A DNA stretch of 46,469 bases, taken from an uncultured Pseudomonadota bacterium. GTDB taxonomy: Bacteria; Pseudomonadota; Gammaproteobacteria; Steroidobacterales; Steroidobacteraceae. Made by a program: the position numbers and the translations under genes. The notes beneath the pieces are model-generated. The model was not told where the DNA came from. It saw nothing but the letters and a program-made list of their open reading frames with translations, and made no database searches. This document shows, one piece after another, positions 1 to 46,469 of the stretch. Within the stretch, counting starts at the first letter, position 1. Every line of letters begins with the position of its first letter. Location: positions 1 through 46,469 of the forward strand of contig CAIOHZ010000040.1 in assembly GCA_903858165.1 (NCBI GenBank), given 5' to 3'.

Positions 1-1
1 C

Positions 2-208
2 GAGGTGGCTCTGCGTCAGGAGCGGCGCGCGCGTTTGCCGGACAAGGTAGGCAAGCCGTGGACGCCTGCCGAAGATGCGGAGCTGGTACGCGCGTTCGAT
101 GCCGGCGAGCCCTTGGCCGTTATCGCTGCCCGGCTCTCGCGGACGCGTGCTGGCATCCGCGCGCGATTGGAACGGCACGGACGCAGCGCCCCGCGCGGCA
201 CGCCCTAG
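2..208 (+). CDS. C-terminal part of a protein ending in a Myb/GcrA-like helix-turn-helix
   Basis: The frame is open to the left edge, so this is probably the 3' end of a gene that starts outside the window; a GTG at 5 could also start it. About 40 residues before the TAG stop have the look of a small Myb/SANT or GcrA-like helix-turn-helix: a Trp in a PWTPAED motif, an acidic/aliphatic first helix, then IAARLSRTRAGIRARL as a possible recognition helix, and a basic tail. Short domains of this kind occur as C-terminal appendages of varied proteins, so the parent protein cannot be named. It runs convergently towards hemL with 26 bases between them. Coding looks likely; function unknown. Confidence 0.5.
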   Translation, partial: EVALRQERRARLPDKVGKPWTPAEDAELVRAFDAGEPLAVIAARLSRTRAGIRARLERHGRSAPRGTP

Positions 209-234
209 TAGGGCCGTCGGGCTGTCTTCCCGAC

Positions 235-1536
235 TCAGCAGCGACGGAAAGCGGTGTGGGCGGCGCGGAAGGTGGCTTCCATGGTGGTGTCGTCATGCGC
301 GGCAGAAATGAACCCTGCCTCGTACGCTGAAGGCGCTAGATACACACCAGCGTCGAGCATGCCGTGGAAGAAGCGCTTGAAGCGTGCTACATCGCACCGT
401 TGCACGTCCGCAAAGGAAGTGACGCCAGGCTGGTCCGTGAAGTACAGGCCGAACATGCCCGGTACCTGCGTGGTCACGAAGGGTACGCCGGCGGCCTTGG
501 CTTCCGCCTCCAGTCCGGCGCAGAGCTGCGCAGTCAACGCTTGCAGTCGCGCATGGAAGCCGGGGATGCTTATGCCTTCCAGCGTGGCGAGGCCTGCCGC
601 CATGGCCACCGGGTTACCGCTAAGGGTGCCCGCTTGGTACACGGGGCCCAGCGGCGAGAGGCGTTCCATAATCTCGCGGCGGCCACCGAAGGCGCCTACC
701 GGCATGCCGCCACCAATCACCTTGCCGAGCGTGGTGAGGTCCGGGCGGATGCCGAAGAGCTCCTGCGCACCGCCGCGGGCCACCCGAAAGCCGGTCATTA
801 CTTCGTCGAAGATGAGCACGGCGCCATGGCGCGTGCATTCCTCGCGCAGCGCTTCTAAAAAGCCTGGTGCCGGCAGTACGCAGTTCATGTTGCCGGCGAC
901 CGGTTCCACGATGACGGCGGCAATGGAGTCGCCGTCGCTGGCGAACAACGCGCGCAAGGCGGCGGTGTCGTTATAGGCCAGTGTCAAAGTGTGTTGTGCA
1001 AGGTCGGCAGGCACACCGGGCGAAGTGGGCACACCGAGCGTCAAGGCGCCGGAGCCAGCCTTCACCAGCAAGGAATCCGAATGGCCGTGATAGCAGCCTT
1101 CGAACTTCAGGATGCGGTCGCGGCCGGTGAAGCCACGGGCAAGGCGCAGTGCGCTCATGGTGGCTTCCGTGCCGCTCGAGCAGAAACGCACCAGGTCCAT
1201 GGAGGGCACGCAGGCGAGCACGGCGCGAGCGAGGGTGGTTTCAGCGGCGGTGGGGGCGCCGAAGGAAAGTCCATTGATGGCCGTTTCCTGCACCGCACGG
1301 ATGACCGAGGGGTACGCATGCCCAAGAATCATGGGCCCCCAGGACCCGACGTAATCTACATAGCGGTCGCCATCTTCGCCCCACACATAAGGGCCGGCTG
1401 CCTTGGCGAAGAACACCGGGTGTCCGCCCACGCTGCGGAATGCTCGCACCGGTGAATTCACGCCACCCGGGATGACTTCAGCGGCAGCGGCGAACAAGGC
1501 CGAGGAACGGGGGCGAACATGCAAGGGGTCGGTCAT
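235..1536 (-). CDS. hemL: glutamate-1-semialdehyde 2,1-aminomutase
   Basis: Isomerises glutamate-1-semialdehyde to 5-aminolevulinate in the cytoplasm, the second step of the C5 route to haem and other tetrapyrroles. The 433-residue product is close to the usual 425-430. It opens with the family block [12 protein letters not shown] (residues 22-33), has [15 protein letters not shown] near 120-134, the CYHGHSD motif near 148, FDEVMTGFR near 243, and the PLP-binding lysine in [13 protein letters not shown] at Lys272. The ATG start is preceded by a weak GGAAA. The gene follows cpdA on the same strand after 91 bases, which hold a candidate -10 box, so it may have its own promoter. Identification is firm. 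Confidence 0.97.
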
Positions 1537-1565
1537 GACAATTTCCGGTCGTAGGGGCAGGAGGC

Positions 1566-1571
1566 ATTGTA
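1566..1571 (-). promoter_or_regulatory. candidate -10 box for hemL
   Basis: TACAAT on the minus strand, about 30 bases before the hemL ATG in the cpdA-hemL gap. No good -35 is visible at 16-18 bases spacing, so this is weak. Confidence 0.3.
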
Positions 1572-1627
1572 GTGTGCGCCACGCTGCGCGACGCAGGCGA
1601 CAGCGACTGTTGTCCGCCCGACGGTCA

Positions 1628-2398
1628 TCAGGCTGGTGGTACCCACTCCACCTGCGAATCTATTCGTCCATCCGCGTGCAGTTCGAGCCAGCGCCAGCCG
1701 GGCCCGCGCGTGTCCAGCGCGAAGTCCGCGCTACCGGGCAGGAACTGCAGGCAAGTCGAAGGCGTACCCATCAGTCGCACGCTGCCACGCTGCCCTTCGA
1801 AGGCTTGATGCGCATGGCCCCACAGCACGCCGCGGACGTTGGTGTGTTGGTCCGCTACTTCCCAAAAAGCGGCCGCATCGGCAAGACCTATCTCGTCCAG
1901 CCACGCGCTGCCCACCGCGACCGGCGGATGGTGCAGGACCAGGAGAGTATTCATGCCCGCGGCGGCCACCAGCGTGCGCTCCAGTTCAGCCAAGGCAGTC
2001 GGGCCCAGTTCGCCATCCACTCGCCCCGCAGCATGAGTGGCAAGCATCACCACCAGCCAGCGGTTGTCACCGGCGCTGTAGCGGTGGCTGCCCCCCAGCA
2101 AGAATGGCGTAGCGAAGCCGGCGGCCAGCGCAGCCGGGTCGTCGTGATTGCCCGGAATGAGGTGTACGGGAACGGGTGACGCATCGAGCAGGGTATGGAA
2201 ATGCGCATAGCCGCCGGGTTCGTCGTGGACGAGGTCGCCGGTGAGCAATAGGGCGGTGGGTGCCGGGAAGCCGGCTGCCTGTTGCAAGGCAGAAACGAAC
2301 GAGGGCAGCGTTGGCTGCCCTCGCATGGCACCGGTAGCCGCAGCGTACAGGTGCGTGTCGGTGAACTGGTGGAAGCGGAGGGAAGCCATGGCTGCCAT
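1628..2398 (-). CDS. cpdA: CpdA/Icc-like class III cyclic-nucleotide phosphodiesterase
   Basis: Calcineurin-like metallophosphoesterase of the Icc/CpdA family, which hydrolyses 3',5'-cAMP in the cytoplasm. All five metal-binding blocks are visible: TDTH (Asp14, His16), GDLVHD (Asp55), GNHDD (83-87), LHHPP and GHAHQ near the C-terminus. The 256-residue length suits the family. I chose the ATG at 2398 because GGAATACG precedes it at normal distance; an ATG nine bases downstream is also possible. It lies downstream of ahcY, with an inverted repeat between them. A Crp-type regulator is encoded at 28.3-29.0 kb, so a role in setting cAMP levels for it is a reasonable inference. Confidence 0.88.
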
Positions 2399-2423
2399 CG
2401 TATTCCAAATGCACCCCACCGTT

Positions 2424-2447
2424 GCCGGCGCCAGTGATGGCGCCGGC
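2424..2447 (-). repeat. perfect inverted repeat between ahcY and cpdA
   Basis: GCCGGCGCC and GGCGCCGGC flank a 6-base loop, giving a 9-bp perfect GC-only stem just after the ahcY stop codon and 25 bases before the cpdA start. No T-run follows on either strand, so it is more likely an mRNA-stabilising or attenuating hairpin than an efficient intrinsic terminator. Confidence 0.55.
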
Positions 2448-2465
2448 ATGGCAGGGTGCCCAGTA

Positions 2466-3896
<1,431 letters not shown>

Positions 3897-3921
3897 CAGA
3901 GTGTCCTTGAGATAAGGGTCT

Positions 3922-3985
3922 AATGAGCGCCGTTCGACACCGAGCCTGGGGTGGCTTTTGAAAGCACCCTGCAACGCTCCTCGGT
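3922..3985 (-). promoter_or_regulatory. S-adenosylhomocysteine (SAH) riboswitch
   Basis: On the minus strand the ahcY leader reads CCGAGGAGCGTTGC near 3984-3971, then a variable stem, then CAGGCTCGG, then AACGGCGCTC ending near 3925. These are the conserved blocks of the SAH riboswitch: CCGAGG/GCTCGG form the first helix and GAGCG/CGCTC can pair as the pseudoknot arm. By established behaviour of the class, SAH binding turns the gene on. The ahcY Shine-Dalgarno lies about 15 bases further downstream, consistent with control of ribosome access. Confidence 0.92.
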
Positions 3986-3991
3986 AACGCA

Positions 3992-4020
3992 ATTATCCGT
4001 GAGGAAAGCCGCATGGGCAA
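3992..4020 (-). promoter_or_regulatory. promoter of the SAH riboswitch and ahcY
   Basis: TTGCCC (4020-4015) and GATAAT (3997-3992) on the minus strand are separated by exactly 17 bases. The predicted transcription start, about 7 bases past the -10, falls at or next to the first base of the riboswitch helix, which supports both calls. Confidence 0.75.
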
Positions 4021-4050
4021 GGCATGAAAGCGATTGCCCGATAAATTTAC

Positions 4051-4080
4051 AGCGCCGTGCCTCTTGTACAGGACGGCGCT
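4051..4080 (-). terminator. intrinsic terminator after metK
   Basis: AGCGCCGT and ACGGCGCT form a perfect 8-bp stem, extended by CCT/AGG past a single bulge, followed on the minus strand by a short AT-rich stretch (GTAAATTTATC). It sits 37 bases after the natural metK end and before the ahcY promoter, separating the two units. Confidence 0.6.
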
Positions 4081-4117
4081 ACGGCCCGGGTGAGTCCAGT
4101 GTGGGCCGACAGGACCT

Positions 4118-4222
4118 TTAGCGTACCGACTTCGCTGCGTCCTTGAGGACGCGGGCCTTATCGGTGCGCTCCCAAGTGAATTCCTTCTCCGTGCGGCCGA
4201 AGTGGCCGTACGCCGCGGTCTA
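4118..4222 (-). pseudogene. metK: conserved metK C-terminal coding tail stranded behind an amber codon
   Basis: The TAG at 4222-4220 is followed in the same frame by 33 sense codons and a TAA at 4120-4118. The translated tail contains TAAYGHFGR and FTWERTDKA, the highly conserved C-terminal end of methionine adenosyltransferase. No frameshift is present and the tail looks fully preserved, so the interruption is a single codon: CAG, GAG or AAG to TAG are each one base change. See the metK entry and findings. Confidence 0.88.
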
Positions 4223-5287
4223 GCGGTAAATGGGACGGGCCAAGTCGAGCATTTCGCGTAGACCGAACGGCGTCAGGTCGAAATGCTTGCGCACCAGCTT
4301 GGTGAGTTGTTCACGCGAGAGCTTCGAGGTGCCGAAGGTTTCCACCATCACGGAGGTGGGCTCGGCCACGCCAATGGCGTAGGAGACCTGCACTTCGCAA
4401 CGCTTGGCCAAACCAGCGGCCACGATGTTCTTGGCCACGTAGCGCGCGGCGTAAGCCGCGCTGCGGTCCACCTTGGAAGGGTCCTTGCCGGAGAACGCGC
4501 CGCCACCGTGGCGCGCAAAGCCGCCGTAGGTGTCGACAATAATCTTGCGGCCCGTGAGGCCGCAGTCGCCGACGGGACCACCGACCACGAACTTACCAGT
4601 CGGATTGATGTGAAATTTGGTCTTCGGCGAGAGCAAATGCTTCGGCAGCACTGGCAGGATGATCTCTTCCATGACGGCTTCGCGCAGCGTCTTGGTGGAG
4701 ACATTCGGCGAATGCTGGGTGGACAGCACGACGGCATCGACGGCCACTGGCACGTCGTTTTCGTAGCGCATGGTCACCTGGCTCTTGGCATCCGGGCGTA
4801 GCCACTTCAGTTTGCCGGCCTTGCGCACTTCGGCTTGGCGCTGCACCAAACGATGCGCGTAGGTGATGGGGGCGGGCATCAGCACGTCGGTTTCATCCGA
4901 GGCGTAGCCGAACATGAGACCTTGGTCGCCGGCGCCCTGCTTGCGCGGGTCCTTGCGGTCCACGCCTTGGGCGATGTCCGGCGACTGCTTGCCGATGATA
5001 TTGATGACTGCACAGGAGGCGCCGTCGAAGCCCATCTCGGAGCTGTCGTAGCCAATCTCGAGGATGGTGTCACGCACCAAGGCTTCGAGGTCGACCCAGG
5101 CGCTGGTGGTCACTTCGCCGGCGACGATGGCGCAGCCAGTTTTCACCAGTGTTTCCACGGCCACGCGCGCGGTCTTGTCATCCTTGAGGATAGCGTCGAG
5201 GACGGCATCCGAGATCTGGTCGGCGACCTTGTCCGGGTGGCCTTCCGATACCGATTCCGAAGTGAACAGATAGCTGCCTGCGCTCAT
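4220..5287 (-). CDS. metK: methionine adenosyltransferase (SAM synthetase), interrupted by an in-frame amber codon
   Basis: Makes S-adenosylmethionine from methionine and ATP in the cytoplasm; normally essential. The N-terminus ([22 protein letters not shown]) carries the ATP-site His of [17 protein letters not shown] is the conserved central block, and [19 protein letters not shown] is the phosphate/K+ loop. As read, the protein stops at 355 residues after RPIYR; the full gene to TAA at 4118 would encode 389 codons including the amber position, a normal family length. The lost part includes the conserved YGHFGR and WERTDKA segment. I chose the ATG at 5287 because the family N-terminus starts there; an AGGA lies 11-14 bases upstream. 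The codon could be a sequencing or assembly error, a real mutation, or a site that is read through. Confidence 0.93.
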
Positions 5288-5367
5288 GGGGCGGGGGTCC
5301 TGTGCAAAGGGGTTAAGCGATTTTCCGGGGCATCCGTGCGGGGACGCACTGCCCATACTGGGGCGTA

Positions 5368-5373
5368 AGTATA
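5368..5373 (-). promoter_or_regulatory. candidate -10 box for metK
   Basis: TATACT on the minus strand about 80 bases before the metK ATG in the metK/tkt divergent gap. A matching -35 is poor (ACTTCA at 16 bases). I see no SAM-riboswitch-like sequence in this leader. Confidence 0.35.
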
Positions 5374-5434
5374 GCGGAAGCCGTGCGGGTGAAGTTTCCA
5401 ACCTGAGCGTTCAGCGGGTGTCGTGCGCAGCGGT

Positions 5435-5464
5435 TTGCCGTGCGTGGCCAGTATCGGCGACAAT
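5435..5464 (+). promoter_or_regulatory. candidate promoter for the tkt-gap-pgk-pyk operon
   Basis: TTGCCG (5435-5440) and GACAAT (5459-5464) with an 18-base spacer, about 57 bases before the tkt ATG. It is a moderate sigma-70 match only. Confidence 0.35.
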
Positions 5465-5520
5465 AGGCGTTCTCCGGGCGGCTTCGCGGCTGTCTTGCGC
5501 CACCTTCACAAGAGCCCCTC

Positions 5521-7530
5521 ATGACCGACCGCCGCCGCCTTGCCAATGCCCTTCGTGTCCTCGCCATGGATGCGGTCCAAGCTGCCAACTCCGGGCACCC
5601 GGGCGCGCCCATGGGCATGGCGGACCTGGCCGAGGCGTTGTGGCGCGGCCCACTGAAGCACAACCCGGGCAATCCCTCGTGGGCGGATCGCGACCGCTTT
5701 GTGCTCTCCAACGGCCATGGTTCCATGCTGCTGTATGGGCTGTTGCACCTGAGCGGATACCCGCTGGAGATGGAACAGCTACGCACCTTCCGCCAGTGGG
5801 GTTCGCACTGCGCCGGACACCCGGAGCGCGAACTGCACCTCGGCATTGAGACCACCACCGGTCCGCTAGGTCAGGGCATAGCCAATGCCGTGGGTATGGC
5901 GCTGGCGGAGAAAGTGCTCGCTGCCCACTTCAATCGCCCGGGCCACGCGATTGTCGACCACCGCACCTGGGTGTTCCTCGGCGATGGTTGCCTTATGGAA
6001 GGCATTTCGCATGAAGTTTGTGCACTCGCGGGCACGCTGCAATTGTCGAAGCTCGTGATGTTCTATGACGACAACGGCATTTCCATCGACGGTGAAGTGC
6101 ACGGCTGGTTCACAGACGACACGCCGGCCCGTTTCGAGGCCTACGGCTGGAACGTCATCCGCAGTGTCGACGGCCACGATGTGGCCGCGGTAGACCGCGC
6201 CATTGCCGCAGCCATGGAACAAGGCAACACGCCGGGCGGCAGGCCCACGCTCATCTGCTGCAAGACCATCATCGGTTGGGGCTCGCCCAACAAGCAGGGC
6301 ACCGAAGCCGTGCACGGTGCCGCGCTGGGTGCTGCCGAAGTGGCCGCTGCGCGCGAGCAACTGGGCTGGCAAGCAGCGCCGTTCGAGATTCCCGCCGATG
6401 TGCGCGGCGCTTGGGACGCACGCACGCGTGGTGCGGCTGCCGAAGCGGTGTGGCAGGAAAGCTTTGCCGCTTATGCCGGCAACTACCCTGAGCTGGCCGC
6501 TGAATACAACCGCCGCATGGTCGGGGACCTGCCGGCGGGCTTGGCGGAAAAGGCCGCCACGGCCATCGCCGCAGTACAGGCGGCTGGTGGTTCGCAGGCC
6601 ACGCGCCAGTCTTCGCAGGCGGCGCTCACGTTCTTCACTGGCTTGATGCCGGAACTACTCGGCGGTTCGGCGGACCTGACCGGCAGCAACAACACCAACC
6701 GCAAGGGCTATAAGTCCATCACGGCGCACGATTTTGCCGGCGACTACCTGCACTACGGCGTGCGTGAATTCGGCATGACCGGCATCATGAATGGCATGGC
6801 GCTGCACGGTGGCTTCGTGCCGTTCGGTGGCACGTTCCTAGTGTTCTCGGACTACGCCCGCAACGCGGTGCGCATGAGTGCGCTCATGGGTCTGCCGGTC
6901 ATCAACGTCTACACGCACGACAGCATCGGCTTGGGTGAAGACGGCCCGACGCACCAGCCCGTCGAACATACGGCCTCGCTGCGACTCATCCCCAACCACG
7001 ATGTGTGGCGCCCTTGCGATGCCGCGGAAACGCATGTCGCATGGCTTGCGGCAGCTACCCGCCGCGACCGTCCCACTTCGCTCATCCTCACGCGGCAGGC
7101 TTTGCCGGCGCAAACGCGTGACGCCGAGCAGGTGGCGGCGATGGCGCGCGGCGGCTACGTGCTGAAAGACGCGGAAGGGGCGCGGGCCGTGCTTATCGCT
7201 ACCGGCTCCGAAGTGGCCCTGGCGGTAGAGGCACAGACGCAGTTGGCAGCCCGTGGCATCGCGGTGCGCGTGGTGTCCATGCCCTGCACGCAGGTGTTCG
7301 AAGCGCAGTCTGCCGCTTGGCGCGAAGCAGTACTGCCCAAGGGCTTGCCGTGCGTGGCTGTCGAGGCGGGCGTCACGGATGGCTGGTATCGCTATGTCGG
7401 TCATGATGGCGCGGTCATTGGCCTCAATCGCTTTGGCGCTTCGGCACCTGCGAAGGTGCTGTTCGAGCAGTTCGGTTTTACGCCTGCCCAGGTGGCGGCG
7501 ACAGTGGAAGGGGTGCTGGCGCACCGCTAG
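5521..7530 (+). CDS. tkt: transketolase
   Basis: Thiamine-diphosphate enzyme moving two-carbon units between sugar phosphates in the non-oxidative pentose phosphate pathway. The 669-residue length is typical. Visible features are the N-terminal substrate block [10 protein letters not shown] (23-32), [10 protein letters not shown] near 63, the ThDP/Mg motif [12 protein letters not shown] (from 154) closing with Asn185, and the pyrimidine-domain segment [18 protein letters not shown]. The C-terminal domain ends normally. It opens a plus-strand operon with gap, pgk and pyk. The start has only a weak AAGAG upstream, but the protein start agrees with the family. Confidence 0.97.
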
Positions 7531-7590
7531 GCGCGGGCGTTTCAGGCAACTGCATTTTTTCGTTTCAGGTTCTTTACTGGAGACAAGACC

Positions 7591-8604
7591 ATGGCTGTGA
7601 AGGTTGGTATCAATGGCTACGGCCGCATTGGCCGCAATATCCTGCGCGCACTGTACGAAGCGGGCCGCACTCACGAAATTCAGATTGTTGGCATCAACGA
7701 TTTGGGCGACGCCAATACCAACGCCCACCTGACGCGCTTCGACACCGCGCATGGTCGCTTCCCCGGTGAAGTCGCTGTCGATGGCGACAGCATGGTAGTC
7801 AACGGCGACCGCATCCGCGTCCTGAAGAGCCGCGACCCGGCGGCGCTGCCCTGGGGCGAGCTCGGCGTGGACGTGGTGCTCGAGTGCACCGGCTTGTTCA
7901 CCACCAAGGAAAAGGCTTCGGCGCACCTCAAGGGTGGTGCCAAGAAGGTCGTCATCTCGGCGCCCGGTGGCAAGGACGTGGATGCCACAGTGGTCTACGG
8001 CGTGAACCATGACGTGCTCCGCAGTGACATGACGGTTATCTCGAATGCTTCCTGCACCACCAACTGCCTGGCCCCGCTAGCCAAGGTGCTGCACGACAAC
8101 ATCGGGCTGGTGCACGGCATCATGACCACAGTGCATGCCTACACCAACGATCAGGTGCTCACTGACGTGTACCACGAGGACCTGCGTCGCGCCCGTTCGG
8201 CCACTATGTCCATGATCCCGACCAAGACCGGCGCGGCAGCGGCCGTGGGCCTCGTGCTTCCCGAACTGAATGGCAAGCTGGACGGCTTTGCCATCCGCGT
8301 GCCCACCATCAATGTGTCGCTCGTGGACCTCTCGTTCGTGGCGGCTCGCGCCACCTCGGCCGAAGAGATCAACGCGCTCGTTCAAGCGGCCGCCAATGGC
8401 TCGTTGAAAGGCGTGCTCGCCTACAACGACGGCCCGCTGGTGTCGGTGGACTTCAACCACAACCCGGCCTCCTCCACTTACGACTCGACCCTCACGAAGG
8501 TCATCGACGGCACGTTGGTGAAGGTCTGCTCCTGGTACGACAACGAGTGGGGCTTCTCCAACCGCATGCTCGATACCACGCTGGCCTGGTCGCGCGCGAA
8601 GTAA
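7591..8604 (+). CDS. gap: glyceraldehyde-3-phosphate dehydrogenase, type I
   Basis: Oxidises and phosphorylates glyceraldehyde-3-phosphate to 1,3-bisphosphoglycerate with NAD. The 337-residue protein has the Rossmann motif [10 protein letters not shown] (7-16), Asp in GINDL (typical of NAD rather than NADP use), and the catalytic [10 protein letters not shown] with Cys155 and the partner His in TTVHAYTND. Substrate-phosphate residues are in [18 protein letters not shown] Shine-Dalgarno lies about 10 bases before ATG. It lies 60 bases after tkt; that gap contains a short T-run. pgk follows after 10 bases, so the two consecutive glycolytic steps are co-transcribed. Confidence 0.97.
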
Positions 8605-8614
8605 TGGTATAGCC

Positions 8615-9808
8615 ATGCAGCAAGTCATCCGCATGACGGACCTGGACCTGCGCGGCAAGCGCGTCCTGGTCCGCGAGGATCTCAACGTCCCGGTACACGG
8701 CGGCGTGGTGACGAGCGACGCCCGTATCCGCGCCGCCCTGCCAACGCTGCGCGCCGCGCTGGCGGGTGGCGCGCGCCTCATGATCCTTTCCCACCTCGGC
8801 CGCCCTGAAGAGGGCGTACCGATCGCGGAGTTCTCGCTGGCGCCGGTGGCGGCACGGCTCTCCGAGTTGCTCGGGCGCAAGGTACCGCTAGTGACCCACT
8901 GGCTCGATGGCGTCGAAGTGGCTCCTGGCGAGGCTGTGCTCTGCGAGAACGTCCGCTTCAACAAAGGCGAGAAGAAGGACAACGAGGCGCTGTCGCGTCG
9001 CATGGCGGCGCTGTGCGATGTGTACGTGATGGATGCTTTCGGTACGGCGCACCGTGCCGAGGCCAGCACCCATGGCGTGGCGCGCTTTGCGCCGGTGGCG
9101 TGCGCAGGCCCTTTGCTGGTGAACGAACTCGTGGCGTTGGAGACCGCGCTGGAAAAGCCCGCGCGGCCGTTGGTGGCCATCGTGGCCGGCTCCAAGGTGT
9201 CCACGAAACTCACCGTGCTGGAGTCGCTACTCTCGAAGGTGGACAAGCTCATCGTGGGTGGTGGCATTGCCAACACCTTCCTCGCTGCTGCCGGGCTGCC
9301 GGTGGGCAAGAGCCTGCACGAAGCGGAGATGCTGGACATGGCCCGCAAGCTGGCGGCGGAAGCCAGCGCTCGCGGCGCAGAGATTCCCTTGCCGTCAGAC
9401 GTGGTGGTGGCGAAGGCCTTCTCCGCCCGCGCCGAGGCGGACGTGAAGGCAGTGGCGGAGGTCGCTGCCGATGACCTCATCCTCGATATCGGCCCGGATA
9501 CGACCGAACGTTTGGCAAAGATTCTGGAGACGGCCGGCACCATCGTCTGGAACGGGCCGGTGGGCGTGTTCGAGTTCGACCAGTTCGGCGAAGGCACGAA
9601 GGCGCTGGCGTTGGCCATTGCCCGCTCCAAAGCGTTTTCGCTGGCGGGCGGTGGCGATACCCTCGCGGCCATCGAGAAATACGGCGTAGAGGAGGGCATC
9701 TCCTACATCTCCACGGGCGGCGGCGCCTTCTTGGAGTTCGTGGAGGGCAAAGTATTGCCCGCCGTGGACTTGCTGCAGCGGCGTGCGGCCGGGGAAACGT
9801 TTGCCTAA
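8615..9808 (+). CDS. pgk: phosphoglycerate kinase
   Basis: Transfers the acyl phosphate of 1,3-bisphosphoglycerate to ADP. The 397-residue cytoplasmic protein has the substrate-binding REDLNVPV near 20 and [11 protein letters not shown] near 57, the [11 protein letters not shown] block, the hinge/nucleotide region with VAGSKVSTK and [10 protein letters not shown], and GGGDTLAA near the C-terminus. The ATG at 8615 is 10 bases after the gap stop and has no clear Shine-Dalgarno; an ATG at 8633 is an alternative, but the extra residues (QQVIRM) match what related proteins carry. Translation may be coupled to gap. Confidence 0.96.
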
Positions 9809-9869
9809 GGCACCGTTCGGCAGGTAAATTACCGCCTGACAACGTTGGACATTGCTTGGGGAAGCTGCC

Positions 9870-11312
9870 ATGGCCGGACCGCAACAGAGACGTACCAAAA
9901 TCGTCGCCACCCTTGGGCCGGCAACGGACGATTTGGCCATCCTGACGGCGATGATTGCGGCCGGTGTGGACGTGGTCCGCGTCAATTTCTCGCACGGTAC
10001 CCTAGAAGAGCACGCCGCCCGCGTCGGTCGGGTGCGTCAGGCGGCAGCCGCTGTGGGGCGCTGCGTCGCCATCCTCGGCGACCTTGGCGGTCCGAAGATT
10101 CGTATCGAACGCTTCCTTGCCGGCAAAGTATTCCTCGAAGAAGGGCAGGACTTCGCCCTCGACCCTGCCTTTGATGCGAACGCCGGCACCTTGCAAATGG
10201 TCGGTGTGGCCTACCGCGACCTTCCGCGCGACGTGCGCGCCGGGGACGTGCTGCTCCTGAACGATGGCCTCATTGTGCTTGAGGTCAAAGCAGTGCGTGG
10301 CACGCGCATTGATACCAAGGTGGTGGTAGGCGGCGAACTCTCCGACCGCAAGGGCGTTAACCGTCGCGGTGGTGGCCTCTCCGCCGGAGCCTTGACCGAT
10401 AAGGACCGCGAAGATATTCACGTGGCGGCGCAACTTGGCGTCGACTACCTGGCCGTATCTTTCCCGAAGAACGCGTTGGACATGCACGAGGCACGCACGC
10501 TGCTGAAGGCCGCGGGTGGCACGGGCAAGCTGGTGGCGAAGATTGAACGCGCCGAGGCGCTGGTCAACTTGAAGGAAATCGTCGCGGCCAGCGACGCAGT
10601 CATGGTGGCTCGCGGCGATCTCGGTGTGGAGGTCGGTTACGCCGAGCTCACGGGCCTGCAGAAGCACATCATCTCTGAGACGCTCGACCAGTTTCGCGCG
10701 GTCATTACCGCTACACAGATGATGGAAAGCATGATTTACAACCCGGTGCCGACGCGCGCCGAGGTGTCGGATGTGGCCAACGCCGTTATGGACGGCACGG
10801 ACGCGGTCATGCTTTCCGCGGAAACGGCCGTGGGCAAGTACCCAGTCAAGACGGTACAGGAGATGGTGAACATCATCGTCGGCGCCGAGAAGTGGCAGGT
10901 GGCGAACTTCCGCCAGCCCAGCCACGAGCATGACAAGTTCGAGCGCACCGATGAGGCCATTGCCCGCTCCGTCATGTACGCCGCCAACCACATGCCGATA
11001 CGTTGCATCGTGGCGCTGACTGAGTCGGGTAGCACTACCCTGTGGATGTCCCGCATAAGGTCGGACATTCCCATCTACGCCTTCACCGGCCAGGAGGTGA
11101 CGCAGCGCCGCGTCACGTTGTATCGTGGAGTGCAGCCGGTGGCGTTCGATGTGGTCCATATGGACCCGGAGAAGTTGTACACCAGCATTTTCCACATGCT
11201 GATCGAGCTCGGGCTGGCCGACGAAGGTGACCGCATTATTGTCACCAAGGGCGAGCTGTCCGGGGTAGCGGGCGGCACCAATTCCATGAAGATCCTCGAG
11301 GTCCGCAGATGA
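9870..11312 (+). CDS. pyk: pyruvate kinase (PykA-like)
   Basis: Final step of glycolysis, phosphoenolpyruvate to pyruvate with ATP production. Motifs visible: TKIVATLGPAT at the N-terminus, NFSHG, LGDLGGPKIR, and the family signature block VAKIERAEAL followed by MVARGDLGVEVG, then ITATQMMESMI and VMLSAETAVGKYP. The product is 480 residues. I chose the ATG at 9870 rather than a TTG six codons upstream because GGGGAAG precedes it at good distance. The stop codon overlaps the start of the next gene (ATGA), so it is co-transcribed with an acylase-family hydrolase. In related glycolytic clusters an aldolase gene often follows pyk; here it does not. Confidence 0.96.
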   Translation: MAGPQQRRTKIVATLGPATDDLAILTAMIAAGVDVVRVNFSHGTLEEHAARVGRVRQAAAAVGRCVAILGDLGGPKIRIERFLAGKVFLEEGQDFALDPAFDANAGTLQMVGVAYRDLPRDVRAGDVLLLNDGLIVLEVKAVRGTRIDTKVVVGGELSDRKGVNRRGGGLSAGALTDKDREDIHVAAQLGVDYLAVSFPKNALDMHEARTLLKAAGGTGKLVAKIERAEALVNLKEIVAASDAVMVARGDLGVEVGYAELTGLQKHIISETLDQFRAVITATQMMESMIYNPVPTRAEVSDVANAVMDGTDAVMLSAETAVGKYPVKTVQEMVNIIVGAEKWQVANFRQPSHEHDKFERTDEAIARSVMYAANHMPIRCIVALTESGSTTLWMSRIRSDIPIYAFTGQEVTQRRVTLYRGVQPVAFDVVHMDPEKLYTSIFHMLIELGLADEGDRIIVTKGELSGVAGGTNSMKILEVRR

Positions 11313-13792
11313 ACGCACCCGCTACTGTCCAGCCTTCTCGCTCCTTTTCATGGCGCCGGGTTCTGGGTTGGTCAGCAGGCGGATTGGTGGCGCTGGTGGT
11401 GGCTGCCGCGTTGGCGGGCTGGCTTGCCCTGCGGGGTAGCCTGCCGCAGCTGGAAGGCACGGCCACGCTAGCGGGTCTCGGTGCCCCCGTTACCGTCATG
11501 CGCGACGCTGCTGGTACGCCCACGGTCGTCGCTACCTCCCGGGAAGATATCGCTTACGCGCTGGGCTACTTGCACGGGCAAGAACGCTTTTTCCAGATGG
11601 ACCTGCAGCGCCGCGCCCCTGCTGGCGAGCTGGCGGCACTGCTGGGGCCCAAGTTGCTCGACACCGACCGCAAGTTCCGCCCTCATGGCCTGCGTGCAGT
11701 GGCCCGCCAAGTGGTGGCAGCGGCAACGCCAGCGGAGCAACGCTTGCTGGACCTGTATACCGCAGGGGTGAATGCCGGCCTCGGCGCGCTGCACGCTCGC
11801 CCTTGGGAATACCTCTTACTGCAGCAGCCGCCGCGCCCTTGGCTGCCGGAAGACACCGTCCTCACGGCGCATGCCATGTTCCTGACGCTGCAAGATAGCG
11901 ATGGCAGCTTTGAACGCCAGCGCGCAGCCATTCACGCCACCACACCGGGCCTCGAAGAGTTTCTTTACTCCCCGCCAGGCGAATGGCAAGCGCCTTTGTT
12001 CGGCGCGCCGCTGCCGGCCGTGCCGGTGCCAGTGGCGGCACTCCAAGCGGCCCTTGCTGCGGCGCCGTCCACCGTGAAGCAGGCGAGCTTTAAAGTGGAC
12101 CAAAATGGCTTGCTGGCCGTGCTGTCCGGTGAAGGCGCGGCGGTAGTCGGCAGCAATAACTGGGCGCTCGCTGGGAAGCACACCGCTAGTGGCGGAGCAC
12201 TCGTGGCGGACGATATGCACTTGGCCATTCGCGTGCCGAACATCTGGTATCGCGTGCGCCTCGAAACACGCGACGCCGCCGGTGCCTTGCGGTCCGCAGT
12301 CACAGGCGTGTCCTTGCCCGGTTCACCGTTGGTGGTGGCCGGCAGCAACGGCCGCATCGCCTGGGGCTTCACGAACAGCAACATCGACAGCACAGATGCG
12401 GTGGTGCTCGTGCCGGACCCGGCACAAGCCGACCACTACCTGACAGCCACCGGTTCCATGCCCTTGCAGAAGCGCGAGGAAGTGCTCGAGGTGCGCGGCG
12501 GTAAGCCCGTGAAGATCGAGGTCATCACGAGTGAATTCGGACCGGTGCTGGCCAAAGACGCGGACGGCCGCAGGGTAGCGGTGCAGTGGGTGCCGCATTT
12601 CGCGGGTGGCACCAACCTCAAGGCCATCCAGATGATGGAGGCCCAGGATGTCGCCGGCGCACTGGCGGTGGCGAGTGGGGCGGGCATGCCCACGCAGAAC
12701 CTCACCGTTGGCGACAGCAGTGGGCAGATTGCGTGGACGTTGATGGGACAAGTGCCACAGCGTTTGGCGCCGCCCATCGCCCTGCCGCGTTTGTCCACGG
12801 ACCCGGCCGCATTGTGGGCAGGGGTGGGTCCGGTGCCTGCTGCTTTGGCGCGTATCAATCCGGCAGATGGGCGCATCTGGACCGCGAACGCGCGCATTGG
12901 TGGTATGGCGGGGGAGGGGGTCAGCGCCGACGATGCCGCGGCAGCGGTGCTGTATGCGGGGCTTGGCAGTTCCACCTTCGACCGCGGCGCGCGCACCAAG
13001 CAAATTCGCGATGGCCTCTTGGGCTTGGAAAAAGCCACACCCGCCGACTTCCTGAAGCTCCACTTGGATGACCGCGCGGTATTCGTGCAGCACTGGCAAC
13101 CGGTGGCTTTGCGTGCGGCGGAGGCGGCCCAAGTGCCGGCCGCCACGCGCGCCTTGCTGGCCGCGCCCTTCACGGCGGCGTCCGTGGAGAGCGTCACTTA
13201 CCGCTTGGTGCGCGCTTTCCACCGTGAACTCACCAAGCAAACGTACCTGGCTCTCACGGCGGCAGCGCAAGCGACGCTGCCGGAATTGGAATTCAAGGTA
13301 CCCCCCGAGTTCGAAGGCGCCTTGTGGCAGCTGGTGAGCGCGCCTGCTGGCACTTTGCCCGCCCCGGGTGGCAAGGGCTGGGATGCGTTCCTGGGTGCGG
13401 TGCTGAAGGATGCACTGAAAGAAGCGGCGCATGACTGCGGTGGCCAACTGGCGGGCTGCAATTGGGGCCGTGCCAATACCGCCAAGATTCGCCACCCGTT
13501 GTCGGCTGGCGTGCCTGGGCTCGGTCGGTTGGTGGACATGCCTGCGAACCCGTTGCCGGGCGATGGTGATATGCCGCGAGTGCAGCGCCCAGAGCATGGC
13601 GCCAGCCAACGCTTCGCGGTGACGCCGGGTCGTGAGGCAGAGGGCTACCTAGAGATGCCCGGTGGCAATGCCGGCAACCCGCTTTCGCCTTACTATGGCG
13701 CCGGCCACGCTGACTGGGAACAGGGCGTGCCCACTCCCTTCCTGCCCGGCGCCACGCGCTGGACCTTGCAACTCAAGCCGAGCGCCCGATGA
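11309..13792 (+). CDS. penicillin-acylase-family N-terminal-nucleophile hydrolase, membrane-anchored
   Basis: An 827-residue precursor of the penicillin G acylase / acyl-homoserine-lactone acylase family. Residues about 18-43 are a hydrophobic signal anchor, so the rest should lie in the periplasm. The alpha-chain start (PVTVMRDAAGTPTVVA) and LGYLHGQERFFQMDLQRR are family hallmarks. Autocatalytic cleavage is predicted before Ser282 in VVGSNNWAL, which becomes the N-terminal nucleophile of the beta chain; IAWGFTNSN further on is also typical. The true substrate (beta-lactam side chain, N-acyl-homoserine lactone, other amide) cannot be read from sequence. It overlaps pyk upstream and the MoxR gene downstream by 4 bases each, an unusual position at the end of a glycolytic operon. 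Confidence 0.93.
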   Translation: MNAPATVQPSRSFSWRRVLGWSAGGLVALVVAAALAGWLALRGSLPQLEGTATLAGLGAPVTVMRDAAGTPTVVATSREDIAYALGYLHGQERFFQMDLQRRAPAGELAALLGPKLLDTDRKFRPHGLRAVARQVVAAATPAEQRLLDLYTAGVNAGLGALHARPWEYLLLQQPPRPWLPEDTVLTAHAMFLTLQDSDGSFERQRAAIHATTPGLEEFLYSPPGEWQAPLFGAPLPAVPVPVAALQAALAAAPSTVKQASFKVDQNGLLAVLSGEGAAVVGSNNWALAGKHTASGGALVADDMHLAIRVPNIWYRVRLETRDAAGALRSAVTGVSLPGSPLVVAGSNGRIAWGFTNSNIDSTDAVVLVPDPAQADHYLTATGSMPLQKREEVLEVRGGKPVKIEVITSEFGPVLAKDADGRRVAVQWVPHFAGGTNLKAIQMMEAQDVAGALAVASGAGMPTQNLTVGDSSGQIAWTLMGQVPQRLAPPIALPRLSTDPAALWAGVGPVPAALARINPADGRIWTANARIGGMAGEGVSADDAAAAVLYAGLGSSTFDRGARTKQIRDGLLGLEKATPADFLKLHLDDRAVFVQHWQPVALRAAEAAQVPAATRALLAAPFTAASVESVTYRLVRAFHRELTKQTYLALTAAAQATLPELEFKVPPEFEGALWQLVSAPAGTLPAPGGKGWDAFLGAVLKDALKEAAHDCGGQLAGCNWGRANTAKIRHPLSAGVPGLGRLVDMPANPLPGDGDMPRVQRPEHGASQRFAVTPGREAEGYLEMPGGNAGNPLSPYYGAGHADWEQGVPTPFLPGATRWTLQLKPSAR

Positions 13793-14643
13793 CCGCACAG
13801 AAATTTGCTGGAACAGACTCCTACATCGCCACTGATGAACTGCGCCTCGCCGTGAACGCGGCGTTGCAGTTGCAGCGGCCGCTGCTCATCAAGGGTGAGC
13901 CGGGCACCGGCAAGACCCAGCTGGCGCTGGAAGTAGCCCGCGGTCTGGGGCGCCCCTTGTTCGAGTGGCATGTGAAGAGCACCACCAAGGCGCAGCAAGG
14001 CCTTTACGAATACGACGCTGTGTCGCGCCTGCGCGATTCCCAGCTCGGCGACGAGCGCGTGAAAGAGGTCGGTAACTACATCATGCGTGGCGCGTTGTGG
14101 GAAGCCTTCGACTGTGCGGAATCTCCCGTGCTGCTGATCGATGAAATCGACAAGGCAGACATCGAATTCCCGAACGACTTGTTGCGTGAACTCGACCGCA
14201 TGGAGTTTCACGTCTACGAAACGCGACAGTTGGTGAAGGCACGGCACCGTCCGCTCATCATCATCACCAGTAACAACGAAAAAGAGCTGCCGGATGCCTT
14301 CCTGCGGCGCTGCTTCTTTCACTACATCCGCTTCCCCGATGCCACCACCATGGAGCGCATCGTGGCGGTGCACTATCCGGGCATCAAGCAGGAACTCTTG
14401 CGCGATGCTTTGGAAGGCTTCTTCCGTGTGCGTGAAACGCCGGGCCTGAAGAAAAAGCCCTCAACCTCTGAATTGCTCGACTGGCTCAAGTTGCTATTGG
14501 CCGAGGACATTCCCCCGGAAGCACTGCGGGCTGGTGATGGTAAAACTGCGTTGCCGCCGCTCTACGGAGCGCTGCTGAAGAACGAGCAGGACGTGCACTT
14601 GTTCGAGCGGCTGGTGTTCCTGGACCGCAGCGCGCGGCGCTAA
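13789..14643 (+). CDS. MoxR-family AAA+ ATPase
   Basis: A 284-residue MoxR-type AAA+ ATPase. Walker A is GEPGTGKTQ (36-44), Walker B is LLIDEIDKAD (115-124), sensor 1 is the ITSNNEKELP segment, and an arginine pair (FLRRCFFHY) follows as expected of an arginine finger. MoxR ATPases typically act as chaperones with a VWA-domain partner encoded next door, and here a VWA gene follows after 13 bases, so the two are inferred to work together. The start codon overlaps the acylase stop (ATGA). The client protein is unknown; the periplasmic acylase cannot be a direct cytoplasmic client once exported. Confidence 0.94.
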   Translation: MTAQKFAGTDSYIATDELRLAVNAALQLQRPLLIKGEPGTGKTQLALEVARGLGRPLFEWHVKSTTKAQQGLYEYDAVSRLRDSQLGDERVKEVGNYIMRGALWEAFDCAESPVLLIDEIDKADIEFPNDLLRELDRMEFHVYETRQLVKARHRPLIIITSNNEKELPDAFLRRCFFHYIRFPDATTMERIVAVHYPGIKQELLRDALEGFFRVRETPGLKKKPSTSELLDWLKLLLAEDIPPEALRAGDGKTALPPLYGALLKNEQDVHLFERLVFLDRSARR

Positions 14644-14656
14644 GCGCAGCCGCCCC

Positions 14657-15841
14657 ATGCTGACCGGGTTCTTCTTCACTTTGCGCCAGGCCGGGGTCCC
14701 GGTGGCGCTCAACGAGTGGCTGCAGCTCATGGCGGCCCTGCAGGCCGGCGTGGCGGAAACGTCCGTGGACGCTTTCCATAGCTTGGCGCGCACCGTGCTC
14801 GTGAAAGACGAGCGCTACTACGACCGCTACGACCTCGCCTTCGGCAAGTATTTTCAGGGGGTGGAAAACCTGTTCGCTGCTATCGACCCCACCCGGTTGC
14901 CGGCGGACTGGCTCACGCGTCGCGCAGAATTGACGCTGTCTGCGGAAGAGCGTGCGGCTATCGAAAAACTCGGCGGTTTCGAAAAGCTGATGGAAACCCT
15001 GCGCGAGCGGTTGAGCGAGCAGAAAGGCCGGCACGAAGGCGGCAACAAATGGGTGGGTACCGGTGGCCGTTCGCCTTTCGGTGCCTACGGTGACAACCCG
15101 GAAGGGGTGCGTATCGGCCAGGACGGCAGCCGACGCCGCAGTGCCGTGAAGGTGTGGGACAAGCGCGAGTTCCGCAACCTCGACGACCAAGTGCAACTCG
15201 GTACGCGCAACCTGAAAGTGGCACTACGCAAGTTGCGTCGTTTCGCACGCACCGGCGCGCAGGACCTGCTGGACTTGGACGGCACTATTGCTTCGACGGC
15301 CCGCAACGCGGGCTTGCTCGACATTCGCATGCAGGCCGAACGCCACAATGCCGTGAAGGTGCTGCTGTTTTTAGATGTGGGCGGGTCCATGGATGACCAC
15401 ATCAAGCTCTGCGAGGAACTGTTCAGCGCGGCACGAGCCGAGTTCAAGCACTTGGAGCACTTCTACTTCCACAACTTCACGTACGAAGCGATGTGGAAGG
15501 ACAACGGCCGCCGGCATGCGCAGCGCATTTCCACCGATGAAATTCTGCGCACCTATGGCCGCGATTACCGCGCAGTGTTTGTGGGCGACGCCACGATGGG
15601 GCCCTATGAAATTGCTTACGCCGGCGGCAGCGTAGAGCACTGGAACGATGAGCCGGGCGCGACCTGGTTCCGGCGTATCGCCACCGCTTTCCCGCACTTC
15701 GTTTGGTTGAACCCGGAGCCGCAAGACCGCTGGGGCTATACGCCCTCGGTAAAGATGGTGCGGGAACTAGCTGAGGACCGTATGTTCCCGCTGACGCTAC
15801 GCGGGTTGGATGACGCCATCCGCGCCTTGCAGCGCAAGTAG
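14657..15841 (+). CDS. VWA (CoxE-like) domain protein, partner of the MoxR ATPase
   Basis: A 394-residue soluble protein. The N-terminal 200 or so residues hold the CoxE-like region (LTGFFFTLRQAGVPVALNEWLQL) with a Gly-rich, basic stretch near 135. The VWA domain begins near 235 with FLDVGGSMDDH: Asp240 and Ser244 occupy the metal-site (MIDAS) positions, but the middle serine of the usual DxSxS is glycine. A later VFVGDATMGPYEI region provides further acidic residues. No signal peptide or membrane segment is seen, so it should be cytoplasmic like MoxR. It is the last gene of the overlapping pyk-acylase-MoxR-VWA run. Role inferred as metal-dependent adaptor; client unknown. Confidence 0.9.
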   Translation: MLTGFFFTLRQAGVPVALNEWLQLMAALQAGVAETSVDAFHSLARTVLVKDERYYDRYDLAFGKYFQGVENLFAAIDPTRLPADWLTRRAELTLSAEERAAIEKLGGFEKLMETLRERLSEQKGRHEGGNKWVGTGGRSPFGAYGDNPEGVRIGQDGSRRRSAVKVWDKREFRNLDDQVQLGTRNLKVALRKLRRFARTGAQDLLDLDGTIASTARNAGLLDIRMQAERHNAVKVLLFLDVGGSMDDHIKLCEELFSAARAEFKHLEHFYFHNFTYEAMWKDNGRRHAQRISTDEILRTYGRDYRAVFVGDATMGPYEIAYAGGSVEHWNDEPGATWFRRIATAFPHFVWLNPEPQDRWGYTPSVKMVRELAEDRMFPLTLRGLDDAIRALQRK

Positions 15842-15885
15842 GGCTGCAAGGCACGGCAGGGACCGCACTGCGGCCCCGTCAGGCT

Positions 15886-16476
15886 TTAGGTCTTGGCCGG
15901 CGCGGCGGCGGCTTGGAGGCGGGCGATGTCATCCAGCAACACTTTCTGGCCGTCGTTCGGGTCCGCTTCTGGATAGTGCTTCGCCACACGGCCTTGCGGG
16001 TCGATGACGAATGTCTGGCGGCTGGCGATTTCCGTTACCAAGTAGTTGCGCAGAACGCCGTAGCCCTTGGCTGCCTGCTTCTTTGAGTCGGCCAGCAGGG
16101 TGAACGGCAAGCGATGAGTCTTGGCGAATTCGGCATGCGAACTGGTGTCGTCCACACTAACGCCCAATACCGTGACACCCATGCGCCGGAACGCGAAAAT
16201 GTTGTCGCGGAAAGTACAGGCCTGTGTGGTGCAGCCAGGTGTGCCATCCTTCGGGTAGAAGTAAAGTACCACCCACTTCCCGCGGTAGTCGGCCAACTGG
16301 TGAGCCTTGCCGTCTTGGTCCAGTAGCTTGAACGCCGGTGCGGCTGCGCCTACCGTCGGCGGCGGGCCAGCCAAGGCGTTGGCGCTGAACAGGCCGGAGG
16401 CAGCCACAAGAGTGGCAGCGAGGCCGCCAGAGAGGCGTGCGAACAGGCCGCGGCGGGTTAGGGAAGGGCGAGACAT
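15886..16476 (-). CDS. exported peroxiredoxin, BCP/PrxQ type
   Basis: Thioredoxin-fold peroxidase reducing hydroperoxides. In this 196-residue protein the peroxidatic cysteine is Cys82 in TPGCTTQAC with a resolving Cys87 five residues later, the arrangement of the bacterioferritin comigratory protein group. The first ~37 residues form a signal sequence with a twin arginine (TRRGLFARL) followed by a long Ala/Leu stretch ending ALAG, so export through Tat is likely; most family members are cytoplasmic. An AGGAG lies 7 bases before the ATG. It is a single gene, convergent with the VWA gene and divergent from the patatin gene. Confidence 0.92.
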   Translation of the reverse strand: MSRPSLTRRGLFARLSGGLAATLVAASGLFSANALAGPPPTVGAAAPAFKLLDQDGKAHQLADYRGKWVVLYFYPKDGTPGCTTQACTFRDNIFAFRRMGVTVLGVSVDDTSSHAEFAKTHRLPFTLLADSKKQAAKGYGVLRNYLVTEIASRQTFVIDPQGRVAKHYPEADPNDGQKVLLDDIARLQAAAAPAKT

Positions 16477-16571
16477 AGCAGACTCCTGAAGGGTCGTGAG
16501 GTGCCGCTCGTGCGGCGTTGGAACGCGATGGTACTACCAATAGTTGGTTACTCGCAGTCGGCGGAGCGTAG

Positions 16572-17768
16572 ATGTCGGTCAATTCAATAGCCCAGTGGCC
16601 ACAAGATACACGGCGCACCGCCATCGTCCTGCCGGGCGGTGGCGCCCGTTCCGCCTATCAAGTGGGTGTGCTCAAGGCTATCGCCAGTGCCACGCCCCGC
16701 GGGGCCCCTTTGCCCTTCGGTATCGTCACCGGAACCAGTGCGGGCGGCATTCTGGCCTCCCTGCTGGCCGCTCATGCTGGCGATTTCCACGAAGGGATGG
16801 AGCAAATCGAACGTTTTTGGCGCCATTTTCACGTCAACCTCGTGTTCGACTCCTCGCTCGGCGCCATGGTGCGCAGTGGTTCGCGATTGGTCGGCACGTT
16901 GCTCACCGGCGGGCTGCTGGTAAACCCACCACGCGCACTACTCGACACCACACCGCTGCGGCATACGCTCGAACGGCATGTGAACCTAGCGCGCATCCGC
17001 CATTCGCTGACCAAGGGCTACCTCCAATCCGTAGCCATCAGCGCGTCCAGTTATAGTTCGGCCCGCTCCATTACTTTCTATGACACCACGGCGCCAGTGC
17101 CCGAGTGGACCCGCGCGTGGCGCCGTGGGGTGAAAACTGAACTGGGGCTCGACCACCTGATGGCCAGCGCCGCCGTGCCGTTCATCTTTCCACCGGTCCC
17201 CATCGACGGCGAGTGGTTTGGCGATGGCGCTATGCGGCATACCGCGCCGTTGAGTGCGGCCCTGCGTCTGGGTGCCGACCGCATCATCGTGCTTGGTCTC
17301 CGCGATCCAGCAGCGCGCGACGGCTTGACAGCAGCGCCGCTGCACCGCTTACCGCCAGCACCGAGCTTCGGGCACTTGCTAGGCTACATGCTGGACACCT
17401 TGTTCATGGATGGCAGCCAGGCTGACGTAGAGCGACTCGAGCGCTTGAATGAGGCCGTAGACCGGGACCCGGAAGGGTCGGCTGCTGCCGGGTTGCGGCA
17501 TGTGGTGACGCGGGTGGTGCAGCCTACAGCGAGTTTGAGCAGCCTAACGGACGGGCACCTTCAAGAACTGCCTGCACCGTTGCGCATCTTGTTGCGCACG
17601 CTCGGTGCCCGCAACCAAGGTGGGCAGAAGTTGCTGTCGTTCCTGCTGTTCGAGCCCGGCTTTACGAACGAACTGATTGACCTTGGCTATGCCGACGGCT
17701 TGGCAGCGATGGCCAGAGGAGATTTACCGGGCCGCGCTGTCGAGGCACCTGCGCCCGGCTTGGGTTAG
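16572..17768 (+). CDS. patatin-like phospholipase
   Basis: A 398-residue serine lipid hydrolase of the bacterial RssA/patatin group. The oxyanion-hole block is PGGGARSAYQVGVLKA (21-36), the nucleophile elbow is GTSAGG with Ser56, and the catalytic aspartate is Asp218 in FGDGAMRHTAP, where alanine replaces the second glycine of the usual DGG. No signal peptide is evident, so it is probably cytoplasmic or peripheral at the inner membrane; substrates are presumably phospholipids. GGAG precedes the ATG. It is a one-gene unit, convergent with the ExeA-FHA gene (29 bases apart). Confidence 0.93.
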   Translation: MSVNSIAQWPQDTRRTAIVLPGGGARSAYQVGVLKAIASATPRGAPLPFGIVTGTSAGGILASLLAAHAGDFHEGMEQIERFWRHFHVNLVFDSSLGAMVRSGSRLVGTLLTGGLLVNPPRALLDTTPLRHTLERHVNLARIRHSLTKGYLQSVAISASSYSSARSITFYDTTAPVPEWTRAWRRGVKTELGLDHLMASAAVPFIFPPVPIDGEWFGDGAMRHTAPLSAALRLGADRIIVLGLRDPAARDGLTAAPLHRLPPAPSFGHLLGYMLDTLFMDGSQADVERLERLNEAVDRDPEGSAAAGLRHVVTRVVQPTASLSSLTDGHLQELPAPLRILLRTLGARNQGGQKLLSFLLFEPGFTNELIDLGYADGLAAMARGDLPGRAVEAPAPGLG

Positions 17769-17797
17769 AAGCCGGCGGTGGTCGGTACTGCGCCTGT

Positions 17798-19249
17798 CTA
17801 ACTCCGAGGCGCCTCGTCGGCGCCTTCGTCAGAGGACTCGTCGGGCGTATTGCCAGTGGTGTCGTCAGCAGCCTCGACCGCCGCCGCGTCCGCTTCGTCC
17901 GCGAAATCGACTGCCTCGAATACCGCCGTGCTAGCCGGGTCCAGTCCGGCAATCTCGGTGGCGTGCCGTAAGTCTACGTAAATGAGGTCGTGTCGACCGA
18001 GCGCGATGGTGTCGCCATCGTTGAGTTCGTGCCGGCGCACGCGGATACCCTGAATGTGGACACCGTTGGTGCTGTTCAAGTCTTCCACCATGGTGCCGTG
18101 GGCACTGGTGATGATTTGGCAGTGATTGCGGCTGACGAACTTCGAGTCGACGGAGATATCGCTTTCCGTGGCGCGACCAACCACCAAGCGACCAGGCACG
18201 AGCGGATATTCCGCCACGGTGCGTCCGTCGAGATTGAGTAGCAGCTTGGCCAGCGCCGGACGCTCCGGGTCCTTCAGCGGCGTGTCGGTCAACTGGCCCG
18301 GCAGATGCAGCGCCATCGAGCGCAGACGTCCAGTCTGGTTGGGGTCAATGTCTTCTTCCTGCGGGATAGCGTGTTGTCGTTTGCCACCTGCCCGTGCGGC
18401 TTGCTGGCGCAGGTCGCGGATGCGCTGCAGACGCGTGGCGTAGTCCACCCAGCGCAGTTCCTCGATGGCGGACTTCAGTTCGTCCTGCCCGACCGTGTCA
18501 CTGTCTACGGCGAAAGCGCTCATCAGCGCGGTGTCGCAAAGGGTATTCACCAGACGCGGTACGCCGCCTGAGTACTGGAAGATGACCGGGAAGGTTTCGT
18601 CCAGGAAAATCTGCCGGCCACCGGAGCCGGCCACCTGGAGGCGGTGCTCGATGTACGAGCGGGTGTCCTGCGCCGATAGCGGCGTGAGGTGGAAGCGCAG
18701 ACGCACGCGCTGCACCAGCTGAATGAGTTCCGGCGAATCCAGCTTGTCGTTCAGTTCAGGCTGGCCCGCGAGGATGATACGCAGCACCTTGTCGCGCGTG
18801 GTTTCGATGCCCGAGAGCATGCGTACTTCTTCCAGTACGCGGTTCGATAGGTTCTGTGCCTCGTCAATAATCAGCATCACCTTCTTGCCGGCGGTGTACT
18901 GCTCGATGAGGTATTGGTTCAGCGTGGCGATGAGTTCCCCTTTCTTCATGCGGAACGGCTGGAAGCCGAACTGCACGAGCACGGACTGCAGGAACTCGGT
19001 AACGCTGACCTGTGTTTGGTTGACCTGCGCGACGATGACGTCCTTGTCGAGTTCCCGCAGGAAGGTCTCGATGAGGGTGGTCTTGCCGGCACCGATGTCG
19101 CCCGTAATGATGACGAAGCCATCGGTGAACCAGATGGTTGATTCCATATACGCTTTGGCGCGCGCATGGTTTTTCGACAGGAACAAGAACTGCGGGTCCG
19201 GGCTGAGCCGGAACGGCAAGTCGTTCAGTTTGAAGAGTTCAAGATACAT
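17798..19249 (-). CDS. ExeA-like AAA+ ATPase fused to a C-terminal FHA domain
   Basis: A 483-residue two-domain protein. Residues 1-270 match the ExeA/GspA ATPase family: N-terminal YLELFKLNDLPFRLSPDP, Walker A GDIGAGKTT (50-58), Walker B VMLIIDEAQNL (124-134), AGQPEL (161-166), and the winged-helix-like region SGGVPRLVNTLCD. A linker near 280-330 is followed by an FHA domain (about 335-427) with the phosphothreonine-binding GR at 358-359, SRNH (373-376) and NSTNG (392-396). A highly acidic tail of about 50 residues ends it. ExeA ATPases usually drive assembly of envelope machines and carry a peptidoglycan-binding domain; here that part is replaced by FHA and no membrane segment is seen. It follows purK by 9 bases. 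Function unknown; phosphothreonine-dependent control is inferred. Confidence 0.9.
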   Translation of the reverse strand: MYLELFKLNDLPFRLSPDPQFLFLSKNHARAKAYMESTIWFTDGFVIITGDIGAGKTTLIETFLRELDKDVIVAQVNQTQVSVTEFLQSVLVQFGFQPFRMKKGELIATLNQYLIEQYTAGKKVMLIIDEAQNLSNRVLEEVRMLSGIETTRDKVLRIILAGQPELNDKLDSPELIQLVQRVRLRFHLTPLSAQDTRSYIEHRLQVAGSGGRQIFLDETFPVIFQYSGGVPRLVNTLCDTALMSAFAVDSDTVGQDELKSAIEELRWVDYATRLQRIRDLRQQAARAGGKRQHAIPQEEDIDPNQTGRLRSMALHLPGQLTDTPLKDPERPALAKLLLNLDGRTVAEYPLVPGRLVVGRATESDISVDSKFVSRNHCQIITSAHGTMVEDLNSTNGVHIQGIRVRRHELNDGDTIALGRHDLIYVDLRHATEIAGLDPASTAVFEAVDFADEADAAAVEAADDTTGNTPDESSDEGADEAPRS

Positions 19250-19258
19250 GCGCTTTCC

Positions 19259-20392
19259 TCAAGGATGCCGCGGCTTGGCGCGTGCGGTGGCCGCAGGGAC
19301 GCCTTGCAGGGCGCGCGCCGCCTTCAATAGACGTTCGCGTTGTGCGGTGGTGGCTGCCACTACCGTGGCATGCCCGAGCTTGCGGCCCGGGCGGGCGGTT
19401 TTGCCGTAGTCGTGGAAACCTAGGCCCGGGATTGCCAGGGCGTCTTTGGCGCGGGGCATCTTGCCGATGAAGTTCACCATGCCGGCATGGCCAAGCGTGG
19501 CGGTGCTACCCAGTGGCAGGCCGGCAATGGCGCGCACATGGTTCGCGAACTGGCTGGTGGCAGCGCCTTCGATACTCCAGTGCCCCGAGTTGTGCACGCG
19601 GGGTGCCATCTCGTTGGCCAGCAGACGCCCGCCGCGCACGAAATACTCTACCGTGAAGGTGCCCACATAAGCGAAGTGCTCGAGCAGCGCGCTGGTATGG
19701 CGGCGGGCCTGTCGTGACAGTGAGGCATCTATATGCGGCGCACGGGATACCGCCAGAATGCCGCCCACATGCTCGTTGCAGGCCAGTGGATACCAAGCTA
19801 GGTTGCCGGCACGGTCGCGCGTGACCACTTGCGACACCTCTCGCGTGAACTTCACGAAGGCTTCGTAGATGAGTGCCACGCCACCAAGCGCCGTCCAAGC
19901 GGTGTCGAGGTCGGCGGCGGTACGCAGCACGAACTGACCCTTGCCGTCGTAGCCGTCGCGGCGCGTCTTCAGGATGCCGGGCAAGCCGAGGCGTGCTGTT
20001 GCGACGTCGAGATCGCTACGCCGGTCCACGGGGTGAAACCCAGGCGTGGGAATACCGAGGTCGCAGAAGAGGGTTTTTTCGTAGAGGCGGTCTTGCGACA
20101 CCTGCAGGACCTTGGGACCGGGCAACACGCGAGTGTGGCGCGCCACGGCTTTTGCGGCCGCTACTGGGACGTTCTCCCAGTCGTAGGTGACCACATCGAC
20201 CTGACGGGCGAACTGTTCTAGGGCCGCGGCGTCGTCGAAAGCGCCGGTGACGATGGGGCCGACCTGCGCACCAGGCGTGTCCGCCGTGCGGTCGTAGAAC
20301 AAGCAGGAAAGGCCGAGCGGATAAGCCGCCAACGCCATCATCTGGCCAAGTTGGCCAGCACCGAGGATGCCGATTTTCAAGGGGACGCTCAT
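19259..20392 (-). CDS. purK: 5-(carboxyamino)imidazole ribonucleotide synthase
   Basis: ATP-grasp enzyme that carboxylates 5-aminoimidazole ribonucleotide on N5 using ATP and bicarbonate, the step before PurE. The 377-residue product begins with the preATP-grasp motif IGILGAGQLGQMMALAA, contains KTRRDGYDGKGQFVL and the metal-binding end of the ATP-grasp fold (NEMAPRVHNSGHWSIEGA). The ATG at 20392 is chosen because the family N-terminus begins there; the longer frame upstream overlaps purE. It follows purE by 28 bases and precedes the ExeA-FHA gene by 9, so all three are probably on one transcript. Confidence 0.95.
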   Translation of the reverse strand: MSVPLKIGILGAGQLGQMMALAAYPLGLSCLFYDRTADTPGAQVGPIVTGAFDDAAALEQFARQVDVVTYDWENVPVAAAKAVARHTRVLPGPKVLQVSQDRLYEKTLFCDLGIPTPGFHPVDRRSDLDVATARLGLPGILKTRRDGYDGKGQFVLRTAADLDTAWTALGGVALIYEAFVKFTREVSQVVTRDRAGNLAWYPLACNEHVGGILAVSRAPHIDASLSRQARRHTSALLEHFAYVGTFTVEYFVRGGRLLANEMAPRVHNSGHWSIEGAATSQFANHVRAIAGLPLGSTATLGHAGMVNFIGKMPRAKDALAIPGLGFHDYGKTARPGRKLGHATVVAATTAQRERLLKAARALQGVPAATARAKPRHP

Positions 20393-20420
20393 GTCGGGGG
20401 CGTAACCAGCGCGAAAGGGT

Positions 20421-20912
20421 TCAAGGCAGGCGCGGGTCGGGGCGGTCCAGAACCTTGGCGGTCTGCGCTGCGCGCAAGGCGTCGAGGCGCTCGCCATACT
20501 CCGGATACTTATTCGCAAGAATGGCAGCGGCGAGCAGCGCGGCATTGGTGGCGCCGGCCTGACCGATGGCGAGTGTACCCACGGGTATACCGGCCGGCAT
20601 CTGCACGATAGACAGCAGCGAATCCATGCCGTTCAGGGCCTTGGATTGGACCGGTACGCCCAGCACGGGCAGCGAAGTTTTGGCAGCAACCATACCGGGC
20701 AGATGGGCGGCACCACCGGCACCGGCGATGATGACTTCGAGGCCGCGGCTACGCGCGCTCGAGGCGTACTCAAATAGCAAGTCGGGCGTACGGTGCGCCG
20801 AGACGACGCGTACTTCGTGGGGAACGCCCAAAGCTTCCAGGGAAGCGGCAGCGTGCTGCAGCGTTTCCCAGTCGGAAGTGGAGCCCATGATGAGGCCGAC
20901 CAGTGGTTTCAT
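20421..20912 (-). CDS. purE: N5-carboxyaminoimidazole ribonucleotide mutase
   Basis: Class I PurE, which moves the carboxylate from N5 to C4 of the imidazole ring in de novo purine synthesis. The 163-residue protein shows [11 protein letters not shown] at the N-terminus, VVSAHRTPD (catalytic His), [13 protein letters not shown] and [20 protein letters not shown]. The ATG at 20912 fits the family start. It has no Shine-Dalgarno; instead TATATT lies exactly six bases before the ATG, which suggests a leaderless mRNA. purK follows in the same direction. Confidence 0.96.
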
Positions 20913-20918
20913 CGAAGA

Positions 20919-20924
20919 AATATA
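20919..20924 (-). promoter_or_regulatory. -10 box placing the purE transcription start at its ATG (leaderless candidate)
   Basis: TATATT on the minus strand, then six bases (TCTTCG), then ATG. A start 7 bases past the -10 would be the A of the start codon. No convincing -35 is seen. Confidence 0.45.
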
Positions 20925-21020
20925 CCACGCAGGGTGTGGTTTCCCTGTGATGCGTGCCGCAGTCGTGGCCGTGAAACCCGGGCCGCGCCCACCCCTCAAG
21001 GGGCAGGGCTGCGGACCGGT

Positions 21021-21584
21021 TCACAGGTTCGGCGGCAGCTCTCGCAGGTAGCGGAACAAGGCGCGCGCGGCGGCCGGCGCGCGGCCTGAAGTGGTTTCGC
21101 GGGAGGCTTCCGCCACCAGACGACGCACGTGGTCGAGGTCCGCCTGAGGCATGACGGGCCCGAGGGCCACCACGGCTTCCTCGCCCTCTACCAGCAGGCG
21201 GTCACGCCATTGCTCGAGGCGGTGGAAGACGCGCGAGGCGGTATCGCGAGAATCGCGGCGGGCGTTAATGGCGGCGGCGATGGGCTCCACGTCTAGGTTT
21301 CGCATCAGCTTGCCGATGAGCTGCTTCTGGCGGTACAGCCCGCCGTGCGCGGTGATTCTTTGTGCCAGAGAGACGGCATCGAATAGTGATTCGGGCAAGG
21401 GCAGGGCGGCCAGTTCCGCAGGCTTCAGGGCAATGAGCGACTCGCCTAGTTCCTGTAAACGGTCTGCGTCGCGCTTGCGCTGGCTTTTGCTGGGGCCCCA
21501 TTCCTCGTGTTCGGCGGCGCGTGCGGCGCGTTCCTCTTCGGAGAGTTGTGGCGGCAGCCGGCCGGTCGAATGTCTTTTACCCAT
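21021..21584 (-). CDS. yjgA: YjgA/DarP-family (DUF615) ribosome-associated protein
   Basis: A 187-residue highly charged, helical cytoplasmic protein of the DUF615 family, which in E. coli (YjgA/DarP) associates with the large ribosomal subunit during its assembly. Family features are the PSKSQRKRDADRLQELG segment near 31-48, the RQKQLIGKLMRNLD block, and the C-terminal RALFRYLREL. It is divergent from pmbA with only 37 bases between the start codons, the classic gammaproteobacterial arrangement. The ATG lacks a Shine-Dalgarno and has TATCAT exactly six bases upstream. Confidence 0.93.
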   Translation of the reverse strand: MGKRHSTGRLPPQLSEEERAARAAEHEEWGPSKSQRKRDADRLQELGESLIALKPAELAALPLPESLFDAVSLAQRITAHGGLYRQKQLIGKLMRNLDVEPIAAAINARRDSRDTASRVFHRLEQWRDRLLVEGEEAVVALGPVMPQADLDHVRRLVAEASRETTSGRAPAAARALFRYLRELPPNL

Positions 21585-21590
21585 GCACAG

Positions 21591-21596
21591 ATGATA
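21591..21596 (-). promoter_or_regulatory. -10 box for yjgA (leaderless candidate)
   Basis: TATCAT on the minus strand followed by six bases (CTGTGC) and the yjgA ATG. No Shine-Dalgarno is present between them and the -35 position shows no TTGACA-like hexamer. Confidence 0.4.
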
Positions 21597-21609
21597 CCAG
21601 TCGCCCTGC

Positions 21610-21615
21610 TAGACT
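21610..21615 (+). promoter_or_regulatory. -10 box for pmbA (leaderless candidate)
   Basis: TAGACT followed by six bases (CGGCAC) and the pmbA ATG. This box and the yjgA box face away from each other within 37 bases. Confidence 0.4.
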
Positions 21616-21621
21616 CGGCAC

Positions 21622-23019
21622 ATGACCGAAGTCAATGTTGCTGCCGGCTTGGCCGGACGGGGTGGAGCTGCCGCAGGCGGCTCTGGCGTTTCGCTGCCTG
21701 CCAATGTGCGCGAACTTGAAGACGTGGTGGCGCGTGCCTTGGAAGTAGCGCGCGCTGCAGGGGCCACTGGTGCCGAAATCGGGCTGGCCGTGGATGCCGG
21801 CTTGTCGGTGTCCGTGCGCTTGGGAGAAGTGGAGTCGCTGGAATACCAGCGCGACCGCGGCCTCGGCGTCACCGTTTATGTCGGCCAGCACAAGGGTTCG
21901 GCCAGCACCGGCGACCTGTCACCTGAAGCGGTGGCGGAAACCGTTCGCAAGGCAGTCTCCATTGCCTCGTTCACCGCAGCGGACCCTTGTGCTGGGTTGC
22001 CGGACGTTGGCGATATGGCGGTCGCCATTCCTGATTTAGATCTCGCCCATCTGTGGCCCGTCTCCGCCGAGGAAGCCGTAGAAATTGCGCGACGCTGCGA
22101 GGCGGCGGCGCTAGCGGTGGACGCGCGCTTGGTGAATTCGGAAGGCGGCTCCGTGAGCACGCATGCTGGCCTGCGCGTGTTTGGCAACTCGCATGGCTTC
22201 CTGGCCAGTTACCCGGGCACGCACCATAGCGTCAGTTGTTCGGTTCTCGGGCAGCAGGGCGAGGACATGCAACGGGACTACTGGTACACCACTGCGCGCG
22301 ATTGGCGCGCCTTGGAAGAGGCCGAGGCCGTGGGTCGGGTGGCCGGTGAGCGCACGGTACGTCGTTTAGGTGCGCGGCGTCTGGCGACCTGCAAGGCGCC
22401 GGTGCTTTATGTGCCGGAACTCGCGCGTGGACTCGTCGGTCATTTCCTCAGCGCCATTCGCGGGGGTTCGCAGTACCGCGAAAGCAGCTTCCTGCTCGGG
22501 GCGGCAGGCGAGACGCTGTTCCCGTCGTTCGTGCAGTTGTCAGAAAGGCCGCACTTGCCGGGTGCCTTGGGCAGCGCGCCGTTCGATGCGGAAGGCGTGG
22601 CCACGCAGGACCGCGAGTGGGTTCGCGATGGGGTTCTGCAGGGCTATATCCTCGACACCTACAGCGCGCGCCGCCTGAACTTGCGCACCACCGGTAATGC
22701 CGGTGGCACGCACAATCTGCGCGTGGCGCCCGGCACTGCGAATCTGGAAGCGTTGTTGCGGCAGATGGACCGCGGTCTCATGGTCACGGAACTGCTGGGG
22801 CAGGGCGTGAATGGGGTTACTGGCGACTATTCGCGCGGCGCCTCCGGCTTCTGGGTGGAAGGCGGAGAGATTGCCTTCCCGGTGCATGAAGTGACTATCG
22901 CGGGGAACTTGCGCGAGATGTACCAGCGCGTGGTGGCCATCGGTGCGGATGTCGATCTGCGCGGTAGCTTGCAGACCGGCAGCTGGTTGCTCGACGAGAT
23001 GACTATCGCGGGGGAGTAG
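21622..23019 (+). CDS. pmbA: PmbA, TldD/PmbA-family metalloprotease subunit
   Basis: Also called TldE. With TldD it forms a cytoplasmic heterodimer that degrades unfolded peptides and processes some modified peptides (microcin B17, CcdA in E. coli). The 465-residue protein carries an extra Gly/Ala-rich N-terminus of about 25 residues, then EIGLAVDAGLSVSVRLGEVESLEY..RDRGLGVTVYVG, the ASTGDLSPEAV block, and the C-terminal TGDYSRGASGFWVEGGEI. The catalytic zinc site of this family is in TldD, which is not encoded in this window. The 3' end overlaps the convergent YihY-like gene by 17 bases. Its promoter seems to place the transcript start at the ATG. Confidence 0.95.
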   Translation: MTEVNVAAGLAGRGGAAAGGSGVSLPANVRELEDVVARALEVARAAGATGAEIGLAVDAGLSVSVRLGEVESLEYQRDRGLGVTVYVGQHKGSASTGDLSPEAVAETVRKAVSIASFTAADPCAGLPDVGDMAVAIPDLDLAHLWPVSAEEAVEIARRCEAAALAVDARLVNSEGGSVSTHAGLRVFGNSHGFLASYPGTHHSVSCSVLGQQGEDMQRDYWYTTARDWRALEEAEAVGRVAGERTVRRLGARRLATCKAPVLYVPELARGLVGHFLSAIRGGSQYRESSFLLGAAGETLFPSFVQLSERPHLPGALGSAPFDAEGVATQDREWVRDGVLQGYILDTYSARRLNLRTTGNAGGTHNLRVAPGTANLEALLRQMDRGLMVTELLGQGVNGVTGDYSRGASGFWVEGGEIAFPVHEVTIAGNLREMYQRVVAIGADVDLRGSLQTGSWLLDEMTIAGE

Positions 23020-24379
23020 CGGCTGCGTCTGCGCTGTCGCCTGCGGCGTCGCCGGCCACCTCCTCGGCGCGGCTCAGTTCCAGCAGTTCCCGCAAGGTGC
23101 GCTGGTCCAGCGCGCGCTCCACGGCTTCCTCGACCGCATCGGCGAAGCGGTCGGCGGCGGGTAGCGTGTGTGCCTTGTGCAGGAGTCGTTCGTCCTCCTG
23201 ACGCCCGAGTCGCACAGCGGTCAGTGCATCCTGCAGGCGCAGTTGCCCCAAATCGCGCGCGGGTAACAGACGGTCGTCGTCCGTTGCTACGATGATTTGG
23301 TGTTCCACCAAAGCGTCGATGACCGGTGCCAGCACGCTGCCCGGCACGTCAAAGCGTTCGGCCAAGTCCATGGCGCGCCAGCCGCGGCCTTTACCGCGGC
23401 CCTGCAAAAAGGCTTCTGCCACCAGCCACAACGTCGATAGGGCCAGCCGTTCTTGCAAGCGGGCGGTCGGACGCAGTTCCAGGTTCCCATGACGCAAGTC
23501 ACTGGGGTGCTGCAGGTAGAAGGAAAGCTGCGCGCCGAGTAGCAGGATGAGCCAGTTCAGCCACAGCCAGCCCAGTACCAGCAGCACCAGCGCGAAGCCG
23601 GCGTAGATGGCGAGCATCTGGGTGGAATAGGCAGCAAGCCGCGCGAAGGCGGTGCCGCACGCGCTCCATGCTGCACCGGCCAGTAGTGCACCGACTAGCG
23701 CATGGCGCCAGCGAATGCGCGTGTTCGGCAGCCACTGGTAGACGGCGGTAAGTACTGCCGTGACCACCACGAAGGGTTCCGCTGCCACCAAACCGTGATG
23801 CAGCACCACTGTCCATGAGGAATGCGCCCAAGCTTGCCATGGCAAGGCGTTGTCGATGGCGGAGAACAGGCCCAGCAAGGTCACGAGCAGCACGGGCCCG
23901 AGCACGATGATGCCGAAGTAGTCGCTGAGGCGGCGCGCCAGACTGCGTGGGCGCTCCACGCGCCAGATCCAGTTCAGGGCCTCTTCAATCTTCTGCACGG
24001 TGCCAGTGACGGTCCAGACCAGCAGGGCGAGCCCGAGGCTGCCGAGCACGCCACCTTGCGTGCGCTCCACAAAGCCCATCACCTGCGCGGTCAGGCCGGT
24101 GGCTTGCTTGCCCAGTGGACGGAAGAATTCATAGAGCAAGGGTTCGAGGTCGCGATGGAACCCCAGCCCCTTCAAAACGGCAAAGCTGAAGGCGATGAGC
24201 GGAATGATGGACAGCAGTGTGGAGAACACCAGCCCGGTGGCACGCAGGTTCAGATCGCCGCGGAGTAGGTCGCGCACGAGTGCGTAGGGGTAGCGCAGCA
24301 GACGACGCAGCCAGTCCAAGGGGCGTCGCGAATCCCGAGGGAAGTCGAACAGGAGGGTGTCGAGAGTGAAGCGCCGCAT
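23003..24379 (-). CDS. YihY/virulence-factor-BrkB family inner-membrane protein
   Basis: A 458-residue protein whose first ~300 residues contain about six hydrophobic membrane segments, with family signatures ATGLVFSTLLSIIPLIAF, WTVTGTVQKIEEALNWIWRV and the C-terminal membrane block ending LLLGAQLSFYLQHP. The last ~150 residues are soluble and contain a winged-helix-like stretch (MDLAERFDVPGSVLAPVIDALVEHQII) and an acidic/Ala-rich tail. Despite the old ribonuclease BN name, the family is not an RNase; its role is unsettled. I chose ATG 24379 because the protein start MRRFTLDTLLFD is more sensible than the Met 16 codons upstream; no Shine-Dalgarno is visible. Confidence 0.9.
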   Translation of the reverse strand: MRRFTLDTLLFDFPRDSRRPLDWLRRLLRYPYALVRDLLRGDLNLRATGLVFSTLLSIIPLIAFSFAVLKGLGFHRDLEPLLYEFFRPLGKQATGLTAQVMGFVERTQGGVLGSLGLALLVWTVTGTVQKIEEALNWIWRVERPRSLARRLSDYFGIIVLGPVLLVTLLGLFSAIDNALPWQAWAHSSWTVVLHHGLVAAEPFVVVTAVLTAVYQWLPNTRIRWRHALVGALLAGAAWSACGTAFARLAAYSTQMLAIYAGFALVLLVLGWLWLNWLILLLGAQLSFYLQHPSDLRHGNLELRPTARLQERLALSTLWLVAEAFLQGRGKGRGWRAMDLAERFDVPGSVLAPVIDALVEHQIIVATDDDRLLPARDLGQLRLQDALTAVRLGRQEDERLLHKAHTLPAADRFADAVEEAVERALDQRTLRELLELSRAEEVAGDAAGDSADAAATPPR

Positions 24380-24434
24380 GCCGCTAGGGTGCCCGCGCGT
24401 GGCACCGACTGCAAGGCGGTGGCACACTGGGCGT

Positions 24435-25238
24435 ATGACAACTGGCTACCCTGAACGCATTGTTTGCCTCACCGAGGAAACGACCGAAACCCTTTACCTG
24501 CTGGGCGAGGAGTGGCGCATCGTCGGCATCTCCGGGTTCACGGTGCGCCCACCGCGGGCGCGCAAGGAAAAACCCAAGGTCTCGGCGTTCCTGAGCGCAA
24601 AAATTGATCGCATCCTCGAGCTGCAGCCCGATCTCGTGCTCGGCTTTTCCGATCTGCAGGCGGACATTGCGGCCACGCTGGTGCGGCACGGCATTGAGGT
24701 CCACGTCTTCAACCACCGCAGCATCGCGGAGATCTTCCGCATGATGCGCACGCTGGGCGGCATGATTGGCTGCGAGGCCAAGGCGCAGGCGCTTTGTGCG
24801 AGGCTTGAAGCTGAGGTGGAAGCGGTGCGGCTGGCGGGCCTCGCGCTACCGCGTCGGCCACGGGTTTACTTCGAGGAATGGGACGAACCGCAGATTTCCG
24901 CTATCCGCTGGGTGTCGGAACTGGTGGCGGTGGCCGGTGGCGAGGATATTTTTCCGGAACTGGCAGTACAGTCGCTCGGCAAAGATCGCATCATCGCGGA
25001 CCCGCTCGAAGTACCACGCCGCGCGCCCGAGGTCATTCTCGGCAGTTGGTGCGGCAAAAAGTTTCAGCCGGCCAGCGTGGCCGCACGTCCCGGTTGGGAA
25101 GCGGTGCCGGCCATACAACGCGGCCACCTGTATGAAGTGAAGAGTCCCATCATCTTGCAGCCCGGGCCCGCGGCCCTCACGGAAGGACTGCAGGTGCTGC
25201 ATCGGTACATTGCGCGCGTGGCGCAAGAGCCCGCCTGA
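24435..25238 (+). CDS. BtuF-like cobalamin-binding protein fold, no signal peptide
   Basis: A 267-residue protein of the periplasmic-binding class III fold, as in vitamin B12 and siderophore binding proteins: ERIVCLTEETTETLYLLGEEWRIVGIS at the start, then ELQPDLVLGFSDLQADIAATL and FNHRSIAEIFRMMRTLG, and FEEWDEPQISAIRWVSELVAVAGGEDIF. It lacks a signal peptide: the first residues go straight into the first beta strand, and no credible upstream start adds one. It therefore looks cytoplasmic. No ABC permease or ATPase genes are nearby. Annotated relatives are called cobalamin-binding proteins; ligand and purpose here are unproved. The start is preceded by CACACT and six bases, with no Shine-Dalgarno. 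Confidence 0.85.
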   Translation: MTTGYPERIVCLTEETTETLYLLGEEWRIVGISGFTVRPPRARKEKPKVSAFLSAKIDRILELQPDLVLGFSDLQADIAATLVRHGIEVHVFNHRSIAEIFRMMRTLGGMIGCEAKAQALCARLEAEVEAVRLAGLALPRRPRVYFEEWDEPQISAIRWVSELVAVAGGEDIFPELAVQSLGKDRIIADPLEVPRRAPEVILGSWCGKKFQPASVAARPGWEAVPAIQRGHLYEVKSPIILQPGPAALTEGLQVLHRYIARVAQEPA

Positions 25239-25271
25239 GGTCCCGCGCGCCTCGTTCCTGCGCGGCAGCGC

Positions 25272-26174
25272 TCAGGTGGTTAATAGGCGCAGGGCCTCGG
25301 CGTATTTGACCGCCGTACGTGCGATGACTTCCGGTGGCAACTGCGGCCCCGGCGCGCGCTTGTTCCAGTCGAGCGTTTCCAGATAGTCGCGTACGAACTG
25401 CTTGTCGAACGACGGCGGGCTGGTGCCTGGTGCGTAGCTGGCCACGGGCCAGAAGCGCGAAGAGTCCGGCGTCAGCGCTTCGTCGATGAGCACCAAGCGC
25501 CCCGCTTGGTCCAAGCCGAACTCGAACTTGGTGTCCGCGATGATGATGCCGCGCTCCAGTGCATAGGCCGCAGCATACTCGTAGAGTTTCAGCGCCGTGC
25601 TGCGCACCTGCTCAGCGAGCTCTTGCCCGAGCAACTCCACCACACGCCCATAGGCGATGTTTTCGTCGTGGTCACCTACGGCCGCCTTGGTGGCGGGCGT
25701 GAAGATGGGTTCGGGGAGACGGTCCGCCAGGCGCAAACCGGCGGGCAGCGGCACGCCACACACTTCGCCGGTCTTCTGGTAGTCCTTCCAGCCGGAGCCG
25801 ATGAGGTAACCACGCACCACCGCCTCAATGGGCAGCGCGCGCAGCTTGCGCACCACGGTGGCACGGCCAGCCAGTACCGCACGTTGGCCGGCGTCCGGCA
25901 CCACGGTTTCCAGCGGCAATTCAGGCGCCAGATGGTTGCCGATAATGTGCGTGGTACGCGCAAACCAGAAATTCGCCACTTCCGTGAGCACTTGCCCCTT
26001 GCCGGGGATGGGGTTGGGCAGAATCACGTCGAACGCCGAGAGGCGGTCGGTGGTGACGATGAGCAGGTGGTCGGCATCCGCCTCGTAGACGTCGCGCACC
26101 TTGCCGCGGTGGAGCAGCTTCAGGTGGGGGAGTTCCGATTCGAACAAAGCGGACTGGGTAGAGCAGGAGGACAT
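25272..26174 (-). CDS. purC: phosphoribosylaminoimidazole-succinocarboxamide (SAICAR) synthase
   Basis: Condenses CAIR with aspartate using ATP, the purine step after PurE. At 300 residues it is the longer, yeast-like form rather than the ~237-residue E. coli form. Visible: [14 protein letters not shown] (glycine-rich ATP loop), [53 protein letters not shown] and [15 protein letters not shown]. The ATG at 26174 gives the usual N-terminus ([18 protein letters not shown]) but lacks a clear Shine-Dalgarno. It is divergent from the DnaJ-domain gene with 46 bases between starts and is not linked to purEK. Confidence 0.95.
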
Positions 26175-26220
26175 GTCAGGTACCGGGTAGAGCTTTACAG
26201 AGCCTGCTAACCTATTCCGG

Positions 26221-27114
26221 ATGCGTTGGCTCGGCAAGTTGCTTGGCGTACTGATTGGTCTCCTGCTCGTGCGGCACCCTGTTGGGGCGTTCGTTGGGCT
26301 GGTGCTTGGTCATGCCTTTGACAAACGTGAGGGTCGGGGCAACGCGCCACGAGCCTACGGGCCACAGCAGCAGGCCCAGTGGCTGGACGGCGCCTTCGCC
26401 GTCATGGGCTGTGTGGCCAAGAGCGACGGGCGGGTAAGCGAAGACGAGATCAGCGCCGCCCGTGCCGCCATGCAGATGCTGCGGCTGGACCGGGCGCAGC
26501 AGCAGGCGGCCATTGCCGCGTATACGCGCGGCAAGGCACCGGATTTTGAACTCGAGGCGGTTCTGCGTCGGGTGGCAGGGCTCTGCCGCGGCCGCCCCGA
26601 CTTGCGGAGCATGTTCCTCCAGTTGCAGGTGTTGGCGGCTTTGGCGGGCAACGATTTGCGCGGCAGGCCGCGCGAACTCCTCCAGAAGACGGCAGCCGGC
26701 CTCGGCGTGAGTGGCTTGGAGTTTTTGCGAATGGAGGCTGCCGCGCGGCTGTTCCACCACCACGCCACCTCTGGAGTGCGTGCTGGCCAAGGTGGTGGCC
26801 AGAGCGCTGGCAGTGATAATGCGGCGGGAAATGGCTCTGGATATGGTTCTACGAGTGGTTCAGGGGGCGCGCGGCGCAGTACGACCTTGTCGCCAACGGA
26901 GCGCTTGGCGGCGGCTTACACCACGTTGGGGGTGAAAGCTACCGAGGACGATGCCGCCGTTACCCGCGCATATCGACGCCAGATGAGCCAGAATCATCCG
27001 GACAAGCTAGCCGCGAGCGGACTTCCGCCGGCAATGATGGAAGTGGCCAAGGAAAAGACGCAGCGTATCCGTGAAGCCTGGGAAATCATCCGCGACGCCC
27101 GTGGTCTCCGCTGA
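26221..27114 (+). CDS. djlA: TerB-DnaJ (DjlA-like) membrane-anchored co-chaperone
   Basis: A 297-residue protein with an N-terminal hydrophobic segment ([24 protein letters not shown]), a central TerB-like helical domain (about 50-175; [21 protein letters not shown]), a Gly/Ser-rich linker (about 190-225) and a C-terminal J domain with the Hsp70-activating HPD at 259-261 in NHPDKL. This matches DjlA, an inner-membrane J protein that recruits DnaK to the cytoplasmic face. No Shine-Dalgarno is visible; TAACCT lies seven bases before the ATG. The next gene may begin inside its 3' end. Confidence 0.88.
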
Positions 27115-27484
27115 ACGCAGCGCGCCCCGCAGCCCCATCCTCGCCCCGCCGGGCTTGGCCTCCTTCTTTCGCCTATCCGACGCGTGGGAACTCTCCGACC
27201 TCCAGCAGTGCAAACTGCTGCACTGTCCTTCCGTGGCGGTGTTGGTGCGCTACCGCGCTGGGCAGGGCCCGCGCCTGACGCCCGTGCAACAAAAGCGCAT
27301 TGCGTTGCTGGCTGGCATTCATGCCGCCTTATCCAATCGGGGTGTGGCTGGCGACCGCGTCTGGCGCTGGGCGCATGAGCCGCAGAAGACGCTTCCTTAC
27401 AAGGGCGAAACGCCCGTGCATTTCATGATGGCAGGCGGGGTGCCGGCTATCGTCGAAGTGGCCAAGTTCCTCTCGCGTAGCTGA
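27071..27484 (+). CDS. DUF2384 (Xre/MbcA/ParS)-like small protein, no toxin partner visible
   Basis: A 137-residue reading frame overlapping the 3' end of the DjlA-like gene. Its middle ([24 protein letters not shown]) resembles the degenerate helix-turn-helix, and its end ([27 protein letters not shown]) resembles the WL..PN..LGG..P block, of antitoxins with the Xre/MbcA/ParS toxin-binding domain. The usual neighbour is a RES-domain toxin, but the flanking genes are djlA and rpe. The start is unresolved: GTG 27071 or GTG 27101 are possible, neither with a Shine-Dalgarno, and the first ~30 residues may not be translated. Either a solitary regulator or a remnant of a toxin-antitoxin pair. Confidence 0.6.
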
Positions 27485-27572
27485 GGCCCACGCAGCGGCA
27501 ACGCCGCGCGGTAGAATTCGCGCCTGCGCTGCGGCAGGTGCCGCTGCGGAAGCTTTCCCAGCCGAGGCCCTC

Positions 27573-28256
27573 ATGTCCGCCCGTCAGCCTGCCGTCATCG
27601 CCCCGTCCATCTTGTCCGCGAACTTCGCTGCGCTTGGCGCCGATGTGGACGCCGTGCTCGCTGCCGGGGCGGACTGGGTGCACTTCGATGTGATGGACAA
27701 CCACTACGTGCCGAATCTCACCATTGGTCCGCTGGTCTGCGAGGCCTTGCGCAAGCACGGCGTCAAAGCGCCGATCGACGTGCATCTGATGGTGGAGCCG
27801 GTGGACCGTCTGGTGCCCGATTTCGCCAAGGCTGGTGCCTCGCTCATCAGCTTCCATCCGGAAGCGAGCCACCATGCGGACCGCACCATCGGGCTCATTC
27901 GTGGTGAGGGCTGTCAGGTGGGTTTGGTGTTGAACCCGGCCACGCCGCTTGCTTGGCTAGACCACACGCTGCCGCAACTGGACCTCGTGTTATTGATGAG
28001 CGTGAACCCGGGCTTCGGTGGCCAGAAGTTCATTCCTGCTGCGCTGGATAAGTTGCGCGCCGTACGCGCGCGCATTGATGCGCAGGTGGCGGCGGGCGGC
28101 CGTGCCGTGCGCCTAGAAATAGATGGTGGTGTGAGGGCGGACAACATCGGCGCCATTGCAGCCGCCGGCGCCGACACTTTCGTGGCCGGCTCGGCCATCT
28201 TCAATTCGCCGGATTACGCTGCGACCATCGCGGCGATGCGCCAGGCCATCGGCTGA
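27573..28256 (+). CDS. rpe: ribulose-phosphate 3-epimerase
   Basis: Interconverts ribulose-5-phosphate and xylulose-5-phosphate. The 227-residue TIM-barrel protein has [14 protein letters not shown] at the N-terminus, the metal and catalytic motif [39 protein letters not shown] and EIDGGV with the phosphate-binding AGSAIF near the end. A GAGG lies upstream of the ATG at short distance. It stands alone, convergent with crp 29 bases away. Together with tkt and rpiA it completes much of the non-oxidative pentose phosphate set inside this window. Confidence 0.97.
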
Positions 28257-28285
28257 CGCACCGCGAGTTCGCGACTGGGCCGGCT

Positions 28286-28996
28286 TCAGGTGGCTGAAGC
28301 GGCCTTCAGGGCCTTCACGTCGCGCGGCGGCATGAGGCCAGGCTTCTGGCGCGGCTTCGGGCGAGCGCCGAACACCACGATGGTCTTGCCGGTGGCCTTC
28401 AGCAGGCCTTGGTCTTCCAAGGCCTTGAGCACACGGCCCGCCATTTCGCGCGAGCAACCCACGAGGCGTGACAGTTCCTGTCGGCTGACCTTGATCTGCA
28501 TGCCCTGCGGATGGGTCATGGCCTCCGGCTCGTTGCACAGATCCATGACGGCGTGCGCGACGCGACCCGTGACATCGACGAAGGCGAGGTCCCCGAGCTT
28601 GCGGTTGGTGCGGTCGAGGCGCGTGGCCAACTGCGTGGCCAATTCGAAGATGAGACCAGGGCTTTCCGCTGCAATCTGGCGGAAGCGCTGGTACGTCATT
28701 TCCGCAAGTTCGCAGCTCTGGCGGGTGCGCACCCAAGCGCTACGCGTGGGCTGTTCGTGGAACAGGCCCATTTCGCCGAAGAACTGGCCCTTGCTTAGGT
28801 AGGCCAGTACCATCTCATTACCTTCTTCGTCCTCGATCATCACCTCGACGGAGCCGGAGATGACGTAGTAGAGGACGTCGGGGAGGTCCCCGGCGTGGAT
28901 GATGACGGTCTTGGACGGGACCGAACGAATGCGACAGTAGCCCAGGAAGCGGCCGATGGCCGGCAGTTCGTGGAGGATTCGGGTTCCTTCATCCAT
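28286..28996 (-). CDS. crp: Crp/Vfr-type cyclic-nucleotide-responsive transcription regulator
   Basis: A 236-residue global regulator. The N-terminal beta roll binds the cyclic nucleotide: FGEMGLF (73-79), the phosphate-binding RSAWVR with Arg85 and Ser86, and Thr130. The residue after Thr130, which in E. coli CRP is Ser128 reaching across the dimer to the adenine, is Asn131 here. The C-terminal helix-turn-helix (SRQELSRLVGCSREMAGRVLKAL) keeps Arg183, Glu184 and Arg188, equivalent to the base-contacting residues of CRP, so TGTGA-type half sites are expected. A basic tail of about 25 residues follows the last strand. The presence of cpdA in this window supports cAMP as ligand, though c-di-GMP-responsive Clp is a relative. 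Confidence 0.93.
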   Translation of the reverse strand: MDEGTRILHELPAIGRFLGYCRIRSVPSKTVIIHAGDLPDVLYYVISGSVEVMIEDEEGNEMVLAYLSKGQFFGEMGLFHEQPTRSAWVRTRQSCELAEMTYQRFRQIAAESPGLIFELATQLATRLDRTNRKLGDLAFVDVTGRVAHAVMDLCNEPEAMTHPQGMQIKVSRQELSRLVGCSREMAGRVLKALEDQGLLKATGKTIVVFGARPKPRQKPGLMPPRDVKALKAASAT

Positions 28997-29058
28997 TTTT
29001 CATGTCCCCTGACGGCCTAGAAACAGCCGACGGTTGGTTTCAGTAGTCGTTGTTTTAG

Positions 29059-29064
29059 ATCATA
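29059..29064 (-). promoter_or_regulatory. candidate -10 box for crp
   Basis: TATGAT on the minus strand in an unusually AT-rich patch of the crp-coq7 gap (28997-29161), about 60 bases before the crp ATG. The -35 position is poor, so activation by a regulator is possible. Nothing else is seen in this gap. Confidence 0.35.
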
Positions 29065-29161
29065 TTATGTCGTGTGGCAATAGCGGGCTGCATTGCTACA
29101 CGAAGCCACACACTAAATTGACGGCTAACGCCACCCTTGCAGAACCTGTCAGCGGAACCTT

Positions 29162-29824
29162 TCAGACGTGATAGGCCACGGTGGTCATTATCTTGCCGGC
29201 GGCACGCATCGCCGCGCTGACGGGCCCCGGTAGTTCTGCCGCGCCACAGTCCCGGGCAGCAGCGCCATGGGCCACTTCATCCGCCCGCATCTGTTCCACC
29301 ACGGCCCTGTCGGCAGCGTCGCCGATGGGCAGAGTCTCCAGATGCCCGGTTAAATGTGCCTCGACCTGCTTTTCGGTTTCCACGACAAAACCGAGGCTGA
29401 CGCGGTCATTGACCAAGCCCGCGAGTACACCCATGGCGACCGCTCCGCCGTACCACAGGGGATCGAGCAAGCTGGGGCGGTCTTGCAGCGCGTTGAGACG
29501 TTCGCGGCACCAGGCCAGATGGTCCCCTTCTTCGCGGGCGGCAGTGCGCAAATGTGCGCGCACTGCAGGGTTTGCCGCCGTCAGCGATTGGCCGTGGTAG
29601 AGGCCCTGGGCGGCTATTTCTCCCGCATGATTGATGCGCATCAACGCTGCCGCGTGGCGGCGCGCATCCCCTTCCGGTTCTTGGTGGGGGACGTCCGCTG
29701 CTGGTGTCGGGCAGGTGCGCCCGGTGCGTTGCGCTTCCCGGCCGCCGGTACCGCCGGCGAGCATGCGCAGGGCGTCATCGGCGAGGCAGAGGAGACGGTC
29801 GCGGGCGGACAGGCTGGGGTGCAT
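29162..29824 (-). CDS. coq7: demethoxyubiquinone hydroxylase (Coq7)
   Basis: Di-iron membrane-associated monooxygenase that hydroxylates C6 of 2-polyprenyl-3-methyl-6-methoxy-1,4-benzoquinone in aerobic ubiquinone synthesis. The 220-residue protein has the carboxylate/histidine ligands of the family in repeated ExxH form: NHAGEIAAQGLYHGQ (Glu69), EEGDHLAW (Glu99, His102), VETEKQVEAHL and ADEVAHG. The first ~55 residues are a polar extension. The interfacial helices around WYGGAVAMGVLAGLV fit membrane binding. AAGGAG lies 7 bases from the ATG but inside a perfect hairpin. E. coli uses UbiF at this step; Coq7 in place of UbiF is common in other gammaproteobacteria. Confidence 0.93.
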   Translation of the reverse strand: MHPSLSARDRLLCLADDALRMLAGGTGGREAQRTGRTCPTPAADVPHQEPEGDARRHAAALMRINHAGEIAAQGLYHGQSLTAANPAVRAHLRTAAREEGDHLAWCRERLNALQDRPSLLDPLWYGGAVAMGVLAGLVNDRVSLGFVVETEKQVEAHLTGHLETLPIGDAADRAVVEQMRADEVAHGAAARDCGAAELPGPVSAAMRAAGKIMTTVAYHV

Positions 29825-29828
29825 AAAA

Positions 29829-29852
29829 AAACTCCTTGCTGGATAGGAGTTT
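29829..29852 (-). promoter_or_regulatory. hairpin sequestering the coq7 Shine-Dalgarno
   Basis: On the minus strand AAACTCCT (29852-29845) pairs perfectly with AGGAGTTT (29836-29829) around an 8-base loop, followed by four Ts and the coq7 ATG at 29824. The Shine-Dalgarno AAGGAG is in the 3' arm, 7 bases from the ATG, so it would be hidden when the hairpin forms. The stem plus T-run could alternatively act as a weak intrinsic terminator. Confidence 0.6.
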
Positions 29853-29885
29853 ACACTCCCCGGCGAGTTGCTAGTCAGGGGGGCT

Positions 29886-29914
29886 TTGCAAACGCGCTGA
29901 AGTGCCTGTATTAT
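29886..29914 (+). promoter_or_regulatory. promoter of rplM-rpsI
   Basis: TTGCAA (29886-29891) and TATTAT (29909-29914) with a 17-base spacer, one of the best sigma-70 matches in the window. It leaves a GC-rich leader of about 74 bases before the rplM ATG, which can fold and could host autoregulation by a ribosomal protein. Confidence 0.75.
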
Positions 29915-29994
29915 TCGCGGTCTTTCCTGCCCCCGGCACCGCCGAGGCCCGCCTTACGGGCCCGGTCCGGGAGCAAGCGTTGTAGAGGTTCACG

Positions 29995-30426
29995 ATGAAG
30001 ACGGTGTTTGCGAACGCCCAGAATGCCCGCCGCGATTGGCTCGTGGTGGATGCTGCTGGGAAGAACCTAGGTCGCTTGTCGACCGCCATTGCCATGCGTC
30101 TGCGCGGCAAGCACAAGGCCTTGTTCACTCCGCATGCGGACGTGGGCGACAACATCATTGTCGTGAACGCTGAGAAGATTGCCGTCACCGGCAATAAGCT
30201 CACGGACAAGTTCTACTATCACCACACGGGCGCCATCGGCGGCATCAAGAGCATCTCGCTCGAGAAGCTGTTGAAGGAACACCCGGAACGCGTCCTGCAG
30301 TTCGCCATCAAGGGCATGATGCCGAAGGGCCCCATGGGCCGTCGCATGTTCAAGAAGTTGCACGTCTATGCCGGCGGTGCTCACCCGCACGCAGCCCAGC
30401 AGCCCAAGGCTGTCGAGCTCGCGTAA
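29995..30426 (+). CDS. rplM: 50S ribosomal protein L13
   Basis: Early-assembling 23S rRNA-binding protein. The 143-residue sequence is full length, with the family start [36 protein letters not shown], the [11 protein letters not shown] segment, [10 protein letters not shown] and the closing [15 protein letters not shown]. It is the first gene of the conserved rplM-rpsI pair, behind a strong promoter. Confidence 0.99.
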
Positions 30427-30462
30427 AGCGCGCCTCACCGAATCCCAAACGGAAATCGCTCA

Positions 30463-30852
30463 ATGCCCACTACTTATTACGGCACCGGCCGCCGCAAGAC
30501 GTCCACCGCCCGCGTGTACCTCACCGCTGGCACTGGCAACATCGTCATCAACGAGCGCACGCTCGAGCAGTTCTTCGGCCGCGAGACGGGACATCTCATC
30601 GTCCGCCAGCCGCTGGAGCTGGTGCAGATGCGCGACAAGTTCGACATTACCGTGTCGGTTGAGGGCGGTGGCATCACCGGCCAGGCCGGCGCCATCCGTC
30701 ACGGCATCACACGCGCCCTGATGTGCTACGACGAGACGCTGCGCAAGTCGCTGCGCATCGCCGGCTTCGTCACCCGCGACGCCCGTGAAGTCGAGCGTAA
30801 GAAGGTCGGTCGTCGCAAGGCTCGCCGCGGTACGCAGTTCAGCAAGCGCTGA
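30463..30852 (+). CDS. rpsI: 30S ribosomal protein S9
   Basis: Binds 16S rRNA in the small subunit head, with its C-terminal tail reaching the P-site tRNA. The 129-residue protein shows [16 protein letters not shown] at the start, [19 protein letters not shown] in the middle, and the basic tail [19 protein letters not shown] ending in the conserved Lys-Arg. It follows rplM by 36 bases with GGAAA before the ATG. The tRNA-Gln gene begins 20 bases after the stop, so the transcript may run into it. Confidence 0.99.
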
Positions 30853-30872
30853 TCCTCGCCGCCACCGGTTCT

Positions 30873-30946
30873 TGGGGAATCGTCTAACGGCAGGACAGAG
30901 GACTCTGACTCCTCTAATCTAGGTTCGAATCCTAGTTCCCCAGCCA
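30873..30946 (+). tRNA. tRNA-Gln, anticodon CUG
   Basis: A complete cloverleaf can be drawn: acceptor arms TGGGGAA/TTCCCCA, anticodon stem GAGGA/TCCTC with loop CTCTGAC (anticodon CTG at 30905-30907, reading CAG), T stem CTAGG/CCTAG with loop TTCGAAT, discriminator G and an encoded CCA. The first pair is the weak U-A pair typical of bacterial tRNA-Gln. It lies 20 bases after rpsI and is followed by a terminator. Confidence 0.97.
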
Positions 30947-30956
30947 AACCTTCGGG

Positions 30957-30991
30957 TCGCAACGTGCAAACGTTGCGGCCCGTTGTTTTTT
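30957..30991 (+). terminator. intrinsic terminator after rpsI/tRNA-Gln
   Basis: CGCAACGT and ACGTTGCG form a perfect 8-bp stem around GCAA (30958-30977), followed after a few bases by a run of six Ts (30986-30991). Confidence 0.75.
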
Positions 30992-31013
30992 GGGGGGTCT
31001 CGCAGTGCCAAGG

Positions 31014-31042
31014 TTGTGAACGGCCCGAGCCCAGAGCACACT
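31014..31042 (+). promoter_or_regulatory. candidate promoter of the DUF1214 gene (leaderless candidate)
   Basis: TTGTGA (31014-31019), 17-base spacer, CACACT (31037-31042), then six bases and the ATG. The transcript would begin at the start codon. Confidence 0.4.
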
Positions 31043-31048
31043 TTGCCC

Positions 31049-31618
31049 ATGTTCCTCTCGCGTTGCTTTTTCGGCCTCTCCGCGCTCGTCGTCGGTCTCG
31101 GCAGTGCCTGGTGCGTGGTGCGCTTCGGTGGTGGCGGAACCATTGCCGCGGGTGCTTGGCAAAGTACGGTACTGGCGGGCAGCATTCATGCGGACCCGTA
31201 CACGCGTGCGCGCGTGGCATTGGGCGGGTTGTTGGCGTTGGGGCCAGAGGAAACCGTTTATTACGTCGCCACCACGGACGATGCAGGTAGCCCATTGCGG
31301 GCGCATTGCCGTTACCGCGTGACAGGGCCGGCACCCACTGCGCGTTGGTGGAGTGTTACCGCCTATGCCGACGATCGCTTCTTGTTTGCCGAGGCCGAGC
31401 ACCGCTACAGCATCAACAATGCCACACCCGGATTGCCGGCTGGCCAAGTGATGTTGGTGACCGGACCGACTGCGCGTGGCGCTGGACCTTGGTTGCCAAC
31501 ACCGGGCGACAGCGGCTTGCTACTGGTGTTGCGGCTGTATCAGCCTGGTCCGGAGATTCGCGCCAATGCGGCGGCGTTGGTCCCGCTGCGCATTCAGGCC
31601 GCGGAGCCTTGCCAGTGA
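31049..31618 (+). CDS. DUF1214-like membrane-anchored protein
   Basis: A 189-residue protein with one N-terminal hydrophobic segment (FFGLSALVVGLGSAWCVV) and then a mostly beta domain, probably periplasmic. The segment YVATTDDAGSPLRAHCRYRVTGPAPTARWWSVTAYADD and the later RYSINN and LRLYQP resemble the DUF1214 domain, known as the C-terminal part of DUF1254/DUF1214 proteins. The biochemical role of these domains is unknown. The next gene encodes a matching DUF1254-like part and starts in the stop codon of this one (GTGA), so the two products probably form one assembly. I chose ATG 31049 because the membrane segment follows directly. Confidence 0.75.
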   Translation: MFLSRCFFGLSALVVGLGSAWCVVRFGGGGTIAAGAWQSTVLAGSIHADPYTRARVALGGLLALGPEETVYYVATTDDAGSPLRAHCRYRVTGPAPTARWWSVTAYADDRFLFAEAEHRYSINNATPGLPAGQVMLVTGPTARGAGPWLPTPGDSGLLLVLRLYQPGPEIRANAAALVPLRIQAAEPCQ

Positions 31619-32193
31619 GCCCGGTGCTGGTACGGCTGCGGAATTGTTTGCTGTGGCTGCTGCTGGCGACTGCCATTCATGGTCTGGCCGTCTGGGCTTT
31701 GCCGCGAGTGGTGATGCGCGGTGCGATGTCGCGGTTGGTCCCGGCGAACAACGCCGTGAAGGATGCACGAGTGCGCGTGTTTTACCCGCCACTTACCACG
31801 GCGACTGCTCGACAAATCGTTCTGCCCAGTCCGGACCTTGCTTATGCCTTGTGCGTCTACGACCTGAGCACGGGACCGGTAGATGTGGACGCGGCACTGG
31901 ACTGGCCGGGTTACTGGTCGGTGGCGCTTTATGCGGACAATACCGACAACTACTTCGTTCGCAATGACCGCGTGGCTGGCGCGCGACCAGTGCGCTGGCG
32001 GTTGGCGTTGCATGAAGGCGCCGACACTGCGGCTGCAACGTCACGGGCAGCTGCGGCCGCGGGACGCGAACTGGTGTGGGCTCCGTCGGCGCGCGGCTTG
32101 TTGCTGATGCGGGTGCTGGTGGCTGACCGCCACCGTGAAGCCGCCGCGGCCGCGCAGGCGCAACGTGAACTGCGCTGCGTCGCTGCGCCCTAG
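31615..32193 (+). CDS. DUF1254-like membrane-anchored protein
   Basis: A 192-residue protein starting at GTG 31615, overlapping the previous stop by four bases. It has an N-terminal hydrophobic helix (LLWLLLATAIHGLAVWAL) and a domain with LPSPDLAYALCVYDLSTGPVDV and WPGYWSVALYADNTDNYFVRND, which resembles the DUF1254 domain. In many proteins DUF1254 and DUF1214 are fused in that order; here they are separate genes in the reverse order, each with its own membrane anchor. Function unknown. The stop codon is followed at once by a short tandem repeat. Confidence 0.72.
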   Translation: MSPVLVRLRNCLLWLLLATAIHGLAVWALPRVVMRGAMSRLVPANNAVKDARVRVFYPPLTTATARQIVLPSPDLAYALCVYDLSTGPVDVDAALDWPGYWSVALYADNTDNYFVRNDRVAGARPVRWRLALHEGADTAAATSRAAAAAGRELVWAPSARGLLLMRVLVADRHREAAAAAQAQRELRCVAAP

Positions 32194-32246
32194 TACGTCG
32201 CCTTGGTACGTCGCCTTGGTACGTCGCCTTGGTGCGTCGTCTTTGG
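32194..32246. repeat. 13-bp tandem repeat, three perfect copies plus one degenerate
   Basis: The unit TACGTCGCCTTGG occurs three times head to tail (32194-32232), then once with changes (TGCGTCGTCTTTGG). It fills the gap between the convergent DUF1254 and YfeH-like genes, so it probably arose by replication slippage. Confidence 0.9.
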
Positions 32247-32257
32247 AGCGGTGCGGC

Positions 32258-33307
32258 TTAGGGTTGCCCGCTGGCATTGGTGAGTGTCGCGCGCGCTGCA
32301 TAGCGCCGCGCAATAATCGCCCCGGCCACCAGCTGCGCTTGGTGGTAAGCAATCATGGGTAGGACCAGTAGTCCTAGCGCCGGGTAGGTACCGAACAGCG
32401 CCTTGGCCATGGGCATGCCGTTGGCGAGGCTCTTCTGGCTGCCGCAAAGCAGCAGGGCTGCTGCGTCCTCCGGAACCAAGCCTAGGCGCTTGGTTGCAGC
32501 ATGCAGGCCGAACAGCATGATACCGAGCAACCCGGTTACGGCCACCAGCAGGACCACTAGCGAACTTGCTGAGGTCTGGTGCAGAACGTCTGCGGCAATG
32601 GCATCACAAAACGCCACATACATGACGAGCAGGACGGCGCCGCGCTCGACGAAGCGTACGAGGCGAGGGGCAGCTCGCAGGCTGGGGAGCAGCCAGCGCT
32701 GCAGTAGATGGCCTGCTGCGAAAGGGAGCAGCACGGTTCCCAGCAAAGAGCGGACGGCGTCGACCAAGGAGAGCTGCACGCCGCTGGTTGCTGCCAGCAG
32801 GCTGACCAGCAGGGGTGTTATGAAGATGCCTAAGAGTCCCGATAGGGTGGCGTTGAAAATGGCGGCAGGCACGTTGCCGCGAGCGATGCCGACCAACGTT
32901 ACCGCGGAGGCGATGGTGGAGGGGAGGGCGCAAAGATAGAAAAAGCCCAGTGCCAGCGGCATGGGCAGGGTGCCGCGCAACAGCCAGAACCCGCCGAGGC
33001 CGAGGGCTGGAAAGACCAGATACGTGGCCGCCTGGATGAGCAGATGCAGACGGACATTGCGGCTGCCCGCGTGCAGGCGCTCGCGCGACACCTGTGCGCC
33101 ATGTAGTCCGAACACCAGCGCGATGCCCACGCTGGTGATGTGGCCGAGACCGAGTGCACCGTGGCTACCGCCCCAAGGAGCGGTGAAGCAGGCCAGTACC
33201 ATGGCACCGAGGATGCCGAGCAGGAAACTGTCGAGCCAAGCCGGCCACCTTGGCCACACCGACCAGCGTGACCTAGCGGAGTTGCCGGGTCCTGGCGACG
33301 CCGTCAT
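32258..33307 (-). CDS. YfeH-type bile acid:sodium symporter family transporter
   Basis: A 349-residue inner-membrane protein with about nine to ten hydrophobic segments. The YfeH-like branch of the bile acid:Na+ symporter superfamily is indicated by [48 protein letters not shown] (the crossover region) and [20 protein letters not shown]. The transported substrate of this branch is not established. The ATG overlaps the rpiA stop by four bases (ATGA), so it is translated with rpiA. Confidence 0.88.
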
Positions 33308-33972
33308 GCGTGGCGCGGGACCAAGGTTTCTACGCCGGAGTCGCGGCCGATGAGCAGCACGTCCGCGCCACGCCGCGAGAACAGCCCGTTAGTGACCACG
33401 CCGGCCACATGGTCGAGTGCCGACTCCAGCGCCACCGGGTCGGTGATTGCCATGTTGTGCACGTCGAGGATGCACTTGCCATTGTCTGTCGTGACGCCTT
33501 CGCGCAGTACGGGCTGGCCGCCGAGCGCGACGATTTTCCGCGCCACGTAGGAGCGCGCCATCGGGATCACCTCGACCGGCAGCGGGAAGCGGCCCAACAC
33601 ATCGACTAGTTTGCTGTCGTCCATGATGCAGACGAACTTGCGCGAGGCAGCGGCGACGATTTTTTCGCGAGTGAGAGCGGCGCCGCCACCCTTGATGAGG
33701 GCGCCGTGGCGGGTCGCTTCGTCCGCGCCGTCGACGTATAGGGAGAGGTCGCCGGTGGAGTTGAGGTCCATGACTTCGATGCCGGCGGCGCGCAACAGGC
33801 GGGTGCTCGCCTCACTGCTCGAGACGGCACCGCGGATGTCATGGCGGCGACTGGCGAGTGCGGCGATGAAATGGTTCACGGTGGAGCCCGTGCCCACACC
33901 AATGATCATGCCGTCTTCCACATAGCGCATGGCCGCATCCGCGGCGAGCTTCTTGCGGTTGTCTGCTGACAT
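33304..33972 (-). CDS. rpiA: ribose-5-phosphate isomerase A
   Basis: Interconverts ribose-5-phosphate and ribulose-5-phosphate. The 222-residue protein has [11 protein letters not shown] near the start, SSEAST, the catalytic YVDGADEA region, [19 protein letters not shown] and [15 protein letters not shown] at the end. AGGATC precedes the ATG at normal distance. It is co-transcribed with the YfeH-like transporter gene. Its upstream side holds a terminator that ends transcription from the Lys/Ala mini-gene. Confidence 0.97.
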
Positions 33973-34037
33973 TGCGCGGATCCTTAGTTTTGCAGGGTTT
34001 AGTCACTGCCATGATACCGGCAGCGGAGGGCAGAAAC

Positions 34038-34065
34038 GACGAGGCCCGCTTGCGCGGGCCTCGTC
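34038..34065 (-). terminator. strong hairpin terminator after the Lys/Ala mini-gene
   Basis: GACGAGGCCCGC and GCGGGCCTCGTC form a 12-bp perfect stem around a GCAA tetraloop on the minus strand, followed by GTTTCT. It lies 64 bases past the mini-gene stop and just before rpiA. Confidence 0.7.
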
Positions 34066-34129
34066 TTAGAAGTGCGAAGGGGAGGTGGAGTCCTTGCGGT
34101 TTCCGCCGCCCTTCTGCGGCTTCGAAGAA

Positions 34130-34198
34130 TTACTTCTTCTTAGCAGCAGCCTTCTTCTTCGCTACCTTCTTCTTCGCGGCTTTCTTTTTAGCAGCCAT
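34130..34198 (-). CDS. 22-residue Lys/Ala-rich histone-tail-like protein
   Basis: ATG at 34198, TAA at 34132-34130. The peptide contains only Met, Ala, Lys and one Val, built of AAKKK/VAKKK repeats, like the C-terminal tails of bacterial histone H1-like and HupB-type proteins. Support that it is a real gene: a textbook AAGGAG Shine-Dalgarno about 9 bases before the ATG, a good promoter with an A-tract upstream (34231-34258), and its own strong terminator. Lysine is coded by mixed AAA/AAG and alanine by mixed codons, so this is not simple DNA repeat slippage. Nucleic-acid or nucleoid binding is inferred from charge alone. It stands as a one-gene unit between EVE and rpiA. Confidence 0.82.
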   Translation of the reverse strand: MAAKKKAAKKKVAKKKAAAKKK

Positions 34199-34230
34199 GA
34201 TAAAACTCCTTACAGGTTAGTCCGAGGTCG

Positions 34231-34258
34231 AGTATATACACAGTATTAATAAAAACAA
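34231..34258 (-). promoter_or_regulatory. promoter of the Lys/Ala mini-gene
   Basis: TTGTTT (34258-34253), 16-base spacer, TATACT (34236-34231) on the minus strand, in a very AT-rich stretch. A nine-A run followed by TTT lies about 20 bases upstream of the -35, suggestive of an UP element or curved DNA. The predicted leader is about 25 bases and contains AAGGAG. The rest of the gap to the EVE gene (34259-34351) shows no gene. Confidence 0.68.
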
Positions 34259-34351
34259 GCAACCCCCCTTGCAAATTTTTTTTTGCTTGTTCCAAAGGGC
34301 AATGCCGCTAACTGCTTCAGGACTCCGCGTGCACTGCCAAGCGGCAACGCT

Positions 34352-34840
34352 TTAGCGCTTGGCTTTACTGCCTTTGGCTTCCAGTGAGAGCACGGCTTGC
34401 CATTCCGCTGCGGTAATCGGCGTCACCGACAAGCGGTTGCCTCGGCGCAGGATGAGCATTTCGTTGAGTGCAGCAAGTGGCTTGTTTTTAAGGGTTTCCA
34501 GCAACACTGGCGTGGCAAGTGGACGCATCAGTTGGACGTTGACCACGTACCAGCGCGGGTCGTCCGGTTTGCTGGCGACGTCTTGATGGTCGTGTCCCGG
34601 GATGAATTGTGTGGGATCCGGATAGCCGGCCTTCACTACTTCCAACACACCGTAGATGCCCGGTGCATCGCAGTTCGAGTGATAAAGAAATGCCTGGTCG
34701 CCGACCCGCATTTGGTCGCGCAACATGTTCCGCGCTTGGTAGTTGCGCACGCCATCCCACATCGTGGTGCGCTTCGGGGCCTTCATGAAGTCCGCGAGTC
34801 CGAATACCGAGGGTTCCGATTTCATCAGCCAGTGGTTCAT
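34352..34840 (-). CDS. EVE-domain protein (modified-nucleotide-binding fold)
   Basis: A 162-residue single-domain protein. The start NHWLMKSEPSVFGLADF and W-DGVRNYQARNML block are the hallmark of EVE domains (Thy28-like, PUA-related), followed by VGDQAFLYHSNCDAPGIYGVLEV and the C-terminal hydrophobic segment around NEMLILRRGNRLSVTPIT. EVE domains read modified bases in DNA or RNA; single-domain versions next to housekeeping RNA genes are thought to act on RNA. ATG 34840 has AGGAAG at good distance. It lies 61 bases after fau in the zapA-6S-fau-EVE series. Confidence 0.93.
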   Translation of the reverse strand: MNHWLMKSEPSVFGLADFMKAPKRTTMWDGVRNYQARNMLRDQMRVGDQAFLYHSNCDAPGIYGVLEVVKAGYPDPTQFIPGHDHQDVASKPDDPRWYVVNVQLMRPLATPVLLETLKNKPLAALNEMLILRRGNRLSVTPITAAEWQAVLSLEAKGSKAKR

Positions 34841-34901
34841 GAAGTTCTTCCTGAAAGTGCCTGAATCAACGTGATTTTCTGTAGCGCTACGGTCGTGCGA
34901 G

Positions 34902-35543
34902 TTAGAAGCGGCGCAGACCGTGGGCAGTGAGTACGGCGTCGAGTGGCATGTCCCATGCGCGCCGCGGAATGCACGGTAGCTGCTGGCATGCATGCGCCAA
35001 ACCCAGACGCCACGGGCGACGGCCTGCGGTACCGGCGAGTGCACGGTCGTAGTAGCCACCCCCCATGCCGAGTCGGTGGCCGGCAGCATCGAAGGCCACA
35101 AGTGGCATGGCGATGAGATCGAGGTCACGCGCGCGCCGCCATTGGTAGCGTGGAGTCGCAGGTTCCTCGATGCCGAGCGCGTTGCGCCGCATGGCGTTCG
35201 GTGTGAGTGGGCGACGGCCTTGGGGTGTCGCTGGCGGGCGCGGCAAGGCGGCGAAGCGCAGCAAGCGGAGACGGCGATGGGCGATGACCGGTAGATAGAC
35301 CGTGCAACCGCGTTGCCAAGCGAGGCGCATGAGTTCGGCCGTGGGGAACTCTTCGCGTAGTGGCGCATAGAACGCGACGTGTTGCCCGGCGCGCAAGCGT
35401 AGGCATTGCGCGAAAGCTGCGGCCGCCGCTTTTGCTTCGGCGCGCCGCACCAGGGGCGGCAGGCCACGCCGGGCCTGGCGGGCGGCGCGGCGCAGCGCTT
35501 GCAACGCGGCCGGTGTCGTTGACGGGTGGGAGTGGTTCTTCAT
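34902..35543 (-). CDS. fau: 5-formyltetrahydrofolate cyclo-ligase
   Basis: Converts 5-formyltetrahydrofolate to 5,10-methenyltetrahydrofolate with ATP (also called ygfA). The 213-residue protein is Arg-rich with the N-terminal basic helix ALRRAARQARRGLP, the substrate region FYAPLREEFPTAEL, MPLVAFDAAGHRLGMGGGYYDRAL (the ATP-binding signature) and a normal C-terminus. GGAG precedes the ATG. Its place directly after 6S RNA is conserved in proteobacteria; in E. coli the two are co-transcribed. A terminator between 6S RNA and fau here may limit read-through. Confidence 0.93.
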   Translation of the reverse strand: MKNHSHPSTTPAALQALRRAARQARRGLPPLVRRAEAKAAAAAFAQCLRLRAGQHVAFYAPLREEFPTAELMRLAWQRGCTVYLPVIAHRRLRLLRFAALPRPPATPQGRRPLTPNAMRRNALGIEEPATPRYQWRRARDLDLIAMPLVAFDAAGHRLGMGGGYYDRALAGTAGRRPWRLGLAHACQQLPCIPRRAWDMPLDAVLTAHGLRRF

Positions 35544-35601
35544 CGGCTACTCCGGAGACGATGTCCTGCATCCGGCGGGTTGCGCTGCCAACCGGGCCTC
35601 C

Positions 35602-35635
35602 AAAGGAAACCCCGAACAGGTTGCCCTGTTCGGGG
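35602..35635 (-). terminator. intrinsic terminator after 6S RNA
   Basis: CCCCGAACAGG and CCTGTTCGGGG form an 11-bp perfect stem around GCAA (35635-35610) on the minus strand, followed by TTTCCTTT. It sits between 6S RNA and fau. Confidence 0.82.
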
Positions 35636-35640
35636 TAAGG

Positions 35641-35845
35641 GAGATGGCGCCGTCCGCCTGTGCCGTGCTGAGCCGTTGCCCTCGATCCAAGGCAACAAGT
35701 GGGGCAAGCCAAAGGCACTTAAGGCTTTCCGCTCGAGGCGGACTTACGCAATGCTGCCAATGACCCATTGCCCCGGGGTTTAGCAAATTAGGGTCGAGGG
35801 GTCCCAGGCTCACTGCTCGAACACCGCAGGCGGCGCCAAACTTTT
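35641..35845 (-). ncRNA. ssrS: 6S RNA
   Basis: The 337-base gap between zapA and fau has no protein gene but can fold into the 6S shape. On the minus strand TGGCGCCG near the 5' end pairs with CGGCGCCA near the 3' end; GCCTG pairs with CAGGC next to it; further in, TGAGCC pairs with GGCTCA, leaving a large internal bubble and an apical arm as in 6S RNA, which binds sigma-70 RNA polymerase and mimics an open promoter. Position (zapA-ssrS-fau) is the conserved one. The ends are approximate; it may be processed from a zapA transcript. A terminator follows immediately. Confidence 0.88.
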
Positions 35846-35880
35846 GGGGAGCCACACGGTGGCACCCCCTGTACTGTCTT

Positions 35881-36225
35881 TCAGTCGATGGTCATTTGGC
35901 GGCTGTCCTGCAGCGCGCCTTCAACCTTCTCGCGCATCGACTTCATGCGCTCTGCTAGGGAACCGTCCGTGTCGCCACCGCGCATGCGCAGTTTCAGCAG
36001 TTCATCGGTAATGTTCAGTGCCGCCATGACGGCCACGCGGTCAAGACCGACCACCTTGCCGCTGTCACGGATATCGCGCATGCGGGTATTCAGGAACTCG
36101 GCGCAGTCGAGCAGATGCGCGCGCTCTTCCGGGGCGCAGGCGAACTGGTAGTCCTTTTCCAGCAACCGTACGCTGACGCGTGACACCACGGCTTCCGTGG
36201 GCGGCTTGGGGGCGGCATTGCTCAC
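35881..36225 (-). CDS. zapA: cell-division protein ZapA
   Basis: A 114-residue protein that bundles FtsZ filaments at the division site. The N-terminal domain has VSVRLLEKDYQFACAPEERAHLLDCAEFLNTRMRDI, the family block, followed by the long helix GLDRVAVMAALNITDELLKLR that forms the coiled-coil dimer/tetramer. The ATG overlaps the stop of the ZapB-like gene by four bases. 6S RNA follows on the same strand. Confidence 0.94.
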   Translation of the reverse strand: MSNAAPKPPTEAVVSRVSVRLLEKDYQFACAPEERAHLLDCAEFLNTRMRDIRDSGKVVGLDRVAVMAALNITDELLKLRMRGGDTDGSLAERMKSMREKVEGALQDSRQMTID

Positions 36226-36452
36226 GTTCCCTGCTCCATGGATTTGAGACGGCCAATCATGGCCTCGACGCGGGTGCGGACCTGCTCGTTCTTCTGCATG
36301 AGGGCCGAGCGTTCCGCGCTTAGCGCGTCTTGGCGCTGGCGCAGGGCACGGTTTTCCTCACGGAGCAAATCCACCGCGCGCAGCAGTTCGTCCAGGCGAC
36401 GCTCGAGGCGCTTCAGTTCCTGTTCGATGGCGGTGGGGTTGGTATCGCTCAT
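36222..36452 (-). CDS. ZapB-like coiled-coil protein (TIGR02449 type)
   Basis: A 76-residue, almost entirely coiled-coil protein with heptad-like Leu spacing (LERRLDELLRAVDLLREENRALRQRQDALSAER covers most of it when read in pieces). Such small proteins are encoded just before zapA in many gammaproteobacteria and resemble ZapB, which links ZapA-FtsZ rings. The overlap with zapA (ATGA) implies coupled translation and a shared role in division; direct evidence is lacking. Confidence 0.82.
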   Translation of the reverse strand: MSDTNPTAIEQELKRLERRLDELLRAVDLLREENRALRQRQDALSAERSALMQKNEQVRTRVEAMIGRLKSMEQGT

Positions 36453-36513
36453 GGGCGCATCTTGGGGCGCAGGCCTCGCGGAGTCAATGCGGCTGGCGTA
36501 CCCGTGCCTGCGG

Positions 36514-36519
36514 TAATAT
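36514..36519 (+). promoter_or_regulatory. -10 box for ygfB (leaderless candidate)
   Basis: TAATAT followed by exactly six bases (AGAGGA) and the ygfB ATG. The purine-rich AGAGGA touches the ATG, too close to serve as a normal Shine-Dalgarno. Confidence 0.4.
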
Positions 36520-36525
36520 AGAGGA

Positions 36526-37119
36526 ATGGCCTCCCTTGCCCCCTTCCATCATCTGGACCGCAGTTTCGCGGCAGCCGGTTCCCCGGTCGACGCTGCGGAA
36601 GCCCACGGCTGCCTGGCCGGTTCCCTCTGCGCGGTAGCGGCCTACCGCTTCGAGCATTGGCTCGCTGAAGTTATGCCGGAAGAGGAAGACGCGGACGAGG
36701 ACAGCGGTCATACGCTGGCGGTCTTGCTCGAGAACGTGTTCCACGAGACCTCGCAGGCTTTGGGCGGGCAGTCCATGGAGTTCGCGCCGCTGCTGCCCGA
36801 TGACGAGACGCCCTTGCCGCAACGCGTGCGGGCGCTTATTTCCTGGTGCACCGGTTTTCTTTATGGCCTCGGTGCCGGCGGTCTGCCTGCGCCGGAACAT
36901 ATTCCCGGTGAGATTGGCGAGGTGTTGAAAGACTTCACCGAACTGACCCGCGCTTCGGACCTCGAACCTACGGTGGAAGAGCAGGAGTCGGCCGAGGCGG
37001 ACTATGTCGAGCTCGTTGAGTATGTGCGCGCCGGTACACAGTTGGTGTTCGAAGAACTCGCGCCACTGCGCGAGCGCGCTCTCGGGCTGGCGGCTGCCGG
37101 TACGGCGCCGCGGCACTAG
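36526..37119 (+). CDS. ygfB: YgfB-family (UPF0149) protein
   Basis: A 197-residue helical cytoplasmic protein. Family features are the AAEAHGCLAGSLCA motif near 24-37, the internal FLYGLGAGGL segment and the acidic VEEQESAEADYVELVEYVRAGTQLVFEEL end. No catalytic activity is known; in Pseudomonas a YgfB protein affects resistance through regulation of ampDh3, which I cite as family knowledge only. It heads the ygfB-pepP-ubiH-ubiI operon, divergent from the ZapB-like gene by 73 bases, an arrangement conserved in gammaproteobacteria. Confidence 0.94.
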   Translation: MASLAPFHHLDRSFAAAGSPVDAAEAHGCLAGSLCAVAAYRFEHWLAEVMPEEEDADEDSGHTLAVLLENVFHETSQALGGQSMEFAPLLPDDETPLPQRVRALISWCTGFLYGLGAGGLPAPEHIPGEIGEVLKDFTELTRASDLEPTVEEQESAEADYVELVEYVRAGTQLVFEELAPLRERALGLAAAGTAPRH

Positions 37120-37131
37120 TGGTCTGCTGCC

Positions 37132-38481
37132 ATGAACGCCGTCCCGCCACTGCTTACCGCACCACGCTTGCGCCGCGAAGAGTTTGCGCGCCGCCGCCGG
37201 CAACTCATGCAAGAGATGGGTCCGGGTACCATCGCCATCCTGCCCGCGGCGCCAGTGCGGTATCGCAACAGCGATGTGGAATACCAGTACCGTCAAGACA
37301 GCGATTTCTGGTACCTGACCGGTTTTGCCGAACCGGAAGCAGTTGCGGTGTTGGTGCCGGAGCGTGCGCAGGGCGAGTTCATTTTGTTCGTACGCGACCG
37401 GGACGCGGTCCGTGAACTCTGGGATGGCTCGCGTGCGGGCACGGAGGGCGCCGTGCGTGACTACGGCGCGGACGATGCTTTCCCCAGCAGCGACATCGAC
37501 GAGATTCTGCCCGGCCTCATCGAGCGTTGCAGTGCGGTCTACCACTCGGTGGGCCTGCACCCGGAATTCGACCAGCGCATTTTTAGTTGGGTGAATGGCC
37601 TGCGCGTCCAGGCCAAATTTGGTCTGCATACGCCGCAGGAGTTTGTGGCACTGGATCACCCGCTGCATGAACAGCGACTGGTGAAGAGCCGCGATGAACT
37701 GGGCTTACTACGCCATTCGGCGACCATTGCTGTGGGGGCGCATGAGCGAGCCATGCGTTTCGCCGTTCCCGGGCGGACGGAATATGAAGTGGCGGCCGAA
37801 CTGCTGCACGAGTTCCACCGCCACCGCGCCGATATCAGCTATTCACCCATCGTGGGTGGCGGTAACAACGCCTGTGTCTTGCACTACCGCGACAACAGCG
37901 CCACGTTGCACGATGGCGACTTGCTGCTCATCGACGCCGGGTGCGAGTACGAGTATTACGCTTCAGACATTACCCGAACTTTCCCAGTGAATGGTCGGTT
38001 CACCAAAGCGCAACGTGCCATTTACGACCTTGTACACGCCGCCAATCTCGCCGCCATCGAGCAGGTGCGGCCGGGCCGGCATTGGGACGAGCCCCACATG
38101 GCGGCAGTGAATGTCATTACGGCTGGCCTCGTGGAGTTGGGACTATTGCAGGGCAAGGTAGAGCAGTTGGTGAAGCAAGGTGCCTACCGCGAATTTTTCA
38201 TGCACCGTACGGGCCATTGGCTTGGCATGGACGTGCACGACGTGGGTGAATACAAGGTGGCGGACGCTTGGCGTGAATTCGCTCCGGGCATGGTTACTAC
38301 CATCGAGCCCGGTCTTTACTTTCCGCCAGGCAACCAGCGCATCCCCGCCGAGTTCCGTGGCATCGGCGTGCGCATCGAGGACGATGTCGCAGTGACGCGC
38401 GGCGCACCGGAGGTGCTCACGGGCGCCTTGGTGAAGGACGCCGACGGCATCGAGGCCTTCATCGCCGCGGCTCGCCGATGA
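37132..38481 (+). CDS. pepP: Xaa-Pro aminopeptidase P
   Basis: Cytoplasmic dinuclear-manganese peptidase removing N-terminal residues before proline. The 449-residue protein has the N-terminal domain typical of the family (QRRQQLMQEM-like start, SDFWYLTGF) and the pita-bread catalytic domain with all ligands: LLIDAGCEYEYYASDITRTFP (two Asp), HRTGHWLGMDVHDVG (His), TTIEPGLY (Glu) and RIEDDVAVT (Glu). It follows ygfB by 12 bases, and its stop overlaps ubiH. Confidence 0.96.
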   Translation: MNAVPPLLTAPRLRREEFARRRRQLMQEMGPGTIAILPAAPVRYRNSDVEYQYRQDSDFWYLTGFAEPEAVAVLVPERAQGEFILFVRDRDAVRELWDGSRAGTEGAVRDYGADDAFPSSDIDEILPGLIERCSAVYHSVGLHPEFDQRIFSWVNGLRVQAKFGLHTPQEFVALDHPLHEQRLVKSRDELGLLRHSATIAVGAHERAMRFAVPGRTEYEVAAELLHEFHRHRADISYSPIVGGGNNACVLHYRDNSATLHDGDLLLIDAGCEYEYYASDITRTFPVNGRFTKAQRAIYDLVHAANLAAIEQVRPGRHWDEPHMAAVNVITAGLVELGLLQGKVEQLVKQGAYREFFMHRTGHWLGMDVHDVGEYKVADAWREFAPGMVTTIEPGLYFPPGNQRIPAEFRGIGVRIEDDVAVTRGAPEVLTGALVKDADGIEAFIAAARR

Positions 38482-39767
38482 GCACCGCTGCCACTGCGCC
38501 AGTGGTTGACCTTGCTATCGTGGGCGGCGGCATGGTGGGCGCCTGCCTTGCCTTGGCCTTGGCCGACACGCTTAAAGGCACCGACCGTCGCTTAGTGCTG
38601 CTGGAGGCCACTCCGCCCGACACCGGCCAAAGCCCGAGTTTCGATGGGCGTACCTCCGCCTTGTCGAATGGCAGCCGTCGTATCCTCACCACGTTGGGTA
38701 TCTGGGAAGCGGTAGTGGCGCAGGCGGCGCCCATCAGCCGTATTCATATCAGTGACCGGGGCCGCTTTGGCGCTGCGCGCATCGGCGCTGCGGAGCAAGG
38801 TCTGGAAGCCATGGGCTACGTGGTGCCGAACCGCGCGCTAGGCGCCGCCTTGTGGGCACGCCTGCGAGACCACCCTAGCGTGGAACTGCGTGCGCCGTGT
38901 CGGGTGGTCGGATTGGTGCGGGAGAAGCATTGCGTGAACCTGGCACTCGACGATGGCACCACGCTCGCGGCGCGTTTGGTGGTGGCAGCGGATGGGGCTC
39001 AGTCGGCGGTCCGTGAAGCCGCAGGGGTAAGCGCTACTGCCGATGACTACGGGCAGGTGGCCCTCATCACGCAAGTTGCTACCGGCAAGCCGCACGCAGG
39101 CGTGGCCTACGAGCGCTTCACCACTTCGGGTCCCATTGCCGTGCTGCCCTTGCCGCCGGTACTAGGGCACCAGCGCGTTGCTACCGTTTGGACGCTGGCG
39201 CCCGCGGAAGCGGCGCGTGTGCGGGCGCTGGACGACACTGCGTTCCTCGGCGAACTGCAGCAAGCCTTCGGCTGGCGCCTCGGTCGGTTCAGTGCGCCTG
39301 GGGAACGTTTGGCTTACCCGCTCGCGCTGGTGCAGGCTGCCTCCCTCGTCAGTGAGCGGGTGGCCATCATTGGCAATGCCGCCCAAGGGTTGCATCCCAT
39401 TGCTGGACAGGGCTTCAATCTGGGTCTGCGCGATGCCGTCACGTTGGCGGAGTGCGTCGCGGATGGGCTCGCGCAACCTGACGGCGACCCGGGAAGTTCC
39501 GCGGTGCTGCAGCGCTATGCCGATTGGCGTGCCGCCGACCGCCGCTTACTGGTGCGCTTTACCGATGGCTTGGTGAAGCTCTTTGGTGCGAGCCTTGCGC
39601 CGCTGCGTGCGGCACGTAGCCTCGGGCTCTCCTTGTTTGACGTGCTGCCACCGGCGAAAGCGGCCCTGTCCACGCTGTCTACGGGCGGTGGTGGCGAACT
39701 GCCGCGGCTCGCTCGTGGCTTGCCGTTGCGTGGCGCGGCGCTGGCACCGTCAGCGGCGGCGCCATGA
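38478..39767 (+). CDS. ubiH: 2-octaprenyl-6-methoxyphenol hydroxylase (UbiH-type flavin monooxygenase)
   Basis: FAD monooxygenase hydroxylating the ubiquinone ring at C4. The 429-residue protein has the dinucleotide-binding VDLAIVGGGMVGACLALAL (about 9-27), the DG motif (VVAADGAQSAVREAAG) and the second FAD block IIGNAAQGLHPIAGQGFNLGLRD, where Asn replaces the usual Asp, as in E. coli UbiH. It overlaps pepP and ubiI by four bases each. With ubiI and coq7 in the window, three oxygen-dependent ring hydroxylations are represented. Confidence 0.92.
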   Translation: MSTAATAPVVDLAIVGGGMVGACLALALADTLKGTDRRLVLLEATPPDTGQSPSFDGRTSALSNGSRRILTTLGIWEAVVAQAAPISRIHISDRGRFGAARIGAAEQGLEAMGYVVPNRALGAALWARLRDHPSVELRAPCRVVGLVREKHCVNLALDDGTTLAARLVVAADGAQSAVREAAGVSATADDYGQVALITQVATGKPHAGVAYERFTTSGPIAVLPLPPVLGHQRVATVWTLAPAEAARVRALDDTAFLGELQQAFGWRLGRFSAPGERLAYPLALVQAASLVSERVAIIGNAAQGLHPIAGQGFNLGLRDAVTLAECVADGLAQPDGDPGSSAVLQRYADWRAADRRLLVRFTDGLVKLFGASLAPLRAARSLGLSLFDVLPPAKAALSTLSTGGGGELPRLARGLPLRGAALAPSAAAP

Positions 39768-41041
39768 TGGCCGAACCCCGGGCTGCACGGCGCCAAGCAC
39801 GCCGCGACGTCGACGTCTTGGTCGTCGGGGGTGGCGTGGTCGGTGCGGCAACCGCCGTGCTGTTGGCGACGCAGACCGCGACGCGCGGTTTGAGCGTGGG
39901 TCTGGTCGAGCCGAGATTGCCTTCCCTGCCGGCGGCGAACGAGGATTGGGACCTGCGGGTGTTTGCCTTGTCGCGTGCCTCACAGCGCCTGCTGGAGGCT
40001 TGTGGCGTGTGGCCGCAGGTATTGCAGCGTGCCCATGCCTACCAAGGCATGCGGGTGTGGGACAGCGTCGACAGCGTGGACGGTCCTCGCGCGCTCACGT
40101 TTACGGCCGGTGAGTTGGGCGAGCCCGAGCTTGGCCACTTAGCGGAAGTGGCCACGCTGCAGGCCGCGCTGCATGCGGCGGCGGTGCGCGCCGGCGTACG
40201 GATGTTCGGTGCCGGCGTCGAGTCATTTACGGCGGACGCCGACAGTGCCGTGGTGACGCTCGCGGATGGCACGGTCCTGCGCACTGGGCTCGTGGTTGCC
40301 GCAGAGGGCGCGGACTCGCCACTGCGCCTAGCGGCTGGCATTGCCGCCACCGTGCACGACTACCACCAGCGGGGCGTGGTGGCTTTTTTGCGTACCGAGC
40401 GCAGTCATGAAGACATCGCCTGGCAGCGTTTCCTACCGGAAGGACCTTTGGCCTTGCTGCCGGTAGCGTCGGGGCGCGTGTCCATCGTCTGGACCTTGCC
40501 CACCGACCACGCTTTGCGTGTACTGGCCATGGATGATGCGATGTTCGCGCAAGCGGTCACGGCGGCCAGTGATGGCGTGTTGGGCGAACTGCGTCTCGAC
40601 TCGGTACGCGCGTCCTTTCCATTAAGACGCATCACCGCGGCGACTTACGCTGGCACTCGCTTGGCGTTGGTGGGCGATGCGGCGCATGCGGTGCACCCGC
40701 TGGCTGGGCAGGGCGCCAATCTCGGTCTGCTCGATGCGGCGGCCTTGGTGCAGACCGTCGCCGCGGCAGTCCAGCGCGGCGAGGATATCGGTGACCCGGG
40801 CCCGCTGGGCCGCTATGCGCGTTGGCGCCGTGCGGAAGCCGCGCCGCTAACGGTTGGCATGCATGCGCTGCAGCAGGCCTTCACCAGTCCGCAGGCTTGG
40901 CTGGGTGCCTTGCGGCGGCAGGGGTTGGGCGTGGTGGCGGGCAACCGCTGGTTGCGGCGCCAGTTCATGACGCGCGCCATGGGGCTGGGTGGCGAGGCGC
41001 CGCGGTTATGCCTGGGACAATCGCTGCTGCCAGAGAACTAG
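39764..41041 (+). CDS. ubiI: UbiI/VisC-type ubiquinone biosynthesis flavin monooxygenase
   Basis: A 425-residue paralogue of the preceding gene product, probably hydroxylating C5 of the 2-polyprenylphenol ring. Motifs: DVLVVGGGVVGAATAVLLA near the start, VVAAEGADSPLRLAAGI (DG motif) and LVGDAAHAVHPLAGQGANLGLLD (GD motif). Assignment to UbiI rather than another ring position rests mainly on operon position after pepP-ubiH; the ring specificity of such paralogues cannot be read from the motifs. Its 3' end overlaps the convergent pterin dehydratase gene by four bases. Confidence 0.88.
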   Translation: MMAEPRAARRQARRDVDVLVVGGGVVGAATAVLLATQTATRGLSVGLVEPRLPSLPAANEDWDLRVFALSRASQRLLEACGVWPQVLQRAHAYQGMRVWDSVDSVDGPRALTFTAGELGEPELGHLAEVATLQAALHAAAVRAGVRMFGAGVESFTADADSAVVTLADGTVLRTGLVVAAEGADSPLRLAAGIAATVHDYHQRGVVAFLRTERSHEDIAWQRFLPEGPLALLPVASGRVSIVWTLPTDHALRVLAMDDAMFAQAVTAASDGVLGELRLDSVRASFPLRRITAATYAGTRLALVGDAAHAVHPLAGQGANLGLLDAAALVQTVAAAVQRGEDIGDPGPLGRYARWRRAEAAPLTVGMHALQQAFTSPQAWLGALRRQGLGVVAGNRWLRRQFMTRAMGLGGEAPRLCLGQSLLPEN

Positions 41042-41376
41042 AGCAACGCGTCCATCTTCGCGGCGCAGATGAAGTCGTTCAACGATAATCCATCGATCTC
41101 GTGCGTGGTGAACAGCACGCGGCAATAGTGGTAACCCACCTGCAGATCCGGATGATGGTCCTCGGCGTTGGCGATGTGCGCGAGAGCGTTCACGAAGCCC
41201 ATCGTGCGATAGAAGTTCCGGAAGGACAGTTCGCGCTTCAGGCTTTTGCCATCGTCCGCGAGCCGCCAGTCCGCATGGAGTTGCGCCATGGCTGCCGTGG
41301 CTGCCGCGGGTTCCATGGGAGCAATGCCACCACGGCAGGATTCACAGCGGCGGTCTTTCAACAGCGAGTCGGTCAT
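41038..41376 (-). CDS. phhB: pterin-4a-carbinolamine dehydratase
   Basis: A 112-residue protein of the PCD/DCoH family, which dehydrates 4a-hydroxytetrahydrobiopterin formed by aromatic amino acid hydroxylases. The signature [29 protein letters not shown] contains the active-site histidines. The N-terminal CESCRGG pair of cysteines is common in bacterial members. No phenylalanine hydroxylase gene is present in the window; it is instead the last gene of a copper protein-peptidase-ispG unit, overlapping the ispG stop (ATGA). Many bacteria without phhA keep such genes, with a suspected role in molybdopterin or pterin recycling. Confidence 0.92.
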
Positions 41377-42596
41377 GCGCGTCTCCGATAGGTGCGGGCG
41401 ATATACGCCTCGACCATGCTCTGAAATTCTTCGGCAATGCGCTCGCCCTTGAGCGTGACGGTTTTTTCGCCGTCTTCATAAACCGGTGCCACGGGGCGTT
41501 CGCCGGTACCAGGCAAGCTGATGCCGATATTGGCATGCTTACTCTCACCGGGCCCATTCACTACGCAGCCCATCACGGCCACGTTCATCATTTCCACGCC
41601 TTCGAACTCGCTGCGCCAAGCGGGCATGCGGTGGCGGATGTGGCTCTGGATGGACTGGGCTAGTTCCTGGAAATAGGTGCTGGTGGTGCGCCCACAGCCG
41701 GGGCAAGCCACCACTTGCGGCAGGAAGGCCCGGAAGCCCATGGACTGCAATATCTCCTGCGCGACGATGACTTCGCGGGTGCGGTCGCCGCCGGGTTCTG
41801 GTGTGAGCGAGACGCGGATGGTGTCGCCGATGCCTTCTTGTAGCACCACGGCCATGGCGGCGGTGCTCGCCACGATACCCTTGCTGCCCATGCCAGCCTC
41901 GGTGAGCCCGAGGTGGAGCGGGAAGTCGCAGCGCGCCGCCAGCTTGCGATAGATGGTAATGAGATCTTGAACGCCGCTCACCTTGGCCGAGAGCACGATG
42001 CCCTCGCGCGGTTGGCCCAGTTCCACGGCACGCTCGGCGCTATCGATGGCGCTGACGACGATAGCCTCGCGGACCACGTCCATGGTGTCCCACGGCTCGG
42101 CACGTTGGTTGTTCTCGTCCATCAAGCGAGTGAGCAGGTCTTGGTCGAGGCTGCCCCAGTTCACGCCAATGCGCACCGGCTTGCCGTAGCGGCAGGCCAT
42201 TTCAATCATCTCGGCGAATTGGGTGTCGCGCTTGCTACCACGCCCGACATTGCCCGGATTGATGCGCAGCTTGGCCAGCGCCTCAGCGCAGGCCGGGTGG
42301 GCCTTCAGCAAGCGGTGCCCATTGAAGTGGAAGTCACCCACCAAGGGCACTTCGATACCCATGGCAGCAAGGCGGTCCCGGATGTGCGGCACTGCCGCGG
42401 CAGCCCCTTCTTCGTTCACCGTGATGCGGACCAGTTCGCTGCCGGCACGAGCCAACGACGCCACCTGTGCAACGGTGGCTTCGATATCGGCCGTGTCCGT
42501 GTTGGTCATCGACTGGACGACGATGGGGGCGCCGCCGCCGAGGGCGACGCCACCAATACGGGCCTGCAGGCTGCGGCGGCGCGGGGGTAATGCCAT
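41373..42596 (-). CDS. ispG: 4-hydroxy-3-methylbut-2-en-1-yl diphosphate synthase
   Basis: [4Fe-4S] enzyme reducing MEcPP to HMBPP in the MEP isoprenoid pathway (also gcpE). The 407-residue protein is the short bacterial form: TIM-barrel part with [16 protein letters not shown] and [10 protein letters not shown], then the cluster-binding part with VACPGCGRT (Cys298, Cys301) and [11 protein letters not shown] (Cys344, with Glu351 as the expected fourth ligand). It starts 9 bases after the M13 peptidase gene ends and overlaps phhB. Copper is known to damage exposed iron-sulfur enzymes, which makes the copper-protein gene in the same unit notable. Confidence 0.96.
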
Positions 42597-42605
42597 GGGT
42601 TCAGT

Positions 42606-44732
42606 TCACCAGATGCGGATGCGGTCGTCCGGCGCTTTCCACATGCCATCGCCGGGTTGCGTGCCGAAGGCTTGGTGGAAGGCGTCCATGTTCACCGGCG
42701 AACCGATGGCGCGGAAACGGCCGGGGGAGTGCGGGTCGGTTGTCAACTGCTGCAGCATCGCGGCATCGCGGTATTGCGAACGCCATACCTGTGCCCAGCC
42801 GAGGAAGAAGCGCTGGTCGCCGGTGATGCCATTCACTACGGGCGCTTCCTTGCCACCCAGTGACAGCCGGTAGGCGCGGTATGACACCGCCAGCCCCGAG
42901 ACGTCGGCGAGGTTCTCACCGAGCGTGAGCTTGCCCTGGATGTTCTTGCCGGGCAGCGGCTGGTAGCCGTCGTACTGAGCCACCACGCGGGCGGTAAGCC
43001 CTTCGAAGGCCTTGCGGTCATCGGCGGTCCACCAGTTCTTGAGGTTGCCCTCCGCATCGAACTGGCTGCCCGAGTCGTCGAAGCCATGGCTGATTTCGTG
43101 GCCGATGACCGCGCCGATGCCGCCGTAGTTGGTGGCGTCGTCTGCGGCCATATCGAAGAACGGGGGTTGCAGGATGGCCGCCGGGAACACGATTTCGTTC
43201 ATGGTGGCGCTGTAGTAGGCGTTTACCGTCTGCGGCGTCATGCCCCACTCGCTGCGGTCGATGGGCTTGCCCAGTTTGCCGAGGTTGCGGTCGAGTTCGA
43301 AGCGGTTGCTACGCTGCGCGTTACCGACGGGGTCGTCGGCCTTGACCTCGAAGGCTGAGTAGTCGCGCCACACGTCGGGGTAGCCGATCTTCACGCGGAA
43401 GGTGCTGAGCTTCTTCTGGGCCTGTGCCTTGGTGGCCGGCGTCATCCAGGTGAGTCCGTCAATGCCTTGGCGATAGGCTTCTTGCAAGTTGGCGACCAGC
43501 GCCACCATGCGTGCCTTGGCTTCTGGCGGGAAGTGTCGTTCCACGTACAGACGGCCCACGGCTTCCCCTAAGGCACCACCGCGGCCGGCGCCCACAGCGT
43601 CAGTGGCTTGGCGCCAACGCGGTTCTTCCTGCTGCAGGCCGCGCAAGGTGCGTCCGTAGAGCTCGAAGCGCGCGGTGCGAATGGACTTCGGCAACACCTC
43701 GGCGTAGCTGCCGATGACGCGGTAGCGGAAATAGGCGCGCCAAGCTTCCGCGGACTCCGACTGGAACAAGCCGGCGATGGCGGCCACGACTTCTGGCTGA
43801 CGGATATTGGCTTCGGTGATGTTGGCGCCACCGCTACCAATGGCATTGAACATGGCACGCCATGGCAGTTCGGCCACGGCCGACCAGTCCGCTTCGGCTT
43901 TCAGGTTGTAGTTGGCATTGGGGTCGCGTAGTTGCACGCGCGTGCGGTGTACAGTGGCAATCTTGGTTTCCAGCGCAACGATGGCGGCGGCTTGCGAAGC
44001 GGCTACTTCCGGTTTGGCACCGGACTCGCGCAGCACGGTCGTGATGTAAACCACAAGCGCCGCACGGGCCTTCTGGTAGGCCTCGCTATCGCCGAGGTAG
44101 TACTCGCGATCCGGCAGGCTGAGGCCTGACTGACCGACGCTAGCCAGGTAACGCGTAGCATTCTTGGCATCCTGCCCCACGTAAGCGGAGAGCGGACCGC
44201 CGACGCCTTCACCGGCCAGACGACCCGTGAGTACTGCGAAGTCGGCGGGTGTCTTCGCGGCATCCACCAGCGCGAACAGCGGCTGCACGGGTTTCAGGCC
44301 GCGCGCGTCGATGGCTGCCTCGTCTGTATAGGCGCGGTAGTAGTCGGCAATCTTTTGCTCATCGGAGCCGGGCGCCTGCGGCTTGGCGGCAAGTTCGTCG
44401 ATGATGACTTTCACGCGATCGCGGCTGATATCACGCAGTCCGTCGAAGGCGCCGATGGAAGCTTTATCCGGCGGAATGGGCGTGGCTAATTCCCAGGCGC
44501 GATTCACGTAGAGGTACAGGTCGTCCTGGGCGCGTAGGGCGGCCGGCGCAGGCGAACCGACTGCCGTTGCCGGCGCATTGACCGGCGTGATGGCAGGGGA
44601 AGGCACGGGAGGTGACACGCCTTGCGCGGTCGCCGAAGCGGCATACAACAGAGCAGCCATTGCACTGACGAGAGCCCGTGCGGTGACTGAAAGGGTGGTT
44701 TCACGCACCACCACGCCGTGCCGCGCGCGCAT
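42606..44732 (-). CDS. M13-family (neprilysin-like/PepO) zinc metallopeptidase, exported
   Basis: A 708-residue metalloendopeptidase. An N-terminal signal sequence runs to about residue 36 (ending ASATAQ), followed by a Pro/Ala-rich stretch. The zinc site is complete: HEISH at 545-549 and ENLAD with Glu606, plus the substrate-binding NAYYSATMNEIVFPAAI. The closing DDRIRIW is the family C-terminus. It should act on oligopeptides in the periplasm or at the outer membrane. The ATG at 44732 overlaps the stop of the copper-protein gene (TAATG), so translation is coupled; an upstream in-frame Met lies inside that gene and is unlikely. Confidence 0.94.
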   Translation of the reverse strand: MRARHGVVVRETTLSVTARALVSAMAALLYAASATAQGVSPPVPSPAITPVNAPATAVGSPAPAALRAQDDLYLYVNRAWELATPIPPDKASIGAFDGLRDISRDRVKVIIDELAAKPQAPGSDEQKIADYYRAYTDEAAIDARGLKPVQPLFALVDAAKTPADFAVLTGRLAGEGVGGPLSAYVGQDAKNATRYLASVGQSGLSLPDREYYLGDSEAYQKARAALVVYITTVLRESGAKPEVAASQAAAIVALETKIATVHRTRVQLRDPNANYNLKAEADWSAVAELPWRAMFNAIGSGGANITEANIRQPEVVAAIAGLFQSESAEAWRAYFRYRVIGSYAEVLPKSIRTARFELYGRTLRGLQQEEPRWRQATDAVGAGRGGALGEAVGRLYVERHFPPEAKARMVALVANLQEAYRQGIDGLTWMTPATKAQAQKKLSTFRVKIGYPDVWRDYSAFEVKADDPVGNAQRSNRFELDRNLGKLGKPIDRSEWGMTPQTVNAYYSATMNEIVFPAAILQPPFFDMAADDATNYGGIGAVIGHEISHGFDDSGSQFDAEGNLKNWWTADDRKAFEGLTARVVAQYDGYQPLPGKNIQGKLTLGENLADVSGLAVSYRAYRLSLGGKEAPVVNGITGDQRFFLGWAQVWRSQYRDAAMLQQLTTDPHSPGRFRAIGSPVNMDAFHQAFGTQPGDGMWKAPDDRIRIW

Positions 44733-45166
44733 TAGTTCAGGCTCTCGCAGGCCTTGATGCAGGCCAGGCAACTGTCGGCGCAGTCCTTGCAAAAGTCGTG
44801 GTGGTCCGCGTGCTTGCGGCACTGCGCTTCACAATCCTTGCAGATGAGCACTACGGCCTTGGCAAACTCGGCCAAGCGGGGCGACTTCAGCGCGGCCAAT
44901 TGGGCAAGCGCGGTGCAGGCGGGCACGAGTTGCGCCACGCTACGGGCGCATTCGGCGAGCATGGTATCGCCGGCGCTGAACGATTCCAGGCAGTGGGCGA
45001 GGCATACTTCGCCATCACGGGCGCAGTGCAGTGCCGATTCCAGTACTTCGCGGTTCGGACCGGCGCCCTTCTGGGCGGCGTGGGCCTCGGCGGCGACAGC
45101 GCGACCGGCAATAGACAGGGCGGCGGCACCCGCGAAGGTACTGAGCAGGGCTTGACGACGGTCCAT
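44732..45166 (-). CDS. Csp1-like four-helix-bundle copper-storage protein, exported
   Basis: A 144-residue protein with a signal sequence containing a twin arginine (MDRRQALLSTFAGAAALSIAG, ending near Ala-30). The mature part has 13 cysteines, at 48, 55, 59, 73, 84, 109, 112, 116, 126, 129, 133, 136 and 140, many spaced CxxC or CxxxC along helices so that they face the core. This is the pattern of the Csp family (DUF326-like), in which Methylosinus Csp1 also has 13 cysteines, is exported by Tat and stores Cu(I). GGAG precedes the ATG. It heads an operon with an M13 peptidase, ispG and phhB. Copper binding is inferred. Confidence 0.88.
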   Translation of the reverse strand: MDRRQALLSTFAGAAALSIAGRAVAAEAHAAQKGAGPNREVLESALHCARDGEVCLAHCLESFSAGDTMLAECARSVAQLVPACTALAQLAALKSPRLAEFAKAVVLICKDCEAQCRKHADHHDFCKDCADSCLACIKACESLN

Positions 45167-45291
45167 GGGAGAAACTCCAGTGTGCGGGGGTGTGCCAATG
45201 TTCCGCGCCTTGCGGGTGGATGGCAAGCGCAGGGACAATAGCGACTCAAGGCCTCCGTCAGGCCGTGTTCCATCATTAGAGGGTTGCCGCC

Positions 45292-45660
45292 ATGGTCGAT
45301 CGTGACAAGCCGCAGGGCATGCGCCGCCTGTTTCTCTCGTTCCGCAACTCCTGGCTGGGTTTCTGCGGCGCCTGGCGAGAGGAGGCGGCGTTCCGGCAGG
45401 AGTGTGCGCTGGCGCTGCTGGTGCTCCCGGCCGGTCTGTGGTTCGGGCGCTCTGGCGTGGAGCGCTTTCTGCTGGTGGCACCGATGCTCCTCATTTTGGT
45501 GGTGGAGTTGCTTAACAGCGCCGTGGAAGCTGCCATCGACCGTATTGGCATTGAACGCCATCCGCTTTCGGGTCTGGCCAAAGACCTGGGTTCCGCGGCG
45601 GTGTTTACCTCGTTCGTCATGCTCGCCACGGCTTGGGCCTTGCTGCTGACCGACCGCTGA
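45292..45660 (+). CDS. dgkA: diacylglycerol kinase (prokaryotic integral-membrane type)
   Basis: Phosphorylates diacylglycerol to phosphatidate at the inner membrane, recycling lipid from oligosaccharide synthesis. The 122-residue protein has three membrane segments, the amphipathic N-terminus with NSWLGFCGAWREEAAFRQE, the catalytic VVELLNSAVEAAIDRIG with Glu72 and Glu79 (equivalent to Glu69 and Glu76 of E. coli), and the AKDLGSAAV segment with Asp98. AGAGGG precedes the ATG. It is divergent from the copper-protein operon. Confidence 0.95.
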   Translation: MVDRDKPQGMRRLFLSFRNSWLGFCGAWREEAAFRQECALALLVLPAGLWFGRSGVERFLLVAPMLLILVVELLNSAVEAAIDRIGIERHPLSGLAKDLGSAAVFTSFVMLATAWALLLTDR

Positions 45661-45662
45661 CG

Positions 45663-45691
45663 CGGCATCACCGCTCCCGGTTATGATGCCG
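45663..45691 (+). terminator. candidate terminator after dgkA
   Basis: CGGCATCA and TGATGCCG form a perfect 8-bp stem with a 13-base loop, followed after eight bases by the T/C-rich TTTCCTTTCTCC. The T-run is interrupted and offset, so efficiency is doubtful. Confidence 0.45.
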
Positions 45692-45726
45692 GCTGAAGAT
45701 TTCCTTTCTCCTCTCCGGAATACGGC

Positions 45727-46469
45727 ATGACAGCGCTCATTTGTGGTTCTTTGGCTTACGACACCGTCATGGTCTTCAATGGCCGTTTCAAGGATCACAT
45801 CCTGCCCGATCGTATTCATATGCTGTCTGTGTCCTTCTTTGTGCCGGAAATGCGCCGCAACTATGGCGGCTGTGCCGGCAATATTGCCTACAACCTGAAA
45901 CTGCTCGGCGGCGACCCGCTCGTGGCAGCAGCGGTGGGGCAGGACTTCGACCCTTATGCCAACTGGATGACCAAGCAGGGCCTGTCGATGGACTGCGTGG
46001 TGCGGCACGAAGATGCCTACACCGCGCAGGCCTATATCACCACCGACATGGACGACAACCAGATCACCGCATTTCATCCGGGTGCCATGGAGCGTTCCAA
46101 GGACATCCCGGTACCGCGTGACCGCGGCTTGAATATTGGTCTGGTGGGTCCGGATGGTCGCGACAGCATGATTCTCCACTCGCAGCAGTTGGCGGACGCT
46201 GGCGTGCCGTTCATCTTCGACCCGGGCCAGGCCATGCCGCTGTTTGGCGGCCAAGACCTCGAACAGTTCATCGACCTGGCCACGTGGGTGGTGGTGAACG
46301 ACTACGAGGGGCAACTGGTGCAGGAACGCACGGGCCTGACGCCCGAGCAGATTGCCGGCCGTTGCCAAGCCTATATCGTCACCCGCGGTGGTGAGGGCTC
46401 GCTCATTCATACGCGCGATGGCGTGACGGAAATCCCGCCGGTGAAAGCCGACTGCATCGCCGACCCCAC
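45727..46469 (+). CDS. PfkB-family kinase, adenosine-kinase-like (3' end outside window)
   Basis: Open from ATG 45727 to the window edge, 247 codons without a stop. The start ALICGSLAYDTVMVFNGRF, the glycine-rich RRNYGGCAGNIAYNLKLLGG and AAVGQDFDPYANWM identify the ribokinase/PfkB fold; later FIFDPGQAMPLF, VVNDYEGQLV and VTRGGEGSLIH are standard for the C-terminal half. The second PfkB signature (DPTGCGDAF-like with the catalytic Asp) should lie just beyond the edge. Relatives of this sequence type are annotated as adenosine kinase or carbohydrate kinase. If it is an adenosine kinase it would use the adenosine released by AhcY, but substrate is unproved. GGAATACGGC precedes the ATG. Confidence 0.88.
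   Translation, partial: MTALICGSLAYDTVMVFNGRFKDHILPDRIHMLSVSFFVPEMRRNYGGCAGNIAYNLKLLGGDPLVAAAVGQDFDPYANWMTKQGLSMDCVVRHEDAYTAQAYITTDMDDNQITAFHPGAMERSKDIPVPRDRGLNIGLVGPDGRDSMILHSQQLADAGVPFIFDPGQAMPLFGGQDLEQFIDLATWVVVNDYEGQLVQERTGLTPEQIAGRCQAYIVTRGGEGSLIHTRDGVTEIPPVKADCIADP

Follow-up and report, generated by a model that had tools for sequence, protein, structure and literature searches.

The window, a stretch of 46,469 nucleotides from an uncultured bacterium of the Steroidobacteraceae, carries a stand-alone gene under selection that encodes a peptide of only 22 residues, MAAKKKAAKKKVAKKKAAAKKK (minus strand, 34130 to 34198, stop included). Judged by its place and its flanks, this micro-gene is a miniaturised orthologue of the gene for a histone H1-like protein at the site between an EVE-domain gene and rpiA. 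The preliminary description had read here a peptide of Ala, Lys and a single Val, preceded by a textbook Shine-Dalgarno sequence. Both points were borne out: after Met, the ORF specifies A, K and one V exclusively, and AGGAG (minus strand, 34210 to 34206), of which GGAG is conserved, lies 7 nt 5' of the ATG. On the same strand, the ORF is preceded by the EVE-domain gene (34352 to 34840, with its stop at 34352; PF01878, E 1.1e-49) and followed by rpiA (33304 to 33972, with its ATG at 33972; PF06026, E 7.1e-57). The peptide matched no family in Pfam and NCBIfam, nor did it match the curated H1-like models PF07382, NF038052 and NF038053. Two known RNA elements were also located in the window, a 6S RNA (RF00013; 35647 to 35835, minus strand), which precedes the 5-FCL gene of this gene row, and an SAH riboswitch (RF01057; 3918 to 3986, minus strand).

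The gene is widespread in the family. A 271-base region matched 183 of 200 family genomes at E 0.001, a count that is inflated by low complexity. When the family loci were read, a complete micro-ORF was found in 75 of 86 genomes, all of 14 to 30 aa and together spanning 24 of the 25 genera met. Three further ORFs were truncated at contig ends, and eight genomes yielded none. One of these (G007, 74% complete) gave a weak partial match, and the other seven gave no match to an upstream model that covers promoter, 5'UTR and start (81 positions, sequence only) and was built on 33 short loci and one long one. Three of the eight are at least 90% complete (G066, 91%; G158, 90%; G180, 92%), and the seven without an upstream-model match, out of 18 genomes in that search, do not enter the length tally. 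Each short ORF adjoins rpiA, the EVE gene or the 5-FCL gene, with strand and order kept, and rpiA, where present, lies 64 to 366 nt beyond it. The recurrence between EVE and rpiA for which the preliminary description proposed to search was thus found, in the 75 genomes above. No locus among those read combined a frameshifted peptide with a preserved RNA structure. Three MAGs titled Janthinobacterium lividum, Candidatus Planktophila lacus and Klebsiella pneumoniae (L032, L033, and L074) carry the rpiA locus of the family, and their titles look wrong.

Codon comparison showed selection on the encoded peptide. Across 134 within-genus pairs of equal length, which are not independent of each other, pS was 0.345 and pN was 0.0135, giving a pN/pS of 0.04. 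In one genus (g23, 11 loci of 21 aa), only silent changes were seen (pN/pS of 0); the ratio was 0.03 in the window's own genus (4 loci), 0.07 in g7 (12 loci), 0.17 in g4 (one pair), and 0.23 in g2 (two pairs). Across genera, unaligned ORFs of the same length gave 0.10 to 0.40 (lengths 16, 21, 26, 15, and 22) and 0 for the 17-mers. Changes of length among the short ORFs are in frame. All of 71 family peptides end in KKK and none contains Glu, though Lys to Glu takes one base; this absence is partly filtered, as the ORF finder allows at most 7% of residues outside K, A, R, T, S, G, V, P, and Q. No family locus was lost to this filter (three were contig-end cuts and one was gene-less). In the 68 distinct short ORFs, Lys (783) and Ala (394) fill most of the 1286 codons after the start Met, Pro occurs once, and each peptide has 9 to 17 basic residues on a chain without hydrophobic bulk. 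The earlier claim of an independent gene was upheld by the family-wide recurrence of ORF, start, stop, and place and by the mostly silent changes within genera.

Outside the family, the same locus holds much longer genes. The upstream model matched 183 of 246 genomes of the order and 12 of 369 genomes of the class, 5 of the latter lying in the order. Within the order but outside the family, 34 genomes picked among the matches listed were read; after two contig-end ORFs and one locus with a run of N in the ORF had been set apart, 29 of 31 complete ORFs encoded 83 to 195 aa, rich in K, R, A, T, V, and S and of H1-like composition. The other two are short (G287, 22 aa; G331, 24 aa). Among the seven class matches outside the order, six led to K/R-rich ORFs of 74 to 198 aa located 142 to 583 nt downstream of EVE, three of them with rpiA within reach, and the seventh genome was without the gene. 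No length from 31 to 73 aa occurred among 112 complete ORFs. When seven long orthologues were searched with the HC2 model, one matched, at 32.9 bits and under the cut-off of 40; NCBIfam matches were far below cut-off. Long K-rich ORFs (104 to 157 aa) also stand about 1.7 kb before rpiA at four loci in other Gammaproteobacteria (L071, L073, L077, and L087).

The short gene lies among the same neighbours as the long forms, shares their promoter and 5'UTR, and in many cases also has their terminator core. The orthology rests on place and flanks, because low complexity makes homology of the coding sequences unprovable. The peptide had been likened to the DNA-binding tail of an H1-like protein cut free. 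The relation to H1-like proteins held in place, promoter, and 5'UTR, but the long orthologues consist of low-complexity tail over their whole length; it would thus be a whole repeat protein that was shortened rather than a tail that was released. Shortening is the likelier direction, because the forms outside the order are long. In an RpiA tree of 113 rows, from which those four loci were left out, at least six changes between short and long were counted, three of them forced by starred branches. This tree splits the family, placing long f5 rows and a class row among the short ones, and it is too weak at depth to fix the number or the direction of the shortenings.

Further copies and possible replacements were also considered. 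A 34-nt match in another contig of the window's genome (L002, contig C149) proved to be the Lys-rich tail of a SET-domain protein (173 to 820, minus strand; PF00856, E 4.1e-26) and not a paralogue. The H1-like lysine-rich tail of that protein begins KKKAAKKKAGKKKASKKK and runs on, and the protein is a possible lysine methyltransferase with a tail of the micro-peptide kind. As for another H1-like gene in the role of a replacement, PF07382 had 0 matches in the window's genome and matched 3 of 19 family genomes (within 30 genomes searched). A profile of 10 long forms found a match in 1 of 13 genomes but failed to pick up the known long forms in 3 of the 4 long-form genomes among them, which makes it too insensitive to count. 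A search of plasmids gave 19 records at 60 to 80% identity, and among the matches listed (five) only the rpiA part was covered.

The control region is conserved upstream of both length classes. In 34 aligned loci, a -35-like element, TTGCTTG (34256 to 34262, minus strand), has its TTG and a T invariant and the rest nearly so, and the -10 region, TGTATATACT (34231 to 34240, minus strand), is invariant or nearly so, a long-form locus included. The presumed 5'UTR starts with an element, CGGACTAACC (34215 to 34224, minus strand), that is conserved in the short forms; the long forms carry a CGG(T/G)TAACCCGACA-like sequence at this point. A strict consensus scan of 33300 to 35200 flagged neither promoter nor terminator, so the standing of both rests on conservation. 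The "good promoter" first described here was accordingly retained for its conserved elements, but not as a consensus match. The upstream A-tract described with it is present in the window gene but is not general across the family, since a run of A6 or longer was found at 4 of 4 own-genus loci versus 4 of 67 other family loci. In several long-form families (L136, L151, and L145), the element that follows the -10 box is nearly palindromic (CGGGTACCCG, CGGTTAAC), as would be expected of an operator.

Downstream of the ORF, a terminator-like stem-loop (34038 to 34065, minus strand) has arms at 34038 to 34049 and 34054 to 34065 (plus-strand positions), which form 12 perfect base pairs around a 4-base loop. 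The 12-bp stem was therefore as previously described, and its pairing is kept: RNAalifold recovered it from an alignment of 41 loci, with both-sided changes at 6 pairs. Its standing as a terminator is qualified by a weak U-run (GTTTCT) and by the silent strict scan. Many forms, short and long, share the stem core, GTGCCCGC-loop-GCGGGCAC; 15 ORFs gave no fitting stem in the search, some from a contig end or a longer loop. In the 41-locus alignment, the 5' pairings were weak and free of both-sided changes.

Between stop codon and stem lies a 3'UTR spacer of 64 nt (34066 to 34129, minus strand), which had been called structured, with a possible RNA role for the transcript. The predicted transcript (34225 to 34045) folds better than shuffled sequences (z of -2.79), as does the 65-nt spacer of the window gene (z of -3.31), but a 55-nt piece of it was not significant (z of -1.33, with 21 of 200 shuffles as good). 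The folding set comprised 73 distinct short-form and 26 distinct long-form spacers. Of the distinct short-form spacers, 58 measure 35 nt or more, and 51 of these had z below -2 (median, -3.64), versus 2 of 58 regions beyond the terminator and, on the upstream side, 3 of 73; for long-form spacers, the count was 13 of 23. The hairpin is not alignable over genera; covariation was read in chosen sets of relatives. In a set of eight, 8 of 14 pairs changed on both sides and 0 of 500 shuffles scored as high, while on one of five measures, that of further pair types, 39 of 500 shuffles reached the observed value. The spacer hairpin is probably selected in many lineages, as folding scores and covariation suggest.

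These data also bear on whether the transcript is mainly regulatory, acting through its 3' hairpin region with the peptide as a second product. The excess of folded spacers and the covariation in the set of eight fit such a dual-function RNA. Against it, a set of 11 relatives had no pair with both-sided change, both sets were chosen by eye, and the structure of the set of eight was derived from the same alignment. The 41-locus alignment contained no conserved hairpin other than the terminator, and no Rfam family matched the transcript above threshold (permissive matches on the stem region, CRISPR-DR28 at E 0.011 and ar14 at E 0.66, were sub-threshold and taken as chance). In addition, 15 of the 73 distinct spacers leave no room for the hairpin and the peptide is nonetheless kept, so the hairpin is not required wherever the peptide is kept. 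A known case, VcdRP, resembles the micro-gene in its short transcript, tiny ORF (29-aa VcdP), and structured RNA, as set out in passages of PMC8672173, but a conserved target-pairing stretch was not identified in the predicted transcript. We regard a mainly regulatory RNA as unlikely.

We favour, as the probable reading, a miniaturised H1-like orthologue that acts as an electrostatic binder of polyanions. Transcribed and translated in the cell, the stand-alone micro-gene would make a very short polycation of 14 to 30 residues, 9 to 17 of them basic. Such a peptide would most likely bind polyanions (DNA, RNA, or polyphosphate) diffusely and electrostatically, in effect as an encoded counter-ion that screens or condenses them, and the 3' hairpin and terminator may stabilise or tune its small mRNA. 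PMC9239181 reports DNA binding in vitro for KPAA-repeat peptides and an association of AlgP with polyphosphate granules. The C-terminal domain of AlgP and PhaF (Pseudomonas) is likewise a polyanion-binding polycation of H1-tail-like composition (PMC9239181, in part). However, AlgP has an N-terminal part and Pro-containing KPAA repeats; the micro-peptide has no N-terminal domain and no KPAA repeats, in line with the single Pro in 68 distinct ORFs. The Hc2/BpH1-type H1-like proteins (PF07382, NF038053) resemble the micro-peptide in being stand-alone, lysine-rich, and repeat-built, and the short ORFs share the lysine/alanine-rich composition of Hc2. In the part of PMC2848022 that treats Hc2-like proteins, size varies with the repeats from 149 to 237 aa, compared with 14 to 30 aa and no family-model match for the micro-peptide.

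The same size and charge would suit a peptide that works on the ribosome or rRNA. Thx is a very short basic ribosome-bound peptide of this kind, and the GC-rich stretch after the -10 box would be appropriate for growth-rate control. The long orthologues, however, resemble H1 tails and not Thx, and we consider a ribosomal role improbable. A leader peptide, on whose Lys codons the ribosome would stall to attenuate rpiA, is suggested by the succession of a Lys-rich short ORF, a terminator, and rpiA 64 to 366 nt on. This is very improbable, given orthologues of 74 to 198 aa in the same place, a stop-to-terminator distance that in the short forms lies anywhere between about 20 and 80 nt, and the fact that rpiA is not a lysine gene. 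A cationic toxin or antimicrobial peptide would also be short and cationic, but hydrophobic residues limited to Ala and Val and a single conserved chromosomal place make it scarcely credible. A decaying remnant of a longer H1-like gene, as the ORF is far shorter than its orthologues, can practically be dismissed: amino-acid changes are rare relative to silent changes, and 24 genera have retained the start, the Shine-Dalgarno sequence, the promoter, and the stem.

For the preferred reading of a polyanion-binding micro-orthologue, the evolutionary course remains tentative. It is plausible, though just short of probable in our estimation, that throughout this family an H1-like chromatin protein of about 75 to 200 residues gave way to a peptide of 14 to 30 residues, with the control region and place of the gene kept, that one or two further shortenings took place in another family (22 and 24 aa), and that the 3' hairpin of the transcript is a second selected element. 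H1-like proteins as such are known. As far as these tools show, a version cut to 14 to 30 residues across a family, with relatives that are long at the same locus, is new, and no description of the peptide was found in openly licensed PMC papers. Genes of this size and simplicity are readily overlooked in annotation and discarded by low-complexity filters, and the micro-gene is an example for which coding selection is supported across 24 genera. If the family did undergo this replacement, the peptide would count as one of the smallest conserved chromatin or polyanion-binding proteins, and a few KKKAA units would suffice. The two length classes at one locus, 14 to 30 versus 74 to 198 aa, provide a ready-made natural series with which to ask what length an H1-like tail needs and what its ligand is.
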